This document shows positions 1 through 64,000 of a stretch of 64,000 bases of DNA, in pieces (position 1 is the first letter of the stretch; every line of letters starts with the position of its first letter). The translations under genes and the position numbers were made by a program. The notes under the pieces are model-generated. The model saw only the letters and a program-made list of their open reading frames with translations. It ran no database searches and had not been told where the DNA came from. This stretch comes from Burkholderia sp. USMB20 (lineage in GTDB: Bacteria; Pseudomonadota; Gammaproteobacteria; Burkholderiales; Burkholderiaceae). The stretch lies in NCBI RefSeq assembly GCF_000949135.2, contig NZ_JTAN02000013.1, positions 1 to 64,000 on the forward strand, read 5' to 3'.

Positions 1-121
1 AGCGAAAGTATCAAGAGTCTCACACTAAAGTAAGTCAGGTTTATGAAGTGATTCATATTCCTGTCAGCTTTGAGTGAGCGACCGGTTCTTAACTGAACCG
101 AAAACAGTAACAGGTTTAAAC
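1..121 (+). promoter_or_regulatory. rRNA operon leader
   Basis: This is transcribed leader sequence before 16S rRNA; the rrn promoters must lie upstream of the window. It holds a perfect 6-bp hairpin (CGGTTC at 83-88, GAACCG at 95-100). GTGAGCG at 74-80 can pair with CGCTCAC at 1674-1680 just after the 16S gene, as expected for the RNase III processing stem. No protein-coding potential was seen. Confidence 0.6.
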
Positions 122-1651
<1,530 letters not shown>

Positions 1652-1713
1652 CAGAGCTTCTCGCAAAGTTGAGCGCTCACGCTTATCGGCTGTAAATTTA
1701 AAGACAGACTCAG

Positions 1714-1790
1714 GGGTCTGTAGCTCAGTCGGTTAGAGCACCGTCTTGATAAGGCGGGGGTCGTTGGTTCGAATCCAACCAGACCCACCA
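1714..1790 (+). tRNA. tRNA-Ile (GAT)
   Basis: A 77-nt cloverleaf with acceptor stem GGGTCTG paired to CAGACCC, anticodon GAT at 1748-1750, a TTCGAATC T-loop and an encoded CCA end. It sits in the 16S-23S spacer as is usual for this operon type and is processed from the rrn transcript. Confidence 0.98.
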
Positions 1791-1828
1791 TTGTCTGGCG
1801 GTAGGTACCTGAGGAAATCTGTACTCAT

Positions 1829-1904
1829 GGGGGCATAGCTCAGCTGGGAGAGCACCTGCTTTGCAAGCAGGGGGTCGTCGGTTCGATCCCGTCTGCCTCC
1901 ACCA
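1829..1904 (+). tRNA. tRNA-Ala (TGC)
   Basis: A 76-nt cloverleaf with acceptor GGGGGCA paired to TGCCTCC, anticodon TGC at 1862-1864, GTTCGATC T-loop and encoded CCA. It is the second spacer tRNA of the rrn operon, 38 nt after tRNA-Ile. Confidence 0.98.
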
Positions 1905-1992
1905 ATCTTCAATGACAAGCGTTCGACTTGGGTCGAGTCTTTGTCATTGGCGATTGAGCCAGTCAGAGTGATACGTAGTATGTATCGGCTGT

Positions 1993-2005
1993 CGTTCTTT
2001 AACAA
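1993..2005 (+). promoter_or_regulatory. boxA antitermination element of the 16S-23S spacer
   Basis: CGTTCTTTAACAA closely matches the rRNA boxA consensus TGCTCTTTAACA, the site where NusB/NusE load the antitermination complex before 23S is transcribed. The placement between tRNA-Ala and 23S is typical. The rest of the spacer (about 1905-2178) shows no other recognisable gene. Confidence 0.7.
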
Positions 2006-2178
2006 TCTGGAAGAAGTAAGTAATTTGGATAGCGGAAGCGTCTTTGAGATGGACGTGGAAACTATCCGGGTTGTGATTGTATCGATGTATCTCAAGATGA
2101 TTCGAACTCTATGTTTGACTCAATTGGAATACGGCACAACGCGAGAACTCAACCTGTAACGAGACAGACTCGTTATAG

Positions 2179-5060
<2,882 letters not shown>

Positions 5061-5187
5061 ATAACAAGTCTGTTTCGCGCTACAGAGCGCGTCGGACGGG
5101 TTGGATTCTCGTGTGTGATACACACAACTCAAAATTACTGCTTCTTCCCAGATTGGTCGCGTTGCGAAGCAACGTGACAACCCTCTT

Positions 5188-5302
5188 TGCCTGATGACCA
5201 TAGCGAGTCGGTCCCACCCCTTCCCATCCCGAACAGGACCGTGAAACGACTCTACGCCGATGATAGTGCGGATTCCCGTGTGAAAGTAGGTAATCGTCAG
5301 GC
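5188..5302 (+). rRNA. rrf: 5S ribosomal RNA
   Basis: A full-length 5S gene of about 115 nt. It starts TGCCTGATGACCATAGCGAG and ends in GTCAGGCT, and the two ends pair in helix I. The conserved CCATCCCGAACAGG loop-C region is present. It closes the rrn operon but is followed by a truncated tandem copy of itself (see 5215-5412). Confidence 0.95.
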
Positions 5303-5412
5303 TCCCTAAGCCACACCCCTTCCCATCCCGAACAGGACCGTGAAACGACTCTACGCCGATGATAGTGCGGATTCCCGTGTGAAAGTAGGTAATCGTCAGG
5401 CTCCCTAAGCCA
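5215..5412 (+). repeat. Perfect 99-bp tandem duplication covering most of the 5S gene
   Basis: Bases 5215-5313 and 5314-5412 are identical over 99 bp; identity stops sharply on both sides. Each unit contains the 5S sequence from about nucleotide 28 to the 3' end plus the ten-base spacer CCCTAAGCCA. The break falls inside loop A of the first copy and after the spacer of the second. Confidence 0.95.
5314..5401 (+). pseudogene. 5'-truncated second 5S rRNA copy
   Basis: These 88 nt repeat the 3' three-quarters of 5S rRNA exactly but lack the first 27 nt, so helix I cannot close and the product should not be a functional 5S. It lies between the intact 5S and the operon terminator, so it is probably transcribed and removed. 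The perfect identity means either a very recent duplication, ongoing homogenisation, or an assembly artefact. Confidence 0.8.
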
Positions 5413-5414
5413 AG

Positions 5415-5442
5415 AACCCCCGCCCGAAAGGCGGGGGTTTTT
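5415..5442 (+). terminator. Rho-independent terminator of the rrn operon
   Basis: AACCCCCGCC pairs with GGCGGGGGTT around a short CGAAA loop and is followed by a T-run. It directly follows the 5S duplication, so both copies would be on the same transcript. From here to cueR (5443-5714) I see no gene. Confidence 0.9.
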
Positions 5443-5714
5443 GCATTTGCAGCGCAGAAATGCGCGATCGCTGTAGACGTTGGCGTGGTCGTCGGTGGGC
5501 GGAGGCCCCTCGATACAAACTGCATGCTGTCCCGAACCGGCAGATTTCGCAGCCACCACTTACCTCAATAAGGACATCCGGATTGCGGTCGATCCGGCCG
5601 TCACTGCCCACCCAGGAACGAAATCTCGCGATTTGATACGATCCAAATGTCGTCGACGAATGCTTGCGTCGACGTTCGTGTTCGAACCAGTGCTTGATGG
5701 AGAGAGGGCAGGGA

Positions 5715-6119
5715 ATGAATATCGGCGACGCGTCGCGCGAATCCGGTGTCAGCGCAAAAATGATCCGGTACTACGAGCAGGTCGGCCTTCTTGCGCCGAG
5801 CAAGCGGAGTGACGCCGGATACCGCATCTACGGTTCGGATGACGTCCATATTCTGCGTTTCATCCGCCAGGCGCGGCGGCTCGGTTTTCTCGTCGAGGAT
5901 ATTCGCAAGCTGCTGATGCTCTGGCAAGACCGCTCCCGCGCCAGCGCCGAAGTGAAGTCGATCGCCCTCGAACACGTGGCCGAACTCGACAAACGCATCG
6001 CGGAATTGAGCGACATGCGCAATACACTTGCCGATCTCGCCGCGCACTGCCATGGTGACGGGCGACCCGAATGCCCGATCTTGGCGCGCCTGGCCGACCC
6101 TGTCAGTGAACCAGATTAG
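5715..6119 (+). CDS. cueR: Cu(I)-responsive MerR-family regulator CueR
   Basis: A 134-aa cytoplasmic dimeric regulator that binds Cu(I) and activates copper export promoters by DNA distortion. The N-terminal MerR winged helix (residues 1-70, with RYYEQVGLL and GYRIY motifs) is followed by a dimerisation coiled coil. The metal loop has C112 and C120 in a C-X7-C arrangement (CHGDGRPEC), exactly the CueR numbering and spacing that favours monovalent copper, silver or gold. An upstream in-frame ATG at 5664 would add 17 residues not found in the family; I chose the ATG at 5715, preceded by a purine-rich GAGAGAGGGCAGGGA. No copA or copper chaperone is adjacent, so its targets lie elsewhere. Confidence 0.9.
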   Translation: MNIGDASRESGVSAKMIRYYEQVGLLAPSKRSDAGYRIYGSDDVHILRFIRQARRLGFLVEDIRKLLMLWQDRSRASAEVKSIALEHVAELDKRIAELSDMRNTLADLAAHCHGDGRPECPILARLADPVSEPD

Positions 6120-6197
6120 TGCACATCCTCGAGGCCGAATAGGAGCCTCGATTCAATATCCTTAAGAATCAGTGGGTTGAGGTGGATAGTTCGTAAA

Positions 6198-6216
6198 CCA
6201 TTCCAAACAGGAATGG
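6198..6216. repeat. Perfect inverted repeat upstream of the DUF3563 promoter
   Basis: CCATTCC-AAACA-GGAATGG is a perfect 7-bp inverted repeat with a 5-nt spacer. It lies about 20 bp upstream of the -35 element at 6236. It could be an operator or the base of a transcript hairpin ending cueR; there is no T-run after it, so an operator is the more natural reading. A second dyad (CGAGGC at 6130-6135, GCCTCG at 6145-6150) follows the cueR stop. Confidence 0.5.
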
Positions 6217-6235
6217 CTTCCATGCAAGCATTTCA

Positions 6236-6264
6236 CTGGCATCTTGGTGCGGCATCGCTATAAT
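6236..6264 (+). promoter_or_regulatory. Sigma-70-type promoter for the DUF3563 gene
   Basis: CTGGCA at 6236-6241 and a perfect TATAAT at 6259-6264 are 17 bp apart. This is the best match to a housekeeping promoter in the 215-bp gap and gives a 5' UTR of about 65 nt before the ATG at 6335. Confidence 0.6.
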
Positions 6265-6334
6265 TCGGGATAACCCTATACGGGAAATCCCTGAATCTCG
6301 ATTCGCCAGGGGTCCCCCTTCCTTGGAGAACATC

Positions 6335-6481
6335 ATGATCGCCTACATCGTTGAAAAGCTGAGCAACTGGTTCGAATCCGCAGAGCGTGAACGCCGTGAG
6401 GCTTACCTCGCGTCGTCGTCGGACATCGTCCAGCTCGAGAGCCGCATCCGCTCGCTCGAAACCAACGGCTACTCGCTGTAA
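6335..6481 (+). CDS. DUF3563 family micro-protein
   Basis: A 48-aa protein beginning MIAYIVEKLSNWFESAE and ending in LETNGYSL. It has a short amphipathic N-terminus followed by a charged helix rich in Glu and Arg, with no signal peptide and no cysteine. It matches the DUF3563 family of very small proteins found in several copies in Burkholderia genomes; the function is unknown. A TTGGAGA Shine-Dalgarno sequence lies about 6 nt before the ATG, a good promoter lies upstream and a strong terminator follows, so it is a self-contained monocistronic gene. The strong expression signals suggest an abundant transcript. Confidence 0.85.
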   Translation: MIAYIVEKLSNWFESAERERREAYLASSSDIVQLESRIRSLETNGYSL

Positions 6482-6523
6482 TCGGAGTCACCGTCAGGTG
6501 CCGTGTGGCACCGAGCGAAAAGC

Positions 6524-6555
6524 AAGCCCCGTGTTGACGGGGCTTTGTTTTTTTG
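6524..6555 (+). terminator. Rho-independent terminator after the DUF3563 gene
   Basis: AAGCCCC pairs with GGGGCTT across an 8-nt loop and is followed by TGTTTTTTTT, a clear intrinsic terminator on the plus strand. Confidence 0.9.
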
Positions 6556-6628
6556 TGCGTCCGATCTGGCGAAATCGTCGGCGTGGCGCTATGGTATGGA
6601 CCTGCTTTTCAATCGGAAGAACACGACC

Positions 6629-6964
6629 ATGCGTTTGCGTCTCGATGTGCGTCACGTTTCCCGCGCGCGTCTCGCTCTGGGGGCCGCGGTGCTCGCTCAC
6701 GGCATGGCGGCTGGTGCGGCGACGTCGTCCCGGCCGCTGATTCTCGATACGCAACGCGGGATCCAGGATGGCAAGGGCGGCCTGGTGTTGCAAACGGCTC
6801 CGTTATCGTCCGAGCCGATCGTTGAGCCCGCAGGCATGCGAGCGCCGGCCGGGCAGGGACCGAATTCTTCGGTCCCGCTGTTTGTCGCGCCGTATATCAA
6901 TGTGCCGGGCTGGGGTGGGTCGCCGGCCAATCAGCCAAGACCCGCGCCAAGACCGCAGCCGTAA
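6629..6964 (+). CDS. Small exported proline-rich protein of unknown function
   Basis: A 111-aa protein. The N-terminus (residues 1-30) has basic residues followed by ALGAAVLAHGMAAGAA, which reads as a Sec signal peptide with a likely AxA-type cleavage site. The mature part is short, has no cysteines, and ends in a proline-rich tail (PAPRPQP). No domain is recognised. The ATG at 6629 was chosen because GGAAG lies about 9 nt upstream and the signal peptide starts there; an in-frame ATG 30 bp upstream and one at 6503 are possible but would bury the signal sequence. It converges on rlmJ with only 15 bp between stop codons. Likely periplasmic or cell-surface. Confidence 0.6.
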   Translation: MRLRLDVRHVSRARLALGAAVLAHGMAAGAATSSRPLILDTQRGIQDGKGGLVLQTAPLSSEPIVEPAGMRAPAGQGPNSSVPLFVAPYINVPGWGGSPANQPRPAPRPQP

Positions 6965-6979
6965 CGGAAAACCGTTCGC

Positions 6980-7825
6980 TCAGTTCCCGCGGTGCTCGAT
7001 CTGGCACCGCGCGCCGCTGTCCTGTCCCAGGCGCTCGACGAGATAGGGCAGCGCTTCGTTCATGCTCTGCGCGAGCGTGTACGGCGGATTCAGGATGAAC
7101 ATTCCGCTGCCGTAAAGGCCCAGGCCATCTGCCGGCGGATTCGATACCGTCAGCGTCAGGTGCAGCCAGTTGTTCGGCTGCAGGCGCTTGAGCTGCTCCG
7201 GAAAACGCTGCGATTCCACCCGCGCAACCTGCGGATACCAGATCGCGTAACAGCCCGTCGCGAAACGCTTCAGGCATTCCGTCACGCAAGTCACCGTGCG
7301 CGCGTAGTCCTTCTTGTCCTCATAGGACGGATCGATCAGCACGAGCGCGCGTCGCGGCGGCGGCGGCAGCAGCGCCTTGATGCCCTCGAAGCCGTCACCG
7401 GAGAAAATCATCGCGCGGCGCCCCGCATCGCGGAAGTTGTGACGCAACACGTCGATTTCCGTCGTGTGCATTTCGAACAGGCGCATCCGGTCCTGCTCGC
7501 GCATCGATCGCCATGCGAGATACGGGGAGCCCGGATAGTAGTGCAGCTCACCGTCGTCGTTCAGCGCGCGCACCTCGTCGATGTAGTCGCCGAGCGCCTC
7601 GGGCAGGTTCTTTTCGTTCCACAGCGGCCCGATGCCGGTGTCGAATTCCCCTGTCTTGGCGGCATAACCGTCGCGCAGCGAATACACGCCGGCACCGGCG
7701 TGCGTGTCGATGTACCAGTACGACTTGTCTTTCTTGTTCAGGTAGCGCAGCAGCTGGACGACGACGGCGTGCTTGAGCACGTCCGCGTGGTTGCCTGCGT
7801 GAAAACCGTGACGATAACTGAGCAT
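6980..7825 (-). CDS. rlmJ: 23S rRNA (adenine2030-N6)-methyltransferase RlmJ
   Basis: A 281-aa SAM-dependent methyltransferase that adds the N6 methyl group to A2030 of 23S rRNA. The N-terminus MLSYRHGFHAGNHADVLKH is the family signature. THAGAGVYSL (about residue 41) fits the SAM-binding motif I, and the catalytic N6-adenine motif is seen as LIDPSYEDKKDY (DPSY, a variant of DPPY) near residue 164. The length is the family's usual length. It is transcribed alone; upstream on the same strand is the aldo/keto reductase, about 110 bp away. Confidence 0.93.
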   Translation of the reverse strand: MLSYRHGFHAGNHADVLKHAVVVQLLRYLNKKDKSYWYIDTHAGAGVYSLRDGYAAKTGEFDTGIGPLWNEKNLPEALGDYIDEVRALNDDGELHYYPGSPYLAWRSMREQDRMRLFEMHTTEIDVLRHNFRDAGRRAMIFSGDGFEGIKALLPPPPRRALVLIDPSYEDKKDYARTVTCVTECLKRFATGCYAIWYPQVARVESQRFPEQLKRLQPNNWLHLTLTVSNPPADGLGLYGSGMFILNPPYTLAQSMNEALPYLVERLGQDSGARCQIEHRGN

Positions 7826-7936
7826 GGCTGGCTGCCTGAAACGAAGGGTGAGTCGATGAAAACGGATGATCGCGCGGGGCCGTCGGGCCGCGCGCCAATG
7901 CGGCCGCGTATTGTACGCGAGTGGGCGTGAGCCGCC

Positions 7937-8908
7937 TTACTCGTATGCATCGCCGACGGCCTCCTCGATGCGTTGCTTGATCTCCGGCGTCAGTTTCTCG
8001 GCAACGTCGAGCGCGCGCATGTTGTCGCCGATCTGCTCGATTCGCGAGGCGCCCGTAATGACCGAACTCACGCGCGGATTCGCGAGTACCCATGCAATCG
8101 CGAGCTGGGCGGCGCTGCAGCCGAGTTCGGTCGCGATCTCGCCGAGCCGTTCGACCACATCGTTGCTGACCGGATCCGTTAGCCGTTCGCGGAGCCAGTC
8201 GTAGCCCGGCAATTGCGCGCGGCTGCCCGGCGGTACGCCGTTCCGGTACTTGCCGGTGAGCAGCCCCGATGCCAGCGGGCTCCAGGTCGTCAGGCCGAGG
8301 CCGTAGTCGTGATAGAGCCGTGCGTATTCCTGTTCGACCCGGGTACGGTGGAACAGGTTGTACTGCGGCTGCTCGACGACCGGCTTGTGCAGATGGTGCC
8401 GCTCGGCAATCTCGTACGCGGCGCGGATCTCGTCGGCGCTCCATTCGGACGTGCCCCAGTACAGCGCCTTGCCGCGTACGATCATGTCGCTCATCGCCCA
8501 GACGGTCTCCTCGATCGGTGTGTTCGGATCGGGGCGATGGCAGTACACGAGGTCGACATGGTCGAGCTGCAGCCGGCGCAGCGAGCCGTCGATCGCGTTC
8601 AGCAGATATTTCCGGTTCAGTGTGTGGTACTGGTTCGGCGCTTCCGCGAGCCCCCAGAAGAACTTCGTGGACACGAGGTAGCTGACGCGCGGCCAGCCGA
8701 GCGACTTGAGTGCCTGGCCCATGATTTCCTCGGATTTGCCACCGGCGTAGACCTCGGCGTTGTCGAAGAAATTGACGCCCGCATCGCGGGCCGCCGCAAG
8801 GCATTCGCGGGCGACCCGCTGATCGACCTGGTTGCCGTAGGTGACCCACGAGCCGAGCGAAAGCGCGCTGATCTGCAGGCCGGAGCGGCCTAGCCGTCGA
8901 TAGTGCAT
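7937..8908 (-). CDS. Aldo/keto reductase, potassium-channel beta-subunit-like group
   Basis: A 323-aa NADPH-dependent oxidoreductase with the TIM-barrel AKR fold. The catalytic tetrad is visible: Asp and Tyr in [15 protein letters not shown], Lys in LVSTKFFWG and His in VYCHRPDPN. The start [21 protein letters not shown] is typical of the YghZ/Kv-beta-like branch, which reduces aldehydes and methylglyoxal-like compounds; the real substrate cannot be told from sequence. Longer in-frame extensions upstream read through non-conserved sequence, so the ATG at 8908 was chosen. It is divergent from 3-hydroxybutyrate dehydrogenase, with a 163-bp shared promoter region. Confidence 0.9.
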
Positions 8909-9071
8909 GGGAATCTCCCGCGACTCGGAACCGACCTTAAGCTTAGACGTTTTGCGCGCGAACGGCGGGGCCGATCGTGCACAATAGCGGCTGGCCTTCA
9001 CCTGCACGACCGCGACGAAAGCGGATGCAGCGGGGCGCGCTTTTTCGATCCGATAACGGAAGGAGACGGAC

Positions 9072-9860
9072 ATGGCAGCAGATCTGAACGGCAAGACCGC
9101 AGTCGTCACGGGCGCCGCAAGCGGCATCGGCAAGGAAATCGCGCTGGAGCTCGCGAAAGCGGGCGCGGCCGTGGCGATCGCCGACCTGAACCAGGACGGC
9201 GCAAACGCGGTTGCCGACGAGATCGTCAAGGCAGGCGGCAAGGCGATCGGCGTCGCGATGGACGTGACCAACGAGGAAGCGGTCAACAGCGGCATCGACA
9301 AGGTGGCCGACACGTTCGGCTCGGTCGACATCCTCGTGTCGAACGCGGGCATCCAGATCGTCAACCCGATCGAGAACTACGCGTTCTCCGACTGGAAGAA
9401 GATGCAGGCGATCCACGTCGACGGCGCGTTCCTGACGACCAAGGCCGCGCTCAAGCACATGTACAAGGACGATCGCGGCGGCGTCGTGATCTACATGGGT
9501 TCGGTGCACTCGCACGAAGCGTCGCCGCTGAAGTCGGCGTACGTGACGGCCAAGCACGGGCTGCTCGGTCTGGCGCGCGTGCTGGCGAAGGAAGGCGCGA
9601 AGCACAACGTGCGCTCGCACGTCGTGTGTCCGGGCTTCGTGCGCACGCCGCTGGTCGACAAGCAGATTCCGGAGCAGGCGAAGGAGCTCGGCATCAGCGA
9701 AGAGGAAGTGGTGAAGAAGGTGATGCTCGGCAACACGGTCGACGGCGTGTTCACGACGGTGCAGGACGTCGCGCAGACGGTGCTGTTCCTGTCGGCGTTC
9801 CCGAGCGCCGCGCTCACGGGCCAGTCGGTCGTCGTCAGCCACGGCTGGTTCATGCAGTAA
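9072..9860 (+). CDS. D-3-hydroxybutyrate dehydrogenase (SDR family)
   Basis: A 262-aa NAD-dependent short-chain dehydrogenase that interconverts D-3-hydroxybutyrate and acetoacetate, a step in the use of polyhydroxybutyrate stores. The cofactor motif TGAASGIG lies at residues 14-21 and the catalytic Ser-Tyr-Lys set at GSVHSHEAS and SAYVTAKHG. The C-terminal SHGWFMQ matches known bacterial 3-hydroxybutyrate dehydrogenases. A GGAGA ribosome-binding site precedes the ATG. It is monocistronic, closed by a strong bidirectional terminator. Confidence 0.88.
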
Positions 9861-9935
9861 CGGGCTCCGGCACGGGCGGCCGCGCTGCGCGCCGCTTGTG
9901 CTGCAGCGAGCATTCGCTGACAGTAGAACGGCATG

Positions 9936-9965
9936 AAAAAACGCGCTCCGGGGAGCGCGTTTTTT
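9936..9965. terminator. Bidirectional terminator between hydroxybutyrate dehydrogenase and tyrB
   Basis: AAAAAACGCGCTCC pairs with GGAGCGCGTTTTTT in a 14-bp stem with a very short loop and A/T tails on both sides. It can serve both convergent genes. Confidence 0.9.
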
Positions 9966-10002
9966 GTTTCGGCAGAGCGGGTTGCCACCCGCTGGCACCG
10001 GC

Positions 10003-11202
10003 TTACTTCAGGACCGCCGCGACTGCGGTGGCGACCGCGTCGAGATTGCGCGTGTTCAGTGCAGCAACGCAGATCCGGCCGGTGCCGACTGCGTAGATGC
10101 CGAACTCTTCGCGCAGGCGATCGACTTGCGCCGAGGTCAGGCCCGAATACGAGAACATCCCGCGCTGCGCGTTGATGAAGCTGAAGTCGCGATCGACGCC
10201 GCTCGCCTTCAGGCGCTCGACGAGACCGTTGCGCATCGCGCGGATGCGGTCGCGCATTTCGCCGAGTTCCTGCACCCACGCAGCATGCAGTTCCGGCGAC
10301 GCGAGCACGGCCGCGACGACGGCGCCGCCATGGGTCGGCGGGTTCGAGTAGTTCGTGCGGATCACGCGCTTCAGTTGCGACAGCACGCGCGTCGCTTCTT
10401 CCTTGCTCGACGTGATGATCGACAGCGCGCCGACGCGCTCGCCGTACAGCGAGAACGACTTCGAGAACGACGACGACACGAACGCGTTCAGGTCGGCCGC
10501 GGCAAACAGACGCACCGCGGCGGCATCGGCCTCGATGTTCTCGCCGAAGCCCTGGTAAGCGATGTCGAGGAACGGCACGAGGTTGCGTGCCTTGACGACG
10601 TCGACCACCTGCTGCCATTGCGCTTCGGTCAGATCCACGCCGGTCGGGTTGTGGCAGCACGCGTGCAGCACGACGATCGTGCCGGCTGCATAGCTGTTCA
10701 GCGCCGACAGCATGCCTTCGAAGTTCACGCCGTTGGTTGCTGCGTCGTAGTACGGGTACGCGACGACTTCGAAGCCGGCCGCTTCGAACAGCGCGCGGTG
10801 GTTTTCCCAGCTCGGGTCGCTGATCGCCACCTTCACGTTCGGGTTCACGGTGCGCAGGAAATCGGCGCCGATCTTCAGTGCGCCCGTGCCGCCCAGGGCC
10901 TGCGCCGTGACCACACGGCCTGCGGCGATCAGCGGCGAATCGTTGCCGAGCAGCAGCTTCTGCACCGCTGCGTCGTACGCGGCGATCCCGTCGATCGGCA
11001 GGTAGCCGCGCGGCAGGCCGGCGTCGACACGCGCCTTTTCCGCTTCGCGAACGGCGCGCAGCAGCGGAATCTTGCCTTCTTCGTTCGTGTACACACCGAC
11101 GCCGAGGTTGACCTTGGTCGGACGCGTATCGGCGTTGAAGGCTTCGTTCAGGCCCAGGATCGGGTCGCGGGGAGCAAGCTGGACAGCGGAGAAGAGCGAC
11201 AT
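10003..11202 (-). CDS. tyrB: Aromatic amino acid / aspartate aminotransferase
   Basis: A 399-aa PLP-dependent class I aminotransferase (subgroup I-alpha) that moves amino groups between aspartate, tyrosine or phenylalanine and 2-oxoglutarate. The PLP lysine sits in SSSFSKSFSLYGERVG (about residues 243-258). Other family marks are the GVGVYTNEEGK start region, HACCHNPTGVD and the C-terminal substrate-carboxylate arginine in GTGRICVAALN. The start MSLFSAVQLAPRDPIL fits family length. It is divergent from uvrB. AspC and TyrB cannot be told apart with certainty by eye; TyrB-like is the common annotation for this Burkholderia gene. Confidence 0.88.
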   Translation of the reverse strand: MSLFSAVQLAPRDPILGLNEAFNADTRPTKVNLGVGVYTNEEGKIPLLRAVREAEKARVDAGLPRGYLPIDGIAAYDAAVQKLLLGNDSPLIAAGRVVTAQALGGTGALKIGADFLRTVNPNVKVAISDPSWENHRALFEAAGFEVVAYPYYDAATNGVNFEGMLSALNSYAAGTIVVLHACCHNPTGVDLTEAQWQQVVDVVKARNLVPFLDIAYQGFGENIEADAAAVRLFAAADLNAFVSSSFSKSFSLYGERVGALSIITSSKEEATRVLSQLKRVIRTNYSNPPTHGGAVVAAVLASPELHAAWVQELGEMRDRIRAMRNGLVERLKASGVDRDFSFINAQRGMFSYSGLTSAQVDRLREEFGIYAVGTGRICVAALNTRNLDAVATAVAAVLK

Positions 11203-11452
11203 GATGATTCGGCAGTAGTGAAAAGAGGGTCAGGCTTTCAGCCGGCGGGGCGGGCGCAGCGGACCGCGCGCCAACGGGCACGGCGCCGGAAAGCGCAGCA
11301 GCCTGACATTGTAGCGAATTCACGCTGCCGGAGGCGGCGATTGCGCGCCGAATTGCGATTTCGGACCGCTGCCGCGCGTCAGGAGCCGTCAGCGGTCCGC
11401 AACGCCGCGAAGCGCTAGAATAGTTTTTTTGCCCTCGCTCCGGCCGCACTCC

Positions 11453-13543
<2,091 letters not shown>

Positions 13544-13661
13544 ATCTTTCCAAACGTCACTGAAACCTTCGGGTAACACCGTTGTAAGCCTTGTCGGATC
13601 AGGGGTTTACGCGGTGTCTCGTTTGTTCCGGAGCCGGTTCGGTGCTAAACTTCGCAAGTAT

Positions 13662-13676
13662 TGAGAATAGTTCGCA
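13662..13676. promoter_or_regulatory. Probable Fur box upstream of ftrABCD
   Basis: TGAGAATAGTTCGCA matches the 7-1-7 Fur core (TGATAAT-N-ATTATCA) at 10 of 14 informative positions. It lies about 90 bp before the ftrA start, in a 219-bp gap with no gene. Iron repression of this operon is what is known for the family in Burkholderia. Confidence 0.55.
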
Positions 13677-13762
13677 TTAACGTTATTCGTTGCGTTAGTG
13701 TTTCCAGCGCGCGGACCTGACCGGCGGCGCGCAAGTCACCAGACAAATAACAAGGAGTGTCC

Positions 13763-14314
13763 ATGTTGGGTTCTTCGTTCATCCGCACGTCGGTTGCGGT
13801 AGCGGCGGCGCTTGCCGCGATGTCGGCAACGGCAGCCGAATATCCGATCGGCAAGCAGCAGATCCAGGGCGGCATGGAAATCGGCGCGGTGTACCTGCAG
13901 CCGATCACGATGGATCCGGAAGGGATGATGCGCAAGGCGTCGGATTCCGACATCCACCTCGAGGCGGACATCCACGCGGTCAAGAACAACCCGACGGGTT
14001 TCGCGGAAGGCGACTGGATGCCGTACCTGCAGGTCACGTACAAGCTGACGAAGCAGGGCGATACGAAGTGGAAGGCTGAAGGCGACCTGATGGGCATGGT
14101 CGCGAGCGACGGCCCGCACTATGGCGACAACGTGAAGCTGGCCGGCCCGGGCAAGTACCACCTGACGATGACCGTCAAGCCGCCGATGCAGTCGGGCCAC
14201 ATGGCGTTCGGCCGTCACGTCGACAAGGAAACGGGCGTGGGCGCGTGGTTCAAGCCCATCACCCTCGAATACGATTTCCCGTTCGCCGGCATCGGCAAGA
14301 AGGGCGGGTACTGA
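13763..14314 (+). CDS. ftrA: Periplasmic iron-binding P19-type protein FtrA
   Basis: A 183-aa exported protein of the FtrABCD ferrous-iron uptake system. A signal peptide (residues 1-25, ending SATAA) is followed by the P19/Tpd fold, with metal-ligand region GGMEIGAVYLQP and MEP/Met-His sites such as PPMQSGHMAFGRHVDK. In the family it binds iron and copper in the periplasm and passes iron to the permease. AAGGAG lies 5 nt before the ATG at 13763; the GTG at 13757 overlaps that site and was rejected. It is the first gene of a four-gene operon. Confidence 0.9.
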   Translation: MLGSSFIRTSVAVAAALAAMSATAAEYPIGKQQIQGGMEIGAVYLQPITMDPEGMMRKASDSDIHLEADIHAVKNNPTGFAEGDWMPYLQVTYKLTKQGDTKWKAEGDLMGMVASDGPHYGDNVKLAGPGKYHLTMTVKPPMQSGHMAFGRHVDKETGVGAWFKPITLEYDFPFAGIGKKGGY

Positions 14315-14369
14315 TCGGTGGCATCACGGACGGCGCGCTTCGGCGCGCCGTCGGCGTAGAGAACCCAGA

Positions 14370-14702
14370 ATGAAATTTCCCCAGAAAATCGTCGCCGCAG
14401 CCGCCGCGCTGTGGCTCGCCGGCGCGGCGCATGCCGCCGATCTGCCGACGTTCAAGCTCGAGATGACGGACGGCAAGCTGAATCCCGCCCGTATCGAAGT
14501 GCCGGCCGGGCAGCGCTTCAAGATCGAGATCCGGAATACCGGCAAGGGCGCCGCCGAATTCGAGAGCGTGCAGCTGCGCAAGGAAAAGGTGCTTGCGCCG
14601 GGCGCCGATTCGTTCGTAGTCGTCGCCCCGCTGTCGCCGGGCGAATACAAGTTTTTCGACGATTTCCACCAGCAGGCACAGGGCGTGATCGTCGCGAAGT
14701 AA
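14370..14702 (+). CDS. ftrB: Periplasmic cupredoxin-like protein FtrB
   Basis: A 110-aa small exported protein. The signal peptide MKFPQKIVAAAAALWLAGAA is followed by a cupredoxin-type beta sandwich (FKLEMTDGKLNPARIEVPAG, then GEYKFFDDFHQQ). In the FtrABCD system FtrB is thought to oxidise ferrous iron, or otherwise handle it, before import by FtrC. It lies 55 bp after ftrA and 58 bp before ftrC. The copper-ligand set is not complete by eye, as in other Cupredoxin_1 members of this system. Confidence 0.88.
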   Translation: MKFPQKIVAAAAALWLAGAAHAADLPTFKLEMTDGKLNPARIEVPAGQRFKIEIRNTGKGAAEFESVQLRKEKVLAPGADSFVVVAPLSPGEYKFFDDFHQQAQGVIVAK

Positions 14703-14760
14703 TGCGTTTTATCTGCGTGCGGGCGTACGCGTGCCTTGCCCCGCACGTCAGGAGGATTCA

Positions 14761-15603
14761 ATGGGTCAGATCTTGTTCATCGTCTGGCGGGAGAGCGTCG
14801 AAGCGCTGCTCGTCGTCGGCATCCTCTATGCATGGCTGAAGAACGGCGACGACGACGCGCGCCGTGGCCTGCCCTTTCTCTGGACGGGCGTGGCAGTCGG
14901 CCTGCTGATGGCCGTCGGTCTCGGCGCCGCGCTCGTCGGCTTTACCGAAGTGCTGTCCGGCGACGCGCAGGACTATTTCCAGACCGCGATGGTGCTGATC
15001 GCGTGCGTGCTGATCGTGCAGATGGTGCTGTGGATGCGCCGGCACGGCCGCACGCTGAAGCGCGACATGGAGCAGTCGCTGCAGCAGAGCACGCGCGATT
15101 CGAACTGGTGGGGCGTCGCCGTGCTGGTCGCGCTCGCGATCGCACGCGAAGGCAGCGAGACGGTGATCTTCCTGTACGGCCTCGGTTTCGGCCAGTCGGG
15201 GCACGTGGACGGCGGCCAGATGCTCGCGGTCGTGATCGGCCTCGGCCTCGCGCTCCTCACGTTCTATCTGCTGCAGCTCGGCGGCAAGTTCTTCTCGTGG
15301 CGGCATTTCTTCCGTGTCACGGAAGTGATGCTGCTGTTCCTCGGCGCGGGCCTGTTCCAGACCGGCGTCGACAAGCTGATCGACAAGGAAATCCTGCCGC
15401 TCGGCATTTCGCAGGTGTGGGACACGTCGGGGATCCTCGATGATTCCGGCACGTTCGGTTCGCTCGTCGCGACGCTGACCGGCTATCGTGCGCATCCGGC
15501 GCTGACCAACCTGGTCGCCTATGCGGTGTACTGGGCGGTGGTCTGGCTGCTGATGAAGCGCGCGAGCCGTCGTCCGGCCGTTCCTGCAGGCCGCGCGGCA
15601 TGA
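14761..15603 (+). CDS. ftrC: Ftr1-family iron permease FtrC
   Basis: A 280-aa inner-membrane permease with about seven transmembrane segments. Both iron-binding REXXE motifs of the Ftr1/EfeU family are present: RESVE near residue 9 and REGSE near residue 129. It imports ferric iron after periplasmic oxidation. The ATG at 14761 follows a good AGGAGG; a start 30 bp upstream would place extra charged residues before the first membrane helix. The stop overlaps the ftrD start by 4 bp (ATGA), so the two are translationally coupled. Confidence 0.93.
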   Translation: MGQILFIVWRESVEALLVVGILYAWLKNGDDDARRGLPFLWTGVAVGLLMAVGLGAALVGFTEVLSGDAQDYFQTAMVLIACVLIVQMVLWMRRHGRTLKRDMEQSLQQSTRDSNWWGVAVLVALAIAREGSETVIFLYGLGFGQSGHVDGGQMLAVVIGLGLALLTFYLLQLGGKFFSWRHFFRVTEVMLLFLGAGLFQTGVDKLIDKEILPLGISQVWDTSGILDDSGTFGSLVATLTGYRAHPALTNLVAYAVYWAVVWLLMKRASRRPAVPAGRAA

Positions 15604-16997
15604 GTGTCGTCGCAGCAGCCAAGCCGGGCTGGCTCGCGCAGGCCGGCCAGTGGATGCAGCGCCACGGCGCGGTGATCCGCGGCATCCAGTGGGTCGTCGT
15701 CGGCGTCTACGCATTCCTGATCATCGTGCCGGCGGTGTTGCCGCTGCCGGACGATTCCGCGCACCTCTGGAACAATCTCACGCTGATTGCGCAGTTCGTG
15801 TTCTGGGGCATCTGGTGGCCGTTCGTGCTGTTGTCGATGGTGATGCTCGGCCGCGTCTGGTGCGGCGTGCTGTGTCCGGAAGGCGCGCTGACCGAATATG
15901 CGAGCAAGTTCGGCCGCGGCGGCGCGATTCCGCGCTGGATGCGGTGGGGCGGCTGGCCGTTCGTCGCGTTCGGGCTCACGACGATCTACGGGCAGATGGT
16001 AAGCGTGTACCAGTACCCGCTCGCGGTGCTGTTCGTACTCGGCGGCTCGACCGTCGGCGCGATCGTGATCGGCGTGCTGTACGGCCGCGAGAAGCGCGTG
16101 TGGTGCAAGTATCTGTGCCCGGTCAATGGCGTGTTCGGGCTGCTCGCGCGGCTCGCGCCGATGCGCTACAAGGTCGACGAGGGTGCGTGGCGCCGCTCGT
16201 ACAAGAACGGCGAGCACGGGCATCGCGTGATTCCGATCAATTGCGCGCCGCTCGTGCCGTTGCGCAACATGAAGGGCGCCGCCGCCTGCCACATGTGCGG
16301 CCGCTGCAGCGGGCACCGCGACGCTATTGAGCTGTCGTGGCGCTCGCCGTCCGACGAGGTCGTGAACCTCGGCGCGCAGCAGGCGAGCCCGTGGGACACG
16401 GCGCTGATCCTGTACGGCCTGCTCGGCGTCGCGATCGGTGCGTTCCACTGGACCGTGAGCCCGTGGTTCGTGCAGATCAAGCAATGGCTCGCGGGCTGGC
16501 TGATCGATCACGACATCACGTGGCCGCTCGAGACCAATGCACCGTGGTTCCTGCTCACGCACTATCCGGATCGCAACGACGTGTTCTCGTGGCTCGACGG
16601 CGGGCTGATCGTCAGCTACATCGTCGGCACGGGGCTCGTGTACGGCACCGCGCTGCTCGTGCTGCTGGCTGGCGCGACGCTGATGCTCGGACGCTTCGAT
16701 CGCACGCGTCTCCATCACCTCGCGCAGGCGCTGATCCCGATCGCAGGAGCCGGCGTGTTCCTCGGGCTGTCTGCGACGACGCTGTCGCTGCTGCGGGCCG
16801 AGCACGTGCCGCTCGGCTGGGCAGCCGACGTGCGCATCGCGATTCTGGTCGGCGCGAATGCGTGGAGTGCCTGGCTCGCATGGAAAGTGACCGGGCGCTA
16901 TGCGGCATGGCCGCGCCGGCTGGCTGCATTCGCGTGGTTCGCCGCAGGCCTGGCCGTGGTCGACAGCGCATGGTGGCTGATGTTCTGGGGTTTCTGA
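15600..16997 (+). CDS. ftrD: Membrane polyferredoxin FtrD
   Basis: A 465-aa inner-membrane iron-sulfur protein of the NapH/NosR/RdxA type. Several transmembrane helices carry cytoplasmic 4Fe-4S ligand motifs: CGVLCPEGALTEY near residue 87, CKYLCPVNG near residue 168, and CHMCGRC near residue 230. In FtrABCD it is proposed to recycle electrons gained in iron oxidation. It closes the operon; a strong hairpin terminator lies about 140 bp downstream. Confidence 0.9.
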   Translation: MSVVAAAKPGWLAQAGQWMQRHGAVIRGIQWVVVGVYAFLIIVPAVLPLPDDSAHLWNNLTLIAQFVFWGIWWPFVLLSMVMLGRVWCGVLCPEGALTEYASKFGRGGAIPRWMRWGGWPFVAFGLTTIYGQMVSVYQYPLAVLFVLGGSTVGAIVIGVLYGREKRVWCKYLCPVNGVFGLLARLAPMRYKVDEGAWRRSYKNGEHGHRVIPINCAPLVPLRNMKGAAACHMCGRCSGHRDAIELSWRSPSDEVVNLGAQQASPWDTALILYGLLGVAIGAFHWTVSPWFVQIKQWLAGWLIDHDITWPLETNAPWFLLTHYPDRNDVFSWLDGGLIVSYIVGTGLVYGTALLVLLAGATLMLGRFDRTRLHHLAQALIPIAGAGVFLGLSATTLSLLRAEHVPLGWAADVRIAILVGANAWSAWLAWKVTGRYAAWPRRLAAFAWFAAGLAVVDSAWWLMFWGF

Positions 16998-17132
16998 TGC
17001 GGGATTGAAGGCCTTGCGGCCGGGTTCCGGCGCAACCGGAGAGGGTGGTCCCGCTGCGTGGCTCCGGAACGCGTCGAAGCCGCAGCGCAGACAACCGCGA
17101 TGCTTTTTCCCTTGCATCCGGACGCCCAAACG

Positions 17133-17166
17133 AAAAAGCGACACGTCCTTCGACGTGTCGCTTTTT
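17133..17166. terminator. Bidirectional terminator shared by ftrABCD and the hemP transcript
   Basis: AAAAAGCGACACGTC and GACGTGTCGCTTTTT form a perfect 15-bp stem with a CTTC tetraloop and T-runs in both directions. It can end the ftr operon on the plus strand and the long hemP 3' region on the minus strand. Confidence 0.92.
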
Positions 17167-17310
17167 TCTTCCTTGTGCGAGAACCAAAAAAGTGGCTTGG
17201 CTTGCTGCAACGGCTGCTTGAGTGTGTTTGCACGAAGGGGTCTAGATCTCGCGTGCAAGCCGTTACGCTGGCTACTGCCCAACACCTCTCAGGGAGGTGG
17301 TCCCCACAAT
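17133..17310 (-). ncRNA. Candidate iron-regulated sRNA downstream of hemP (BrrF/ncS63-like)
   Basis: About 180 nt of non-coding sequence lie between the hemP stop and a very strong terminator on the same strand. The segment contains a hairpin (ACCACCTCCCTGAGAGGTG around 17285-17303) and a stretch that reads as single-stranded, then ends in a T-run, the layout of a 3'-UTR-derived or independent sRNA. From memory, B. cenocepacia has a low-iron-induced sRNA next to hemP (called ncS63 or BrrF) that targets iron-containing enzymes. I infer that this is its equivalent; boundaries are approximate. Confidence 0.45.
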
Positions 17311-17319
17311 ACTCTGTCG

Positions 17320-17568
17320 TTACTTCGTCAGGATCAGTTTGCCGAGCCGCGTGGCACGCAACTGATACGTCTCTCCGTTATGCGCGATGCTGATGTGACT
17401 GTGGCCTTGCAGCAGCGCATCGCTGCTGAGAGTCCGGGTGCCGGCATCGCGGCTACTAGCGGCGGGTTTCGCCGGCGTCGTGACCGCCGCCGTCTTCTGA
17501 CGGTTGGCGCTTGCGGTGCCGGTCGGGCGGCGCAAGCTCAGCGTGGTCGGGCGCGTGGTGTCGGTCAT
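17320..17568 (-). CDS. hemP: Hemin uptake protein HemP
   Basis: An 82-aa protein whose C-terminal half is the HemP domain (SSDALLQGHSHISIAHNG, then YQLRATRLGKLILTK). The N-terminal 40 residues are low-complexity, Thr/Ala rich. In Burkholderia HemP is needed for haem use and, as far as I recall, acts in expression of the hmu haem-uptake genes; here no hmu genes are nearby. A Fur-like box lies about 45 bp upstream of the start, so induction by iron starvation is expected. Confidence 0.9.
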   Translation of the reverse strand: MTDTTRPTTLSLRRPTGTASANRQKTAAVTTPAKPAASSRDAGTRTLSSDALLQGHSHISIAHNGETYQLRATRLGKLILTK

Positions 17569-17611
17569 TCGGTTGATCGGTGACTGTCGATACGATGGAA
17601 TGAATTCTAAA

Positions 17612-17626
17612 TGATAACTATTCCCA
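17612..17626. promoter_or_regulatory. Fur box upstream of hemP
   Basis: TGATAACTATTCCCA matches the Fur 7-1-7 core at 11 of 14 informative positions. It lies about 45-60 bp from the hemP start in an AT-rich stretch typical of a promoter. Confidence 0.7.
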
Positions 17627-17706
17627 TTTACAAAAACTCTTTATCGATCGATATGACGAATCCGATAGCCTGAGTCAAATGGGCGGCCCGCAGGCCGCCG
17701 CCGACG

Positions 17707-18189
17707 TCAGTGGAGCGGGTCGGGGTCCTTGCGCCCCTGAGCGTATTCGCGAATCAGGCGCACGGTGTCGATGTCCGACGTGCGATACGCTTCCTTGACG
17801 ATGCCGTGCGTCTGGCGCGCTTCCTCGCTGTCGTCCGTGACGGTCAGCGTCGTGCGGTATTCGAAGCGCAGGAACAGCTCGTGGTCGTCGCGCTCCTCGA
17901 TCGTCATCGTCAGCGAGCCGCCGATTTCGCCGCCGGCCGCGTGGATGTCGTAGCGCACTTGCTGGTTCGGGGTGAACGTCACGCGGTCGCGCACGGTCGC
18001 ATGCCCGTAGTGCAGTTCGCGTTCGAGCGTCGTGTCCGTCCGTTCGTGGACGACACAGCTGTCGAGGCCGATCACGAACAGCTGCGGCTGTTCGGCGCGC
18101 AGTACGAGGCCTTCCCAGAGCTGGTCGCGGGTCAGGGACGGCACGGCCGGATCGTCGGAGTTGATCTGGATCAGATGTTCGAAGTTCAC
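17707..18189 (-). CDS. DUF1857 / SRPBCC-fold protein
   Basis: A 160-aa cytoplasmic protein of the DUF1857 (AtaL-like) group with a START/SRPBCC-type fold. The signature VNFEHLIQINS opens the domain, followed by LTRDQLWEGLVLRAEQP. Function is unknown; relatives bind small hydrophobic ligands. I chose the GTG at 18189: AGAAGGA lies about 10 nt upstream and the domain starts there. A longer reading from a GTG at 18291 overlaps the pirin stop by 4 bp and would add 34 non-conserved residues; it remains possible through coupling. It lies downstream of the pirin gene on the same strand and is probably in one operon with it. Confidence 0.8.
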   Translation of the reverse strand: MNFEHLIQINSDDPAVPSLTRDQLWEGLVLRAEQPQLFVIGLDSCVVHERTDTTLERELHYGHATVRDRVTFTPNQQVRYDIHAAGGEIGGSLTMTIEERDDHELFLRFEYRTTLTVTDDSEEARQTHGIVKEAYRTSDIDTVRLIREYAQGRKDPDPLH

Positions 18190-18287
18190 GAGGGCGGGTT
18201 CCTTCTGGTGGCGGGCAGCCACATGGTTCAAGAAGTCATTGTGACGCAAAACGAGCGGTTTCGCGGCACCTGCGCCCCCGTCGGACG

Positions 18288-19160
18288 TCACGCTTCGATG
18301 CGACCCATGCGGCCGGTCTGGTAGTCGACGACGGCCTGCCGGATCTCTTCCTCGGTATTCATCACGAACGGGCCATAGCGGACGATCGGCTCGTTGAGCG
18401 GCACGCCGCCGATCAGCAGCAGGTCGAGCGGCGTATCGCCGGCCTCGAACGTCACCGCATCGCCGTCGTCACCGTAGACGACCATGTTCCGTGCGTCGAC
18501 CGGCTGCCTGTCGGGCCCGTAGCGGCCGGCTCCGTCGAGCGGGTAGGCGAACACGCGATACCCTGCCGGCACCGGCTGCGTGACCGTTGCGCCCGGTTGC
18601 AGCGTGAAATGCTGGTAGAGGATCGGCGTGCGCGTCTCGATTGCCGCACGCACACCGAACGCTTCGCCGGCGATCACGCGGACTTGCGCGCGGCCGTCCG
18701 GCGACGTCGCGCTCGGGATGCGGCCGGCCGGGATCTCCTGGTAGCGCGGTGCGATCAGCTTGTCGCGGCGCGGCAGGTTGACCCACAGCTGGAAGCCGTG
18801 CGAACGTCCGCCGGCCCGAGCGAACTCGGGATCCGGCATTTCGCTGTGCACGACGCCCGCGCCGGCCGTCATCCACTGCACGTCGCCGGGCCCGAGCGTG
18901 CCGGCACGGCCGGCCGAATCGCGATGACGAAAACGCCCGTCGAGCACGTAGGTGACGGTCTCGAAGCCGCGATGCGGATGGTCGGGCGCGCCCTTGGCTT
19001 CGCCAGGGGCATAGTCGACGGGGCCCATTTCATCGAGCAGCAGGAACGGATCGAAATCCATCAGCAGCCGGGTCGGGAACGGACGGTGAACCACGAAGCC
19101 GCCGCCTTCGGTCGTGCGAAGCGCGGGGTACGTGCGGTCAAGCGAGCGAGCGGTCGTCAT
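18288..19160 (-). CDS. Pirin family protein
   Basis: A 290-aa bicupin protein. The N-terminal cupin carries the pirin metal ligands: two His in DHPHRGFETVTY and His plus Glu in GAGVVHSEMP. Family members bind iron and some have quercetin 2,3-dioxygenase activity or act as redox regulators; the role here is not known. The C-terminal cupin lacks ligands, as usual. It is transcribed away from a LysR-type gene across a 122-bp AT-rich gap, which suggests that regulator controls it. Confidence 0.9.
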   Translation of the reverse strand: MTTARSLDRTYPALRTTEGGGFVVHRPFPTRLLMDFDPFLLLDEMGPVDYAPGEAKGAPDHPHRGFETVTYVLDGRFRHRDSAGRAGTLGPGDVQWMTAGAGVVHSEMPDPEFARAGGRSHGFQLWVNLPRRDKLIAPRYQEIPAGRIPSATSPDGRAQVRVIAGEAFGVRAAIETRTPILYQHFTLQPGATVTQPVPAGYRVFAYPLDGAGRYGPDRQPVDARNMVVYGDDGDAVTFEAGDTPLDLLLIGGVPLNEPIVRYGPFVMNTEEEIRQAVVDYQTGRMGRIEA

Positions 19161-19282
19161 GCATAAGCCCTCGATAACATCGGAATAGCGTCATTTTTGA
19201 AACATAGCGCTATTATATTGGGCGTTTTACCGGCCGATTTGCGGCGGTTCGCAATGGATTGTTCTGAAATTGGAACGATGAC

Positions 19283-20260
19283 ATGAACATCGATGCACAC
19301 AACCTGAACGACCTCATGTACTTTTCGCAGGTCGTCGAACACGGCGGTTTCTCGGCGGCGGAACGCGTGCTGGGCATCTCGAAATCACGCCTGTCGCGGC
19401 GCCTGACCGAACTCGAGGCGGCGCTCGGCGTGCGCCTGCTGCAGCGCTCGACGCGCAAGCTCGCGCTGACCGAGGCGGGGGAACTGTTCTACCAGCATTG
19501 CCAGGCGATGCTCGCCGAGGCCCAGGCCGCGATGAACGCCGTGCAGCAGCTGCGCGCGTCGCCGCGCGGCTCGGTGCGCGTGAGCGTCCCCGTTACCCTG
19601 TCGCAGACGATGCTGTCGCGCATCCTTCCCGAATTCCTGCACCGCTATCCCGAGGTCAAGGTGCACATCCGTGTGACCAACCGCGTGATCGACCTGTTCG
19701 AGGATTCGATCGACGTCGCGTTGCGCGTGCGCTCGGAGCCGCCGCAGAACGCGAACATCGTCGTGCGGCCGCTGTGGCGGACCGAGCAGATGCTGGTCGG
19801 CGCGCCGAGCCTGCTGAACCAGAATGCGCCGCCGCTCGTGCCGGACGATCTGGCCCATTTCGAGACGCTCGATACGCCGAGCGTCGACGGGCGGCACGTG
19901 TTCAGCCTGATCGCACCGGATGGCTCGCGTCATTTGCACGAGCACGATCCGCGGCTCGTGACGGCCGACCTGATGACGATCCGCGAGGCCGTGCTCGACG
20001 GCCTCGGCATCGCGGCGCTGCCCGAGATGATGTACGGCAATGCATTGCGCGCGGGGCAGTTGTCGCCGGTGATGCCGGGCTGGACGCTGCCGGTGCCGCA
20101 GCTCTACGCGGTGTTCGTGTCGCGGCAGGGGATGCCGCCCGCGGTGCGCGCGTTCGTCGACTATCTGGTCGAGAAGCTCGACCACGGCGAATACAAGCAG
20201 CCGGGCTGTCCCGAGCGCGCGAAGAAGGATGCGGCGGCGGCCGATGCTTCGGCCACCTGA
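19283..20260 (+). CDS. LysR-type transcriptional regulator next to pirin
   Basis: A 325-aa regulator. The N-terminal winged helix-turn-helix reads FSQVVEHGGFSAAERVLGIS and SRLSRRLTELEAALG; the C-terminal periplasmic-binding-like effector domain runs from about residue 95 to 300, with a charged, Ala-rich tail. Similar LysR proteins sit opposite pirin genes and control them; the effector is unknown. No terminator follows immediately; the next clear hairpin is at 20544. The 20261-20543 interval shows no gene I can support. Confidence 0.9.
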   Translation: MNIDAHNLNDLMYFSQVVEHGGFSAAERVLGISKSRLSRRLTELEAALGVRLLQRSTRKLALTEAGELFYQHCQAMLAEAQAAMNAVQQLRASPRGSVRVSVPVTLSQTMLSRILPEFLHRYPEVKVHIRVTNRVIDLFEDSIDVALRVRSEPPQNANIVVRPLWRTEQMLVGAPSLLNQNAPPLVPDDLAHFETLDTPSVDGRHVFSLIAPDGSRHLHEHDPRLVTADLMTIREAVLDGLGIAALPEMMYGNALRAGQLSPVMPGWTLPVPQLYAVFVSRQGMPPAVRAFVDYLVEKLDHGEYKQPGCPERAKKDAAAADASAT

Positions 20261-20543
20261 ATGCAAGATGCGCGGCGTGGCAAATTTGTTTTGTCATTGA
20301 AGCGCCGCCTGCAATCGCAAGTTTCAATCGCCGGGACCTTGAATGCATCCGCGGGCAGGCCTATATTGAAATCCCATTTCGCGAAGGAAGTTCTGAGCGG
20401 AATCAGGTGGCCGCATATATTGCGAGCCAGATAGGGCAGAACGCGCAGTCCGTGCAGACCACGGTAGCCGCATTTGCGTTGCTCGAGGCGCAACCGATAC
20501 CGCCGAAGAGCCCGCCGCCCGAAGGCGCCCGCGTGCGCATGAA

Positions 20544-20575
20544 AAAAGGCCTTCATCTGGCGATGAAGGCCTTTT
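20544..20575. terminator. Intrinsic terminator between the LysR gene and exbD
   Basis: AAAAGGCCTTCATC and GATGAAGGCCTTTT form a perfect 14-bp stem with a TGGC loop and short A/T tracts on both sides. It can end the LysR transcript and possibly the exbD transcript coming from the right. Confidence 0.85.
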
Positions 20576-20582
20576 ACTTTGT

Positions 20583-20666
20583 GTGCGGCCGGCTAGGCGC
20601 TGCCGGCTAGGTGTGGCCGGCTAGGTGTGGCCGGCGAGGCGTCGCCAGCCAGGTGCGGCCAGCCAC
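20583..20666. repeat. Six tandem copies of a 14-bp minisatellite
   Basis: The stretch is six consecutive 14-mers close to GTGYGGCCGGCTAG. Copies 3 and 4 differ by one base; copies 2, 5 and 6 are more diverged. Each unit contains GCCGGC-like self-complementary sequence. It lies in the 3' flank of exbD, beyond the terminator hairpin at 20544-20575 when read from LysR. Confidence 0.85.
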
Positions 20667-20724
20667 GCGAAACCGGTGAAGCGCTACGACCCAGCCATTC
20701 GGCGACGCGCGAAACGCGCGTGCG

Positions 20725-21153
20725 TTACTTCGCCTTCGCAGTCGGCTCCGTCACGAAGCCGAGCTTCGTCAGGCCGCCGGCCTGCGCATCGGACATCACT
20801 TCGGCCACCCGTTCATAGGCAACCTTGCGATCGGCACGCAGGTGCAACTCCGGTTGCGGCTGATGCTGTGCCGCTTCCGCGATGTGCGCCTGCAGTTGCT
20901 CGCGCGTGACCGTCTGTTCGTTCCACAGGATCGTACCGTTGCCCTGGATCGCGACGTCGACGGTCTGCGGCTTTTCGTCGACGGGCTGGCTGCTCGCGTG
21001 CGGCAGGTCGATCTTCACCGCATGCTGCATCGCCGGGATCGTCACGAGGAAAATGATCAGGAGTACGAGCATGACGTCGACGAGCGGCGTCATGTTGATC
21101 TCGCTCATCACGCCATCGTCGTCGTCATCGCTGAAGCCGGTGTTCATTGCCAT
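20725..21153 (-). CDS. exbD: Biopolymer transport protein ExbD
   Basis: A 142-aa inner-membrane protein of the TonB-ExbB-ExbD energy-transducing complex that powers outer-membrane siderophore and haem receptors. A short acidic cytoplasmic tail (SDDDDDGVMSEINMTPLVD) is followed by one transmembrane helix containing the proton-path Asp in LVDVMLVLLIIF, then a periplasmic domain. It lies 13 bp after exbB, last in the bfd-tonB-exbB-exbD unit. Confidence 0.94.
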   Translation of the reverse strand: MAMNTGFSDDDDDGVMSEINMTPLVDVMLVLLIIFLVTIPAMQHAVKIDLPHASSQPVDEKPQTVDVAIQGNGTILWNEQTVTREQLQAHIAEAAQHQPQPELHLRADRKVAYERVAEVMSDAQAGGLTKLGFVTEPTAKAK

Positions 21154-21166
21154 GGTTCACCCCGTC

Positions 21167-21898
21167 TCAGCTGGCGCGCGAAGCAAGGCGCAGGCCGTCG
21201 CGGGGCGACGACGATGCGAGGCGCGCACCCGTCACGAAGTACGCGTGCAGACCGTGCGCGAAGCGGCGCAGCTTGCTGACGACACCCTTGTTCGCGCGGG
21301 TCAGTGCGTTGTAGCCGAGCACCGCGGGAATCGCGACGAACAGGCCGAAGGCCGTCATGATCAGCGATTCGCCGACCGGGCCCGCGACCTGGTCGATCGA
21401 CGTCTGGCCGGTTGCGCCGATCGCCAGCAGCGCGTGGTAGATGCCCCAGACCGTGCCGAACAGGCCGACGAACGGCGCCGTGCTGCCGATCGACGCGAGA
21501 ATCGCGAGACCGGCCTGCATGCGCGAGATGCCTTCGTCCATCGTGTCCTTCAGGCAGCGCGTGACCCAGTCCGACACGTCCATGCGGTCGTGCAGGTGCG
21601 GTTGCGTCTGATGGTGGTGATCGGCGGCTTCCTTGCCCGACAGCGCGAGCGCGAGGAACGGGTTGTCGCTCGGCGTCGATGCGGCGAGGCCGAGCTTCTT
21701 GATGCCGTCGTCGAAGTCGTCCGAATGCCAGAACGCCTGCTCGGCATTCTTCGTGAGACGGTTCAGGCGAACCACGTTCCAGCCCTTGACGATGATCACG
21801 ATCCACGACAGAACCGACATCACGAGCAGCGTGATCGCGATGGCGCGCGTGACGAAATCACCTTGCGCCCAGACGTGCGCGATACCGTAGCTTTGCAT
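21167..21898 (-). CDS. exbB: Biopolymer transport protein ExbB
   Basis: A 243-aa MotA/TolQ/ExbB-family proton channel subunit with three transmembrane helices: near residues 16-38, then a pair in the C-terminal half around GSTAPFVGLFGTVWGIYHAL and the following AFGLFVAIPAVLGYNA. A His-rich cytoplasmic stretch (DHHHQ) is present. The ATG at 21898 was chosen because upstream in-frame sequence is the non-conserved tonB-exbB gap. It partners with ExbD (13 bp away) and TonB (34 bp upstream). Confidence 0.94.
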   Translation of the reverse strand: MQSYGIAHVWAQGDFVTRAIAITLLVMSVLSWIVIIVKGWNVVRLNRLTKNAEQAFWHSDDFDDGIKKLGLAASTPSDNPFLALALSGKEAADHHHQTQPHLHDRMDVSDWVTRCLKDTMDEGISRMQAGLAILASIGSTAPFVGLFGTVWGIYHALLAIGATGQTSIDQVAGPVGESLIMTAFGLFVAIPAVLGYNALTRANKGVVSKLRRFAHGLHAYFVTGARLASSSPRDGLRLASRAS

Positions 21899-21932
21899 TT
21901 TTGTTTCCTTTGAATCTTCCGAATGAGGCGGG

Positions 21933-22661
21933 TTAATCGTCGAGCGTGAAGTTGAAGGGCAGCGTATGGGCGGCGCGAATCGCTTGCCCGTTCTCGATGT
22001 ACGGCGGACAGGTGCTGGCGCGCGTCGCATCGAGCGCGGCTTCGTCGAGACGCGGATAGCCGCTGCTCTTCTGCAACTGGACGCTTTCGATCTTGCCCGT
22101 CACGCCGATGATGAAGTGAACATAAGCCGTGCCCGTTTCGCCGCGGCGGCGCGACATCGACGGATAGGTGGGCTTCACGAAATTGCAGCTGAGTGCCGAT
22201 ACGTTCTTCGGCGCGCTGACCTGCATCGTCTCGCGAGCCGGGCCGGGTGCGGCGGCCGGCGCGGCAGGAGCAGGCGCGGCGGGAGCGGGTGTCGGATCGG
22301 CAGCCGCCGGCGCGGGCGTCGGCGACGGGGATTGCGCGACCGGCTGAGGCGTCGGCTTGACCGCCTTCTGCACGGGCTTCGGCTCGACCTTGGGCTTCTC
22401 GCGCGGCACGGGCTTCGGCGGCGCGGGCTGCGCGGCCGATTGGACCGCGACCGGTTGAGCGGCAGGCGCAGGCGGGATGAGTTGCGCGGTGATCGACTGG
22501 ACCTCGATCTCTTTCGGCGGCGGCGCGTTGCGATGGAGCCAGGCGGCCGCCAGCATGATCGCGTGTGCGGCAAGCACACCGACCGCGACGGTGATGACCC
22601 GGGGATTCATACGTGGGGCAGCCGGCAGGACGCCGGCAGGAGCGGATTGCGAAGCCTGCAT
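21933..22661 (-). CDS. tonB: Energy transducer TonB
   Basis: A 242-aa protein anchored in the inner membrane by one N-terminal helix (about residues 20-43). It has a long Pro/Ala-rich spacer with Lys-Pro pairs spanning the periplasm and a C-terminal TonB domain (about 160-242) with the YPSMSRRRGETGTAYVHFII motif. It carries proton-motive energy to TonB-dependent receptors. It lies downstream of bfd and a 20-codon ORF and upstream of exbB and exbD; probably one iron-repressed operon. The N-terminal stretch before the helix is longer than average, and the Met at residue 18 is an alternative start. Confidence 0.93.
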   Translation of the reverse strand: MQASQSAPAGVLPAAPRMNPRVITVAVGVLAAHAIMLAAAWLHRNAPPPKEIEVQSITAQLIPPAPAAQPVAVQSAAQPAPPKPVPREKPKVEPKPVQKAVKPTPQPVAQSPSPTPAPAAADPTPAPAAPAPAAPAAAPGPARETMQVSAPKNVSALSCNFVKPTYPSMSRRRGETGTAYVHFIIGVTGKIESVQLQKSSGYPRLDEAALDATRASTCPPYIENGQAIRAAHTLPFNFTLDD

Positions 22662-22712
22662 GTTAGCTTGAAAGGACGACGTCGCACCCGGGGCGCGGCG
22701 GGTGAATCGGTG

Positions 22713-22775
22713 TTACTTGCGGAAGATCAGCAGCGAGATGCACACGGTGGTCACAAATCCGATCAGCAATTCCAT
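22713..22775 (-). CDS. Putative 20-aa hydrophobic membrane micro-protein
   Basis: A 20-codon ORF reading MELLIGFVTTVCISLLIFRK. It is almost wholly hydrophobic with a Lys/Arg end, so a single-pass membrane peptide. The support is a strong Shine-Dalgarno sequence (AAGGAG 6 nt before the ATG), which random ORFs rarely have, and its position between bfd and tonB. I do not recognise the family. It might be a small partner of the TonB complex or a leader peptide; both are guesses. There is no other gene in the 22662-22878 gap. Confidence 0.5.
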   Translation of the reverse strand: MELLIGFVTTVCISLLIFRK

Positions 22776-22878
22776 GACAGGCTCCTTGGCAGGTAAGCCG
22801 CTGGCTCGCGCGGAAGATGGCTTGCTGACGGTCGGACATCAAATGCGGCCGCAGCCGCGTGCGTACGCTCGGCGCCGC

Positions 22879-23115
22879 TCAGGCGGCCTTGCGATCGTAG
22901 AACGTGACCGGGATCGGGTGAGCGTGGTGCTCGACGCCGCACCGGCTCGCGCAGACGCCTTGCTCGGCCATGAGGTCGCGTACGGACTCCTCGCACTTGC
23001 CGCAGCACGTGGCCACGCCGAGCTCGAACTGGAGTTCATCGAAGGAACTCACGCCCTCGGCGAGGGACGCGCGAATCTTGCGATCGGAAACAGACTTGCA
23101 CACGCAGACGATCAT
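22879..23115 (-). CDS. bfd: Bacterioferritin-associated ferredoxin Bfd
   Basis: A 78-aa 2Fe-2S protein with ligands C-X-C (MIVCVCKSVSD) and C-X2-C (ATCCGKCEESV), the BFD-like fold. It donates electrons to bacterioferritin to release stored iron under starvation. The C-terminal 20 residues have extra Cys and His (CASRCGVEHHAH), which is longer than the E. coli protein. It is the first gene of the tonB-exbBD unit and sits behind the best Fur box of the window. bfr lies about 1 kb upstream on the same strand. Confidence 0.92.
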   Translation of the reverse strand: MIVCVCKSVSDRKIRASLAEGVSSFDELQFELGVATCCGKCEESVRDLMAEQGVCASRCGVEHHAHPIPVTFYDRKAA

Positions 23116-23140
23116 GATGAGTTGCGATAGCTAACGTTAA

Positions 23141-23155
23141 TGCGAATTATTATCA
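23141..23155. promoter_or_regulatory. Fur box upstream of bfd-tonB-exbB-exbD
   Basis: TGCGAATTATTATCA matches the Fur 7-1-7 core at 12 of 14 informative positions, with AT-rich flanks. It lies 26-40 bp before the bfd start, over the expected promoter. Confidence 0.8.
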
Positions 23156-23276
23156 TTAAATTTGCGGGCGTTGACAAGCCTGGGTTCGGCTTTTTTTAAG
23201 GTCATCGGACCCTTGAAATGGAGGATGCGGCGCAGCCGCGGCGGGAGAGGGCGAACCGGCGGCATGCCGGCCCGCT

Positions 23277-24119
23277 TCAGGCGGTCGCGCAGGCGCGCGC
23301 GTTCGGCGAGGCAATGGTGACGGATTCGATCGGAACGTCGAGGCCGAGCAGCGACGACGCGAGCGCGCGCAGTTGCAGGCCGTCGCTCGTCGAGCAGAAG
23401 CGCGGCGGCGCGGCACGCGTGCCGGCCGGCGCGCGCAGGCCGCGTTCGTCGAGCACGCGCGTGAGCTGGCGGGCGATCGCGTCGCTCGTGTCGACGATCG
23501 TCAGGCGGTCGCCGACAAGGTCACGAATCGTTTCCGTGAAGAACGGGTAGTGCGTGCAGCCGAGCACCAGCGTATCGGCGCCGTCGTCGAGCATCGGCTG
23601 CAGGTAACGCTCGAGCAACGCACGCAACGCGGGCGAGTTCGTGTCGCCGCGTTCGATCGCTTCGACGAGCCCGTGGCCGGGCTGGCAGATGAAGCGGCGG
23701 CCCGCGCCGTAACGGTCGAGCAGCGCCTGGAAGCGCGGGCTGTTTAGCGTCGATTGCGTGGCGAGCACGCCCGCGATACCGGTCGCGGACACGGCCGCGG
23801 CCGGTTTGATGCCCGGCTCGACACCGACGAGCGGTATCGCGAGGCGTTCGCGGATGGCCGCGATCGCCCGCGCCGTTGCCGTGTTGCATGCGATCACGAG
23901 CGCTTTCGCCCCTTCGCGGGCGAGCCACTCGCCGATGGCGAGCGTACGCTCCGTAATGAACGCCTCGTCGCGCGGACCGTACGGTGCATGGTGCGAATCG
24001 GCGACGTAGACGAACGACTCGCCGGGCAGGTGCGCGCGCACGGCGCGCAGCACCGACAGGCCGCCGAGCCCGGAATCGAAGATGCCGACGGGGGCGGCGG
24101 GGTGGTTCGTCATCGTCAT
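23277..24119 (-). CDS. murI: Glutamate racemase
   Basis: A 280-aa cofactor-independent racemase that makes D-glutamate for peptidoglycan. The two catalytic cysteines lie in VIACNTATA (about residue 78) and LGCTHYPFF (about residue 189); the N-terminal IFDSGLGGLSVL is the family signature. Start is ATG at 24119; a second Met two codons later is equally possible. It is the gene next to bfr on the same strand, 34 bp away, and may be cotranscribed. Confidence 0.95.
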   Translation of the reverse strand: MTMTNHPAAPVGIFDSGLGGLSVLRAVRAHLPGESFVYVADSHHAPYGPRDEAFITERTLAIGEWLAREGAKALVIACNTATARAIAAIRERLAIPLVGVEPGIKPAAAVSATGIAGVLATQSTLNSPRFQALLDRYGAGRRFICQPGHGLVEAIERGDTNSPALRALLERYLQPMLDDGADTLVLGCTHYPFFTETIRDLVGDRLTIVDTSDAIARQLTRVLDERGLRAPAGTRAAPPRFCSTSDGLQLRALASSLLGLDVPIESVTIASPNARACATA

Positions 24120-24153
24120 GCTGAAGGCGAGGTGGCGATCGAGGGGGGGACGA

Positions 24154-24630
24154 TTACTCGGGCGAACCCATCATCGTCTGCTGGTAGTTCTGCAGGCCGA
24201 CCTTGCCGATCAGGTCGATCTGCGTTTCCAGCCAGTCGATGTGCTCTTCGGTGTCGTCGAGGATCTTTTCGAAGATCTCGCGCGACACGTAGTCACGCAC
24301 CGATTCGCAGTAAGCGATCGCTTCCTTGCACGTCGACTGCGAGATCTGCTCGAGCTTCAGGTCGCACTTCAGGATCTCTTCGGTTTCCTCGCCGACCAGC
24401 AGCTTGTGCAGATCCTGCAGGTTCGGCAGGCCGTCGAGCATGAACACGCGCTCGATCAGCCAGTCGGCGTGCTTCATTTCGCCGATCGATTCGTCGTATT
24501 CGTGCTTGCCGAGCTTGTCGAGGCCCCAGTGCTTGTACATGCGCGCATGCAGGAAGTACTGGTTGATCGCCGTGAGTTCGTTCTTCAGTTGGGCGTTCAG
24601 GTATTCGATGACTTTCTTGTCGCCTTGCAT
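24154..24630 (-). CDS. bfr: Bacterioferritin
   Basis: A 158-aa haem-containing ferritin that forms 24-mer iron stores in the cytoplasm. The ferroxidase ligands are seen (Glu in [18 protein letters not shown]-x-x-H in [12 protein letters not shown]). Met52 in the same GEMKHAD segment is the expected haem ligand shared at the subunit interface. Bfd, encoded downstream, is its reductase partner. Length is the family standard. Confidence 0.95.
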
Positions 24631-24762
24631 GGCTGTTCCTTGTTCAGTGAGGCTTCAGAAACCGAACGATAATCGCTCGAACGGGAAAAGCCAAGCCTCG
24701 GAGCCTTGCCGGGCCTGCCTTTTGCCGGGAATGAGAATCAGCGTCGAAGCACCGGCCGCGCA

Positions 24763-24782
24763 CAATAATGAGAATGAGAAGT
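24763..24782. promoter_or_regulatory. Possible Fur-like hexamer array upstream of bfr
   Basis: AATAAT-GAGAAT-GAGAAG is three consecutive GATAAT-like hexamers, and GGGAAT-GAGAAT lies about 40 bp nearer the gene. Such arrays can bind Fur. The match is weaker than at hemP or bfd, and the distance to bfr (about 135 bp) is large. Confidence 0.3.
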
Positions 24783-24810
24783 AAAAAGGCCGGATCGTCG
24801 TCCGGCCTTT
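24783..24810 (-). terminator. Intrinsic terminator of the fumarase gene
   Basis: Read on the minus strand, AAAGGCCGGA and TCCGGCCTTT form a 10-bp stem with a 6-nt loop followed by a T-run, 13 bp after the fumarase stop. Confidence 0.88.
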
Positions 24811-24823
24811 CGTGCGAGTGCGC

Positions 24824-26347
24824 TTAAGCGGTTGCGACCGGGATCTTGCCGATCTTCGCCTGCCACTCCTTCGGACCGGTCTGGTGCACCGACGTGCCCG
24901 ACGAGTCGACGGCCACCGTCACCGGCATGTCCTGCACGTCGAATTCGTAGATCGCTTCCATGCCGAGGTCTTCGAACGCGAGCACCTTCGCGCCGCGGAT
25001 CGCCTTCGACACGAGGTAAGCGGCGCTGCCGACCGCCATCAGGTAGGCCGCCTTGTGCTTCTTGATCGCGTCGATCGCGACCGGGCCGCGTTCGGCCTTG
25101 CCGACCATCGAGATCAGGCCCGTCTGGGCGAGCATCGTCTCGGTGAACTTGTCCATCCGCGTGGCCGTCGTCGGACCTGCCGGGCCGACCACTTCGTCAC
25201 GCACCGGATCGACCGGGCCGACGTAGTAGATCACGCGGTTCGTGAAGTCGACCGGCAGCTTCTCGCCCTTCGCCAGCATGTCGGCGATGCGCTTGTGCGC
25301 GGCGTCGCGGCCCGTGAGCATCTTGCCCGACAGCAGCAGCGTCTGGCCCGGCGTCCAGCTCGCCACTTCTTCCGGCGTCAGCGTGTTCAGGTCGACGCGC
25401 TTGCTGGTTTCCGTGTTCGGTTCCCACTGGACCTTCGGCCAGGCGTCGAGCGACGGTGCTTCAAGCTTGGCCGGGCCCGAACCGTCGAGCACGAAGTGTG
25501 CGTGGCGGGTCGCCGCGCAGTTCGGGATCAGCGCGACCGGCTTCGATGCCGCGTGCGTCGGAGCAGCCATGATCTTCACGTCGAGCACGGTCGCGAGGCC
25601 GCCGAGGCCCTGCGCGCCGATGCCGAGCGCGTTGACCTTCTCGTGCAGTTCGACGCGCAGCTCCTCGACCCAGTCCTTCGGGCCGCGCGCGATGATTTCC
25701 TGGATGTCGATCGGCTCCATCAGCGATTCCTTCGCCATCAGCATCGCCTTCTCGGCAGTGCCGCCGATGCCGATCCCGAGCATGCCCGGCGGGCACCAGC
25801 CCGCGCCCATCGTCGGGACCGTCTTCAGCACCCAGTCGACGATCGAGTCGGACGGGTTCAGCATCACGAACTTCGACTTGTTCTCCGAGCCGCCGCCCTT
25901 CGCCGCGACCTGAACGTCGACCTTGTCGCCCGGCACGATCTCGTAGTGGATCACGGCCGGCGTGTTGTCCTTCGTATTCTTGCGGGCGCCTTCCGGCGGA
26001 TTGACGATCGACGCGCGCAGCACGTTGTCCGGGTGCGTGTAACCGCGGCGTACGCCTTCGTTGATCATGTCGGTGAGGCCCATCGTCGCGCCGTCCCAGC
26101 GCACGTCCATGCCGACCTTCACGAAGATCGTGACGATGCCGGTGTCCTGGCAGATCGGGCGCTTGCCCTCCGCGCACATGCGGCTGTTCGTGAGGATCTG
26201 CGCGATCGCGTCCTTCGCGGCCGGGCTCTCTTCCAGCTCGTACGCGCGGCCGAGGGCCTGGATGTAGTCGAGCGGGTGGTAGTAGCTGATGTACTGCAGC
26301 GAATCCGCGATGCTCTGGATCAGGTCTTCCTGTTTGATGACGGTCAT
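24824..26347 (-). CDS. fumA: Class I fumarate hydratase (4Fe-4S)
   Basis: A 507-aa homodimeric, oxygen-sensitive fumarase of the TCA cycle. The N-terminal Fe-S domain shows the cluster Cys regions (SRMCAEGKRPICQDTG and later CPPGMLGIGIGG), and the C-terminal beta domain has the family VVGPAGPTTATRMDKF stretch. The ATG at 26347 (MTVIKQEDLIQSIADSLQY) gives the standard length; an upstream extension of 30 codons is not conserved. As an iron-rich enzyme it is the sort of target expected for the sRNA candidate near hemP (inference). Confidence 0.94.
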   Translation of the reverse strand: MTVIKQEDLIQSIADSLQYISYYHPLDYIQALGRAYELEESPAAKDAIAQILTNSRMCAEGKRPICQDTGIVTIFVKVGMDVRWDGATMGLTDMINEGVRRGYTHPDNVLRASIVNPPEGARKNTKDNTPAVIHYEIVPGDKVDVQVAAKGGGSENKSKFVMLNPSDSIVDWVLKTVPTMGAGWCPPGMLGIGIGGTAEKAMLMAKESLMEPIDIQEIIARGPKDWVEELRVELHEKVNALGIGAQGLGGLATVLDVKIMAAPTHAASKPVALIPNCAATRHAHFVLDGSGPAKLEAPSLDAWPKVQWEPNTETSKRVDLNTLTPEEVASWTPGQTLLLSGKMLTGRDAAHKRIADMLAKGEKLPVDFTNRVIYYVGPVDPVRDEVVGPAGPTTATRMDKFTETMLAQTGLISMVGKAERGPVAIDAIKKHKAAYLMAVGSAAYLVSKAIRGAKVLAFEDLGMEAIYEFDVQDMPVTVAVDSSGTSVHQTGPKEWQAKIGKIPVATA

Positions 26348-26381
26348 GGCTGAGACTCTGTGGGGACTGTGGGGAATACGT

Positions 26382-26987
26382 TTATGCGTGGACGGCAGGT
26401 TCGACCGATTTGCGGGACGCGGCCGGCGCCGGCGCATGCGTCTCGTGGAAATGGGCCGGGTGCGTGTGGGTCGTCAGGCGGTCGACCCACGCCATCACGA
26501 GCGCCGACACGAGGAACGACACGTGGATGAGCACCTGCCACATGATCGCGTGCGTCGTGTGCTGATCGGGGTTGATGAAGGTCTTCAGCAGGTGGATCGA
26601 CGAAATGCTGATCAGCGCCATCGACAGCTTGACCTTCAGCACGCCCGCGTTCACATGGTCGAGCCACTCGGGCTCGTCGGGATGGCCCTCGATGCCGAGG
26701 CGCGACACGAACGTCTCGTAGCCGCCGACGATCACCATGATCAGCAGGTTCGAAATCATCACGACGTCGATCAGGCCGAGCACCGCGAGCATCACGCTGA
26801 TCTCGTCGAGGGAGCTCGCGTGCGACAGCAGGTGCCAGACTTCCTTCAGGAACAGGAATACATAGACGGCCTGCGCGACGATCAGGCCCAGATAAAGCGG
26901 AACCTGGAGCCAGCGGCTCATGAAGATCAGCGCGGGCAGCGGGCGCAGGGGACGACGGGTGGAGCCGGGCGAATGCGGGGCAGACAT
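26382..26987 (-). CDS. UPF0114 family inner-membrane protein (YqhA-like)
   Basis: A 201-aa membrane protein with about four predicted helices. Recognised blocks are [21 protein letters not shown], then [20 protein letters not shown] and the charged [19 protein letters not shown] segment typical of UPF0114/TIGR00645. Function unknown. The His-rich C-terminal tail ([12 protein letters not shown]) is unusual and might bind metal. It lies 34 bp upstream of fumA on the same strand, so the pair may be cotranscribed. The Met at residue 23 is an alternative start closer to the family's usual length. Confidence 0.85.
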
Positions 26988-27100
26988 GATGGTGGTACGG
27001 GCGCTGTGCGCAGGTATCGGGGGTAATCTTGAAAAGGCGCGCTATTGTAACGCGTCGGCCGGCGCGACTGCAGCGACGCGCCGGCGCTGCCGGGGACGGA

Positions 27101-28015
27101 TCAGGATGCGGCGGCCGGCACGCGCTTCACGCGCAGGCTCGCGAGCACGATGCCGGTCACGACGCACGCGAGCGCGATGCCGTGCGCGAGCGTCGGGCGC
27201 TCACCGAGGAACGCGATGCCGTACGCGGCGGCGGCGACCGGCAGCACCGCGCTGAACACGCCGGCGAGACTGCCCGGCACGTGCCGGATGCCCTTCATCC
27301 ACAGCCAGAACGAGAAGATGCTGGCCGACAGCCCGTACCAGACGACGAGTGCCCACGTACCGGCCGGCACGCTCGCGTAATCGAAATGCCACAGCGCCGT
27401 CGCGCCGAGCGGCAGCATCAGGCACAGGCCGAACAGGTGCGTGTACGCGCAGATGTCGATCGGCGCGAGCGTCTGCGTGAGCCGGCGCGACAGGATCACG
27501 TAGATCGATTCGCAGCACACGGCACCGAGGATCAGGAGGTTGCCGGTCAGCGAGCCGGACGACGTGCCGGCTCCGTGCGCGGACGTGCTGCCTGCGCTGC
27601 CGTTGGCGAGGTTGATCGTCACGACGCCGGCGATCGCGAGCGCGATCGACACGAGCGCACGGCCGTTCGGTTTTTCCCGCAGGATCAGCCACGCGAACAG
27701 CGCGACGATGGCGGGGATCGTGCTCGTGATCACGCCGGCCGCGACCGCGCTCGTGCGCTGCACGCCGTTGAGCATCAGCAGCGTAAACATGAAGGTGCCG
27801 AAGAATGCCTGCAGGAACAGGTTCAGCCATTCCGCACGCCGGACCGCGCGCATCTTCACCGGGCTGAACAGCGGCCACAGCACGGCGATCGCGATCACGA
27901 AGCGCAGCGTGGCAAGGATGGCGACCGGGACGAAGACGACGATGGATTTACCGATACCGACGTTGCTGCCGACGAACAGCATCGACAGGATGAGGAAGAG
28001 GGCGTAGCGATTCAA
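27101..28015 (-). CDS. EamA/DMT-superfamily transporter
   Basis: A 304-aa integral membrane protein with ten predicted helices in two EamA repeats. The first repeat reads ALFLILSMLFVGSNVGIGK..., the second starts near LLILGAVCCESIYVILSRRL. Family members export metabolites or amino acids; the substrate cannot be told. It stands alone, divergent from acs across a 328-bp gap with no gene I can support. Confidence 0.85.
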   Translation of the reverse strand: MNRYALFLILSMLFVGSNVGIGKSIVVFVPVAILATLRFVIAIAVLWPLFSPVKMRAVRRAEWLNLFLQAFFGTFMFTLLMLNGVQRTSAVAAGVITSTIPAIVALFAWLILREKPNGRALVSIALAIAGVVTINLANGSAGSTSAHGAGTSSGSLTGNLLILGAVCCESIYVILSRRLTQTLAPIDICAYTHLFGLCLMLPLGATALWHFDYASVPAGTWALVVWYGLSASIFSFWLWMKGIRHVPGSLAGVFSAVLPVAAAAYGIAFLGERPTLAHGIALACVVTGIVLASLRVKRVPAAAS

Positions 28016-28343
28016 GCTGGAGTCCGGGGGGCGAGTTCAGTTAGGATTGTAGGGTCGCGTTTGTAACAGCGTAAAGCCGGCTGTCATGCAGCCGACCGCA
28101 CGGCGGCGCTGGCGTGCGAAACGGTGACGCCGCGTAAGTGACGGGTAAGTTCGAGCGCTTATCGTGGATATCGCCGGGCCGTACGTCCATCGTCGCATGA
28201 CGTGGTGCGGCGCAGCATCGTGCGCAGCCTCCGGGCCGCGCGCGGGTGGGTGGGAGACAGCGGCGCACATGCGCCGGCCAAGACGCGCGGCGCGCATGAT
28301 CGCGCCGCCATGCAGAGGATTCATGTTCACCAAGGGGTTGTCG

Positions 28344-30326
<1,983 letters not shown>

Positions 30327-30365
30327 TCGCGCCTGTTGCGCACGTTGCGCACGTTGCGCGCACGG

Positions 30366-30407
30366 GCCCCTGCGCGGCAATCCCGATTGCCCGCGCAGGG
30401 GCTTTTT
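30366..30407 (+). terminator. Intrinsic terminator after acs
   Basis: GCCCCTGCGCGG and CCGCGCAGGGGC form a 12-bp stem; inside the loop CAAT and ATTG extend it. TTTTT follows. It separates acs from the transporter pair. Confidence 0.9.
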
Positions 30408-30420
30408 GCTAAATAACGGC

Positions 30421-30765
30421 ATGACCGTTCCGCACCGTCCGGCGCCGGCTGCGCCGCCGCCCGTTCCCGAGCCGCTTGCGCGTGCGCATGCGCGCTATTG
30501 GCGCTTCAACGTCGCATTGATCCTGGTGCTGATGGCGATCGGCTTCACGGTGTCGTTCGTCGTGCCGTTCTTCGCGCCCGCGCTCGCGGGCATCCGCTTC
30601 GCCGGTTTCAGCCTGCCGTTCTATGTCGGCGCGCAGGGCGCGATTCTCGTGTATCTCGTGCTGATCGTCGTCTACATCGGCTTGATGCAACGCGCGGACC
30701 GCATGCTGCGGCGCGCGTACGACGAACATGCCGCGCACGCGGGCAATGTGCACCATGCGCGCTGA
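30421..30765 (+). CDS. DUF4212 small subunit of a sodium/solute symporter
   Basis: A 114-aa membrane protein. A Pro-rich N-terminus is followed by HARYWRFNVALILVLMAIGF, the DUF4212 start, with two hydrophobic segments and a short charged tail. Such proteins are always encoded just before a VC_2705-type symporter and act as its accessory subunit. Here the stop is 3 bp before the next start. No strong Shine-Dalgarno is visible before the ATG at 30421. Confidence 0.88.
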   Translation: MTVPHRPAPAAPPPVPEPLARAHARYWRFNVALILVLMAIGFTVSFVVPFFAPALAGIRFAGFSLPFYVGAQGAILVYLVLIVVYIGLMQRADRMLRRAYDEHAAHAGNVHHAR

Positions 30766-30768
30766 TCC

Positions 30769-32784
30769 ATGCTGACGCATCGACTGATTCGCGCGTACGC
30801 GCTTTACACACTCGGCTTTCTCGGGTTCGTGCTGCTGCTGTGGCGGATCGAGCGCGCGGCCGGCTCCGGCGTGTGGATCGGCTATGTGTTCCTGTTCGTG
30901 CCGATCGCCGTGTATGCGGTGATCGGGCTGCTGTCGCGCACGTCCGACCTCGTCGAATACTACGTGGCCGGGCGGCGCGTGCCATCCGCGTTCAACGGGA
31001 TGGCGACGGCGGCCGACTGGCTGTCGGCGGCGTCGTTCATCGGCCTTGCCGGCTCGCTCTACGCAACCGGCTACGATGCGCTCGCGTACGTGATGGGGTG
31101 GACCGGCGGGTTCTGCCTCGTTGCGTTCCTGCTTGCGCCGTACGTGCGCAAGCTCGCGCGCTACACGATTCCCGATTTCCTCGGCACGCGTTTTTCGAGC
31201 ACCGCCGTGCGCGCGCTCGCGGCCGGCGCGGCGATCCTGTGCTCGTTCGTCTATCTGGTCGCGCAGATCCAGGGGATCGGGCTGATTGCGACGCGCTTCA
31301 TCGGCGTCGATTTCGCGATCGGGATCTTCTGCGGGCTCGCGGGCATTCTCGTGTGTTCGTTTCTCGGCGGCATGCGCGCGGTCACGTGGACGCAGGTCGC
31401 GCAGTACATCATCCTGATCAGCGCGATCCTGATTCCCGTGTCGTTGATCGCGATGAAGAACGGGCTCGGGCCGGTGCCGCAGTTCAATTACGGCAAGCTG
31501 ATGGAACGCGTGGCGGCGCGCGAGGCGCAGCTGCGCGACGCGGCCGAGGAGCAGCAGGTGCGCGATGCGTATCGCCGGCAGGCGGCGGCCGTGCAGGCGC
31601 AGCTCGATCGCTTGCCTGCATCGTATGCGGATGCACGCCGACAACTCGTCGACCAGCTCGCGGACCTGCGGCGCCACAACGGGCCGCTGCGCGAGATCAA
31701 CCAGCGCGAGCGCGAGCTGGCGGACTTTCCGCGCGACCCGACGGCGGCGCGCGTGACCTGGACCCAGGCGCGCGACGACCTGCTGGCACGCGCCGAGCCG
31801 CCCGTGCCGATGCACGAGCCGTTTCCCGCGGCGAACGACGACGACCGCAAGCCGCGCGAGCGGAATTTCCTTGCGCTGTTGCTGTGCCTGTCGCTCGGCA
31901 CCGCGAGCCTGCCGCACATCCTCACGCGCTACAACACGACGACGTCGGTCGCATCCGCGCGGCGTTCGGTCGGCTGGACGCTGTTCTTCATCGCGCTGTT
32001 CTACCTGAGCGTGCCGGTGCTCGCGGTGATGATCAAGTACGAGATTCTGACCAACCTCGTCGGGCGGCCGACCGCTGAATTGCCCGCGTGGGTCACGCAG
32101 TGGCACCACTTCGAGCCGGACCTGATCAGCGTCGTCGAGGTGGTTCGCGACGGCATCGTGCACTGGTCCGAGATCCAGATGCAGCCTGACATGGTCGTGC
32201 TCGCCGCGCCGGAGATCGCGGGGCTGCCGTATGTCGTGTCGGGGTTGATCGCGGCCGGTGCGCTGGCTGCTGCGCTGTCGACCGCGGACGGGTTGCTGCT
32301 GACGATCGCGAATGCGTTGTCGCACGACGTCTATTACTGCATGGTCGCGCCGGATGCGTCGAGCCAGCGGCGCGTGACGATCTCGAAGGTCTTGCTGCTC
32401 GGTGTCGCGCTGTTCGCGTCGTATGTCGCGTCGCTCAATACCGGGAAGATCCTGTTTCTGGTCGGGGCTGCGTTTTCGCTCGCGGCGTCGAGCTTCTTTC
32501 CGGTGCTCGTGCTTGGGGTGTTCTGGAAGCGGACGACGACGCGCGGTGCGATCGCCGGGATGGTGACGGGGCTCGCGGTGTGTGTGTACTACATCGTGTC
32601 GACGTATCCGTATTTCACGCAGCTCACCGGATTCGCCGGGCAGACGTGGTTCGGGATCGAGCCGATCAGTTCAGGCGTGTTCGGCGTGCCGGCGGGGTTC
32701 GCGGTGGCGATCGCAGTCAGCCTGTTCGATCGGCAGCCGGATGAGTATACGCGGGCGTTGGTGGATTACATTCGGCATCCGTGA
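30769..32784 (+). CDS. VC_2705-type sodium:solute symporter with a cytosolic-looking insertion
   Basis: A 671-aa SSS-family transporter. Transmembrane blocks include the motif AADWLSAASFIGLAGSLY near residue 81, GWTGGFCLVAFLLAPY, and GALAAALSTADGLLLTIANA in the C-terminal half. Between about residues 242 and 365 there is a hydrophilic, Arg/Gln/Ala-rich stretch predicted to be a long helical hairpin (REAQLRDAAEEQQVRDAYRR), not present in the short ActP-type symporters. With acs upstream, acetate or another short carboxylate is a reasonable substrate (inference). Confidence 0.88.
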   Translation: MLTHRLIRAYALYTLGFLGFVLLLWRIERAAGSGVWIGYVFLFVPIAVYAVIGLLSRTSDLVEYYVAGRRVPSAFNGMATAADWLSAASFIGLAGSLYATGYDALAYVMGWTGGFCLVAFLLAPYVRKLARYTIPDFLGTRFSSTAVRALAAGAAILCSFVYLVAQIQGIGLIATRFIGVDFAIGIFCGLAGILVCSFLGGMRAVTWTQVAQYIILISAILIPVSLIAMKNGLGPVPQFNYGKLMERVAAREAQLRDAAEEQQVRDAYRRQAAAVQAQLDRLPASYADARRQLVDQLADLRRHNGPLREINQRERELADFPRDPTAARVTWTQARDDLLARAEPPVPMHEPFPAANDDDRKPRERNFLALLLCLSLGTASLPHILTRYNTTTSVASARRSVGWTLFFIALFYLSVPVLAVMIKYEILTNLVGRPTAELPAWVTQWHHFEPDLISVVEVVRDGIVHWSEIQMQPDMVVLAAPEIAGLPYVVSGLIAAGALAAALSTADGLLLTIANALSHDVYYCMVAPDASSQRRVTISKVLLLGVALFASYVASLNTGKILFLVGAAFSLAASSFFPVLVLGVFWKRTTTRGAIAGMVTGLAVCVYYIVSTYPYFTQLTGFAGQTWFGIEPISSGVFGVPAGFAVAIAVSLFDRQPDEYTRALVDYIRHP

Positions 32785-32932
32785 GGGGGGCATCTCGGTG
32801 CACCGACAGCGAAGGCGCTTGATTTCCTGGGCATTCAAGCGGCGTCATGTTTTTGCCTGCGATCGAAGACAAGCAACGCAGAGATCCAGCGATGATCGCT
32901 TCACGTCGTGCGAACAACACTTGTCGAGCCGG

Positions 32933-33184
32933 TCACGTGAGACTCGAAATCAGGTGACAGCCGCACGTCGCGCGATGGCCGTGCCGCGCGATCGGGGTGC
33001 CTTCGTCCATCATCGATGAATCGCCTTCCTCAATGATGTTGGGCGAGACGTCGGGATGCTGCGGGCACGATACGCGGTCGCCCTTGCGGGCGACGTAGCG
33101 GCCAGCGAAACGCATGGTCGTGGAGCCCGTTTCGACTTTGCCGCCGTGGTCGGTGTCGTCGCCGATGCGAATCAGATTCATCAT
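32933..33184 (-). CDS. PAAR-domain T6SS spike-tip protein
   Basis: An 83-aa protein whose whole length is a PAAR domain: IRIGDDTDHGGKVETGSTTM at the N-terminus, then KGDRVSCPQH and a C-terminal GHRATCGCHL. PAAR proteins cap the VgrG trimer and bind zinc by His and Cys. Start is ATG at 33184 (or the next codon at 33181); the ORF extends upstream without conservation. It is the last gene of the minus-strand vgrG-effector-immunity-PAAR unit. Confidence 0.88.
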   Translation of the reverse strand: MMNLIRIGDDTDHGGKVETGSTTMRFAGRYVARKGDRVSCPQHPDVSPNIIEEGDSSMMDEGTPIARHGHRATCGCHLISSLT

Positions 33185-33212
33185 GGTCGAAGGGGGGTGC
33201 GCCAAAAGGTCA

Positions 33213-33686
33213 TCAGTAGTGCCTCGACTTGCCATGGGCTTTTGATGGCATATATTTTCCCTCTTTAAACGAGTAAAGGGCGCTCTTCGGTTTTCCGCCG
33301 ATTTCGGAATTCACGTCAATATCCCGGAATCCATTCCTGGTGCGCCGGCGAACTTCAATGGCATAACCTCCGGTGCTCAGGATTACCTTCCCATGCGATT
33401 CATCCACAATCCAAATCGGACCAACGGCTGCTCCCCAGCCGCAAGCGTTGGATGTTGTTAGAAAGTATGTGCGGATCGGGAGTGAGGTTAGCGAAATCTC
33501 TTTCCCGGTAAGCTTGCAGCCCAAGTTTTTGAATGGTGAAAACGATGTGTCTTTTGAAACGGCTGAAACTGCTTTCCCGCGAACGTCGCTCAGTCCCTTG
33601 TCTTCAATGGTGAAATCGACACCCTTGGAAAAAGCGTTGGCACTGCAAGCCGAGAAGATCGGGATAATAAATCTCAAGAAGCGCAT
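33213..33686 (-). CDS. Exported protein, candidate second immunity protein
   Basis: A 157-aa protein. MRFLRFIIPIFSACSANA is a clear signal peptide with an ANA-type cleavage site; two cysteines follow in the mature part (LGCKLTG and NACGWGAAVGP), able to form a periplasmic disulfide. No known domain is recognised. Its place after the effector and SH3b-like immunity gene and before PAAR fits a second immunity function, which would suit an effector with two wall-cleaving domains (inference). Codon use is less GC-rich than neighbouring housekeeping genes. The reading frame is open upstream to 33767 only because it runs into a PAAR remnant. Confidence 0.65.
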   Translation of the reverse strand: MRFLRFIIPIFSACSANAFSKGVDFTIEDKGLSDVRGKAVSAVSKDTSFSPFKNLGCKLTGKEISLTSLPIRTYFLTTSNACGWGAAVGPIWIVDESHGKVILSTGGYAIEVRRRTRNGFRDIDVNSEIGGKPKSALYSFKEGKYMPSKAHGKSRHY

Positions 33687-33767
33687 GGCACTTCGGCCGT
33701 CGAAACGCATCGTGTTTGAGCCGGTTTCGACCTTGCCGCCGTGATCGGTGTGGATGAGATCCATCAT
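33687..33767 (-). pseudogene. 5' remnant of a duplicated PAAR gene
   Basis: These 27 codons read MMDLIHTDHGGKVETGSNTM and on to MRFDGRSA. They match the first part of the intact PAAR protein 500 bp away (shared TDHGGKVETGS and TMRF), with a two-residue deletion. The copy breaks off exactly at the start codon of the exported protein, and stays in frame with it. A second PAAR copy seems to have been lost when the downstream gene was inserted or shuffled. Confidence 0.8.
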
Positions 33768-34468
33768 TTGGTGGTTTCGCTAACAGCCGGTTGCAGCCGG
33801 TCAGTGTCAAGGCTGCTGGATCGCAGTCGGCTACTTCTTACCCAGCCGCGAACGGGGCTGGTCTTCTTCGAGTTTTGGTAAGCGACAAACGTGAATCCAT
33901 GATAACTAGTGTACGCGTCGACGGATTCTCCAGTCAAAATAAAAACTCCTGGCGTTTTGCACGCGTAATCTGGTGCTGAATAGAACTGAAGGCGACCGCT
34001 TCCAATGACTGCCATCCCGCTTTTCGATTGAGGTATGTCAACAGCAAGCTTGGAGGCTTGATTATTGAATTCGTTGCAGATCGAAGCTGCCTTCGATGGC
34101 TTGCGGATACAATCTGAAATGAATTTTCGGTACTTTTCCGCATTAACCTTCAGTGTGTCTGGATGCTCGGGGTCTCGTGTCACATCCAACGCCTTCATCG
34201 AATTTGTATCCAAATTGATCCAGCCAATGGACACTTGCTTGTCGAGATTGTCGGGGCTGTCCGCAGCGACATATAGTCGGACGCTATAGACTCCATCGGA
34301 TACATCCTCAATATCAGCTTGGATGTCCTTCTTGTTCATCGCAACGTGCTCAAGTGGAGGTACGACCAGCTCTCTTAATTCGCTTCTGCAGATATCAGCT
34401 GAGGCACGGCCGCCGCATGAAATAATCAGGAGGAGAGTGAGTGTTACGATTTTGTCAACGATTCTCAT
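33764..34468 (-). CDS. Exported SH3b-like protein, probable T6SS immunity protein
   Basis: A 234-aa protein with a hydrophobic N-terminus (TLTLLLIISCGGRASA). It could be cleaved after ASA or, since IIS-C resembles a lipobox, be a lipoprotein; either way it faces the periplasm. The C-terminal 75 residues resemble a bacterial SH3 fold (GSGRLQFYSAPDYACK, then TFVAYQ and VRGWVRSSRLR), often seen in immunity proteins against wall-degrading effectors. It starts 6 bp after the effector stop. The stop overlaps the PAAR remnant by 4 bp. AT-richer than the surroundings. Confidence 0.7.
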   Translation of the reverse strand: MRIVDKIVTLTLLLIISCGGRASADICRSELRELVVPPLEHVAMNKKDIQADIEDVSDGVYSVRLYVAADSPDNLDKQVSIGWINLDTNSMKALDVTRDPEHPDTLKVNAEKYRKFISDCIRKPSKAASICNEFNNQASKLAVDIPQSKSGMAVIGSGRLQFYSAPDYACKTPGVFILTGESVDAYTSYHGFTFVAYQNSKKTSPVRGWVRSSRLRSSSLDTDRLQPAVSETTK

Positions 34469-34474
34469 GCGGGG

Positions 34475-37207
34475 TCATTGAAATGAATTTACGATTCGCG
34501 GTGTTATGGATTCGAGTGTTTTTCTGTAAATCGCTTGTGCATTTGCGTCGGTTGAAAACCATCGTGCGTAATTTCCATTATAGTGCACGATGTACTTGGC
34601 CTTGAATTCCATGCCGACGCGCACTGACGAAACTGCGACGAACACTTTCTTTTTATTCGTAACTTGCGCATTTCCGCCTACGCCGCTGAGGCCGGCACCT
34701 TCAAAGGCTGCCCATGTTCCAATTGGCGGTTCGCTGTAAAAATCGGGAGTCCATCCGTAGTACGGTGCTGGGCCATGCACTTCCATGCCGCCTGTTCCGC
34801 ATCGGCGATATTGGCTCGATTGGAAGTGCCTCGTTTCCGTCCGATACATACGCTCAACCGTCTCGGCGATAGTACGTCCATACTTGTCGAAAATGTATTT
34901 TAGTGCGTCCCTAGCGTCTTCTTCCGTGAAGTGATTTTCGCCAGTGACAGGCTTGGCGATGAAATTGCCGACAATCCCGATCGGATGAAAATGCCACGGA
35001 ATAGGCTCCTTCGGGAACCCCTCCACACCGGTGACCTGCTCCCACCACTGCAATTTTCCGATCCGCTCGATTTCGGTCTTCCACAGCCATAACAGCTTCT
35101 TCATGAGCGGAGACAACGCCTCCCACTTGCCCAGGCCGCCGCCCCATTCGCTCTCGCCCCGTACGACGAGGTGGGAGAGGGCTTCCGCCGTCCACGGGGT
35201 TTCCTGCGCGTGCTTCAGTTCCTGCGCGGTCACTTTCCCGTCGTGGTTCGCGTCGATCGCCTTTTCGAGTTTCGCGATGAGCGGGCTGCTGTTGACCGTC
35301 GCTGCGCTCGTCTCGAATTCGGTCTTGTCTTCGTCGACCAGGAACTGCTCGGCGACGTAGATGTAACGCTTGAGCATGTCGAGCGGCTTGATGCTGCTGT
35401 TGTCGATCAGCTCGAAGCCCGGCCAGTCCCACGGCCCGCACATGCGCACGAGCGGATGATCCTGCTCGCACACCCATCCGTCCCGCGTGCCGCCGTCCCT
35501 GGTGCCGATCGTCACGTAATACCAGCGACGCCCTTGGTCGTCCTGCGCGATGTTCTTGTCCAGATCGACGGTGCGAAACACGGCGCGGAAATCCGCTCCC
35601 GGGCCTTTCGCACTCGAAAAGCTCAGCGGGAAGTCCTTCCAGGCGGGCACGATCGTGGTGAGGGTCGTATTGGCGAGGCTTCCGTCGACCCATACAGGCG
35701 TACCGGTGTCGTAGAAAACCGGCTTCGTGCGACGATTGCCGTGTCCAGGGGCGGCCGTTTTCGGTTGTACCTTCACCCACTTTCCCTTTGCGTCGGCGGC
35801 GAGTGGTACGAGCTTGGTGCCCGGTTGCAGCTTGTGAGCGGGCTCCGGCAAATGGGTAACCAACTGCGCTCCAGGCGAGATTTCCAGCAACGCTTTGGAC
35901 GCCGGCAGATGCTTTGCGCGATCACGGCTCTTCTGGATGAACGATTCGAGTTCGGGGCCTGCAAATACTTCGAGGTGCAGCAGCGACCGGTTCGGTTTCG
36001 GCGGCAGCAGCTTCGCATCCGGATAGCGCAGATAGTGGCCGAGCCGGCCGATCACGTCGCCGGCCTTCACCCTGTATGGATGCTTCAGCACGACGACCAC
36101 GTCTAGCGGCTTCGGGTCGACGATCGGATCGAGTTCCCCGAGGAAGACGTATCCGTACGGCGCGTGCGGCGACGCCGGCGCGCCGACGACCGCCGCGGCC
36201 GGCGTGCCCGACTTGATGGACTTGATTTTCGCCCAGCCTGGTTTCGCTTGTGCCCGTTCGTCAGTGTCCGATATGGTCAACTCCGACCCGCGCGGCAGAA
36301 TGCCGATGATCTTGCCGCTCGGCAGATCGCGGATGCGGATACCCGTGATCGGGGGCGGGAGCGGCGTCGCATCCTTGTCGCTTTCTTCCGGTTCCGGCAG
36401 TTTCTTGAAATCGCTCTGGATGAAGTCCCCGAGCACGTCGCGATTGATCGTCTTGCGCAGTGACGATACCGGCACTTTCGGCCGCGGAGCGTTCTGCTTG
36501 TCGTTTGCCTTGTTGCCGACGACATAGTAGCGATCGCCCTCCCAATACGGCATCGGTCCGATGTTCGGCCCGGACCGGCCGACCGGTGCGACTTTCGCCT
36601 GTTCAGCCGCAGACCGGTATGTGTTCCAGTCCATCGTATGCATGTACAGGCTGAAGAACGTCAGCGTTTCGTCCGGTGCCGGCTTGCTCGCAGTCGCGTT
36701 CGTAGTCGCCGACGGAGCTGGCGGCGTGGGCGTGGTCGATGATGTCGTCGGCTGCGTTGAGGAATCCTTCGCCGCGTTCGCCTTCGGCGGTGGGGGCACA
36801 GGCGGCAACTGCAATCGATGACGGATCAACACGAACCCCGTCGAGTACAACGCGTGTCGACCGTCCTGATAGCGCTGCTCCGGATACTTGCTGTCCAGCC
36901 GGTACGCGACGACGTCACCGTCGGCGATCGCGCGGATCCCGTCGCCTTGCTTCAATCGCGTCGCCGTGTTCTGGTCGAAGTGGATGCCGCCGTGCCACAT
37001 GCCGTTCGCGCCCAACGGATAGAACCCGTCCTCGGCGGCTGCCAACGCCTTCATATAGGTCATCGGGTTGGCCGGGTCGTGCTTGCCGACCGGCGTGAAC
37101 GGAAAAGCCCAGTTCAGCGGTGTGTAAGGTGATGCCGCACGTGTGCTCGGGGGAGACGCCGGTCGGGCCGGCGCGATGGGCTTCGGGGTAGGGTGGCTAT
37201 TGCTCAT
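34475..37207 (-). CDS. Multidomain T6SS effector: M23-like peptidase, SH3b segments, EF-hand, lysozyme-like C-terminus
   Basis: A 910-aa protein without signal peptide, encoded directly after vgrG. Residues 70-130 and 185-190 follow an M23 metallopeptidase plan: HGGIH at 72-76 in place of HxGxD, ADGDVVAYRL near 95 and YMH at 188-190. The closing strand appears only at LLHLEVF (H411), because SH3b-like segments (RIRDLPSGKIIGILPRG at 291-307) interrupt the domain. A textbook EF-hand loop, DANHDGKVTAQE, spans 652-663. The C-terminal part (about 735-910) has PWHFHPIG and RTETRHFQSSQYRRCGTGG; Glu791 is my candidate catalytic acid of a lysozyme-like domain. Dual amidase-lysozyme effectors of the TseP kind have a similar plan. 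Activity is inferred, not shown. Confidence 0.75.
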   Translation of the reverse strand: MSNSHPTPKPIAPARPASPPSTRAASPYTPLNWAFPFTPVGKHDPANPMTYMKALAAAEDGFYPLGANGMWHGGIHFDQNTATRLKQGDGIRAIADGDVVAYRLDSKYPEQRYQDGRHALYSTGFVLIRHRLQLPPVPPPPKANAAKDSSTQPTTSSTTPTPPAPSATTNATASKPAPDETLTFFSLYMHTMDWNTYRSAAEQAKVAPVGRSGPNIGPMPYWEGDRYYVVGNKANDKQNAPRPKVPVSSLRKTINRDVLGDFIQSDFKKLPEPEESDKDATPLPPPITGIRIRDLPSGKIIGILPRGSELTISDTDERAQAKPGWAKIKSIKSGTPAAAVVGAPASPHAPYGYVFLGELDPIVDPKPLDVVVVLKHPYRVKAGDVIGRLGHYLRYPDAKLLPPKPNRSLLHLEVFAGPELESFIQKSRDRAKHLPASKALLEISPGAQLVTHLPEPAHKLQPGTKLVPLAADAKGKWVKVQPKTAAPGHGNRRTKPVFYDTGTPVWVDGSLANTTLTTIVPAWKDFPLSFSSAKGPGADFRAVFRTVDLDKNIAQDDQGRRWYYVTIGTRDGGTRDGWVCEQDHPLVRMCGPWDWPGFELIDNSSIKPLDMLKRYIYVAEQFLVDEDKTEFETSAATVNSSPLIAKLEKAIDANHDGKVTAQELKHAQETPWTAEALSHLVVRGESEWGGGLGKWEALSPLMKKLLWLWKTEIERIGKLQWWEQVTGVEGFPKEPIPWHFHPIGIVGNFIAKPVTGENHFTEEDARDALKYIFDKYGRTIAETVERMYRTETRHFQSSQYRRCGTGGMEVHGPAPYYGWTPDFYSEPPIGTWAAFEGAGLSGVGGNAQVTNKKKVFVAVSSVRVGMEFKAKYIVHYNGNYARWFSTDANAQAIYRKTLESITPRIVNSFQ

Positions 37208-37267
37208 GTTTCCCGGAATCTCTCGGTTCTCGTTTTTCTTGCTGCTCGGGTGGTGGCGGGCCTGGCG

Positions 37268-39793
37268 TCAACCGGAGAAGAGTGAGCCGCGGCCGCCATC
37301 GGTCGACACCGGCGTTGTCTGCAACGGATCGCGAACCGTTCCGCTCGCACCGCCCGGTTTGTCCCAGCTTCCGCATTTTTCGAGGATCTGCCCGGTCGTC
37401 ACGTTCTCGATCAGCCCGCCCTTGATGCGGATATACGAGCCACCCGCGCCGATCCACACTTCCTCTGCGGCCGTCAGAATCAGACGTCCGTCCGCACTTT
37501 CGATCTTTACGTCTTGCAGGCCGACCAGTGAAACGGCGCCGCTCTGCGCCTGAATGTCCACCGGCCCCTTTGCGGCGAAAATCTTGATGCCGAGGTTCTG
37601 CGCGAACAGGCTGATCTTGTCGAGCACACTGGCCAGCAACGCTTTGCCGGCCGCCAGGTTGATGTTCCTGCCTGCCACGACGTTCGCGTGCTGGTTTGCC
37701 GTGACATGCACCGATTGCTGCGTCGACGCGGCGATCCCTTCAGGACTCGATAGCAGCATCACCGGCTTCGCAAAACCATTCGCGTTGCCGGTGCCGCCGC
37801 CGGCTGTGCGGCCACCGCCGGTCGCGCCAGCGATCGTGCGCTGCGTCGCGTCGGTGAACGACTTCAGCGCGGCCTGGCCGTCGTGCAGGCTTTCGGCGCG
37901 GTTCGTTTCGCTGGCCCTCGACGCGGCTTCGAACACGGCCTCCGCGCCGGCGAGCGGCTCGGTTGCGGCCGTTACGTTCAGCGGCTGCGCGGTGGCCGGC
38001 TGCGTCGACACATACAGGCCTTGCTCGGCGCGCACCGCGCCGTACGCGCCGGATTTCAGGTCGAACCCGTTGCCAAGGAACGTGCCGCGCGTGTTGTCGC
38101 TCTGCTCGATCAGATAGCCCAAATGCAGATGAGAGCTGTAGCTCGACGAGTAAAGGTGGACGCGGTTCTGACCGCTCGAGTCATCCATGACGAACTGGTT
38201 GAAACCGTCGCCACCATATTCGCGGGAGCGGAAGCCGGACAGCAGGCCATGGGTATGCCATACCGGCATCGTTGCGCCACCATGCAATCGCGAGATGATG
38301 ACCGGCCGGTCGCAATCGCCGTTCACGAAGCCCAGGAGCACCTGATCATCTTTGCGCAACGGAAAATAACCGCCACGCCTTGCGCCTGCGTCCGGCATCG
38401 CCGCCCGGATCCACGACGTCGACTTCGTATTGCGATCGTTCCGGCTGTTCGATGTCCTGACCCGCACACGGTTGCCGTCGTCCGTGACGATTTCCTCGTT
38501 GCGGTCGGTTACGACGATCGCCGTCTGCAAGTGCATCTCCGGCTTCTGATGCTCGAACGGGCTGCGAAAGGGTGTCTTGCGGCGCTGCGCTTCGATCTCG
38601 ACGTGAAAGAATCCGACGCCGCCATCGCGGTGGCTCACGGTCGTACCGGCCCCGGTGGACTGGGCCTGTTCGATTTCGCTGCGCAGGCTGCGCGGGAATC
38701 GCGTGAGCGCATCCATTCCCGGCACGTTGTTCTGGATCAGCCAGTCGCTCGCGATGATCGACAACTCGCGCTCGTCCGCTGGCAGCGCATCGAAGAGAGG
38801 ATGCCCGGATACCCTGAACCAGTAGCCGGGCAGCGCGTAGCGCGGACTGCCGATCGCGAAATAGCGCTTCGCACGCGAAGCCCATTCTTCGGTTCGAATG
38901 CGGGCCTGTTGTTGTCCGACATCGGATTTGGCCCAGGTCTGCGAGCCCGTATACAGATAGTCTTCGCCCTGACCGGGCAAATCATCCAGATCCGCCGCCG
39001 GCGTGCTGACCTGTTTGTCGAGGTCCGGCCGCTTGTAGTCGGCCGTTCCGAGCGTGAGTGTCGCGCTCTGGACGTCCTGCTGTTCGCTCAACTGGGTGAG
39101 CCCGTCGAAATCCTCGTCGGTGCCCGCGTGGCTGAACTTCATCTCCGCATTCGGCAGCGAAGGCCCGAAATACAGGTCGTCCATCATGATGACCTCGTGC
39201 GACTTGCCGTCCTGCGCGAAATCGAAGCGCGGAAACACACCGACCTCCTCCAGGCTCCGATGCACGAAATTCCAGTCGGTTTCCCACTGCACGCGGTGCG
39301 AATACGAGCGCACCGCCGTGCGCAGTTCGTGACCATAGTTGCCGGAAGCTTGCGGATGCTTGTCGAATACGTCGGTGAGAATCTGCCAGCCGCTGGCTTC
39401 CTGCCAGTCGCGCCGATCGCTGCCGAGTTTCAAAAAGCTCAACCAGGAGGAGAACTGGAGCTGGAAATACGAGACGGTCCCGTCGTTTCCGAGACGACGG
39501 GCGCGTTGCACGTAGCCGTGGATCGGCAGATAGCTGCCGCCCGTCTGGCGGATCCACAGCGTGACAGGTTGCAGCATCAGGGCGTTGAGCTTGATTTTGT
39601 CGCCCATGACGGACGATGCGTCGACGGTCACCTCGAAATTGCGGCCGAGCCGTGCGTTGATCTTGACGTACAGCGGCACGAGCCAGTCGTCGCCGAGCGG
39701 CGTGTCAAGTTTGATGACGCGATCGAACTGCGCGTAGCCGCCGCGCAGCACCTTCAGCAAGACTTCCCGGCCCATTCGGTCACCCCGGTTCAT
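37268..39793 (-). CDS. vgrG: T6SS spike protein VgrG with DUF2345 domain
   Basis: An 841-aa protein. The gp27-like N-terminal half (FEVTVDASS, LGFVNGDCDRPVIISRLH marking the transition to the gp5-like OB fold) is followed by the beta-helical needle and a C-terminal DUF2345 region (AEEVWIGAGGSYIRIKGG). It forms the membrane-piercing trimer that carries the downstream effector. No tss core genes are in the window, so this is an orphan vgrG module using a secretion machine encoded elsewhere. Start uncertain: ATG at 39793 lacks a clear ribosome-binding site, whereas MGREVLLK at 39775 has GGGGTGA upstream. Confidence 0.9.
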   Translation of the reverse strand: MNRGDRMGREVLLKVLRGGYAQFDRVIKLDTPLGDDWLVPLYVKINARLGRNFEVTVDASSVMGDKIKLNALMLQPVTLWIRQTGGSYLPIHGYVQRARRLGNDGTVSYFQLQFSSWLSFLKLGSDRRDWQEASGWQILTDVFDKHPQASGNYGHELRTAVRSYSHRVQWETDWNFVHRSLEEVGVFPRFDFAQDGKSHEVIMMDDLYFGPSLPNAEMKFSHAGTDEDFDGLTQLSEQQDVQSATLTLGTADYKRPDLDKQVSTPAADLDDLPGQGEDYLYTGSQTWAKSDVGQQQARIRTEEWASRAKRYFAIGSPRYALPGYWFRVSGHPLFDALPADERELSIIASDWLIQNNVPGMDALTRFPRSLRSEIEQAQSTGAGTTVSHRDGGVGFFHVEIEAQRRKTPFRSPFEHQKPEMHLQTAIVVTDRNEEIVTDDGNRVRVRTSNSRNDRNTKSTSWIRAAMPDAGARRGGYFPLRKDDQVLLGFVNGDCDRPVIISRLHGGATMPVWHTHGLLSGFRSREYGGDGFNQFVMDDSSGQNRVHLYSSSYSSHLHLGYLIEQSDNTRGTFLGNGFDLKSGAYGAVRAEQGLYVSTQPATAQPLNVTAATEPLAGAEAVFEAASRASETNRAESLHDGQAALKSFTDATQRTIAGATGGGRTAGGGTGNANGFAKPVMLLSSPEGIAASTQQSVHVTANQHANVVAGRNINLAAGKALLASVLDKISLFAQNLGIKIFAAKGPVDIQAQSGAVSLVGLQDVKIESADGRLILTAAEEVWIGAGGSYIRIKGGLIENVTTGQILEKCGSWDKPGGASGTVRDPLQTTPVSTDGGRGSLFSG

Positions 39794-40667
39794 GGAAAAC
39801 GCGCCCGACCATCACCGAATATCCAAACAACTTTATCGTTCGGAATAAACGGCGATATATTTGAGATGTTCTGTTTAAATCGGGTGCGCCATTGAAAATG
39901 GGAGGCGGTGTGCCCCGCGCTTGATTGCACAAAAAATCATACCGAAGTCAGTTCGAATCGGTAACTGTGGGGCAACGATCCTTTAAGATTTTCTCAACGC
40001 TGCTGCTGGCATCTTTTTGAAACGATTCGATCCCTATCGAGACGCGTCTGGCTTCAATAAGAAAACTACGACTGTACGAAACCTCGGATCAGCGTTTTCC
40101 GGCGCGTGCACTATGTTTTGCGGATTTGGTTAGTACACGTCTGCAAGCTTCATCGACTGTCAGCGATCCCGTGATAAGTGAATACTCTGATTCAACGAAG
40201 TTCACAAATCGTTACGTAAAGTCGGGCAGCGATTGAAATTCTGGCAACCTATCGTGGTTATGCGCGAGCTGTTGCTTTCGATTGGGACGAAATTGAAGGG
40301 GGCAGTGAAATTTGCAGGACCGTACGTCCATTGGTTTGATAGAGCGACGCCATTTTGTTTTGTGCAATACCTACGCGCATATATGGCGAATCTATCGGAC
40401 GGCTAGATGAATAAGGAGAATGCTGTCGAACCCGATGGATACCGACAGCACGTCTTCGAAGCGACGGGCGATCGGCAACCACACGTTGTCGGTCTGGTAC
40501 GCCGTGACGAAAACGTCGATGTCGGGTCGACGCTCTAACGCCTCCAGGGGCGCGCCGGCGTGACAGGGGCACGGAACAACCGCGCGGCGACCGGCCCGTT
40601 GCCATGATCGGTCGCGGAAGCAGGGAAGAGGGCGGCCAATGCGACTTGATTCCACGTCGCATGTCGC
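39794..40667. other. AT-richer gap between vgrG and tRNA-Ser; no supported gene
   Basis: About 870 bp with visibly lower GC than the flanks, especially 39800-40260. It holds the vgrG promoter region but no ORF with recognisable homology. Two overlapping minus-strand ORFs at 40258-40682 have atypical composition. One contains EALERRPDIDVFVTAYQ, faintly like a response-regulator receiver, and may be debris. Such gaps often mark the edge of an acquired island. Confidence 0.5.
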
Positions 40668-40708
40668 AAAAAAGCCCCGCAAAATCGATCGATCTTGCGG
40701 GGCCTTTT
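40668..40708 (-). terminator. Terminator downstream of tRNA-Ser
   Basis: On the minus strand GCCCCGCAA and TTGCGGGGC pair around a 12-nt loop containing ATCGATCGAT; a six-base T-run follows. It lies 10 bp after the tRNA 3' end. Confidence 0.88.
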
Positions 40709-40717
40709 CATTGATTC

Positions 40718-40808
40718 TGGCGGAGAGAGGGGGATTCGAACCCCCGATAGGCGATTAACCTATACACGCTTTCCAGGCGTGCGACTTAAACCACTCATCC
40801 ATCTCTCC
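40718..40808 (-). tRNA. tRNA-Ser (GGA)
   Basis: A 91-nt class II tRNA with acceptor GGAGAGA paired to TCTCTCC, anticodon GGA (TCC at 40772-40774 on the plus strand), a long variable arm, TTCGAATC T-loop and encoded CCA. The T6SS module lies on its 3' side. I found no obvious second copy of the 3' end at the far side of the module. Confidence 0.96.
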
Positions 40809-40879
40809 GGAAGAACGAGAGTATAGCAAACTCTGGCGGCCTCCCGCCACTCCCTTCGACGATCGGCCGGAACCGGCCC

Positions 40880-41023
40880 CAAAACCTTCCAGCGACGCTC
40901 GCACGACGTGCATTCGGTGCGGGTGTGGGGGCGGCCGGGGAGACGTGGCTGGACCGGGTCAGCGGGTCGTTGCTGCCGATGCTCGCGGGGTATGTCGCGT
41001 TGTATCGGAAAAGCGCGAACTGA
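40880..41023 (+). pseudogene. Possible C-terminal remnant of a lost gene beside tRNA-Ser
   Basis: One frame ending in a stop at 41021-41023 reads like real protein (FGAGVGAAGETWLDRVSGSL, then LPMLAGYVALYRK). It has no start codon and runs back into the tRNA. It may be the tail of a gene cut off when the region was rearranged, or coincidence. I do not recognise the family. Confidence 0.2.
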
Positions 41024-41133
41024 CGCGATCGCGTATCGAGCCGTGCCGCCAGTCGCGCCGCTGCCCGCACCCGCACGCACGGCGTCCCGACTCTGCTATC
41101 TTCCCGGGCATCTCACCGCTTTCCCCCCTCTCC

Positions 41134-41769
41134 ATGACCGACCGCATCGTCGCCGCATTCGATTTCGACGGCACCATCACGACCACCGACAGTTTCCGTC
41201 ATTTCGTCCGCTACGCGGTCGGCACGCCGCGTTTCGCATGGGCCGGGTTGCGCGCGCTGCCGTGGATCGTCGCGATGAAGGCGGGCCTCTTGTCGCGCGG
41301 CGATGCGAAGGCGAAGTTCGCATGGTTTGCGTTCGGGCCGATCCGCGAGGACGCGCTCGACGCGCTCGCGCGCCGCTTCGTCGATGGTTATCTGCCGAAC
41401 CTCGTGCGCCCGGACATGCTGGAACGGGTGCGCGAGCATCAGGCGCGCGGGCATGAAGTCGTGCTGGTCAGCGCGTCGCCGTCGCTGTATCTGGAGAAGT
41501 GGGCGAAGACGGTCGGCATCGGCACGGTGCTCGCGACGCGCCTCGCGTTCGAGCGCGGCGCGTTCGCCGGGCGGCTGAACGGCGAGAACTGCTGGGGCCC
41601 GCAGAAGGTCGTGCGCTTGCGCGGTTGGTGGGGAAATCAGCCGCCTGCGAAGCTGTTCGCGTACGGCGACAGCCGCGGCGACAAGGAAATGGCCGAACTC
41701 GCGAACCGGGCATGGATCCGCGGGCAGGGACCGATGCCGGCGATCGGCGCTGACGGACTGACCAGCTGA
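41134..41769 (+). CDS. HAD-IB family phosphatase (SerB-like)
   Basis: A 211-aa hydrolase. HAD motifs are all present: DFDGTIT (nucleophile and acid/base Asp, residues 10-16), VLVSASPS (motif II), the Lys in GPQKVVRL (motif III) and FAYGDSRGDKEMAE (motif IV). A helical cap lies between motifs I and II. This subgroup includes phosphoserine phosphatase and lipid-linked phosphatases; the substrate is not clear. The ATG at 41134 was chosen because the domain starts there; upstream in-frame sequence is non-coding in character. The stop codon begins an 8-bp tandem repeat. Confidence 0.88.
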   Translation: MTDRIVAAFDFDGTITTTDSFRHFVRYAVGTPRFAWAGLRALPWIVAMKAGLLSRGDAKAKFAWFAFGPIREDALDALARRFVDGYLPNLVRPDMLERVREHQARGHEVVLVSASPSLYLEKWAKTVGIGTVLATRLAFERGAFAGRLNGENCWGPQKVVRLRGWWGNQPPAKLFAYGDSRGDKEMAELANRAWIRGQGPMPAIGADGLTS

Positions 41770-41794
41770 CCGACTGACCGACTGACCGACTGAC
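41767..41794. repeat. 8-bp tandem repeat starting at a stop codon
   Basis: TGACCGAC is repeated three and a half times, and the first TGA is the stop of the HAD gene. Loss or gain of whole units would not change the protein. Confidence 0.85.
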
Positions 41795-41826
41795 GGGACC
41801 CGCGCGGCGAGCCGCGCCGCCCGCCG

Positions 41827-42939
41827 TTACGCGTCGGCGCGCTGCGCGCCGCGCGCACCGCGAATCGGACGATACGCGCCCCAGCGATTGGCGCGCCTGA
41901 ACGTGCCGACATCGTTGAACCGCACGCCGACTTCACGCAGCGCCGCATGCGCAGTGCGCGCGGTCAGCTGCCGGATGTAGAACGGATCGCGCACCACGAA
42001 GTGATGGATCGCGTGCGTGCTGCCGAAGTTGAAGCAGAACAGCTGGAACGGCAGCATCCACCACGGGTTGAGCACCTGGGTCTGCTGGATCACGTTGCGC
42101 GAATCGATGTCGCCGAAGTAATGCATGTTCGAGCTGACGAAGTTGATGCAGAAGCTGCGTACGAAGTTCGGCCCGAGCCACACGACCGCGAGGAAATCGA
42201 CGACGCTCATCACGCGCTCGACGACGGCCGGCACGGTCACCGCGTAGCCGAACGCATGCAGCGCGAACAGGCCGGCGTGATACACGATGAACGCGTGCCA
42301 CAGCGCGTAGTACGCGTGACCGACCGGCATGTAGGACGATGCCTGCTCGATGCGCAACTGCGCGCGCTCGGCCGCATCCTGCACCGGCTGCGCGGCCACG
42401 TACTGCTTGACCTTGCGGCGCATTGCATCCGGCCGCAGCACGACGGCGAGCATGCCGTCCGCGATCATCAGCAGGCGCTTCACGCCCCAGCGTTCGCCGT
42501 TGGTGATGCCGAATTCCTCGAGATCCGATTCGCCGCCCGATACCTTGTGGTGATGCAGGTGCATGCGCCGGCGCGTCCACGGGTTGATCGTGCCCGGCCG
42601 CGTGAGCCAGCACAGCGCCATCATCAGGTGATAGGCCCACGGCGTCTTCTTGAAGTACATCAGGTGGATCAGGTCGTGCTCGAGTTCGTGGATCAGCGAC
42701 GTGACGAACGCGGCGAGCGGCAACGCGACGTACCACGCGATCGCGCCGCGCGCATACAGCCACGCGATCGCGAGCATCGCGCCCACCGACACGGCCATCA
42801 CGGTCGCGCCGACGAGGTTCTGGTTGTCGAGCAGCGGAAAGCGCGCGCGGATCGCATCGCTCGCGGCGTTGACCTCGCGGCGGACATACGCGACCTTGTC
42901 GGCGTCGTGGCGAAAGACGGTTCGTGCGGGTTGGCTCAT
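41827..42939 (-). CDS. Fatty acid desaturase / membrane hydroxylase family protein
   Basis: A 370-aa membrane di-iron enzyme. The three histidine boxes are HELEHD (about residue 85), HLHHHK (about 126) and HAIHH (about 311), with hydrophobic segments between. It inserts double bonds or hydroxyls into acyl chains; regiospecificity cannot be told. The start MSQPARTVFRHDADKV at 42939 fits; the ORF extends 38 codons upstream without conservation. It is divergent from an AraC-type regulator across 226 bp, which suggests control by it. Confidence 0.88.
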   Translation of the reverse strand: MSQPARTVFRHDADKVAYVRREVNAASDAIRARFPLLDNQNLVGATVMAVSVGAMLAIAWLYARGAIAWYVALPLAAFVTSLIHELEHDLIHLMYFKKTPWAYHLMMALCWLTRPGTINPWTRRRMHLHHHKVSGGESDLEEFGITNGERWGVKRLLMIADGMLAVVLRPDAMRRKVKQYVAAQPVQDAAERAQLRIEQASSYMPVGHAYYALWHAFIVYHAGLFALHAFGYAVTVPAVVERVMSVVDFLAVVWLGPNFVRSFCINFVSSNMHYFGDIDSRNVIQQTQVLNPWWMLPFQLFCFNFGSTHAIHHFVVRDPFYIRQLTARTAHAALREVGVRFNDVGTFRRANRWGAYRPIRGARGAQRADA

Positions 42940-43165
42940 CGACCGGAATCCGTGCGGAAAGAGTGGGGCGCAATGCCGATGTGACAAGCATAGGCGCGCC
43001 CCGGAGCGCACGCGAGGGCCGCCGGTGCCAATGATGGTGTCATTTCGGGTCACGGTGGCCGGTGCACGGGCGTGCGATGCCGCATCGGGCGGCTAGAATG
43101 CCGCTGCGGTGTCATTACGGGCCAGCAGCGCTACAATCCGCCGAAACCGCTCCGGAGTCCGCCGC

Positions 43166-44203
43166 ATGGCCCTGTCCGCCCCGGATGCCGCGCGCCAGCT
43201 GAACAAGGCGACGGTATCGTCCGCGTATGCGCTGTTCATGCTGATGCTCGCCGAGGAGCGCGGCATCGATGGCGGCCGGATTCTCGCGGGCTCGGGCGTC
43301 GAGCGCGAGCGGCTCGCGCAGCCCGACGCGCGCATCACGCCGCTGCAGCAGGCGGCGATCGTGTTCAACCTGCTCGAGGCGACGGGCGATCCGTCGATCG
43401 CGATCGAGATCGGCCTGCGCAGCAGCCTCACGAAATCCGGGCTGATCGGCTTCGGGCTGATGAGTTGCGCAACGCTCGGCGAGGCGATCGCGCTCGGCAT
43501 CCGCTACCTGCCGACGCGCGTGCCGTTCTTTTCGGTGCGGCTCGCCCAGCTCGACGGGATCGTCGACATCGACGTGCGCGAGGCGTTTCCGCTCGGCCGG
43601 CTGCGCCAGTTCGCGGTGGAAAACTTCCTGGTCGAGACGGCGATCCTGTTCAACTCGCTGCTCGATCCCGCGCCGGGGCGCACGCTGCAGTCGCGTGCGG
43701 AGCTGCATTTCGAATGGCCCGAGCCGCCGTGGTTCGAGCGCTATCGCGCGCGGCTGCCGCGCTGTCATTTCGACGCGAGCGCGAACCGTATCCGCTGCGA
43801 CGCCGCGCTGCTCGACGAGCCGATCGGCACCGCGAACGCGCAGACCGCGCAGATGATCGTCCAGCAATGCGAGGCCGAACTCGCGCGGCTCGGCTATGCG
43901 GAAAGCATCGTCGAGCGCGTGCGCAACCTGCTGATCTGCGGCGAGACCGGTTATCCGTCGGTGGACGAAATCGCGCGCGAACTGCATGTGTCGGCGCGCA
44001 CGCTCAAACGCAAGCTCGCGGAATTCGGTGCGACCTATTCGGCGCTGCTCGACGAGATCCGGCTGCGCGATGCGCTCCGGTTGCTCGAGGGCACGCGCCT
44101 GCCGGTCGACGAGATCGCGGCGCGGGTCGGCTATACCGACCGCGCGAATTTCACGCGTGCGTTCAAGCGCTGGACCGGCGTCGCGCCGAGCGAGCGGCGC
44201 TGA
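43166..44203 (+). CDS. AraC-family transcriptional regulator (OruR/ArgR-like)
   Basis: A 345-aa regulator. The N-terminal arabinose-binding-like domain of the PF12625 type (LLEATGDPSIAIEIGLRS) is followed by a C-terminal AraC double helix-turn-helix (DEIARELHVSARTLKRKL, then ARVGYTDRANFTRAFKRW). Relatives often sit beside lipid or hydroxy-fatty acid genes. ATG at 43166; an upstream start at 43109 is less likely. Confidence 0.9.
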   Translation: MALSAPDAARQLNKATVSSAYALFMLMLAEERGIDGGRILAGSGVERERLAQPDARITPLQQAAIVFNLLEATGDPSIAIEIGLRSSLTKSGLIGFGLMSCATLGEAIALGIRYLPTRVPFFSVRLAQLDGIVDIDVREAFPLGRLRQFAVENFLVETAILFNSLLDPAPGRTLQSRAELHFEWPEPPWFERYRARLPRCHFDASANRIRCDAALLDEPIGTANAQTAQMIVQQCEAELARLGYAESIVERVRNLLICGETGYPSVDEIARELHVSARTLKRKLAEFGATYSALLDEIRLRDALRLLEGTRLPVDEIAARVGYTDRANFTRAFKRWTGVAPSERR

Positions 44204-44288
44204 CGGCGCGCCGGGCGGCGCGGGCCGGTGCCGGTCGTGCGCCCGGCGTCGATGAATCGATCATTCGATCCATCGGTCGATGGACCCG

Positions 44289-45338
44289 TCAGACGATCGC
44301 CACCCAGTTCGCCCCGCGGCCGCCCGGCACGCGGGCGTGCAACGCCAGCGTGCCGTCGTCCGGCGCGATCGCGTACACCGATACGTATTCCGACTGCTCG
44401 CCGCACGCGACGAGCCAGCGTCCCGACGGATCGATCGCGAAGCCGCGCGGCTGCGTTTCGGTGGCCGTCGCGTGTACGGGGTCGAAGGCGCCGTCCGCAT
44501 CGTGGCGATAGCAGAGCAACTGGCTCGACGTGCGTTCGCTCACATACGCGAAGCGCTCGTCGGGCGTCAGGTGGAGATCGGCAGCCCACACGGCGGGCCC
44601 GGTCGGCGCGGGTGGGCGCGCATGGCCTTGCGCGAGGCCGGCGACGGCCGGGTGGCGCGCGCTGACCCGTGCGTCGCCGAGGCGGCCGCTGTCGGCGTCG
44701 CGTGCGAAAGTCGCGAGCGTCGCCTGGAATTCGCTGACCGCGACCAGCATCCGGCCGTCGCGCGCGAAGCGCAGGTGGCGCGGCCCGAAGCCGCCCGGCA
44801 CGCGCGTTTCGCCGTGCTCGACCGCACGCAGGCCGCCGGCATCCTCGATCAGCGCGAACGTGAAGATCCGGTCCGAGCCGAGCGAGCTCACGTACGCGAA
44901 GCGGTTGTCCGGCGACACGACGACCGCATGTGCGTTCGCGATGCCGTGCGCGACCTGCAGCGCTGCGCCGTCGCCGTCGCGCACGCGCGCGGCGTCGTAG
45001 AGGCTCAGCGAATTCCCGCCGTACGACGCGCCGAGCAGCCAGCGGCCGCTGCGGTCGAGCGACAGGTAGGCGAGGCTCGCGTCGATCGCGGTCGCGCCGA
45101 TGCGGGCGAGCGCGCCGGTGGCCGCCGCGACGCGGAACGCGACGATCGTCGGCTGCTCGCCGCGCGTCGCGACGTACAGCCGCGCGCGATCGGGCTGCAC
45201 GGCGACCGGCATCGCGACGTCGCCGGCCGGGTAGCGGGCGAGCGGCGCGAGCGTGCCGTCGGACGTGAGCGAGAACGTGGCGAGGTCGCCGTCGACGGCA
45301 TTCGGGACGACGACGGTCAGGCGGTCAGTGTTCGGCAT
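44289..45338 (-). CDS. Lactonase family beta-propeller protein (6-phosphogluconolactonase-like)
   Basis: A 349-aa seven-bladed propeller of the PF10282 family, with repeats such as PDRARLYVATRG, PDNRFAYVSSLGSDRI and PDERFAYVSERTSSQ. Members hydrolyse 6-phosphogluconolactone or other sugar lactones. The start overlaps the end of the MFS remnant by 14 bp, so it was once the second gene of a transporter-lactonase operon. It ends convergent with the AraC gene. Confidence 0.88.
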   Translation of the reverse strand: MPNTDRLTVVVPNAVDGDLATFSLTSDGTLAPLARYPAGDVAMPVAVQPDRARLYVATRGEQPTIVAFRVAAATGALARIGATAIDASLAYLSLDRSGRWLLGASYGGNSLSLYDAARVRDGDGAALQVAHGIANAHAVVVSPDNRFAYVSSLGSDRIFTFALIEDAGGLRAVEHGETRVPGGFGPRHLRFARDGRMLVAVSEFQATLATFARDADSGRLGDARVSARHPAVAGLAQGHARPPAPTGPAVWAADLHLTPDERFAYVSERTSSQLLCYRHDADGAFDPVHATATETQPRGFAIDPSGRWLVACGEQSEYVSVYAIAPDDGTLALHARVPGGRGANWVAIV

Positions 45339-45635
45339 GGCGGAGCATTGCGGTGTGCGTGAAGGACTCGTCGGCCGGCAGGCCGCGCGGCGGATCGCTG
45401 CGCCGGCGCGTACGCGCGAACGGCGCGGCGACCGTGGCGACTAGGAACGCGATCGCGAGCGCATCCCGGCCGCCCGCGATCGAACCCGTATGTTGCTTCA
45501 GATAGCCGAAGGCCGTCGGCAGCGGTCGATATCGTTCGCGATGAACATGATCGGCACGAGCGGCAGCACGTGCCATTTCACTTTCGAGACGGCGGATGCG
45601 AGCGGGGCGCGGCCGGGCAGGGCGGGCGAGGTCAA
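45325..45635 (-). pseudogene. MFS transporter gene reduced to its two ends by an internal deletion
   Basis: From a TTG at 45635 (GGAGA upstream) one frame reads like an anion:cation-symporter-type MFS N-terminus (SAVSKVKWHVLPLVPIMF, then IANDIDR) and soon hits a stop. A different frame, from about 45515 to 45325, reads like the C-terminal end of the same family (FGYLKQHTGSIAGG, then an AIAFLVATVAAPFAR helix). The middle, about 330 residues, is missing and the join is out of frame. The fragment still precedes the lactonase gene and has an operator-like palindrome upstream. Confidence 0.75.
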
Positions 45636-45707
45636 GGGAGTCTCCGGGCGGGCGGCGAACGGGGCAGCGGCCCGCGTTCGCGTCGGGTGGGGATCTAAGT
45701 AGTATGT

Positions 45708-45719
45708 TGTCGTATGACA
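45708..45719. promoter_or_regulatory. GntR-type operator candidate upstream of the MFS remnant
   Basis: TGTC-GTAT-GACA is a perfect 4-bp-arm palindrome embedded in TTGTCGTATGACAT, the TNGTNNNACNA style bound by FadR-subfamily GntR regulators. It lies about 75 bp before the remnant's start. No gntR gene is in the window. Confidence 0.4.
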
Positions 45720-45911
45720 TGGTACGCCTGAGATCCTGATATGACGTCACGGGTTTACCCCGAATATATCCGAATATCGGGAAATGCCGGGAGGTTGTCT
45801 CCGTGCGCAATCACATCTGATGACGGATGACGTGGGTGGGCAGGCGTGCCGCTCGGTGCTTCCCTGCGGCGCACTTCGCCCCGGCAAGCGGCCGGCTTCG
45901 TGCGCGGCCCG

Positions 45912-47099
45912 CTATGCCATCGACACGACGCTGTTCAGCAGCATCTTCACCAGCACGGCCTGCCGTGTCGCGCCCGTCTTCGCGAAGATTCCGCGCAGAT
46001 GCGCACGGGCGGTGTTCTTCGTGATGCCGGTCGCGGCGGCCGCTTCGTCGAGCGTCAGGCCGTCGACGAGCAGTAGCGCGATCTCGGTTTCCATCGGCGT
46101 GAGGCGAAACAGCCGGTGCAGCATGTCGCGCGAGGTCTGGGGCGACGACGCCGGATCGCGGACGAACACCGCGACGGCCGGCCGGTGCTGGCGGTCCTCC
46201 GCGCCGTGAAAGGGCGCGAGCGGGCGCAGCAGCACGTTCAACGGCATCGCGCCGCCGGGGCGCGACAGCGTGGTGGCCTCGATGCGGCCGAGCGCACCCG
46301 CGCGGAAATGCTCGAGCGCGGCCTGCAGCGCCTTCTGCAGCCGGCGCTCGTCGAGCGGGCACGACGCATGGAGCCGCTCCTGGCGCAGGCACAGGCCGTC
46401 CTGCTGCTCGAACAGCCGCTCGGCGATGCGGTTGTGCTTGATCACGCGACCGTCCTCGTCGAGGATCGCGGTGCCGACGTCGAGCCGGTCGACCGTGCCC
46501 GCGTACAGCGCGCGTTCGGCGTCGAGCACGTCGAGCGCCGCGTGCAGCTCGACCGCGCGCTGCAGGTGCGGCAGCAGCGTCGCGACCTGCGCGCGTTCGG
46601 CCGCGTCGAAGTCGCGCGCATGATGCGGGCGGCTCACGAAGAACGCGCACTCGACGCCGCGCTCGCCGCGCAGATTCGCACCGAGGATGAAGCGCAGGTC
46701 GAGCGGCTGCAGGTATTGCCGGTAGAAATCGTGCGCGCACCAGCGTGTCGCGCCGAACAGCGTGTCGGCCGTGAACACCTGGCCGGGCGGGTGGTCGAGA
46801 AACGGGCACAGCGCGTAGAACTCTTCGCTGTACGACGGTTCGCCGGGCAGCAGCGGGCCGTGGGTCGATGCGTTGATGATGAGCCCGCGCCGCGTGCCGC
46901 GCGGGCTGCGCAGCACGAGCGTCGTGAAGCTCGCGTCGAGCCGCACGCGCATCGCTTCGAGAAAGCCCGCCCAAGGCGTCGTCTCGGACGGGCCCTGATA
47001 GACGAGCCCGAGCCACGCGCTGAGTTCGCGGGCCGTCCATGCCGCGTCGTCGAAGCTGTCGTGTGCGGCCGTGTCGCCGGGCGCCAGCGCGATCCGCAT
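45912..47099 (-). CDS. LuxR-type (FixJ/NarL helix-turn-helix) regulator of the sulfation cluster
   Basis: A 395-aa regulator. The C-terminal HTH domain (about 330-390) reads RLTPMETEIALLLVDGLTLD and ATGITKNTARAHLRGIFAKT. The long N-terminal part has no receiver or acyl-homoserine-lactone domain; residues 200-290 (AGTVDRLDVGTAILDEDGRV) look PAS-like and may bind a ligand. An 18-bp dyad of the same kind as at cysD, the DUF1214 gene and the SRPBCC gene lies upstream of its own start, so I infer that it activates all four units, including itself. Confidence 0.85.
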   Translation of the reverse strand: MRIALAPGDTAAHDSFDDAAWTARELSAWLGLVYQGPSETTPWAGFLEAMRVRLDASFTTLVLRSPRGTRRGLIINASTHGPLLPGEPSYSEEFYALCPFLDHPPGQVFTADTLFGATRWCAHDFYRQYLQPLDLRFILGANLRGERGVECAFFVSRPHHARDFDAAERAQVATLLPHLQRAVELHAALDVLDAERALYAGTVDRLDVGTAILDEDGRVIKHNRIAERLFEQQDGLCLRQERLHASCPLDERRLQKALQAALEHFRAGALGRIEATTLSRPGGAMPLNVLLRPLAPFHGAEDRQHRPAVAVFVRDPASSPQTSRDMLHRLFRLTPMETEIALLLVDGLTLDEAAAATGITKNTARAHLRGIFAKTGATRQAVLVKMLLNSVVSMA

Positions 47100-47138
47100 G
47101 CTCGTGTTCTCCTGGGTCGGGGTGAATGCTCCCGAGCC

Positions 47139-47182
47139 AGCATACCGACCGGCCAGCCGCCCGCGTCATCCGAACGGAGTAG
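47139..47182 (-). promoter_or_regulatory. Predicted operator and promoter of the luxR-type gene
   Basis: On the minus strand CTACTCCGTTCGGATGAC (47165-47182) resembles the cluster dyad, with its centre 32 bp before TATGCT (47139-47144), a good -10 hexamer. The start codon is 40 bp further on. This is the weakest of the four sites in sequence but has the best -10. Confidence 0.5.
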
Positions 47183-47232
47183 ACGACGCGGGCCGTGCCG
47201 GAGCGACGCAGCGTGCGTCGCGCTGGCGCCGC

Positions 47233-49146
47233 TTACGCGGTGCGTTCGCGCAGCAGGTACGCGACGATCCGTTCCGCCGCGGCCTCCGGCGACTCGGCCA
47301 CCGTATCGATGCGCAGTTCCGGCTGCGCCGGCGGCTCGTACGGCGAGTCGATGCCCGTGAAGTGCTTCAGTTCGCCCTTGCGCGCCTTCTTGTACAGCCC
47401 CTTCGGATCGCGTTCCTCGGCGACCGCGAGCGGCGTGTCGACGAACACTTCGACGAACTCGTCGGGACGAACCAGCGCGCGCGCCATGTCGCGTTCCGCG
47501 CGGAACGGCGAGATGAACGACACGAGCGTGATGAGCCCGGCATCGAGCATCAGCCGCGCGACTTCGGCCACGCGCCGGATGTTCTCCACGCGATCGGCCT
47601 CGGTGAAGCCGAGATCGCGGTTCAGGCCGTGCCGCACGTTGTCGCCGTCGAGCAGGTACGTGTGCTTGCCGAGCGCATGCAGGCGCCGCTCGACGAGGTT
47701 CGCGATCGTCGACTTGCCCGCGCCCGACAGCCCGGTCAGCCATACGATGCGCGGCGTCTGCGCCTTCTGCACCGCGCGCGCGTCGCGGTCGACGTCGACG
47801 GCCTGCCAGTGCACGTTGTGCGCGCGGCGCAGCGCGAAGTGCAGCATCCCGGCGCCGACCGTGTCGTTGGTGAAGCGGTCGATCACGATGAAGCCGCCGG
47901 TGTGGCGATTCAGGTCGTACGGATCGAACGCGACGGGCCGGTCGAAGCTCAGGTTGCACACGCCGATCTCGTTCAGCGCGAGCGTGCGCGCGGCGAGATG
48001 CTCGCGCGTGTTCACGTCGATCTTGTACTTCGGCGTCGCGCAGGTCGCGCCGACCGTCTGCGTGCCGAGCTTCACGAGATACGGCCGGCCCGGCAGCAGC
48101 GGTTCGTCGTGCATCCACACGAGCGTCGCCTCGAACTGGTCGGCGACTTCCGGTGGCGCGTCGGCACGCGCGATCATGTCGCCGCGACTGATGTCGATCT
48201 CGTCGGCGAGCGTGAGCGTCACCGCTTCGCCGGCGCGCGCGACATCGGCTTCGCCGGCCGGCGTGATCACCGACGCAACGCGGCTCTCCTTGCCGGACGG
48301 CAGCACGCGCACGCGTTCGCCGACGCGCACTTCGCCCGACGCGATGCTGCCGGCATAACCGCGGAAGTTCAGGTGCGGACGGTTGACCCATTGCACGGGC
48401 AGCCGGAACGGTTCGTCGCGCGTCACGCGCTCGACGAGCGGCAGCGTGTCGAGATGCCGCATCAGCGGCGGGCCCGCGTACCACGGCATCCGAGCGCTCG
48501 ATGTGATCACGTTGTCGCCGCGCAGCGCGGACATCGGAATGCTGACGATTTCGTCGAGGCCGAGTTCGGCTGCGAACGCGCGGTAGTCGGCGTCGATACG
48601 CTCGAACACGGCGCGGTCGTAGTCGACCAGGTCCATCTTGTTGATCGCGAGCACGACGCGCTTGATGCCGATCAGCGCGACGAGATGGCTGTGGCGGCGC
48701 GTTTGCGTGAGCACGCCCTTGCGCGCGTCGATCAGTATCACCGCGAGATCGGCGGTCGACGCGCCGGTGATCATGTTGCGCGTGTACTGCTCGTGGCCTG
48801 GGGTGTCGGCGACGATGAACTTGCGTCGTGCGGTCGCGAAGAAGCGGTATGCGACGTCGATCGTGATGCCCTGTTCGCGCTCGGCCGACAGGCCGTCGAC
48901 GAGCAGCGCGAAATCGAGTTCGCCGCCTTGCGTGCCGACCTTCTTCGAATCGGCTTCGAGCTGGGTCAACTGGTCGTCGAACAGCATGTTCGATTCGTAG
49001 AGCAGGCGGCCGATCAGCGTGCTCTTGCCGTCGTCGACGCTGCCGCACGTGATGAAGCGCAGCAGGTCCTTCGTTTGCGCATCGTCGGCGTGCATGTCGG
49101 GCGTCGTGTGCGCAAGTGCCTCGGGGGCGGTGAGAACGTGTGCCAT
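47233..49146 (-). CDS. cysNC: Bifunctional sulfate adenylyltransferase large subunit / APS kinase (CysN-CysC fusion)
   Basis: A 637-aa NodQ-like fusion. Residues 25-450 are the CysN GTPase: [15 protein letters not shown] (G1), [12 protein letters not shown] (G3) and NKMD (G4). They energise APS synthesis with CysD. From about 455 the APS kinase domain carries [33 protein letters not shown] and the [10 protein letters not shown] loop, giving PAPS, the sulfate donor for sulfotransferases. Assimilation alone does not require a kinase in many Burkholderia, so a fusion next to a sulfotransferase points to sulfation. The ATG shares a base with the cysD stop (TGATG). Confidence 0.94.
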
Positions 49147-50042
49147 CAGAAATATCCCTCCTGTTTCTTCTTTTCCATCGAACCGGCCGAATCGCTGTCG
49201 ATCAGCCGTCCCTGGCGCTCGGACGTGCGCGTGTCGCGCATCTCCTGCAGGATGTCGTCGAGCGAGCTCGCGTCGCTGTCGATCGCGCCCGTCAGCGGAT
49301 AGCAGCCGAGCGTGCGAAAGCGCACCTTGCGCATCTGCGGCACTTCGCCGTCGCGCAGCGGCAGGCGTTCGTCGTCGACCATGATCAGCGCGCCGTCGCG
49401 CTCGACCACCGGCCGCTCCTTTGCGTAGTAGAGCGGAACGATCGGAATGTCGTGCAGCCGGATGTATTGCCAGATGTCGAGTTCGGTCCAGTTGGAAATC
49501 GGGAATACGCGCAGGCTTTCGCCGCGGCGCTTGCGCGCGTTGTACAGCGACCAGAGTTCGGGACGCTGGCGCTTCGGATCCCAGCGGTGCTGCTCCGAGC
49601 GCAGCGACACGATGCGCTCCTTCGCGCGCGATTTCTCCTCGTCGCGGCGCGCGCCGCCGAACGCGGCGTCGAAACCGTAGTGGTCGAGCGCCTGCTTGAG
49701 CCCCTGCGTCTTCCACACGTCGGTGTGCACGGCCGAGCCGTGCGTGAACGGATTGATGTCGTTCGCGACGCCGTCGGGGTTCACGTGCACGCGCAGGTCG
49801 AGGCCGAGGCGCGCGGCCGTCTCGTCGCGAAACGCGATCATCTCGCGAAACTTCCACGTCGTATCGACGTGCAGCAGCGGAAAGGGCGGCTTCGCCGGGT
49901 AGAAGGCCTTCATCGCGAGATGCAGCATGACCGAGCTGTCCTTGCCGATCGAATAGAGCATCACCGGGTTTTCGCTTTCCGCGACCACCTCGCGCATGAT
50001 GTGGATGCTTTCGGCCTCCAGTCGCTCCAAGTGGGTCAACAT
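49146..50042 (-). CDS. cysD: Sulfate adenylyltransferase small subunit CysD
   Basis: A 298-aa PAPS-reductase-fold ATP pyrophosphatase-type subunit that forms APS from ATP and sulfate. The PP-loop reads [12 protein letters not shown] (about residues 31-42); also [25 protein letters not shown] and the C-terminal [18 protein letters not shown] end seen in all CysD proteins. It is the first gene of cysD-cysNC and is divergent from the DUF1214-sulfotransferase operon, with a 213-bp control region between them. Confidence 0.95.
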
Positions 50043-50105
50043 CGTTCGTCTCCTTGTTGCATGCCGGCGCCGCGCGACATGTGCGGCGTTTCGTGCATGA
50101 CGCCA

Positions 50106-50226
50106 ACGGTATCGAGCGAGGGCGGTGCCGTTCTTCGTCCGGGTGGACTAACACGCGGCGCGGCGGGCAGCGGATCTTTCCTTAGTCCACCCGGACGAAG
50201 TGGCGCGCGAGGCGCTCGCTTAAGGT
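50106..50226. promoter_or_regulatory. Divergent control region with a perfect 19-bp inverted repeat
   Basis: CTTCGTCCGGGTGGACTAA at 50133-50151 and its exact reverse complement at 50182-50200 face each other across 30 bp. Each arm is itself a dyad (TTNGTCC-N4-GGACNAA), so each can bind a dimer. On the minus side TACCGT (50106-50111) lies 34 bp from the left dyad centre; on the plus side TAAGGT (50221-50226) lies 33 bp from the right one. This is the spacing expected for an activator overlapping the -35 position. Confidence 0.7.
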
Positions 50227-50255
50227 GAACGCTCGACCATCGGCGGAGACGACAC

Positions 50256-51365
50256 ATGACGGACGACACACGCGCCACGCAGTTGCTTTCGGGCCAGACC
50301 TGGGCCGATTTCTGCGACACCCTGAAACGCAGCGGCGAGCAGATCCTGCGCGCCGAGGCGCCGGACGATCCGCTCACGCGCGCGGAAGGATTCCGCTACC
50401 TGAGCCGGCTGATGCGCATCGCGCTCGAAATGCACGTCGAGTTCGCGGACGGCGCGTGGCCCGGCTTCTTCTCGCCGTCGCACGAGACCGCGAAGATCGG
50501 CGCCGACAATCCGGACAACCTGTACCAGTACGCGCGCCTCGACGGCCGCTGCGAATATCGCGTGACGGGGCGGCGCGGCACGGTCGCATACCTGAGCTTC
50601 GGCACGCAGAAGGGCGGTTACGAGACGGACGGCAAGATGCTTCAGACGGGTTTTCTCGACGCGAAGCAGCTCGAGCTCGCGCCGGACGGCAGCTTCGAGA
50701 TCGTGCTGAGCGAAACGCCGCGCGCGGGCAACTGGGTGCGCATGGAGCCCGGCACGAACGCGCTGCTCGTGCGCCAGACTTTCCTCGACCGGCGCGCGGA
50801 GACTCCCGCGCAATTGAAGATCGAACGCATCGGCGCGCACGACCGGCCCGCGCCGCTCGACCCGCTCGTGCTGCAGGGCGGCCTCACGCGCGCCGCGCAG
50901 TTCGTCGAGCAGACGGCGAAGCTGTTTGCCGACTGGGCCGCGAGCTACGGCTCGCACGTAAACGCGCTACCGCCTGCGGACCAGGCGCTGTGCCAGTCGG
51001 TCGGCGGCGATCCGAACATCTACTATTACCACTCGTGCTGGTCGCTCGCCGACGACGAGGCGCTCGTGATCGATGTCGACACGGTGCCCGACTGCGATTT
51101 CTGGAACGTGCAGCTCAACAACTACTGGATGGAGTCGCTCGACTACCGGCACTTCGACATCTGCGTGAACAAGCACAGCGCGCGGCTGAATGCGGATGGC
51201 GGCGTGACGGTGGTGGTCGCCGCGTCGCGGCCGGGCGGCGCGAACTGGCTCGATACGGCCGGGCATCGCACCGGCACGATCTGCTGGCGCTGGGTCGGCG
51301 CCGCGCAGCCGGTGCATCCGCGCACGCGCGTCGTCAAGCTCGCCGCGCTGAAGGAGGCCGCATGA
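50256..51365 (+). CDS. DUF1214 domain protein of the sulfation operon
   Basis: A 369-aa cytoplasmic protein, no signal peptide. The C-terminal DUF1214 domain includes IYYYHSCWSLADDEALVIDV, WNVQLNNYWMESLDYR and a closing NWLDTAGHRTGTICWRW. Function unknown. Relatives occur beside sulfotransferases, SDRs and NTF2-like proteins in mycobacteria and sphingomonads, to my knowledge without an assigned reaction. Start ATG 50256 with GGAG 8 nt upstream. It is the first gene of a four-gene unit; the stop overlaps the sulfotransferase start by 4 bp (ATGA). Confidence 0.85.
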   Translation: MTDDTRATQLLSGQTWADFCDTLKRSGEQILRAEAPDDPLTRAEGFRYLSRLMRIALEMHVEFADGAWPGFFSPSHETAKIGADNPDNLYQYARLDGRCEYRVTGRRGTVAYLSFGTQKGGYETDGKMLQTGFLDAKQLELAPDGSFEIVLSETPRAGNWVRMEPGTNALLVRQTFLDRRAETPAQLKIERIGAHDRPAPLDPLVLQGGLTRAAQFVEQTAKLFADWAASYGSHVNALPPADQALCQSVGGDPNIYYYHSCWSLADDEALVIDVDTVPDCDFWNVQLNNYWMESLDYRHFDICVNKHSARLNADGGVTVVVAASRPGGANWLDTAGHRTGTICWRWVGAAQPVHPRTRVVKLAALKEAA

Positions 51366-52555
51366 ACGCGCCGCTCGACCCGATCCGCGCGCAGCTCGAC
51401 GCCGACGCGCTGATCGACGAGGCCGTGTCGCGCACGGGCGGCCTCACCGCGTTCGGCGACGGCCCGTATCGCGAGGCGCTCGACGTGATGTGCGCATCGC
51501 TGAGCGACGAAGCGAAGCTGTCGGCGCGCGGTGTGGCGATGATGCGCGAGAAACTCATGGGCCAGCTCGTGAACCGGCTCGTTATCGAGGATTACTTCGG
51601 CCGTCATCCGGAGATCGCCGACATCGAGATCGATGATCCGCTCGTGATCGTCGGGCTGCCGCGCACCGGCACGACGCTGCTGCAGCGGCTGCTCGCGGTC
51701 GACCCGCGCTTTTATTCGGCCGCGTGGTGGGAAACGCGCTATCCGGCGCCGCTCGCCGGCGAGACGCTCGGCGCGCCGAGCGTGCGCATCGCGCGCGCGC
51801 AGGCCGAGGTCGCGACGATGATCGACTGCATTCCGCAGATCCTCGCGATCCATCCGCTCGACGCGATGCTCGCCGACGAGGAGTTCATGCTGATGGAGCA
51901 TTCGTTCGTGTGCGCGATGGATTCGTACGCGAACGTGCCGGGCTATACGGCGTGGCTCGCGAAGCAGGACCTGACGCCGGTCTACACGTACCTGAAGCGG
52001 ATGCTGCAGTTCCTGCAGTGGCAGAAGGCGCAACGCGGCGTTGCGCCGGCCGCGCGCTGGCTGCTGAAGACGCCGCAGCATCTGCATGCGCTCGACGTGC
52101 TGTGCCGCGTGTTTCCGCGGGCACAGGTCGTGCTCACGCATCGCGACCCGGCGCAGACGATTCCGTCGATGGCGAGCATGGCGCACACGCTGTGGCAGAT
52201 GTATGCGGACGACCCGGATCCGCGCACGGTCGGCGCGCAGTGGAACGCGGGGATGGCGCGCGCGATCGGCGCGGCGATGGCGGCGCGCGACGCGCTGCCG
52301 GCCGAGCGCTTTCTCGACGTGCGTTTCGAGGACACGGTGTCGGATCCGCTCGGCGTGGCCGAAGCCGTGTACCGCTTCGCGGGCATGTCGCTCGATGCGC
52401 CGCAGCGCGCGGCGATGACGGCCTGGATGGCGCGCAACGGGCGCGACAAGCGCGCCGCGCACGATTACTCGATCGCGCGCTTCGGCTTCACCGATGCGCA
52501 ACTGGCGCACGACTTCGCCGCGTATCGCGCGCGGCACCTGCGGGCGGCCGGCTGA
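51362..52555 (+). CDS. PAPS-dependent sulfotransferase family protein
   Basis: A 397-aa enzyme of the Sulfotransferase_3 type. The 5'-phosphosulfate loop is seen as VIVGLPRTGTTLLQRLLAVD (about residues 95-114). The 3'-phosphate-binding Arg/Ser region appears as RAQVVLTHRDPAQTIPSMAS (about 256-275). A His in the acceptor pocket is the usual catalytic base, but I cannot place it safely. It moves sulfate from PAPS to a hydroxyl of an unknown, probably lipophilic, acceptor. The PAPS supply is encoded by cysD-cysNC just opposite. Translationally coupled to the DUF1214 gene. Confidence 0.88.
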   Translation: MNAPLDPIRAQLDADALIDEAVSRTGGLTAFGDGPYREALDVMCASLSDEAKLSARGVAMMREKLMGQLVNRLVIEDYFGRHPEIADIEIDDPLVIVGLPRTGTTLLQRLLAVDPRFYSAAWWETRYPAPLAGETLGAPSVRIARAQAEVATMIDCIPQILAIHPLDAMLADEEFMLMEHSFVCAMDSYANVPGYTAWLAKQDLTPVYTYLKRMLQFLQWQKAQRGVAPAARWLLKTPQHLHALDVLCRVFPRAQVVLTHRDPAQTIPSMASMAHTLWQMYADDPDPRTVGAQWNAGMARAIGAAMAARDALPAERFLDVRFEDTVSDPLGVAEAVYRFAGMSLDAPQRAAMTAWMARNGRDKRAAHDYSIARFGFTDAQLAHDFAAYRARHLRAAG

Positions 52556-52595
52556 CGGCGCGCCCGCGAGACGAACCATAACCAGGAGACAACCC

Positions 52596-53387
52596 ATGTT
52601 GCTGAAGGACAAGATCGTCGTGATTTCAGGGATCGGGCCGGGGCTCGGTGTGAAGCTCGCCGTCGAGGCGGCACGCGAGGGTGCGCGCGGCGTGGTCGTC
52701 GCGGCACGCACGATGGACAAGCTCGACGACGCGGAAGCACGGATCGGCGCACTCGGCGTCGCATGCGACGTGCTGAAGGTACGCACCGACATCGCCGAGC
52801 GCGCGCAGTGCCGGCAGCTCGCGACGCAGGCGGTCGAGCGCTTCGGCCGGATCGACGCGCTCGTGAACAGCGCGTTCGCGCACGGCACGTTCCCGGAGCC
52901 GGTCGAGGAAGCCGATCTCGACGGCTGGCGCGCGGTGTTCGACACCAACGTGTTCGGCACGATGACGCTCACGCAGGAAATCGTGCCGCACATGAAGCGG
53001 CAGAAGCGCGGCGCGATCGTGATGATCAACTCGCAGGCGACCCGCAAGCCGTTTGCAGGGGAAGCGGGCTACGCTGTATCGAAGGGCGCGCTCGCGGTTG
53101 CGGCAAAATACCTGGCGCGCGAGCTCGGCGTGCACGGGATCCGCGCGAACAGCATCCACATGGGCTGGATGTGGGGCGTGCCGACGCAGACGTATTTCCG
53201 GCAGGCGGCCGCCGAATACGGCACGACGGAGGAAGCGATCATCGCGCCGATCGCGTCGAACATCGCGCTCGCGAAGCTGCCGACCGATGACGACTGCGCG
53301 CGCGCGGCGCTGTTCCTCGCGTCGGATTACGCGAACGCGGTGACCGGCGCGACGCTCGACGCGAACGGCGGCGATTTCATGCCCTGA
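52596..53387 (+). CDS. Short-chain dehydrogenase/reductase of the sulfation operon
   Basis: A 263-aa SDR. The cofactor motif is altered to SGIGPGLG (residues 10-17, with SG for the usual TG). The catalytic residues are seen in MINSQATRKPF (Ser) and GYAVSKGAL (Tyr-x-x-x-Lys). C-terminal DANGGDFMP closes the domain. It probably oxidises or reduces the acceptor of sulfation or its precursor (inference). An AGGAGA site precedes the ATG at 52596, 40 bp after the sulfotransferase stop. Confidence 0.88.
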   Translation: MLLKDKIVVISGIGPGLGVKLAVEAAREGARGVVVAARTMDKLDDAEARIGALGVACDVLKVRTDIAERAQCRQLATQAVERFGRIDALVNSAFAHGTFPEPVEEADLDGWRAVFDTNVFGTMTLTQEIVPHMKRQKRGAIVMINSQATRKPFAGEAGYAVSKGALAVAAKYLARELGVHGIRANSIHMGWMWGVPTQTYFRQAAAEYGTTEEAIIAPIASNIALAKLPTDDDCARAALFLASDYANAVTGATLDANGGDFMP

Positions 53388-53404
53388 GGACGGAGCAACG
53401 GATC

Positions 53405-54391
53405 ATGCAGGAACGACAACAGGAACAGGGGCGCCACTTCTTCGCGTTCAACGGCGATGCGGACGGCCTGTGCGCGCTGCAGCAGCTGCGGCTCGCGGAG
53501 GGCGAACGCGGCACGCTCGTGACCGGCGTGAAGCGCGACATCAGGCTGCTCGAGCGCATCGACGCGCGGGCCGGCGACCGCGTGACCGTGCTCGACGTGT
53601 CGCACGACCAGAACCGCGACGCATGCGCGCGGCTGCTGCGCGATGGCGCCGCGGTTCGCTACTTCGACCATCACTTCGCGGGCGAGCTGCCCGGCGATCC
53701 GCGTTTCGACGCGTATATCGACACGGCCGCCGACGTCTGCACGAGCGCGCTCGTGAACCGCCGTCTCGGCGGCCGGCATGTGCGCTGGGCGATCGTCGCG
53801 GCGTTCGGCGACGAACTGCCGGCGCTCGGCGACGCGCTCGCGCGCGAATACGGGATCGACGCAGCCGAACGCGGCACGCTGGCCGAACTCGGCCTCTACC
53901 TGAACTACAACGCCTACGGCGAATGCGTCGGCGACCTGCATTTCGATCCGGCCGTGCTGGCCGACGCGATGCTGCCATGCGTCGATCCGCTCGACTTCGT
54001 GCGCGACACGCCGGTGTTCGCCGCGTTGCGCGACGGCTATCGCGACGACATGGCGCTCGCGGGCGCACTCGCGCCGTTGCGCGACGTGCCGGGCGCGACG
54101 CTGATCAGGATGCCGGATCATCCGTGGGCGCGGCGCGCGACGGGGATGCTCGCGAACGAGCGGATGCGCAATGCGCCGCATGCGGCGCTCGCGGTGCTGT
54201 CGCCACGCGCGCAGGGCGGGTTCGTGGTCAGCGTGCGCGTGCCGGACGGCCGGGCGCTCGGCGCGGACGAATTCTGCCGCGGCTTCCCGACCGGCGGCGG
54301 GCGCAAGCGCGCGGGCGGCATCAACCATCTGCCGGAAACCGAATTCGACGCGTTCGCCGCGCGCTTCGAAGCGGCGTTCCGTCTCGACTGA
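53405..54391 (+). CDS. DHH-family phosphoesterase
   Basis: A 328-aa protein with the DHH/DHHA1 plan. Metal-binding motifs are FNGDADGLCALQQL (residues 14-27), VLDVSHDQNRD and RYFDHHFAG; the C-terminal DHHA1 glycine-rich motif is FPTGGGRKRAGGI. Relatives cleave cyclic dinucleotides, nano-RNA or 3'-phosphoadenosine 5'-phosphate (pAp). pAp is the by-product of PAPS-dependent sulfation, so a role in clearing pAp is an attractive inference from this context. It lies 17 bp after the SDR gene. Confidence 0.85.
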   Translation: MQERQQEQGRHFFAFNGDADGLCALQQLRLAEGERGTLVTGVKRDIRLLERIDARAGDRVTVLDVSHDQNRDACARLLRDGAAVRYFDHHFAGELPGDPRFDAYIDTAADVCTSALVNRRLGGRHVRWAIVAAFGDELPALGDALAREYGIDAAERGTLAELGLYLNYNAYGECVGDLHFDPAVLADAMLPCVDPLDFVRDTPVFAALRDGYRDDMALAGALAPLRDVPGATLIRMPDHPWARRATGMLANERMRNAPHAALAVLSPRAQGGFVVSVRVPDGRALGADEFCRGFPTGGGRKRAGGINHLPETEFDAFAARFEAAFRLD

Positions 54392-54460
54392 CCCGAGGGC
54401 CTGCGACACGCGCGCCGTGCAACGATGCCACGGCGCGCGCGTCGTGCGACGTGTCGGTGT

Positions 54461-54913
54461 TCAGCCGGTCGCGTTCGCAAGCACGGCCGGCACGTTGTGG
54501 CCGTAGCAGCGCTCCTCGACGCGCTCGGCGATGCGCCAGCCCTGCGCGGTGCGCACGAACCGGTCGACGTACCACAGCCCGAGAAACATCACCTGCGTGC
54601 CGCCGTCCGGCAGCGCGACTTCCATCGGATTGAAACAGATCGTGCGGCCGCGCGCGGTGTCGCCGTCGAGCGTGATCGACAGGTTGCCGACCAGGTGCTG
54701 GTACTGCGGGAACTGCGGCAGTACGGTGCGCAGCCACGCCTTGACGTCCGGATACGTGCCGGCGATGCCGCCCATCGCGCGATAGTCGATCGTCGCGTCG
54801 TGCGTGAACACGGCATCGAGCGCGTCGAAGTCGTGTGCATCGATCGCGCTCGAGTACGCGACGATCAGCTCGCGGAGGTCGTGATGATCGGAGAGGGTCT
54901 GCAGGTCGGGCAT
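54461..54913 (-). CDS. NTF2/SnoaL-like protein of the sulfation cluster
   Basis: A 150-aa small alpha+beta barrel protein of the SnoaL_4 type (LRELIVAYSSAIDAHDFDAL, then VFTHDATIDYRAMGG and YVDRFVRTAQGWRIAER). The family contains isomerases, dehydratases and binding proteins for polyketides and steroids; the His and Asp in the pocket allow catalysis, but the reaction is unknown. It lies 13 bp after the SRPBCC gene, same operon. Start MPDLQTLSDHHD at 54913. Confidence 0.85.
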   Translation of the reverse strand: MPDLQTLSDHHDLRELIVAYSSAIDAHDFDALDAVFTHDATIDYRAMGGIAGTYPDVKAWLRTVLPQFPQYQHLVGNLSITLDGDTARGRTICFNPMEVALPDGGTQVMFLGLWYVDRFVRTAQGWRIAERVEERCYGHNVPAVLANATG

Positions 54914-54926
54914 CGGTTGCGCTCCG

Positions 54927-55406
54927 TCACGCGCTTTTGCGCCGGCGGGCCGCATGCAGCGCTTCCGCCCGCAGCTTCACGTCGCGCGCGCACTGGTCGA
55001 ACCCCTGTTTCACCCAGCCGCCGTGCTCGCGCATGATCGTTTCCGCGTTGAGGCCGAGGAACTGGTCCGTCGTGAAGTAGCGGCAGCGCTCGGCGCCGTC
55101 GGCTTCGACGTACTGGTCGCGGCGCGCGGCGTCCTTGTTGTCGTCGGTCGGGCGCTGCTCCCACGACAGCAGGCGCTCGGGCTCGTATGCGACGAGGATT
55201 TCGTTGACGGGAATCACCGTCTCCGTGCCGGGAATGCGCACCTGCATGTGCACGAAGTCGCCGATCCGGCCGGTCGTCTCGAGGCCGACGCAGAACGTGT
55301 TCCATTCGCCGTAGCGCGGGAAGTCGGTCAGCACTTCCCAGACGACGGCAGCGGGGGCGTCGATCGCGACGGTGATCGAGGTGACGAGATTGGCTGGTTT
55401 GGTCAT
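54927..55406 (-). CDS. SRPBCC (polyketide-cyclase-like) protein of the sulfation cluster
   Basis: A 159-aa START-fold protein. It begins with the family pattern VTSITVAIDAPAAVVWEVLT and LTDFPRYGEWNTF, followed by a ligand-cavity barrel, and ends in a basic tail (ARRRKSA). It should bind a hydrophobic ligand. It is the first gene of the two-gene SRPBCC-NTF2 unit. A copy of the cluster operator lies about 210 bp upstream with a fitting -10, which implies a 5' UTR of nearly 180 nt. Confidence 0.85.
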   Translation of the reverse strand: MTKPANLVTSITVAIDAPAAVVWEVLTDFPRYGEWNTFCVGLETTGRIGDFVHMQVRIPGTETVIPVNEILVAYEPERLLSWEQRPTDDNKDAARRDQYVEADGAERCRYFTTDQFLGLNAETIMREHGGWVKQGFDQCARDVKLRAEALHAARRRKSA

Positions 55407-55589
55407 GGCGGGTATCGAATGTGAGTGAGGGAGCGGAGGGGGCCGCGGCTGCGCCCGCACGGGCGGGTACGCGCCGCGACAGCCGGAACGGGTCGCGCCG
55501 GCGCCGGCGGGCATGGCGAACGCGCCGTGCAATGCATGGGGCTGACCGGCGGCCGGCGCGCGTCGCACATCGCGGCGAACCCGACATCG

Positions 55590-55634
55590 AGCGTAGGCCG
55601 GTGCGTGCGGCGAAGAATCGTCGGAACGGACTAA
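55590..55634 (-). promoter_or_regulatory. Predicted operator and promoter of the SRPBCC-NTF2 unit
   Basis: On the minus strand TTAGTCCGTTCCGACGAT (55617-55634) matches the cluster dyad, and TACGCT (55590-55595) is centred 33 bp downstream. The spacing is the same as at cysD and the DUF1214 gene. Confidence 0.55.
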
Positions 55635-55770
55635 GGCCTTTCACCGGGCCGGCGATCCGGTGTCGGCGTCGGTACGCGACGCACGCGCGCGGTACGCCGT
55701 GCGGTTCGAACGTCGACATCGCGCGAACCTGCCGCGACAATACCGGTCACTCTTCAGTTTCCTGCTCGAG

Positions 55771-57261
55771 GTGCCCGTGCCAGCGAAGTCGACCATTGCT
55801 CCCGCCGTCGTGTGGTTCCGCGACGATCTGCGCGTGACCGACCAGCCCGCGCTGACGCGCGCGGTTGCGTCGGGCCGGCCGCTCGTATGCGTGTACGTCG
55901 ACGACACGGGCGAAGGCGCGGGGCGCGCGCTCGGCGGGGCGGCGCGCTGGTGGCTGCATGGGTCGCTCGCCGGACTCGATGCGGCGCTCGCGCGTCATGG
56001 CGGACGCCTGCTGCTGTTGCGCGGCGATGCGCCGCGCGAGATCGAACGCGTCGCGCAGGACACGGGCGCGGCAGCGGTGTACTGGAACCGCCGCTATGCG
56101 CAGCCGCAGCGCGATGCCGATGCGGCGTTGAAGGCGTCGCTGAAGGCGCGCGGCCTCGAGGTCGAGAGCAGCAACGGCAGCCTGCTGAACGAACCGTGGG
56201 ACGTGCTGACGGGCGCCGGCACGCCGTTCCAGGTGTTCACCGCGTACTGGCGCGCGGTGCGGCGCGATCGCACGGTGGCGGCGCCGCTGCCGGAGCCCGA
56301 GCGGATCGCGTTTCATCCGTGGCCGGCCGGCGTGCGCGAACGCGCGCTGCCGCTCGACGCGCTCGGGTTGCGTCCGCACGCGCCGGACTGGGCGGGCGGC
56401 CTGCGCGACGCGTGGCCGGCACCCGACGAAGCCGGCGCGCAGGCGCGGCTCGATGCGTTTTCCGTCGAGTCGCTGACCGGCTATGCCGATACGCGCGACC
56501 GGCCCGACCGGTCGGCGACGAGCCGGCTGTCGCCGTGCCTGCGCTTCGGCAACCTGTCGCCGCGACAGGTGTGGCATGCGGTGCAGGGTGCGGCACAGGC
56601 GGGCGGTGCGGCCTGCGCGGCCGGCGCCGAGAAGTTCCTGAGCGAACTCGGCTGGCGCGAATTCAGCCATGTGCTGCTGTATTACTTTCCGGCGCTCGCG
56701 ACCGACAACTTCCGGGCGCAGTTCGACGCGATGCCGTGGCGCGACGATCCTGCCGCGCTGCGCGCGTGGCAGCGCGGGCTGACCGGCTACCCGCTCGTCG
56801 ATGCGGGGATGCGCGAGCTGTGGACGACCGGCTGGATGCACAACCGCGTGCGGATGGTCGTCGCATCGTTTCTCGTCAAGCATCTGCTGATCGACTGGCG
56901 GGCCGGCGAGCGCTGGTTCCACGACACGCTCGTCGACGCGGATGCCGCGAACAACCCGGCGAACTGGCAATGGGTGGCCGGCTGCGGCGCCGACGCCGCG
57001 CCGTATTTCCGCATCTTCAATCCGGTGACGCAGGGCCGGAAGTTCGACCCGCAAGGGGCGTACGTGCGCCGCTGGGTGCCGGAACTCGCGGGCCTCGACG
57101 CGGCGACGATCCACGCGCCGTGGGAGGCATCCCCGATGGAGCTTGCGGCGGCCGGCGTGCGGTTCGACGTCGACTATCCGGCGCCGATCGTCGATCACGA
57201 CGGCGCGCGCCGTCGCGCGCTCGATGCGCTGGCCTCGTTGCCGAAGCGTCGCCAGGCGTGA
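55771..57261 (+). CDS. phrB: Deoxyribodipyrimidine photolyase
   Basis: A 496-aa class I CPD photolyase that repairs UV dimers with light. The N-terminal antenna domain starts at VVWFRDDLRVTDQPAL. FAD-binding helices follow (RLSPCLRFGNLSPRQVWHA, ELGWREFSHVLLYYFP), then the signature GMRELWTTGWMHNRVRM and NNPANWQWVAGCGADAAPYF. The start is uncertain: GTG at 55771 or 55777 fits the domain; the in-frame ATG at 55660 would add 37 non-conserved residues. Confidence 0.92.
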   Translation: MPVPAKSTIAPAVVWFRDDLRVTDQPALTRAVASGRPLVCVYVDDTGEGAGRALGGAARWWLHGSLAGLDAALARHGGRLLLLRGDAPREIERVAQDTGAAAVYWNRRYAQPQRDADAALKASLKARGLEVESSNGSLLNEPWDVLTGAGTPFQVFTAYWRAVRRDRTVAAPLPEPERIAFHPWPAGVRERALPLDALGLRPHAPDWAGGLRDAWPAPDEAGAQARLDAFSVESLTGYADTRDRPDRSATSRLSPCLRFGNLSPRQVWHAVQGAAQAGGAACAAGAEKFLSELGWREFSHVLLYYFPALATDNFRAQFDAMPWRDDPAALRAWQRGLTGYPLVDAGMRELWTTGWMHNRVRMVVASFLVKHLLIDWRAGERWFHDTLVDADAANNPANWQWVAGCGADAAPYFRIFNPVTQGRKFDPQGAYVRRWVPELAGLDAATIHAPWEASPMELAAAGVRFDVDYPAPIVDHDGARRRALDALASLPKRRQA

Positions 57262-57295
57262 CCGGCCGTCGCTGCGCGCGGCACGGTTCGCCGCG

Positions 57296-57418
57296 TCAGT
57301 CGCAGAACGCCGCGTGCTCGAGCAGCGCGAGCGCGACGCCCGAATCGAAGTAGGCCGCGCCGCACCACGCGACGAACGCGAGCGCGCCGGCGGCCAGCGC
57401 CGCACGCATCACGCCCAT
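57296..57418 (-). CDS. Putative 40-aa membrane protein overlapping the MFS gene end
   Basis: A 40-codon ORF starting MGVMRAALAAGALAFVAWCG and ending LALLEHAAFCD. It has one hydrophobic segment. The start overlaps the MFS stop by 10 bp, which suggests translational coupling. No strong Shine-Dalgarno is seen. It resembles many small hypothetical membrane proteins; it may also be chance. Confidence 0.35.
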   Translation of the reverse strand: MGVMRAALAAGALAFVAWCGAAYFDSGVALALLEHAAFCD

Positions 57419-58641
57419 GCGGCTTTGCCCGGCACCGGCCGCGCGATGCGCGCGTCGTCGATCGGCAGGTGCAGCAGCGCGGCCAGCACGCCGAGCGCGA
57501 TCGAGCCGATCCACAGCGGCAGGTACGAATGCGTCGCGTCGTACACGAGCGCGCCGAGCCAGACGCCGAAGAAACTGCCGAGCTGGTGCCCGAAGAACAC
57601 GAAGCCGAACAGCGTCGCGATGTAACGCACGCCGAACACCTGCGAGATCACGCCGTTGGTCAGCGGCACCGTGCCGAGCCACGTGAAGCCCATCACGGCC
57701 GCGAACACGTAGACGCTCGCGGGCGACAACGGCGCTGCAACGAACGCGACCATCGCCAGCGCGCGGACGAGGTACAGCACGGACAGCACGTACTTGCGCC
57801 GCAGCAGGCTGCCGAGATGGCCGCATGCGTAGGTGCCGGCCACGTTGGTCAGCGCGATCAGCGCGAGCGCGACGCTGGCGTGGCGCGCCGGCAGGCCGTG
57901 ATCGAGCAGGTAGGCGGGCAGGTGGGTCGCGATGAACGCGAGCTGGAACCCGCACGCGAAGAATCCCGCGTTCAGCAGCCAGAAGCCGCGATGCGCGAAC
58001 GCTTCGCGTACCGCCGCGCCGATCGACTGGTCGGGGCCGTCCGCGCGGCTCGCGGCCTGCGCGGGCCGGTCGCGCACCAGCACGGCGAGCGGCGCGAGCA
58101 GCGCGGTGACGACGGCGAGCGCGACGAAGGCATGCTGCCAGCCGATGCCGCCGATCAGCACCTGCGCGACCGGCACCATGCAGAACTGGCCGAGCCCGCC
58201 GATCGCGCCGGCGACGCCGAGCGCCCAGCCGCGCCGGTCGGGCGGAAACAGGCGGCTCAGCGCGCCGTAGATCGACGCGAAGGCCGACCCCGACAGCGCG
58301 ACGCCGATCACGAACCCCGCGCCGGCCGTGAATACGCCGGCCGACGCGGCGAACGCCATCGTGACGAGCCCGGCCGCGTACAGCAGCATGCCGGCGACGA
58401 TCACGCGCACCGACCCGAAGCGGTCGGCGATCATGCCGGTGAACGGTTGCGCGATGCCCCAGATCAGGTTCTGCAGCGCGAGCGCGAGGCCGAACGCTTC
58501 GCGCGACCAGCCGTGGTCGAGCGTGACGGGGGCGAGGAACAGTCCCTGCACGTGACGGATGCCGAGCGCGGCGCCCATGATCAGGCCGCCCGCGAGCACC
58601 GGCAGCCAGCGGCGCCGGGCGTCTTGTTCGATCGGGGTCAT
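57409..58641 (-). CDS. MFS transporter (oxalate/formate antiporter-like)
   Basis: A 410-aa transporter with twelve predicted helices. The start region RWLPVLAGGLIMGAALGIRH and the loop between helices 2 and 3 (GMIADRFGSVRVIVAGMLLY) fit the MFS_1 family; the general look is of the YbfB/OxlT-like group. Substrate unknown. ATG at 58641. The upstream gap to the LysR stop (58642-59006) carries the 7-bp VNTR; both genes are on the minus strand. Confidence 0.88.
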   Translation of the reverse strand: MTPIEQDARRRWLPVLAGGLIMGAALGIRHVQGLFLAPVTLDHGWSREAFGLALALQNLIWGIAQPFTGMIADRFGSVRVIVAGMLLYAAGLVTMAFAASAGVFTAGAGFVIGVALSGSAFASIYGALSRLFPPDRRGWALGVAGAIGGLGQFCMVPVAQVLIGGIGWQHAFVALAVVTALLAPLAVLVRDRPAQAASRADGPDQSIGAAVREAFAHRGFWLLNAGFFACGFQLAFIATHLPAYLLDHGLPARHASVALALIALTNVAGTYACGHLGSLLRRKYVLSVLYLVRALAMVAFVAAPLSPASVYVFAAVMGFTWLGTVPLTNGVISQVFGVRYIATLFGFVFFGHQLGSFFGVWLGALVYDATHSYLPLWIGSIALGVLAALLHLPIDDARIARPVPGKAAWA

Positions 58642-58943
58642 GCGTGTCTCCGGATGGATGCGTGCGGCGCGGCGGCCGCGTTCGATCCGATTAGACGATC
58701 CGGCCGCCGGCCGCTCAAGCAATCATTCGGTCGCGTTCGCATGCGTGCGGGGAATGCGATGCGGTTCGGACACGATGTCGGCGACGCGGGCTGTACACGC
58801 CGGATGCGTGAAGCCGCTGCGCCGCATGCAGCCGGCGTGACAGGCGGCCGATGCAGCGGGGACGGGGCGCCGGTGCATTGCCCGTGGCGGCGTTCATGTA
58901 CGTGCGCAACACCGCGCCGGCGCCGGCTCGATGCAGAATTTCG

Positions 58944-59006
58944 CTCGCGGCTCGCGGCTCGCGGCTCGCGGCTCGCGGCTCGCGGCTCGCGGCTCGCGGC
59001 TCGCGA
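58944..59006. repeat. 7-bp tandem repeat (VNTR), about nine copies
   Basis: CTCGCGG is repeated eight times without error and once as CTCGCGA. The array touches the LysR stop codon and lies about 300 bp before the MFS start codon. Confidence 0.95.
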
Positions 59007-59948
59007 CTACCGCTGCGCCACGTCGTACGCCCGCATCGCCGCGTCGCACTCGGCCGCTTCCGCGAGGATCCAGTCGCGCACGTCGGCGACTTCGCGGCGC
59101 GGTGCCGGATCGTGCCGGAACAGCCAGTAGCCGTACGCATCCGACAACGCCTGCGAGTGCGGGCCGAGCACCGCGAGCCGGCCGTCGGCGAGCATCGGCG
59201 CGACGAGCGCGAGCCTGCCGAGCGCGACGCCCTGGCCGGCGATCGCGGCGTGGATGACCTGGTCGTACTGGTTGAAGCGCAGCACGCCCTTCGGGCGCGC
59301 GTCGCCGAGCCCGGCAGCGTGCAGGTGCGCACGCCACTGCAGTCGGGTTTGCGGCGGCCCGTCGAATTCGAGCAGCACGTGCTCGGCGATAGCGGCCGCG
59401 TCGGTGACGGGCCGGGCGGCCAGCGCGGGGTGCGCGACCGGCACGACGATCTCGTCGAACAGGTGCAGCGCGCCGGCCGGCGCGCGCTCGCGCGGGCAGT
59501 AGCGGATTCCGAGGTCGATGCCTTCCGCGCGCAAATCGAGTACCTTGTCGTTCGCGGCCACGCGCAAGTCGATGTCGGGCAGGCGCGCCTGCAGGCGCCC
59601 GAGTCTGGGCAGCAGCCACAGCGCGGTGACGCCGATGCTCGCGGTGATCGTGACGGGTTGCCGCTCGCGTGCGGCGGCGAGCGACGCGACGGTGTCCTGC
59701 AGGTTGAGCAGCGCCGCATCGGCGGCGCGGAACAGCCGCTCGCCTTCCGGCGTGAACGCGATCTTGCGATAGCCGCGCTGCAGCAGCGCGACGCCGAGAT
59801 GCGCCTCGAGCGCGTGCACCTGGCGGCTGACCGCCGACTGCGTGACGCACAGGTCCTGCGCGGCGAGCGTGATGCTCATGCGGCGGCCGACGGCGACGAA
59901 GCCGCGCACGAGGTCCAGCGACGGAAGACGGACGAGCGGCGTTGACAT
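59007..59948 (-). CDS. LysR-type transcriptional regulator (GcvA-like)
   Basis: A 313-aa regulator with the N-terminal HTH GRRMSITLAAQDLCVTQSAV and SRQVHALEAHLGVALLQRG, followed by a GcvA-type substrate-binding domain (WLLPRLGRLQARLPDIDLRV). It is divergent from the alpha/beta hydrolase gene over 118 bp, and therefore a likely regulator of it. The stop TAG is immediately followed (minus strand) by the 7-bp repeat array. Confidence 0.9.
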   Translation of the reverse strand: MSTPLVRLPSLDLVRGFVAVGRRMSITLAAQDLCVTQSAVSRQVHALEAHLGVALLQRGYRKIAFTPEGERLFRAADAALLNLQDTVASLAAARERQPVTITASIGVTALWLLPRLGRLQARLPDIDLRVAANDKVLDLRAEGIDLGIRYCPRERAPAGALHLFDEIVVPVAHPALAARPVTDAAAIAEHVLLEFDGPPQTRLQWRAHLHAAGLGDARPKGVLRFNQYDQVIHAAIAGQGVALGRLALVAPMLADGRLAVLGPHSQALSDAYGYWLFRHDPAPRREVADVRDWILAEAAECDAAMRAYDVAQR

Positions 59949-60066
59949 GCGTAGGGCTCATGCGAACGGAGCAGCAAGATTGGTTGAGAACGTCCGGCGC
60001 GTCAAGTTCAATGGAGGCTGGCCGATCGGGCGGGCGCCGGGCAGGCGGCGCCGCACAGGAGACACG

Positions 60067-61119
60067 ATGACGATTTCGAACGAAGCAGGCGGGGCCGCGT
60101 GCGCGGCGGATCAGGCAGCGGGGCGCCCGGCGGGTGCGTTTCCGCCGGAGGCCGTGACGCTGACCGCGGCCGACGGTTACGTGCTGCGCGGCTACGTGTG
60201 GCGGCATCGCGGCAGCACCGTGCGGCCGGTGACGGTCGTCAATTGCGCGACGTCGGTGCGCTGCGACTACTACTTCCGTTTCGCGGCCTGGCTGTTCGCG
60301 CAGGGGCGCGACGTGCTCGTCTACGACTATCGCGGGATCGGCGGCTCGCGCCCCGCGCGGCTCGCGAAGCTGCGCGCGAACTGGCTCGACTGGGGGCGGC
60401 TCGATTGCGAGGCCGCGCTGCAATACGCGCGCGATGCATTTCCGGGCCAGCCGCTCGACGTCGTCGCGCACAGCATCGGCGGCTGCGTGCTCGGGCTCGC
60501 GGCGTCGAACGCGTACGTGCGTCACGTGGTGACGGTGGGCGCGCAGTATGCGTACTGGCGCGACTATCGGCCGGAAGAGCGGCGGCGCATGTGGTGGAAA
60601 TGGCACGTCGCGATGCCGGCGCTCGCGGCCGTATTCGGCTACGTGCCCGCGAAGCGGCTCGGCTGGATGGAAGACACGCCGCGCGGCGTCGCGCTGTCGT
60701 GGGTGCGCGCGCAACCGCGCTTCGAGGACGCCTTCACGCACGGCCTGCTCGCCGAACCCGCGGCGAGCCGCGCCGCGCTGCCGGCCCGCTTCGCGCGGCT
60801 GCCGGCGTCGATGCTCGCGATCGGCCTCGACGACGACGGGTTCGGCACGGTCGACGCGATCGAACGGCTGGTCGGCTACTACACGGGCAGCGACGTCACG
60901 CACCTGCGGATCGCGCCGCGCGACATCGGCGTCGACGCGATCGGCCACTTCGCGTTCTTCCACAGCCGCTTCACCGACACGCTGTGGCCCGTCGCGCTGT
61001 CCTGGCTGCAACACGGCGCGCTGCCGGCCGATGCGCCGGGCCGCGTTCACGCGCGCCATCCGGCGCAGCGTGCGCGGCTGGCGGGAAGCGGCGTGCCGGG
61101 TGCCGTCGCGCACGGGTGA
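60067..61119 (+). CDS. Alpha/beta hydrolase family protein
   Basis: A 350-aa serine hydrolase. The nucleophile elbow is VAHSIGG near residue 138, a variant of GxSxG with Ala first; the oxyanion region reads TVVNCATSVRCDYYF, and a candidate catalytic His is in DAIGHFAFFHSRF near the end. Relatives are annotated as COG4757 predicted hydrolases. Substrate unknown. AGGAG lies 5 nt before the ATG at 60067. An ORF extension upstream overlaps the LysR gene and was not used. Confidence 0.85.
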   Translation: MTISNEAGGAACAADQAAGRPAGAFPPEAVTLTAADGYVLRGYVWRHRGSTVRPVTVVNCATSVRCDYYFRFAAWLFAQGRDVLVYDYRGIGGSRPARLAKLRANWLDWGRLDCEAALQYARDAFPGQPLDVVAHSIGGCVLGLAASNAYVRHVVTVGAQYAYWRDYRPEERRRMWWKWHVAMPALAAVFGYVPAKRLGWMEDTPRGVALSWVRAQPRFEDAFTHGLLAEPAASRAALPARFARLPASMLAIGLDDDGFGTVDAIERLVGYYTGSDVTHLRIAPRDIGVDAIGHFAFFHSRFTDTLWPVALSWLQHGALPADAPGRVHARHPAQRARLAGSGVPGAVAHG

Positions 61120-61279
61120 ACGCGCGCGCGCGCGTGGCCCGGCCATCGCGTCGATGAGACGGTCGCACCGGCTGCCGTTGCTGCTGCCGCTGCCGACGAT
61201 CTCGGTCGCGATGCGTCGGTCTCCGTCCCGTACGATCGATTAACATCGAACGTTTCGTTCGCCTGGCTGCCGCGTGCCG

Positions 61280-62026
61280 ATGTCCATTCCACCCGATTCC
61301 GAGATTGCCGACGACCTGTCCCGCGCGTGGCGCGTGCACCTGCTCGATGTGCCGCCTGCCGCGTCGCGTGCCGGCGTGCAGGTCGCGCGCGTCGATTTCG
61401 ACTGGCGCGTGCCGCTCGCATCGCCCGCCTACGCCGCACTGAGCGACGCGGAGCGGGCGCGTGCCGGGCGCTATCTGCGGCACGAGGATGCGGTGCGCAG
61501 TGCCGCGACGCGCGCCGCGCTGCGCGACGTGCTCGGTGCGGCGCTCGGCATCGCGCCGAAGGACGTCGCGATCGTCGTCGACGCATCGGGACGGCCGTCG
61601 CTGGATCCCGCGCATCGCGCGTCGCTCGATTTCAACGTGTCGCACGCGGGCGATCACGCGCTCATCGCGTGGGCGGCGACGGGGCGCGTCGGCGTCGATA
61701 TCGAAAGCTGCAACCGCACGACCGACTGGCGTGCGCTGACGCGCGAAGTGTGCGCGGCCGCCGAGGCTGCGTATCTCGACGGCCTGCCGCTCGCCGCCCG
61801 CGCGGACGCGTTCATGCGCGTGTGGGCCGCGAAGGAGGCGCTGCTGAAGGCGCTCGGCACCGCATCGTCGGCGGCTGGCGCCGTTCGCGGTCGTGCCGCC
61901 GCGCGATGCGGCGACGCCGCGACGACGATCGTCGAGCGGCCGCGCCCGCGCCGGCGTGGCCGCGTTCGACGCGGGCTGGCTCGACGCGGCGCCCGGTTAC
62001 GCGGCGTGCGTCGCGTGGCGCGCTGA
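61280..62026 (+). CDS. 4'-phosphopantetheinyl transferase (Sfp type), C-terminus apparently frameshifted
   Basis: The enzyme attaches phosphopantetheine from CoA to carrier proteins of fatty acid, polyketide or peptide synthases. Motifs are intact: FNVSHAGDHALIAWA, VGVDIESC (Mg2+-binding Asp/Glu) and WAAKEALLKALG. After residue about 193 the open frame becomes Arg-rich and unlike the family. The expected continuation (LAPFAVVPPRDAATP, then AGVAAFDAGWLDAAPGYAAC) is found in another frame from about 61875 on. One or two bases seem to be missing near 61860-61875, and the frame 62026 stop may not be the natural one. Real mutation and sequencing error cannot be told apart here. Confidence 0.75.
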   Translation: MSIPPDSEIADDLSRAWRVHLLDVPPAASRAGVQVARVDFDWRVPLASPAYAALSDAERARAGRYLRHEDAVRSAATRAALRDVLGAALGIAPKDVAIVVDASGRPSLDPAHRASLDFNVSHAGDHALIAWAATGRVGVDIESCNRTTDWRALTREVCAAAEAAYLDGLPLAARADAFMRVWAAKEALLKALGTASSAAGAVRGRAAARCGDAATTIVERPRPRRRGRVRRGLARRGARLRGVRRVAR

Positions 62027-62046
62027 CCCGTTTCAGCGCGCGACGC

Positions 62047-62966
62047 TCATTCGAGCGGTACGTCGTTGGGCGCCGCGTAGCGCGCCTTGATCACGTCGCT
62101 CATCGGGAACTCGAACGCGAGCCCCTTCGGCGGCACCGGCTTCATGAACCACTTGTCGTACAGCGCGTTGATCTCGCCGCTCTTCATCAGCTGCACGAGC
62201 ACGCCGTCGACGAGCGCCTTGAACTGCGGATCGTCCTTGCGCAGCATGAACCCGTACGCTTCCGACGATTGCGGTGTGCCGACGATCGCCCAGTCGGCCG
62301 GCTTCGCCGCGAGCTGGCGCACGCCGGCGAGCAGCACGTCGTCCATCATGTACGCGGCCGCGCGGCCCGATTCGAGCGTGAGGCGTCCTTCGCCGTAGTC
62401 CTTCGCGCTGATGATCTGCATGTTCGTCTTCTTTTCCTCGTTCATCTTGCGCAGCAGGCGTTCGGACGTCGTGCCCTGGTTCGTCACGACCGTCTTGCCG
62501 GCGAGATCGGGGAAGTCGCGGATGCCCGAGTTCGTGCGCGTGAGCAGGCGTGTCGTCGCGACAAAGAAGGTGGTCGAGAACGCGACCTGCGCGTGACGCG
62601 CGGCGAGGTTGGTGGTCACCCCGCATTCGAGATCGACGGTGCCGTTCTGCACGAGCGGGATGCGGTTCTGCGACGTGACCGGGATGAAGCGCGCCTGCAG
62701 GTCGGGCTTGCCGGTGCGCGCCTTCACGGCGGCGATTACGCGGTCGCACAGGTCCTGCGGAAGCCGATCACCTTGCCGCTCGCGTCGACATAGGAGAACG
62801 GCACCGACGTCTCGCGATGGCCGATCGAGATCAGGCCGCTTTGCCGCACCTTCTCGAGCGTGCCGGACAGCGGTTCCGCGGCGAGCGATGCGCCGCACGC
62901 GAGCGCGCACGCGGCGACGAGCAGGCTGCGGCCGAGGAGGGTGGTCAACCGGGGCGGGATGGTCAT
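62047..62966 (-). pseudogene. Amino-acid ABC transporter substrate-binding protein (GltI-like), frameshifted
   Basis: From ATG 62966 the frame gives a signal peptide (TTLLGRSLLVAACALACGAS) and the start of a family 3 solute-binding protein (RQSGLISIGHRETSVPFSY, then SGKVIGF). The rest (QDLCDRVIAAVKARTG, RFIPVTSQNRIPLVQNGTVD, to NALYDKWFMKPVPP) continues in a different frame from about 62760 down to the stop at 62047. One base is missing at about 62755-62765. The full protein would be near 305 aa and bind glutamate or aspartate in the periplasm. No permease or ATPase genes are adjacent. Confidence 0.85.
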
Positions 62967-63124
62967 GGCGGATCTCCGTGGGCGGATCGTAGGGAAGCGT
63001 CGATTCGTATGTTGCCAAAGACAAAATAATTGCAACATATGTTAATTGCGAGGCCTGTCTGGCCGCTCCGGCGCGCCGCGCCGGACATCAGGGAAACTCC
63101 CGAGTCGGAATTATGAAAAACAGG

Positions 63125-63181
63125 TTGTCTAGACAAGTCGCGGTGGCTACACTCCAATCCATCCCGAACTTGTCTAGACAG
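63125..63181 (+). promoter_or_regulatory. hut promoter with two HutC-type operators
   Basis: TTGTCTAGACAA at 63125-63136 is a perfect palindrome, and CTTGTCTAGACAG at 63169-63181 is a near copy; their centres are 45 bp apart. TTGTCT (63125-63130) can serve as -35 with TACACT (63148-63153) as -10, a 17-bp spacing. The first operator would cover the -35 and the second the start of the transcript. HutC releases such sites when urocanate accumulates. Confidence 0.75.
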
Positions 63182-63191
63182 GATTGCTCAC

Positions 63192-64000
63192 ATGATTACG
63201 TTGACCCCCGGCCACCTGACCCTTCCGCAACTGCGCAAGATCGCTCGCGAATCCGTGCAGCTCAAGCTCGACCCGGCGAGCTTCGCGAAGATCGACGCGG
63301 GCGCGAAGGCCGTCGCCGACATCGCGGCGAAGGGCGAGCCCGCATACGGCATCAACACGGGTTTCGGCCGCCTGGCCAGCACGCACATCCCGCACGACCA
63401 GCTCGAGCTGCTGCAGAAGAACCTGGTGCTGTCGCATGCGGTCGGTGTGGGCGAGCCGATGGCACGCTCGTCGGTGCGTCTGCTGATGGCACTGAAGCTG
63501 TCGAGCCTCGGCCGCGGCCACTCGGGCATCCGTCGCGAAGTGATGGACGCGCTGATCACGCTGTTCAACGCCGACGTGCTGCCGCTGATCCCGGTGAAGG
63601 GCTCGGTCGGCGCATCGGGCGACCTGGCGCCGCTCGCGCATATGTCGGCCGTGCTGCTGGGCGTCGGTGAAGTGTTCATCCGCGGCGAGCGCGCCAGCGC
63701 GCTGGACGGTCTGCGCGTCGCGGGCCTCGCGCCGCTGACGCTGCAGGCGAAGGAAGGCCTGGCGCTGCTGAACGGCACGCAGGCGTCGACCGCGCTGGCG
63801 CTCGACAACATGTTCGCGATCGAAGACCTGTACCGCACCGCGCTGGTTGCGGGCGCGCTGTCGGTCGACGCGGCAGCCGGCTCGGTGAAGCCGTTCGACG
63901 CCCGCATCCACGAACTGCGCGGCCATCAAGGCCAGATCGACGCGGCCGCGTCGTACCGCGACCTGCTCGAAGGCTCGCCGATCAACCAGTCGCACCGCGA
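63192..64000 (+). CDS. hutH: Histidine ammonia-lyase (3' end outside the window)
   Basis: The first 269 codons of an enzyme usually about 507 aa long. It removes ammonia from L-histidine to give urocanate, the first step of histidine breakdown. The start region [17 protein letters not shown] and [11 protein letters not shown] are typical. The MIO cofactor forms from Ala-Ser-Gly in [12 protein letters not shown] (about residue 143). Other hut genes should follow beyond the window. Confidence 0.96.

What the first reader, a model, noticed from the sequence alone, without database searches (positions are those of the whole stretch)
45912..55406. A self-contained sulfation gene cluster: PAPS synthesis, sulfotransferase and modifying enzymes under one LuxR-type regulator
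Seen: cysD and a CysN-CysC fusion stand opposite a DUF1214-sulfotransferase-SDR-DHH operon, with an SRPBCC-NTF2 unit and a LuxR-type gene next to them. Known: CysD/CysN-CysC make PAPS, and PAPS feeds sulfotransferases; DHH phosphoesterases include enzymes that clear pAp, the by-product. Inferred: the cluster makes and sulfates an unknown, probably hydrophobic compound, with SRPBCC and NTF2-like proteins binding or reshaping it. I know of no described product for this gene set.
Basis: partly seen in the sequence, partly recalled or inferred. Interest (0 to 1): 0.82.

Follow-up and report, generated by a model that had tools for sequence, protein, structure and literature searches.

The report
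Sulfation module tied to steroid breakdown
A set of bacterial genes that activates sulfate and attaches it to some molecule turns out to travel with the genes for breaking down steroids, which suggests that these soil bacteria put sulfate on a steroid or on a steroid breakdown product, a step we did not find described.

Summary
All nine genes named in the finding are there, intact, at 45912-55406, in a Burkholderia (cepacia-complex-like) chromosome. The set is a real module: in 65 genomes of the genus the sulfotransferase, the CysN-CysC fusion and the cluster's cysD occur in the same 34, and all 65 have another cysD and cysN. Two oriented operators (TTAGTCC-N4-GGACGAAG) face cysD and the DUF1214 operon at the place of an activator and are conserved from Burkholderia to Cupriavidus.

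The new result is the context. A high-scoring KshA (3-ketosteroid 9-alpha-hydroxylase; best score 242 bits or more, all other genomes 84 or less) is in 33 of 34 cluster-bearing and 3 of 31 cluster-free genomes of the genus. It is also in 23 of 23 named genomes that carry the sulfotransferase and in 0 of 54 Burkholderiales without it. In four Cupriavidus genomes the sulfation genes stand beside steroid ring-degradation genes. Two paralogs of the LuxR gene sit in that island, like TeiR/TesR. Best reading: a steroid-induced PAPS/sulfotransferase branch that sulfonates a steroid or a steroid-degradation intermediate. The product is not shown. DHH stays in 20 of 31 cluster-free genomes, so a dedicated pAp role is unsupported.

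The parts
45912..47099 (-). LuxR-type regulator, 395 aa, PAS-like part; family with paralogs in steroid islands
   Evidence: GerE E 1.6e-4, PAS_4 E 7e-4, both under Pfam's cut-offs; full length in 32 of 34 cluster-bearing genomes (one more 84%), 0 of 20 cluster-free ones; paralogs 47/44/39% in G001, the 47% and 39% ones near KstD-like and KshA genes
47233..49146 (-). CysN-CysC fusion: sulfate adenylyltransferase GTPase subunit plus APS kinase (makes PAPS)
   Evidence: NF004035 1064.8 bits; both P-loops intact; 34 of 65 genus genomes, same set as the sulfotransferase
49146..50042 (-). CysD, sulfate adenylyltransferase small subunit (cluster copy)
   Evidence: NF009214 575.7 bits; cluster copy 94-98% identical in the same 34 genomes; all 65 also have a 46-49% copy elsewhere
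50133..50151 (-). operator facing cysD, reads TTAGTCC-ACCC-GGACGAAG on the minus strand
   Evidence: at least two exact core sites between cysD and DUF1214 in 36 of 41 named loci
50108..50113 (-). -10-like hexamer GATACC of the cysD promoter, 23 nt after the operator core (by eye, inferred)
50182..50200 (+). operator facing the DUF1214 operon, TTAGTCC-ACCC-GGACGAAG
50220..50225 (+). -10-like hexamer TTAAGG of the DUF1214 promoter, same spacing (by eye, inferred)
50256..51365 (+). DUF1214 protein; overlaps the sulfotransferase by 4 bases
   Evidence: PF06742 39.1 bits; solved as 6ans, E 5e-245, named only 'Uncharacterized protein'
51362..52555 (+). PAPS-dependent sulfotransferase (Sulfotransfer_3)
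   Evidence: PF13469 145.6 bits; nearest solved 2zq5 and 2z6v; GLPRTGTT at residue 98 and VVLTHRD at 256
52596..53387 (+). SDR oxidoreductase
   Evidence: NF005909 364.2 bits; SGIGPGLG and YAVSK motifs
53405..54391 (+). DHH-like phosphoesterase, in the operon but often kept after cluster loss
   Evidence: motifs by eye; DHHA1 E 1.3e-4 in a Pandoraea homolog; ortholog in 20 of 31 cluster-free genus genomes
54461..54913 (-). SnoaL_4 / NTF2-like protein
   Evidence: PF13577 E 7e-31; full length in 27 of 34 cluster-bearing genomes and in 0 of 20 cluster-free ones examined, which hold 5 remnants
54927..55406 (-). SRPBCC (polyketide cyclase/lipid transport-like) protein
   Evidence: PF10604 E 7e-12; 33 of 34 cluster-bearing, 0 of 20 cluster-free examined; no operator upstream in this window

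Best explanation
This is a steroid-linked sulfonation module. A LuxR-type regulator of the kind that sits in steroid-degradation islands (TeiR/TesR-like) binds TTAGTCC-N4-GGACGAAG operators centred near -42 and switches on, in both directions, (1) cysD and cysNC, which turn sulfate and ATP into PAPS apart from cysteine synthesis, and (2) DUF1214-sulfotransferase-SDR-DHH. The sulfotransferase moves the sulfo group from PAPS to a hydroxyl of a steroid or of a steroid-degradation intermediate. DUF1214, SDR, SRPBCC and SnoaL proteins bind or prepare that compound. Likely uses: keep a hydrophobic or phenolic intermediate soluble, trapped or harmless while the rings are degraded. Shown by sequence: gene content, motifs, co-inheritance, operator conservation, co-occurrence and adjacency with KshA-type steroid genes. 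Inferred: that the LuxR protein binds these sites and activates, that the inducer is a steroid, the substrate, and the physiological purpose.
For: Same 34 of 65 genomes for sulfotransferase, cysNC and cluster cysD. Presence changes at least 15 times by parsimony on a tree of flanking genes, 9 forced by starred branches, and SRPBCC is lost with the rest although DHH between them stays. High-scoring KshA in 33 of 34 cluster-bearing and 3 of 31 cluster-free genus genomes (Fisher 6e-14). 9 of 11 independent contrasts go the same way and 0 the other (p 0.004). KshA at 197 bits or more in 23 of 23 named genomes searched and none above 24.5 in 54 sulfotransferase-free Burkholderiales. In four Cupriavidus genomes the module is followed by luxR paralog, Bac_luciferase, KstD-like ... 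HsaC-like ... KshA; in Ralstonia soli, Ralstonia sp. A12 and C. necator A5-1 an HsaD-like gene lies within 3.5 kb. LuxR paralogs lie by KshA and KstD-like genes. Operators. TeiR is a LuxR-type factor required for testosterone degradation (PMC6678751, passages). In B. pyrrocinia P10 a cysCDN gene (log2FC 1.32) and 4 of 7 steroid-degradation genes rise together in root exudate (PMC10061817, passages).
Against: No product, substrate or binding assay. The KshA threshold was set after seeing the scores: at Pfam's own cut-off (23.3 bits) KshA_C is in 33 of 34 cluster-bearing but also in 18 of 31 cluster-free genomes (15 of them at 84 bits or less), and the contrasts are then on average 3.5 same, 0 opposite of 11 (p 0.125). 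High-scoring KshA occurs without the cluster in G003, G028 and G065. Presence of the cluster is hardly clustered on the tree used (133 of 500 shuffles as low), which fits many losses but also a poor tree; that tree is of genes flanking the cluster. Most of the 33 more distant sulfotransferase loci (L151-L184 without L159) show no convincing steroid gene in their pieces. The stricter operator was not seen in the pieces of the G001 steroid island scanned (the looser core was looked for), and the window's SRPBCC unit lacks it. The window's own genome is not held, so KshA could not be looked for there. That the P10 gene ABD05_RS00860 is this cluster's cysNC was not verified.
Confidence: 0.66

Rival explanations
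1. The module is induced with steroid degradation but sulfonates an endogenous lipid or envelope component (for example to help uptake of steroids), not a steroid.
For: SRPBCC and SnoaL proteins are generic hydrophobic-ligand folds; nothing in the data fixes the acceptor; an acyltransferase gene lies by two Paraburkholderia loci; co-occurrence would look the same.
Against: Among the 20 neighbour ORFs scanned no lipid-synthesis or export gene is shared by most loci. LuxR paralogs and OYE, SDR and luciferase-type monooxygenase neighbours point to steroid chemistry.
Confidence: 0.16
2. The module detoxifies other plant or soil cyclic compounds (terpenoids, phenols); the tie to KshA reflects a shared lifestyle or island history rather than a shared substrate.
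For: Adjacency in Cupriavidus could be an island inheritance; the P10 response was to root exudate (PMC10061817); three genomes have KshA without the module.
Against: In G001 the two sets lie on different replicons (C1 and C2), and over the genus they are gained or lost together in 9 of 11 independent contrasts with none opposite.
Confidence: 0.14
3. cysD-cysNC serve ordinary cysteine synthesis and the neighbours are unrelated.
For: None found.
Against: All 65 genus genomes have another cysD (46-49%) and cysN (51-54%) elsewhere; the cluster pair is absent from 31 of them. In G001, G002 and G005 the only APS kinase is the cluster's (other cluster-bearing genomes there have one or two more).
Confidence: 0.01
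4. The operators belong to another regulator, or the LuxR protein represses.
For: Binding is not shown; luxR has no operator of its own in the window and sits downstream of cysNC; Comamonas also has a LuxR-type repressor of a steroid gene (PMC6678751 passage).
Against: The operator lies where a class II activator would bind (by eye), stands before several units in several genera, and a core site lies close to the luxR paralog in 7 of 10 Cupriavidus loci that hold it.
Confidence: 0.2

Closest known systems
Bacteroides BT_0411-BT_0416 cholesterol-sulfate cluster (PMC9417993, passages read)
   Same: Putative PAPS-making genes next to a sulfotransferase; acceptor a sterol; Bt_0412 and Bt_0416 both up with cholesterol.
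   Different: No DUF1214, SDR, SRPBCC, SnoaL or LuxR gene is named in the passages read; a gut bacterium that sulfates cholesterol; here the module goes with steroid ring degradation. Sequence likeness to BT_0416 was not tested.
TeiR/TesR, LuxR-type regulators of steroid degradation (PMC6678751, PMC8399759, PMC12239570, passages)
   Same: LuxR-type; gene lies by steroid genes; paralogs of the window protein sit next to KshA and KstD-like genes.
   Different: The window protein was not aligned to TeiR, whose sequence was not at hand; here the presumed targets include sulfate activation and a sulfotransferase.
[quoted passage not shown]
   Same: KshA and HsaC-, HsaD-like genes occur in genomes studied here; that paper predicts steroid degradation in these genera and lists Cupriavidus necator ATCC 17699 as 'G, R' on testosterone.
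   Different: Its main text holds no mention of sulfotransferase, sulfate, LuxR or TeiR.
Mycobacterial sulfotransferases (PDB 2zq5, 2z6v) and Rv3529c-Rv3531c in a cholesterol gene table (PMC6429209, passages)
   Same: 2zq5 and 2z6v are the nearest solved relatives of the sulfotransferase; Rv3529c, Rv3530c (possible oxidoreductase) and Rv3531c stand in that table.
   Different: That 2zq5 and 2z6v are mycobacterial STF proteins, that 2zq5 is Rv3529c (STF1), and that Rv3531c may be a DUF1214 protein are recalled, not tested; PAPS genes there were not looked for.

Membership tests
Self-contained PAPS-sulfotransferase cluster | complete sulfate activation (ATP sulfurylase and APS kinase) beside a sulfotransferase | tested here: met
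Self-contained PAPS-sulfotransferase cluster | sulfate activation separate from another, probably assimilatory, copy | tested here: met
   second cysD and cysN in all 65 genomes
Self-contained PAPS-sulfotransferase cluster | sulfonation of a defined acceptor | not testable with these tools
   needs enzyme assay
Steroid-degradation regulon member | genes lie in or go with the 9,10-seco steroid gene set | tested here: met
   (not testable in the window's own genome)
Steroid-degradation regulon member | induction by steroid | not testable with these tools
   only a published co-rise in root exudate (PMC10061817), gene identity not verified
TeiR/TesR-type LuxR regulator | LuxR-type HTH and a PAS-like sensor part | tested here: inconclusive
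   GerE E 1.6e-4 and PAS_4 E 7e-4, both under Pfam's cut-offs; that TeiR has such a sensor part is recalled
TeiR/TesR-type LuxR regulator | sequence relationship to TeiR itself | not tested
   TeiR sequence not at hand
TeiR/TesR-type LuxR regulator | paralogs located among steroid genes | tested here: met
DHH/DHHA1 pAp phosphatase (NrnA-like) | DHH and DHHA1 domains | tested here: inconclusive
   no Pfam hit in the window protein, DHHA1 E 1.3e-4 in one of three homologs, GGGR in place of the GGGH recalled for the family
DHH/DHHA1 pAp phosphatase (NrnA-like) | present only where the sulfation genes are | tested here: not met
   ortholog in 20 of 31 cluster-free genus genomes
BT_0416-type cholesterol sulfotransferase | sequence homology to BT_0416 | not tested
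   no sequence of BT_0416 was fetched

The most novel reading that the evidence does not exclude
Aerobic steroid degradation in Burkholderiales has an unrecognised sulfonation branch: a steroid-sensing LuxR protein builds a dedicated PAPS supply and sulfonates a steroid or a ring-opened (for example phenolic 9,10-seco) intermediate, with DUF1214 as a new partner family of the sulfotransferase. This branch has been lost repeatedly together with the KshA pathway.
Probability: 0.53. Interest if true: 0.85.

Novelty: new variant of a known kind. Interest (0 to 1): 0.73.

Why it matters
Bacterial steroid degradation is described as oxidation, ring opening and beta-oxidation (recalled). A sulfotransferase set, mostly with its own sulfate activation, that goes with high-scoring KshA in 55 of 56 distinct genomes that carry it (33 of 34 in the genus and 23 of 23 named, one genome in both), against 3 of 85 without it (3 of 31 and 0 of 54), would add a conjugation step. 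It would matter for the fate of hormones in soil and water. It gives the uncharacterised DUF1214 family a testable context and offers a LuxR-operator pair as a possible steroid sensor. No paper holding both DUF1214 and sulfotransferase was found. Searches joining sulfotransferase with steroid-degradation terms listed none that by title and start of abstract describes this set (12 of 21 listed; 12 of 13 listed); the same holds for (20 of 21; 15 of 18).

Tried and rejected
Cysteine-synthesis explanation: rejected by second copies. DHH as dedicated pAp phosphatase: weakened. Search for a solved relative of DHH by sequence and by profile: nothing meaningful. Structure prediction: switched off, so no fold comparison was made. 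Remote operator gene: a second SnoaL_4 gene (Pfam run on one copy) on another contig or replicon starts about 60 bp behind an operator in 10 genomes (spacing computed for two). It is intact in 12 of 34 cluster-bearing and 0 of 31 cluster-free genomes (Fisher 1.4e-4), but independent contrasts are too few (mean 2.3 same, 0 opposite of 9; p 0.06-1), so it is offered only as a likely regulon member. Four further single operator-like sites in cluster-bearing genomes and six in cluster-free ones look like chance or other regulators; one, in G050, precedes a VOC-like ORF without a Pfam match and an SDR. The control, the pattern read backwards, hits about 1 to 11 times per genome; it has another make-up and was not used as a rate. 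Neighbours first taken as clues to the product (OYE, DUF1329, luciferase-like monooxygenase, DHBP synthase, esterase) became clear only with the steroid island. Literature searches.
Full report
What is there. The nine genes of the finding are present, intact and in the stated order. Two divergent units leave a 213-bp gap: cysD-cysNC, with luxR 133 bp further on, to the left; DUF1214-sulfotransferase-SDR-DHH to the right. Behind DHH, on the other strand, lies SRPBCC-SnoaL. Burkholderia sRNAs in the window and named Burkholderia relatives at 83-93% identity over the sulfotransferase place it in Burkholderia, near the cepacia complex; the species is not known and its assembly is not held.

It is a unit. 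In 65 held genomes of the genus the sulfotransferase is in 34. The CysN-CysC fusion (89-97% identical) and the cluster cysD (94-98%) are in the same 34. All 65 have an unfused cysN (51-54%) and a cysD (46-49%) elsewhere. 54 of the 65 have the orthologous DHH (34 cluster-bearing, 20 cluster-free); I fetched that locus from all 54. Full-length genes (85% or more of the query) in cluster-bearing ones: luxR 32, cysNC 34, cysD 34, DUF1214 34, sulfotransferase 33 (one broken), SDR 34, DHH 32 (one cut at a contig end, one broken), SRPBCC 33 and SnoaL 27 of 34. In cluster-free ones 0 of 20 for luxR, cysNC, cysD, DUF1214, sulfotransferase, SnoaL and SRPBCC, and one full-length but diverged SDR (76%, G003). 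Partial matches (SDR in 8 genomes, SnoaL in 5, DUF1214 in 1, SRPBCC in 1) look like remnants, so at least these are losses; a partial cysNC match in G011 is its separate APS kinase. Because DHH lies between the two lost parts and stays, one deletion cannot explain the common loss. On a tree of flanking genes (54 rows with the window, G070 left out) presence needs 15 changes, 9 forced by starred branches; shuffled labels need 16.5 on average and 133 of 500 shuffles are as low, so presence is scattered over the tree. The other 11 of 65 genomes lack the sulfotransferase, cluster cysD, cysNC and the DHH ortholog; the other genes were not looked for there.

Outside the genus. A named scan (234 relatives, best 80 kept, 79 loci) and gene order show the same set, with shuffled SRPBCC and SnoaL, in Pandoraea, Paraburkholderia, Cupriavidus, Ralstonia and Collimonas. 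Three Paraburkholderia pieces (L128, L134, L159) have no cysD-cysNC next to the rest; Aromatoleum lacks luxR and DHH in its piece; a Nevskia MAG has DUF1214-sulfotransferase-SDR alone. A DUF1214-sulfotransferase pair without the full set also occurs in records labelled Spirochaetes, Deltaproteobacteria and Chitinophaga (33-38% for the sulfotransferase, 48-53% for DUF1214). In Collimonas DHH lies on the other arm.

Control. GTCC-N4-GGAC occurs twice in the window, both in the 213-bp gap; 1.31 are expected in the whole 64 kb. Read towards each gene the sites are TTAGTCC-ACCC-GGACGAAG. In 41 named loci with the two units divergent, 36 have at least two exact core sites between cysD and DUF1214, four have one and Pandoraea none; in L129, L130, L133 and L136 that space also holds SRPBCC and, in L129 and L136, more. 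In the promoter classes lined up, the operator is followed after roughly 23-26 nt by a -10-like hexamer (by eye), which puts its centre near -42, the place of class II activators (recalled). Over the genus the stricter pattern TAGTCC-N4-GGACGA hits the gap twice in 32 of 34 and once in 2 of 34 cluster-bearing genomes; in 31 cluster-free genomes there are six scattered hits. Ten of 14 further hits in cluster-bearing genomes lie before one orthologous SnoaL_4 gene elsewhere. In Paraburkholderia a core site also stands before a 46-50% relative of SRPBCC, and in C. necator A5-1 a variant stands before SRPBCC. In the window none does.

Steroid link. The LuxR protein has relatives of 47, 44 and 39% on another replicon of G001. 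The 39% one lies between two genes whose products match solved KshA at E 6e-117 and 4e-112 and KshA_C at 249 and 245 bits. The 47% one lies 5 kb from a KstD-like gene (587 bits to 3-oxosteroid 1-dehydrogenase, under its cut-off of 788). The 44% one lies elsewhere on that replicon. In the same region as the first two are HsaC-like (314 bits, under the cut-off of 450; solved 2zi8 at E 6e-74), HsaD-like (200, under 400), and three generic meta-cleavage enzymes over their cut-offs (2-oxopent-4-enoate hydratase, acetaldehyde dehydrogenase, 4-hydroxy-2-oxovalerate aldolase; I call them TesE/F/G-like from recall). Names such as KshB-like and HsaB-like are weaker: their best NCBIfam matches are other families and under cut-off.

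Counting. KshA_C best scores per genus genome fall in two groups: 242 bits or more in 36 of 65 and 84 or less in the rest. The high group holds 33 of 34 cluster-bearing genomes (the exception, G070, is 82% complete) and 3 of 31 cluster-free ones. The split was chosen after seeing the scores. At Pfam's cut-off of 23.3 bits the counts are 33 of 34 and 18 of 31 (Fisher 1.4e-4). Of 11 independent contrasts on starred branches of a tree of 52 genomes (G040 and G070 left out), 9 go the same way, 0 the other and 2 do not differ for high-scoring KshA (p 0.004); at the cut-off 3.5, 0 and 7.5 (p 0.125). I then asked for 24 named loci. 23 genomes could be searched (L129 was not held; L125 is the same genome as G032 by coordinates) and all 23 have KshA at 197 bits or more. 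Of the 286 genomes without a sulfotransferase match, 54 were searched: 3 pass the cut-off, none above 24.5 bits, or 25.5 with neighbours. In 10 of 23 KshA is on the same contig as the cluster, judged by equal contig length: nine within about 55 kb, Aromatoleum at about 140 kb. In four Cupriavidus genomes read through the module is followed by the luxR paralog, a luciferase-like monooxygenase, a KstD-like gene about 8 kb from DHH, HsaB-, KshB- and HsaC-like genes, and KshA about 39-46 kb from the sulfotransferase. In Ralstonia soli, Ralstonia sp. A12 and C. necator A5-1 an HsaD-like gene lies on the other side, and in the Nevskia MAG TesE/F/G-like genes lie about 4 kb away. Of the 33 more distant loci (L151-L184 without L159), 27 show none of the reference steroid-island genes at E 1e-15 and six show only 26-55% relatives of acyl-CoA synthetase, acyl-CoA dehydrogenase, hydratase, luciferase-like monooxygenase or KstD.

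How it most likely works. Steroid present, LuxR active, both promoters on, PAPS made, acceptor sulfonated. The acceptor is not fixed. [quoted passage not shown] Burkholderia, Cupriavidus and Ralstonia were predicted steroid degraders lacking most cholate side-chain genes, and C. necator ATCC 17699 is listed 'G, R' on testosterone and '-' on cholesterol and cholate; I take G as growth (PMC4810484, passages). So a C19 steroid or its seco products are the first candidates. In B. pyrrocinia a gene labelled cysCDN and 4 of 7 steroid-degradation genes rise in peanut root exudate (PMC10061817, passages); I did not verify that this is the same cysNC.

What it is not. Not cysteine synthesis. Not an established pAp-phosphatase partner. 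Not a member of the Bacteroides cholesterol-sulfate cluster by any test done here, though it works like one in outline (PMC9417993, passages).

Limits. No structure prediction. The tree rests on genes next to the cluster. The 54 control genomes were taken by handle order; many are small. In one search at most six first-look candidates per genome were scored. Comamonas, a known steroid degrader, was not tested for the module by name.

Noticed in passing
L185-L194 (unnamed Burkholderia genomes), SnoaL_4 gene behind an operator: A lone SnoaL_4 gene on another contig or replicon carries the same operator in 10 genomes and is intact only in cluster-bearing ones (12 of 34 against 0 of 31).
   Followed up: partly
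window 53405-54391: A DHH-like family with no Pfam, NCBIfam or PDB match for the window protein, kept in 20 of 31 cluster-free genomes and present in 72 of 369 genomes drawn from the class (matches outside the genus at 37-53% identity); its own job is unknown.
   Followed up: partly
G001 C2, about 1278-1365 kb (L269, L270, L265, L271, L272, L263): A steroid ring-degradation-like island with two KshA genes and two LuxR paralogs of the window regulator.
   Followed up: partly
window 58943-59005: Nine perfect copies of a 7-bp unit (GCTCGCG) directly behind the stop of a LysR-type gene; meaning unknown.
   Followed up: no
window 37268-39793: A type VI secretion VgrG-like gene (Phage_GPD, DUF2345) about 0.9 kb from a tRNA-Ser (40718-40808).
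   Followed up: no
L160 (record labelled Spirochaetes MAG): DUF1214-sulfotransferase pair with cysC-, cysD- and cysN-like genes about 5-7 kb away, a possible independent version of the module.
   Followed up: no
L195 (G050): An operator-like site before a VOC-like ORF (no Pfam match) and an SDR gene, perhaps a target of a LuxR paralog.
   Followed up: no
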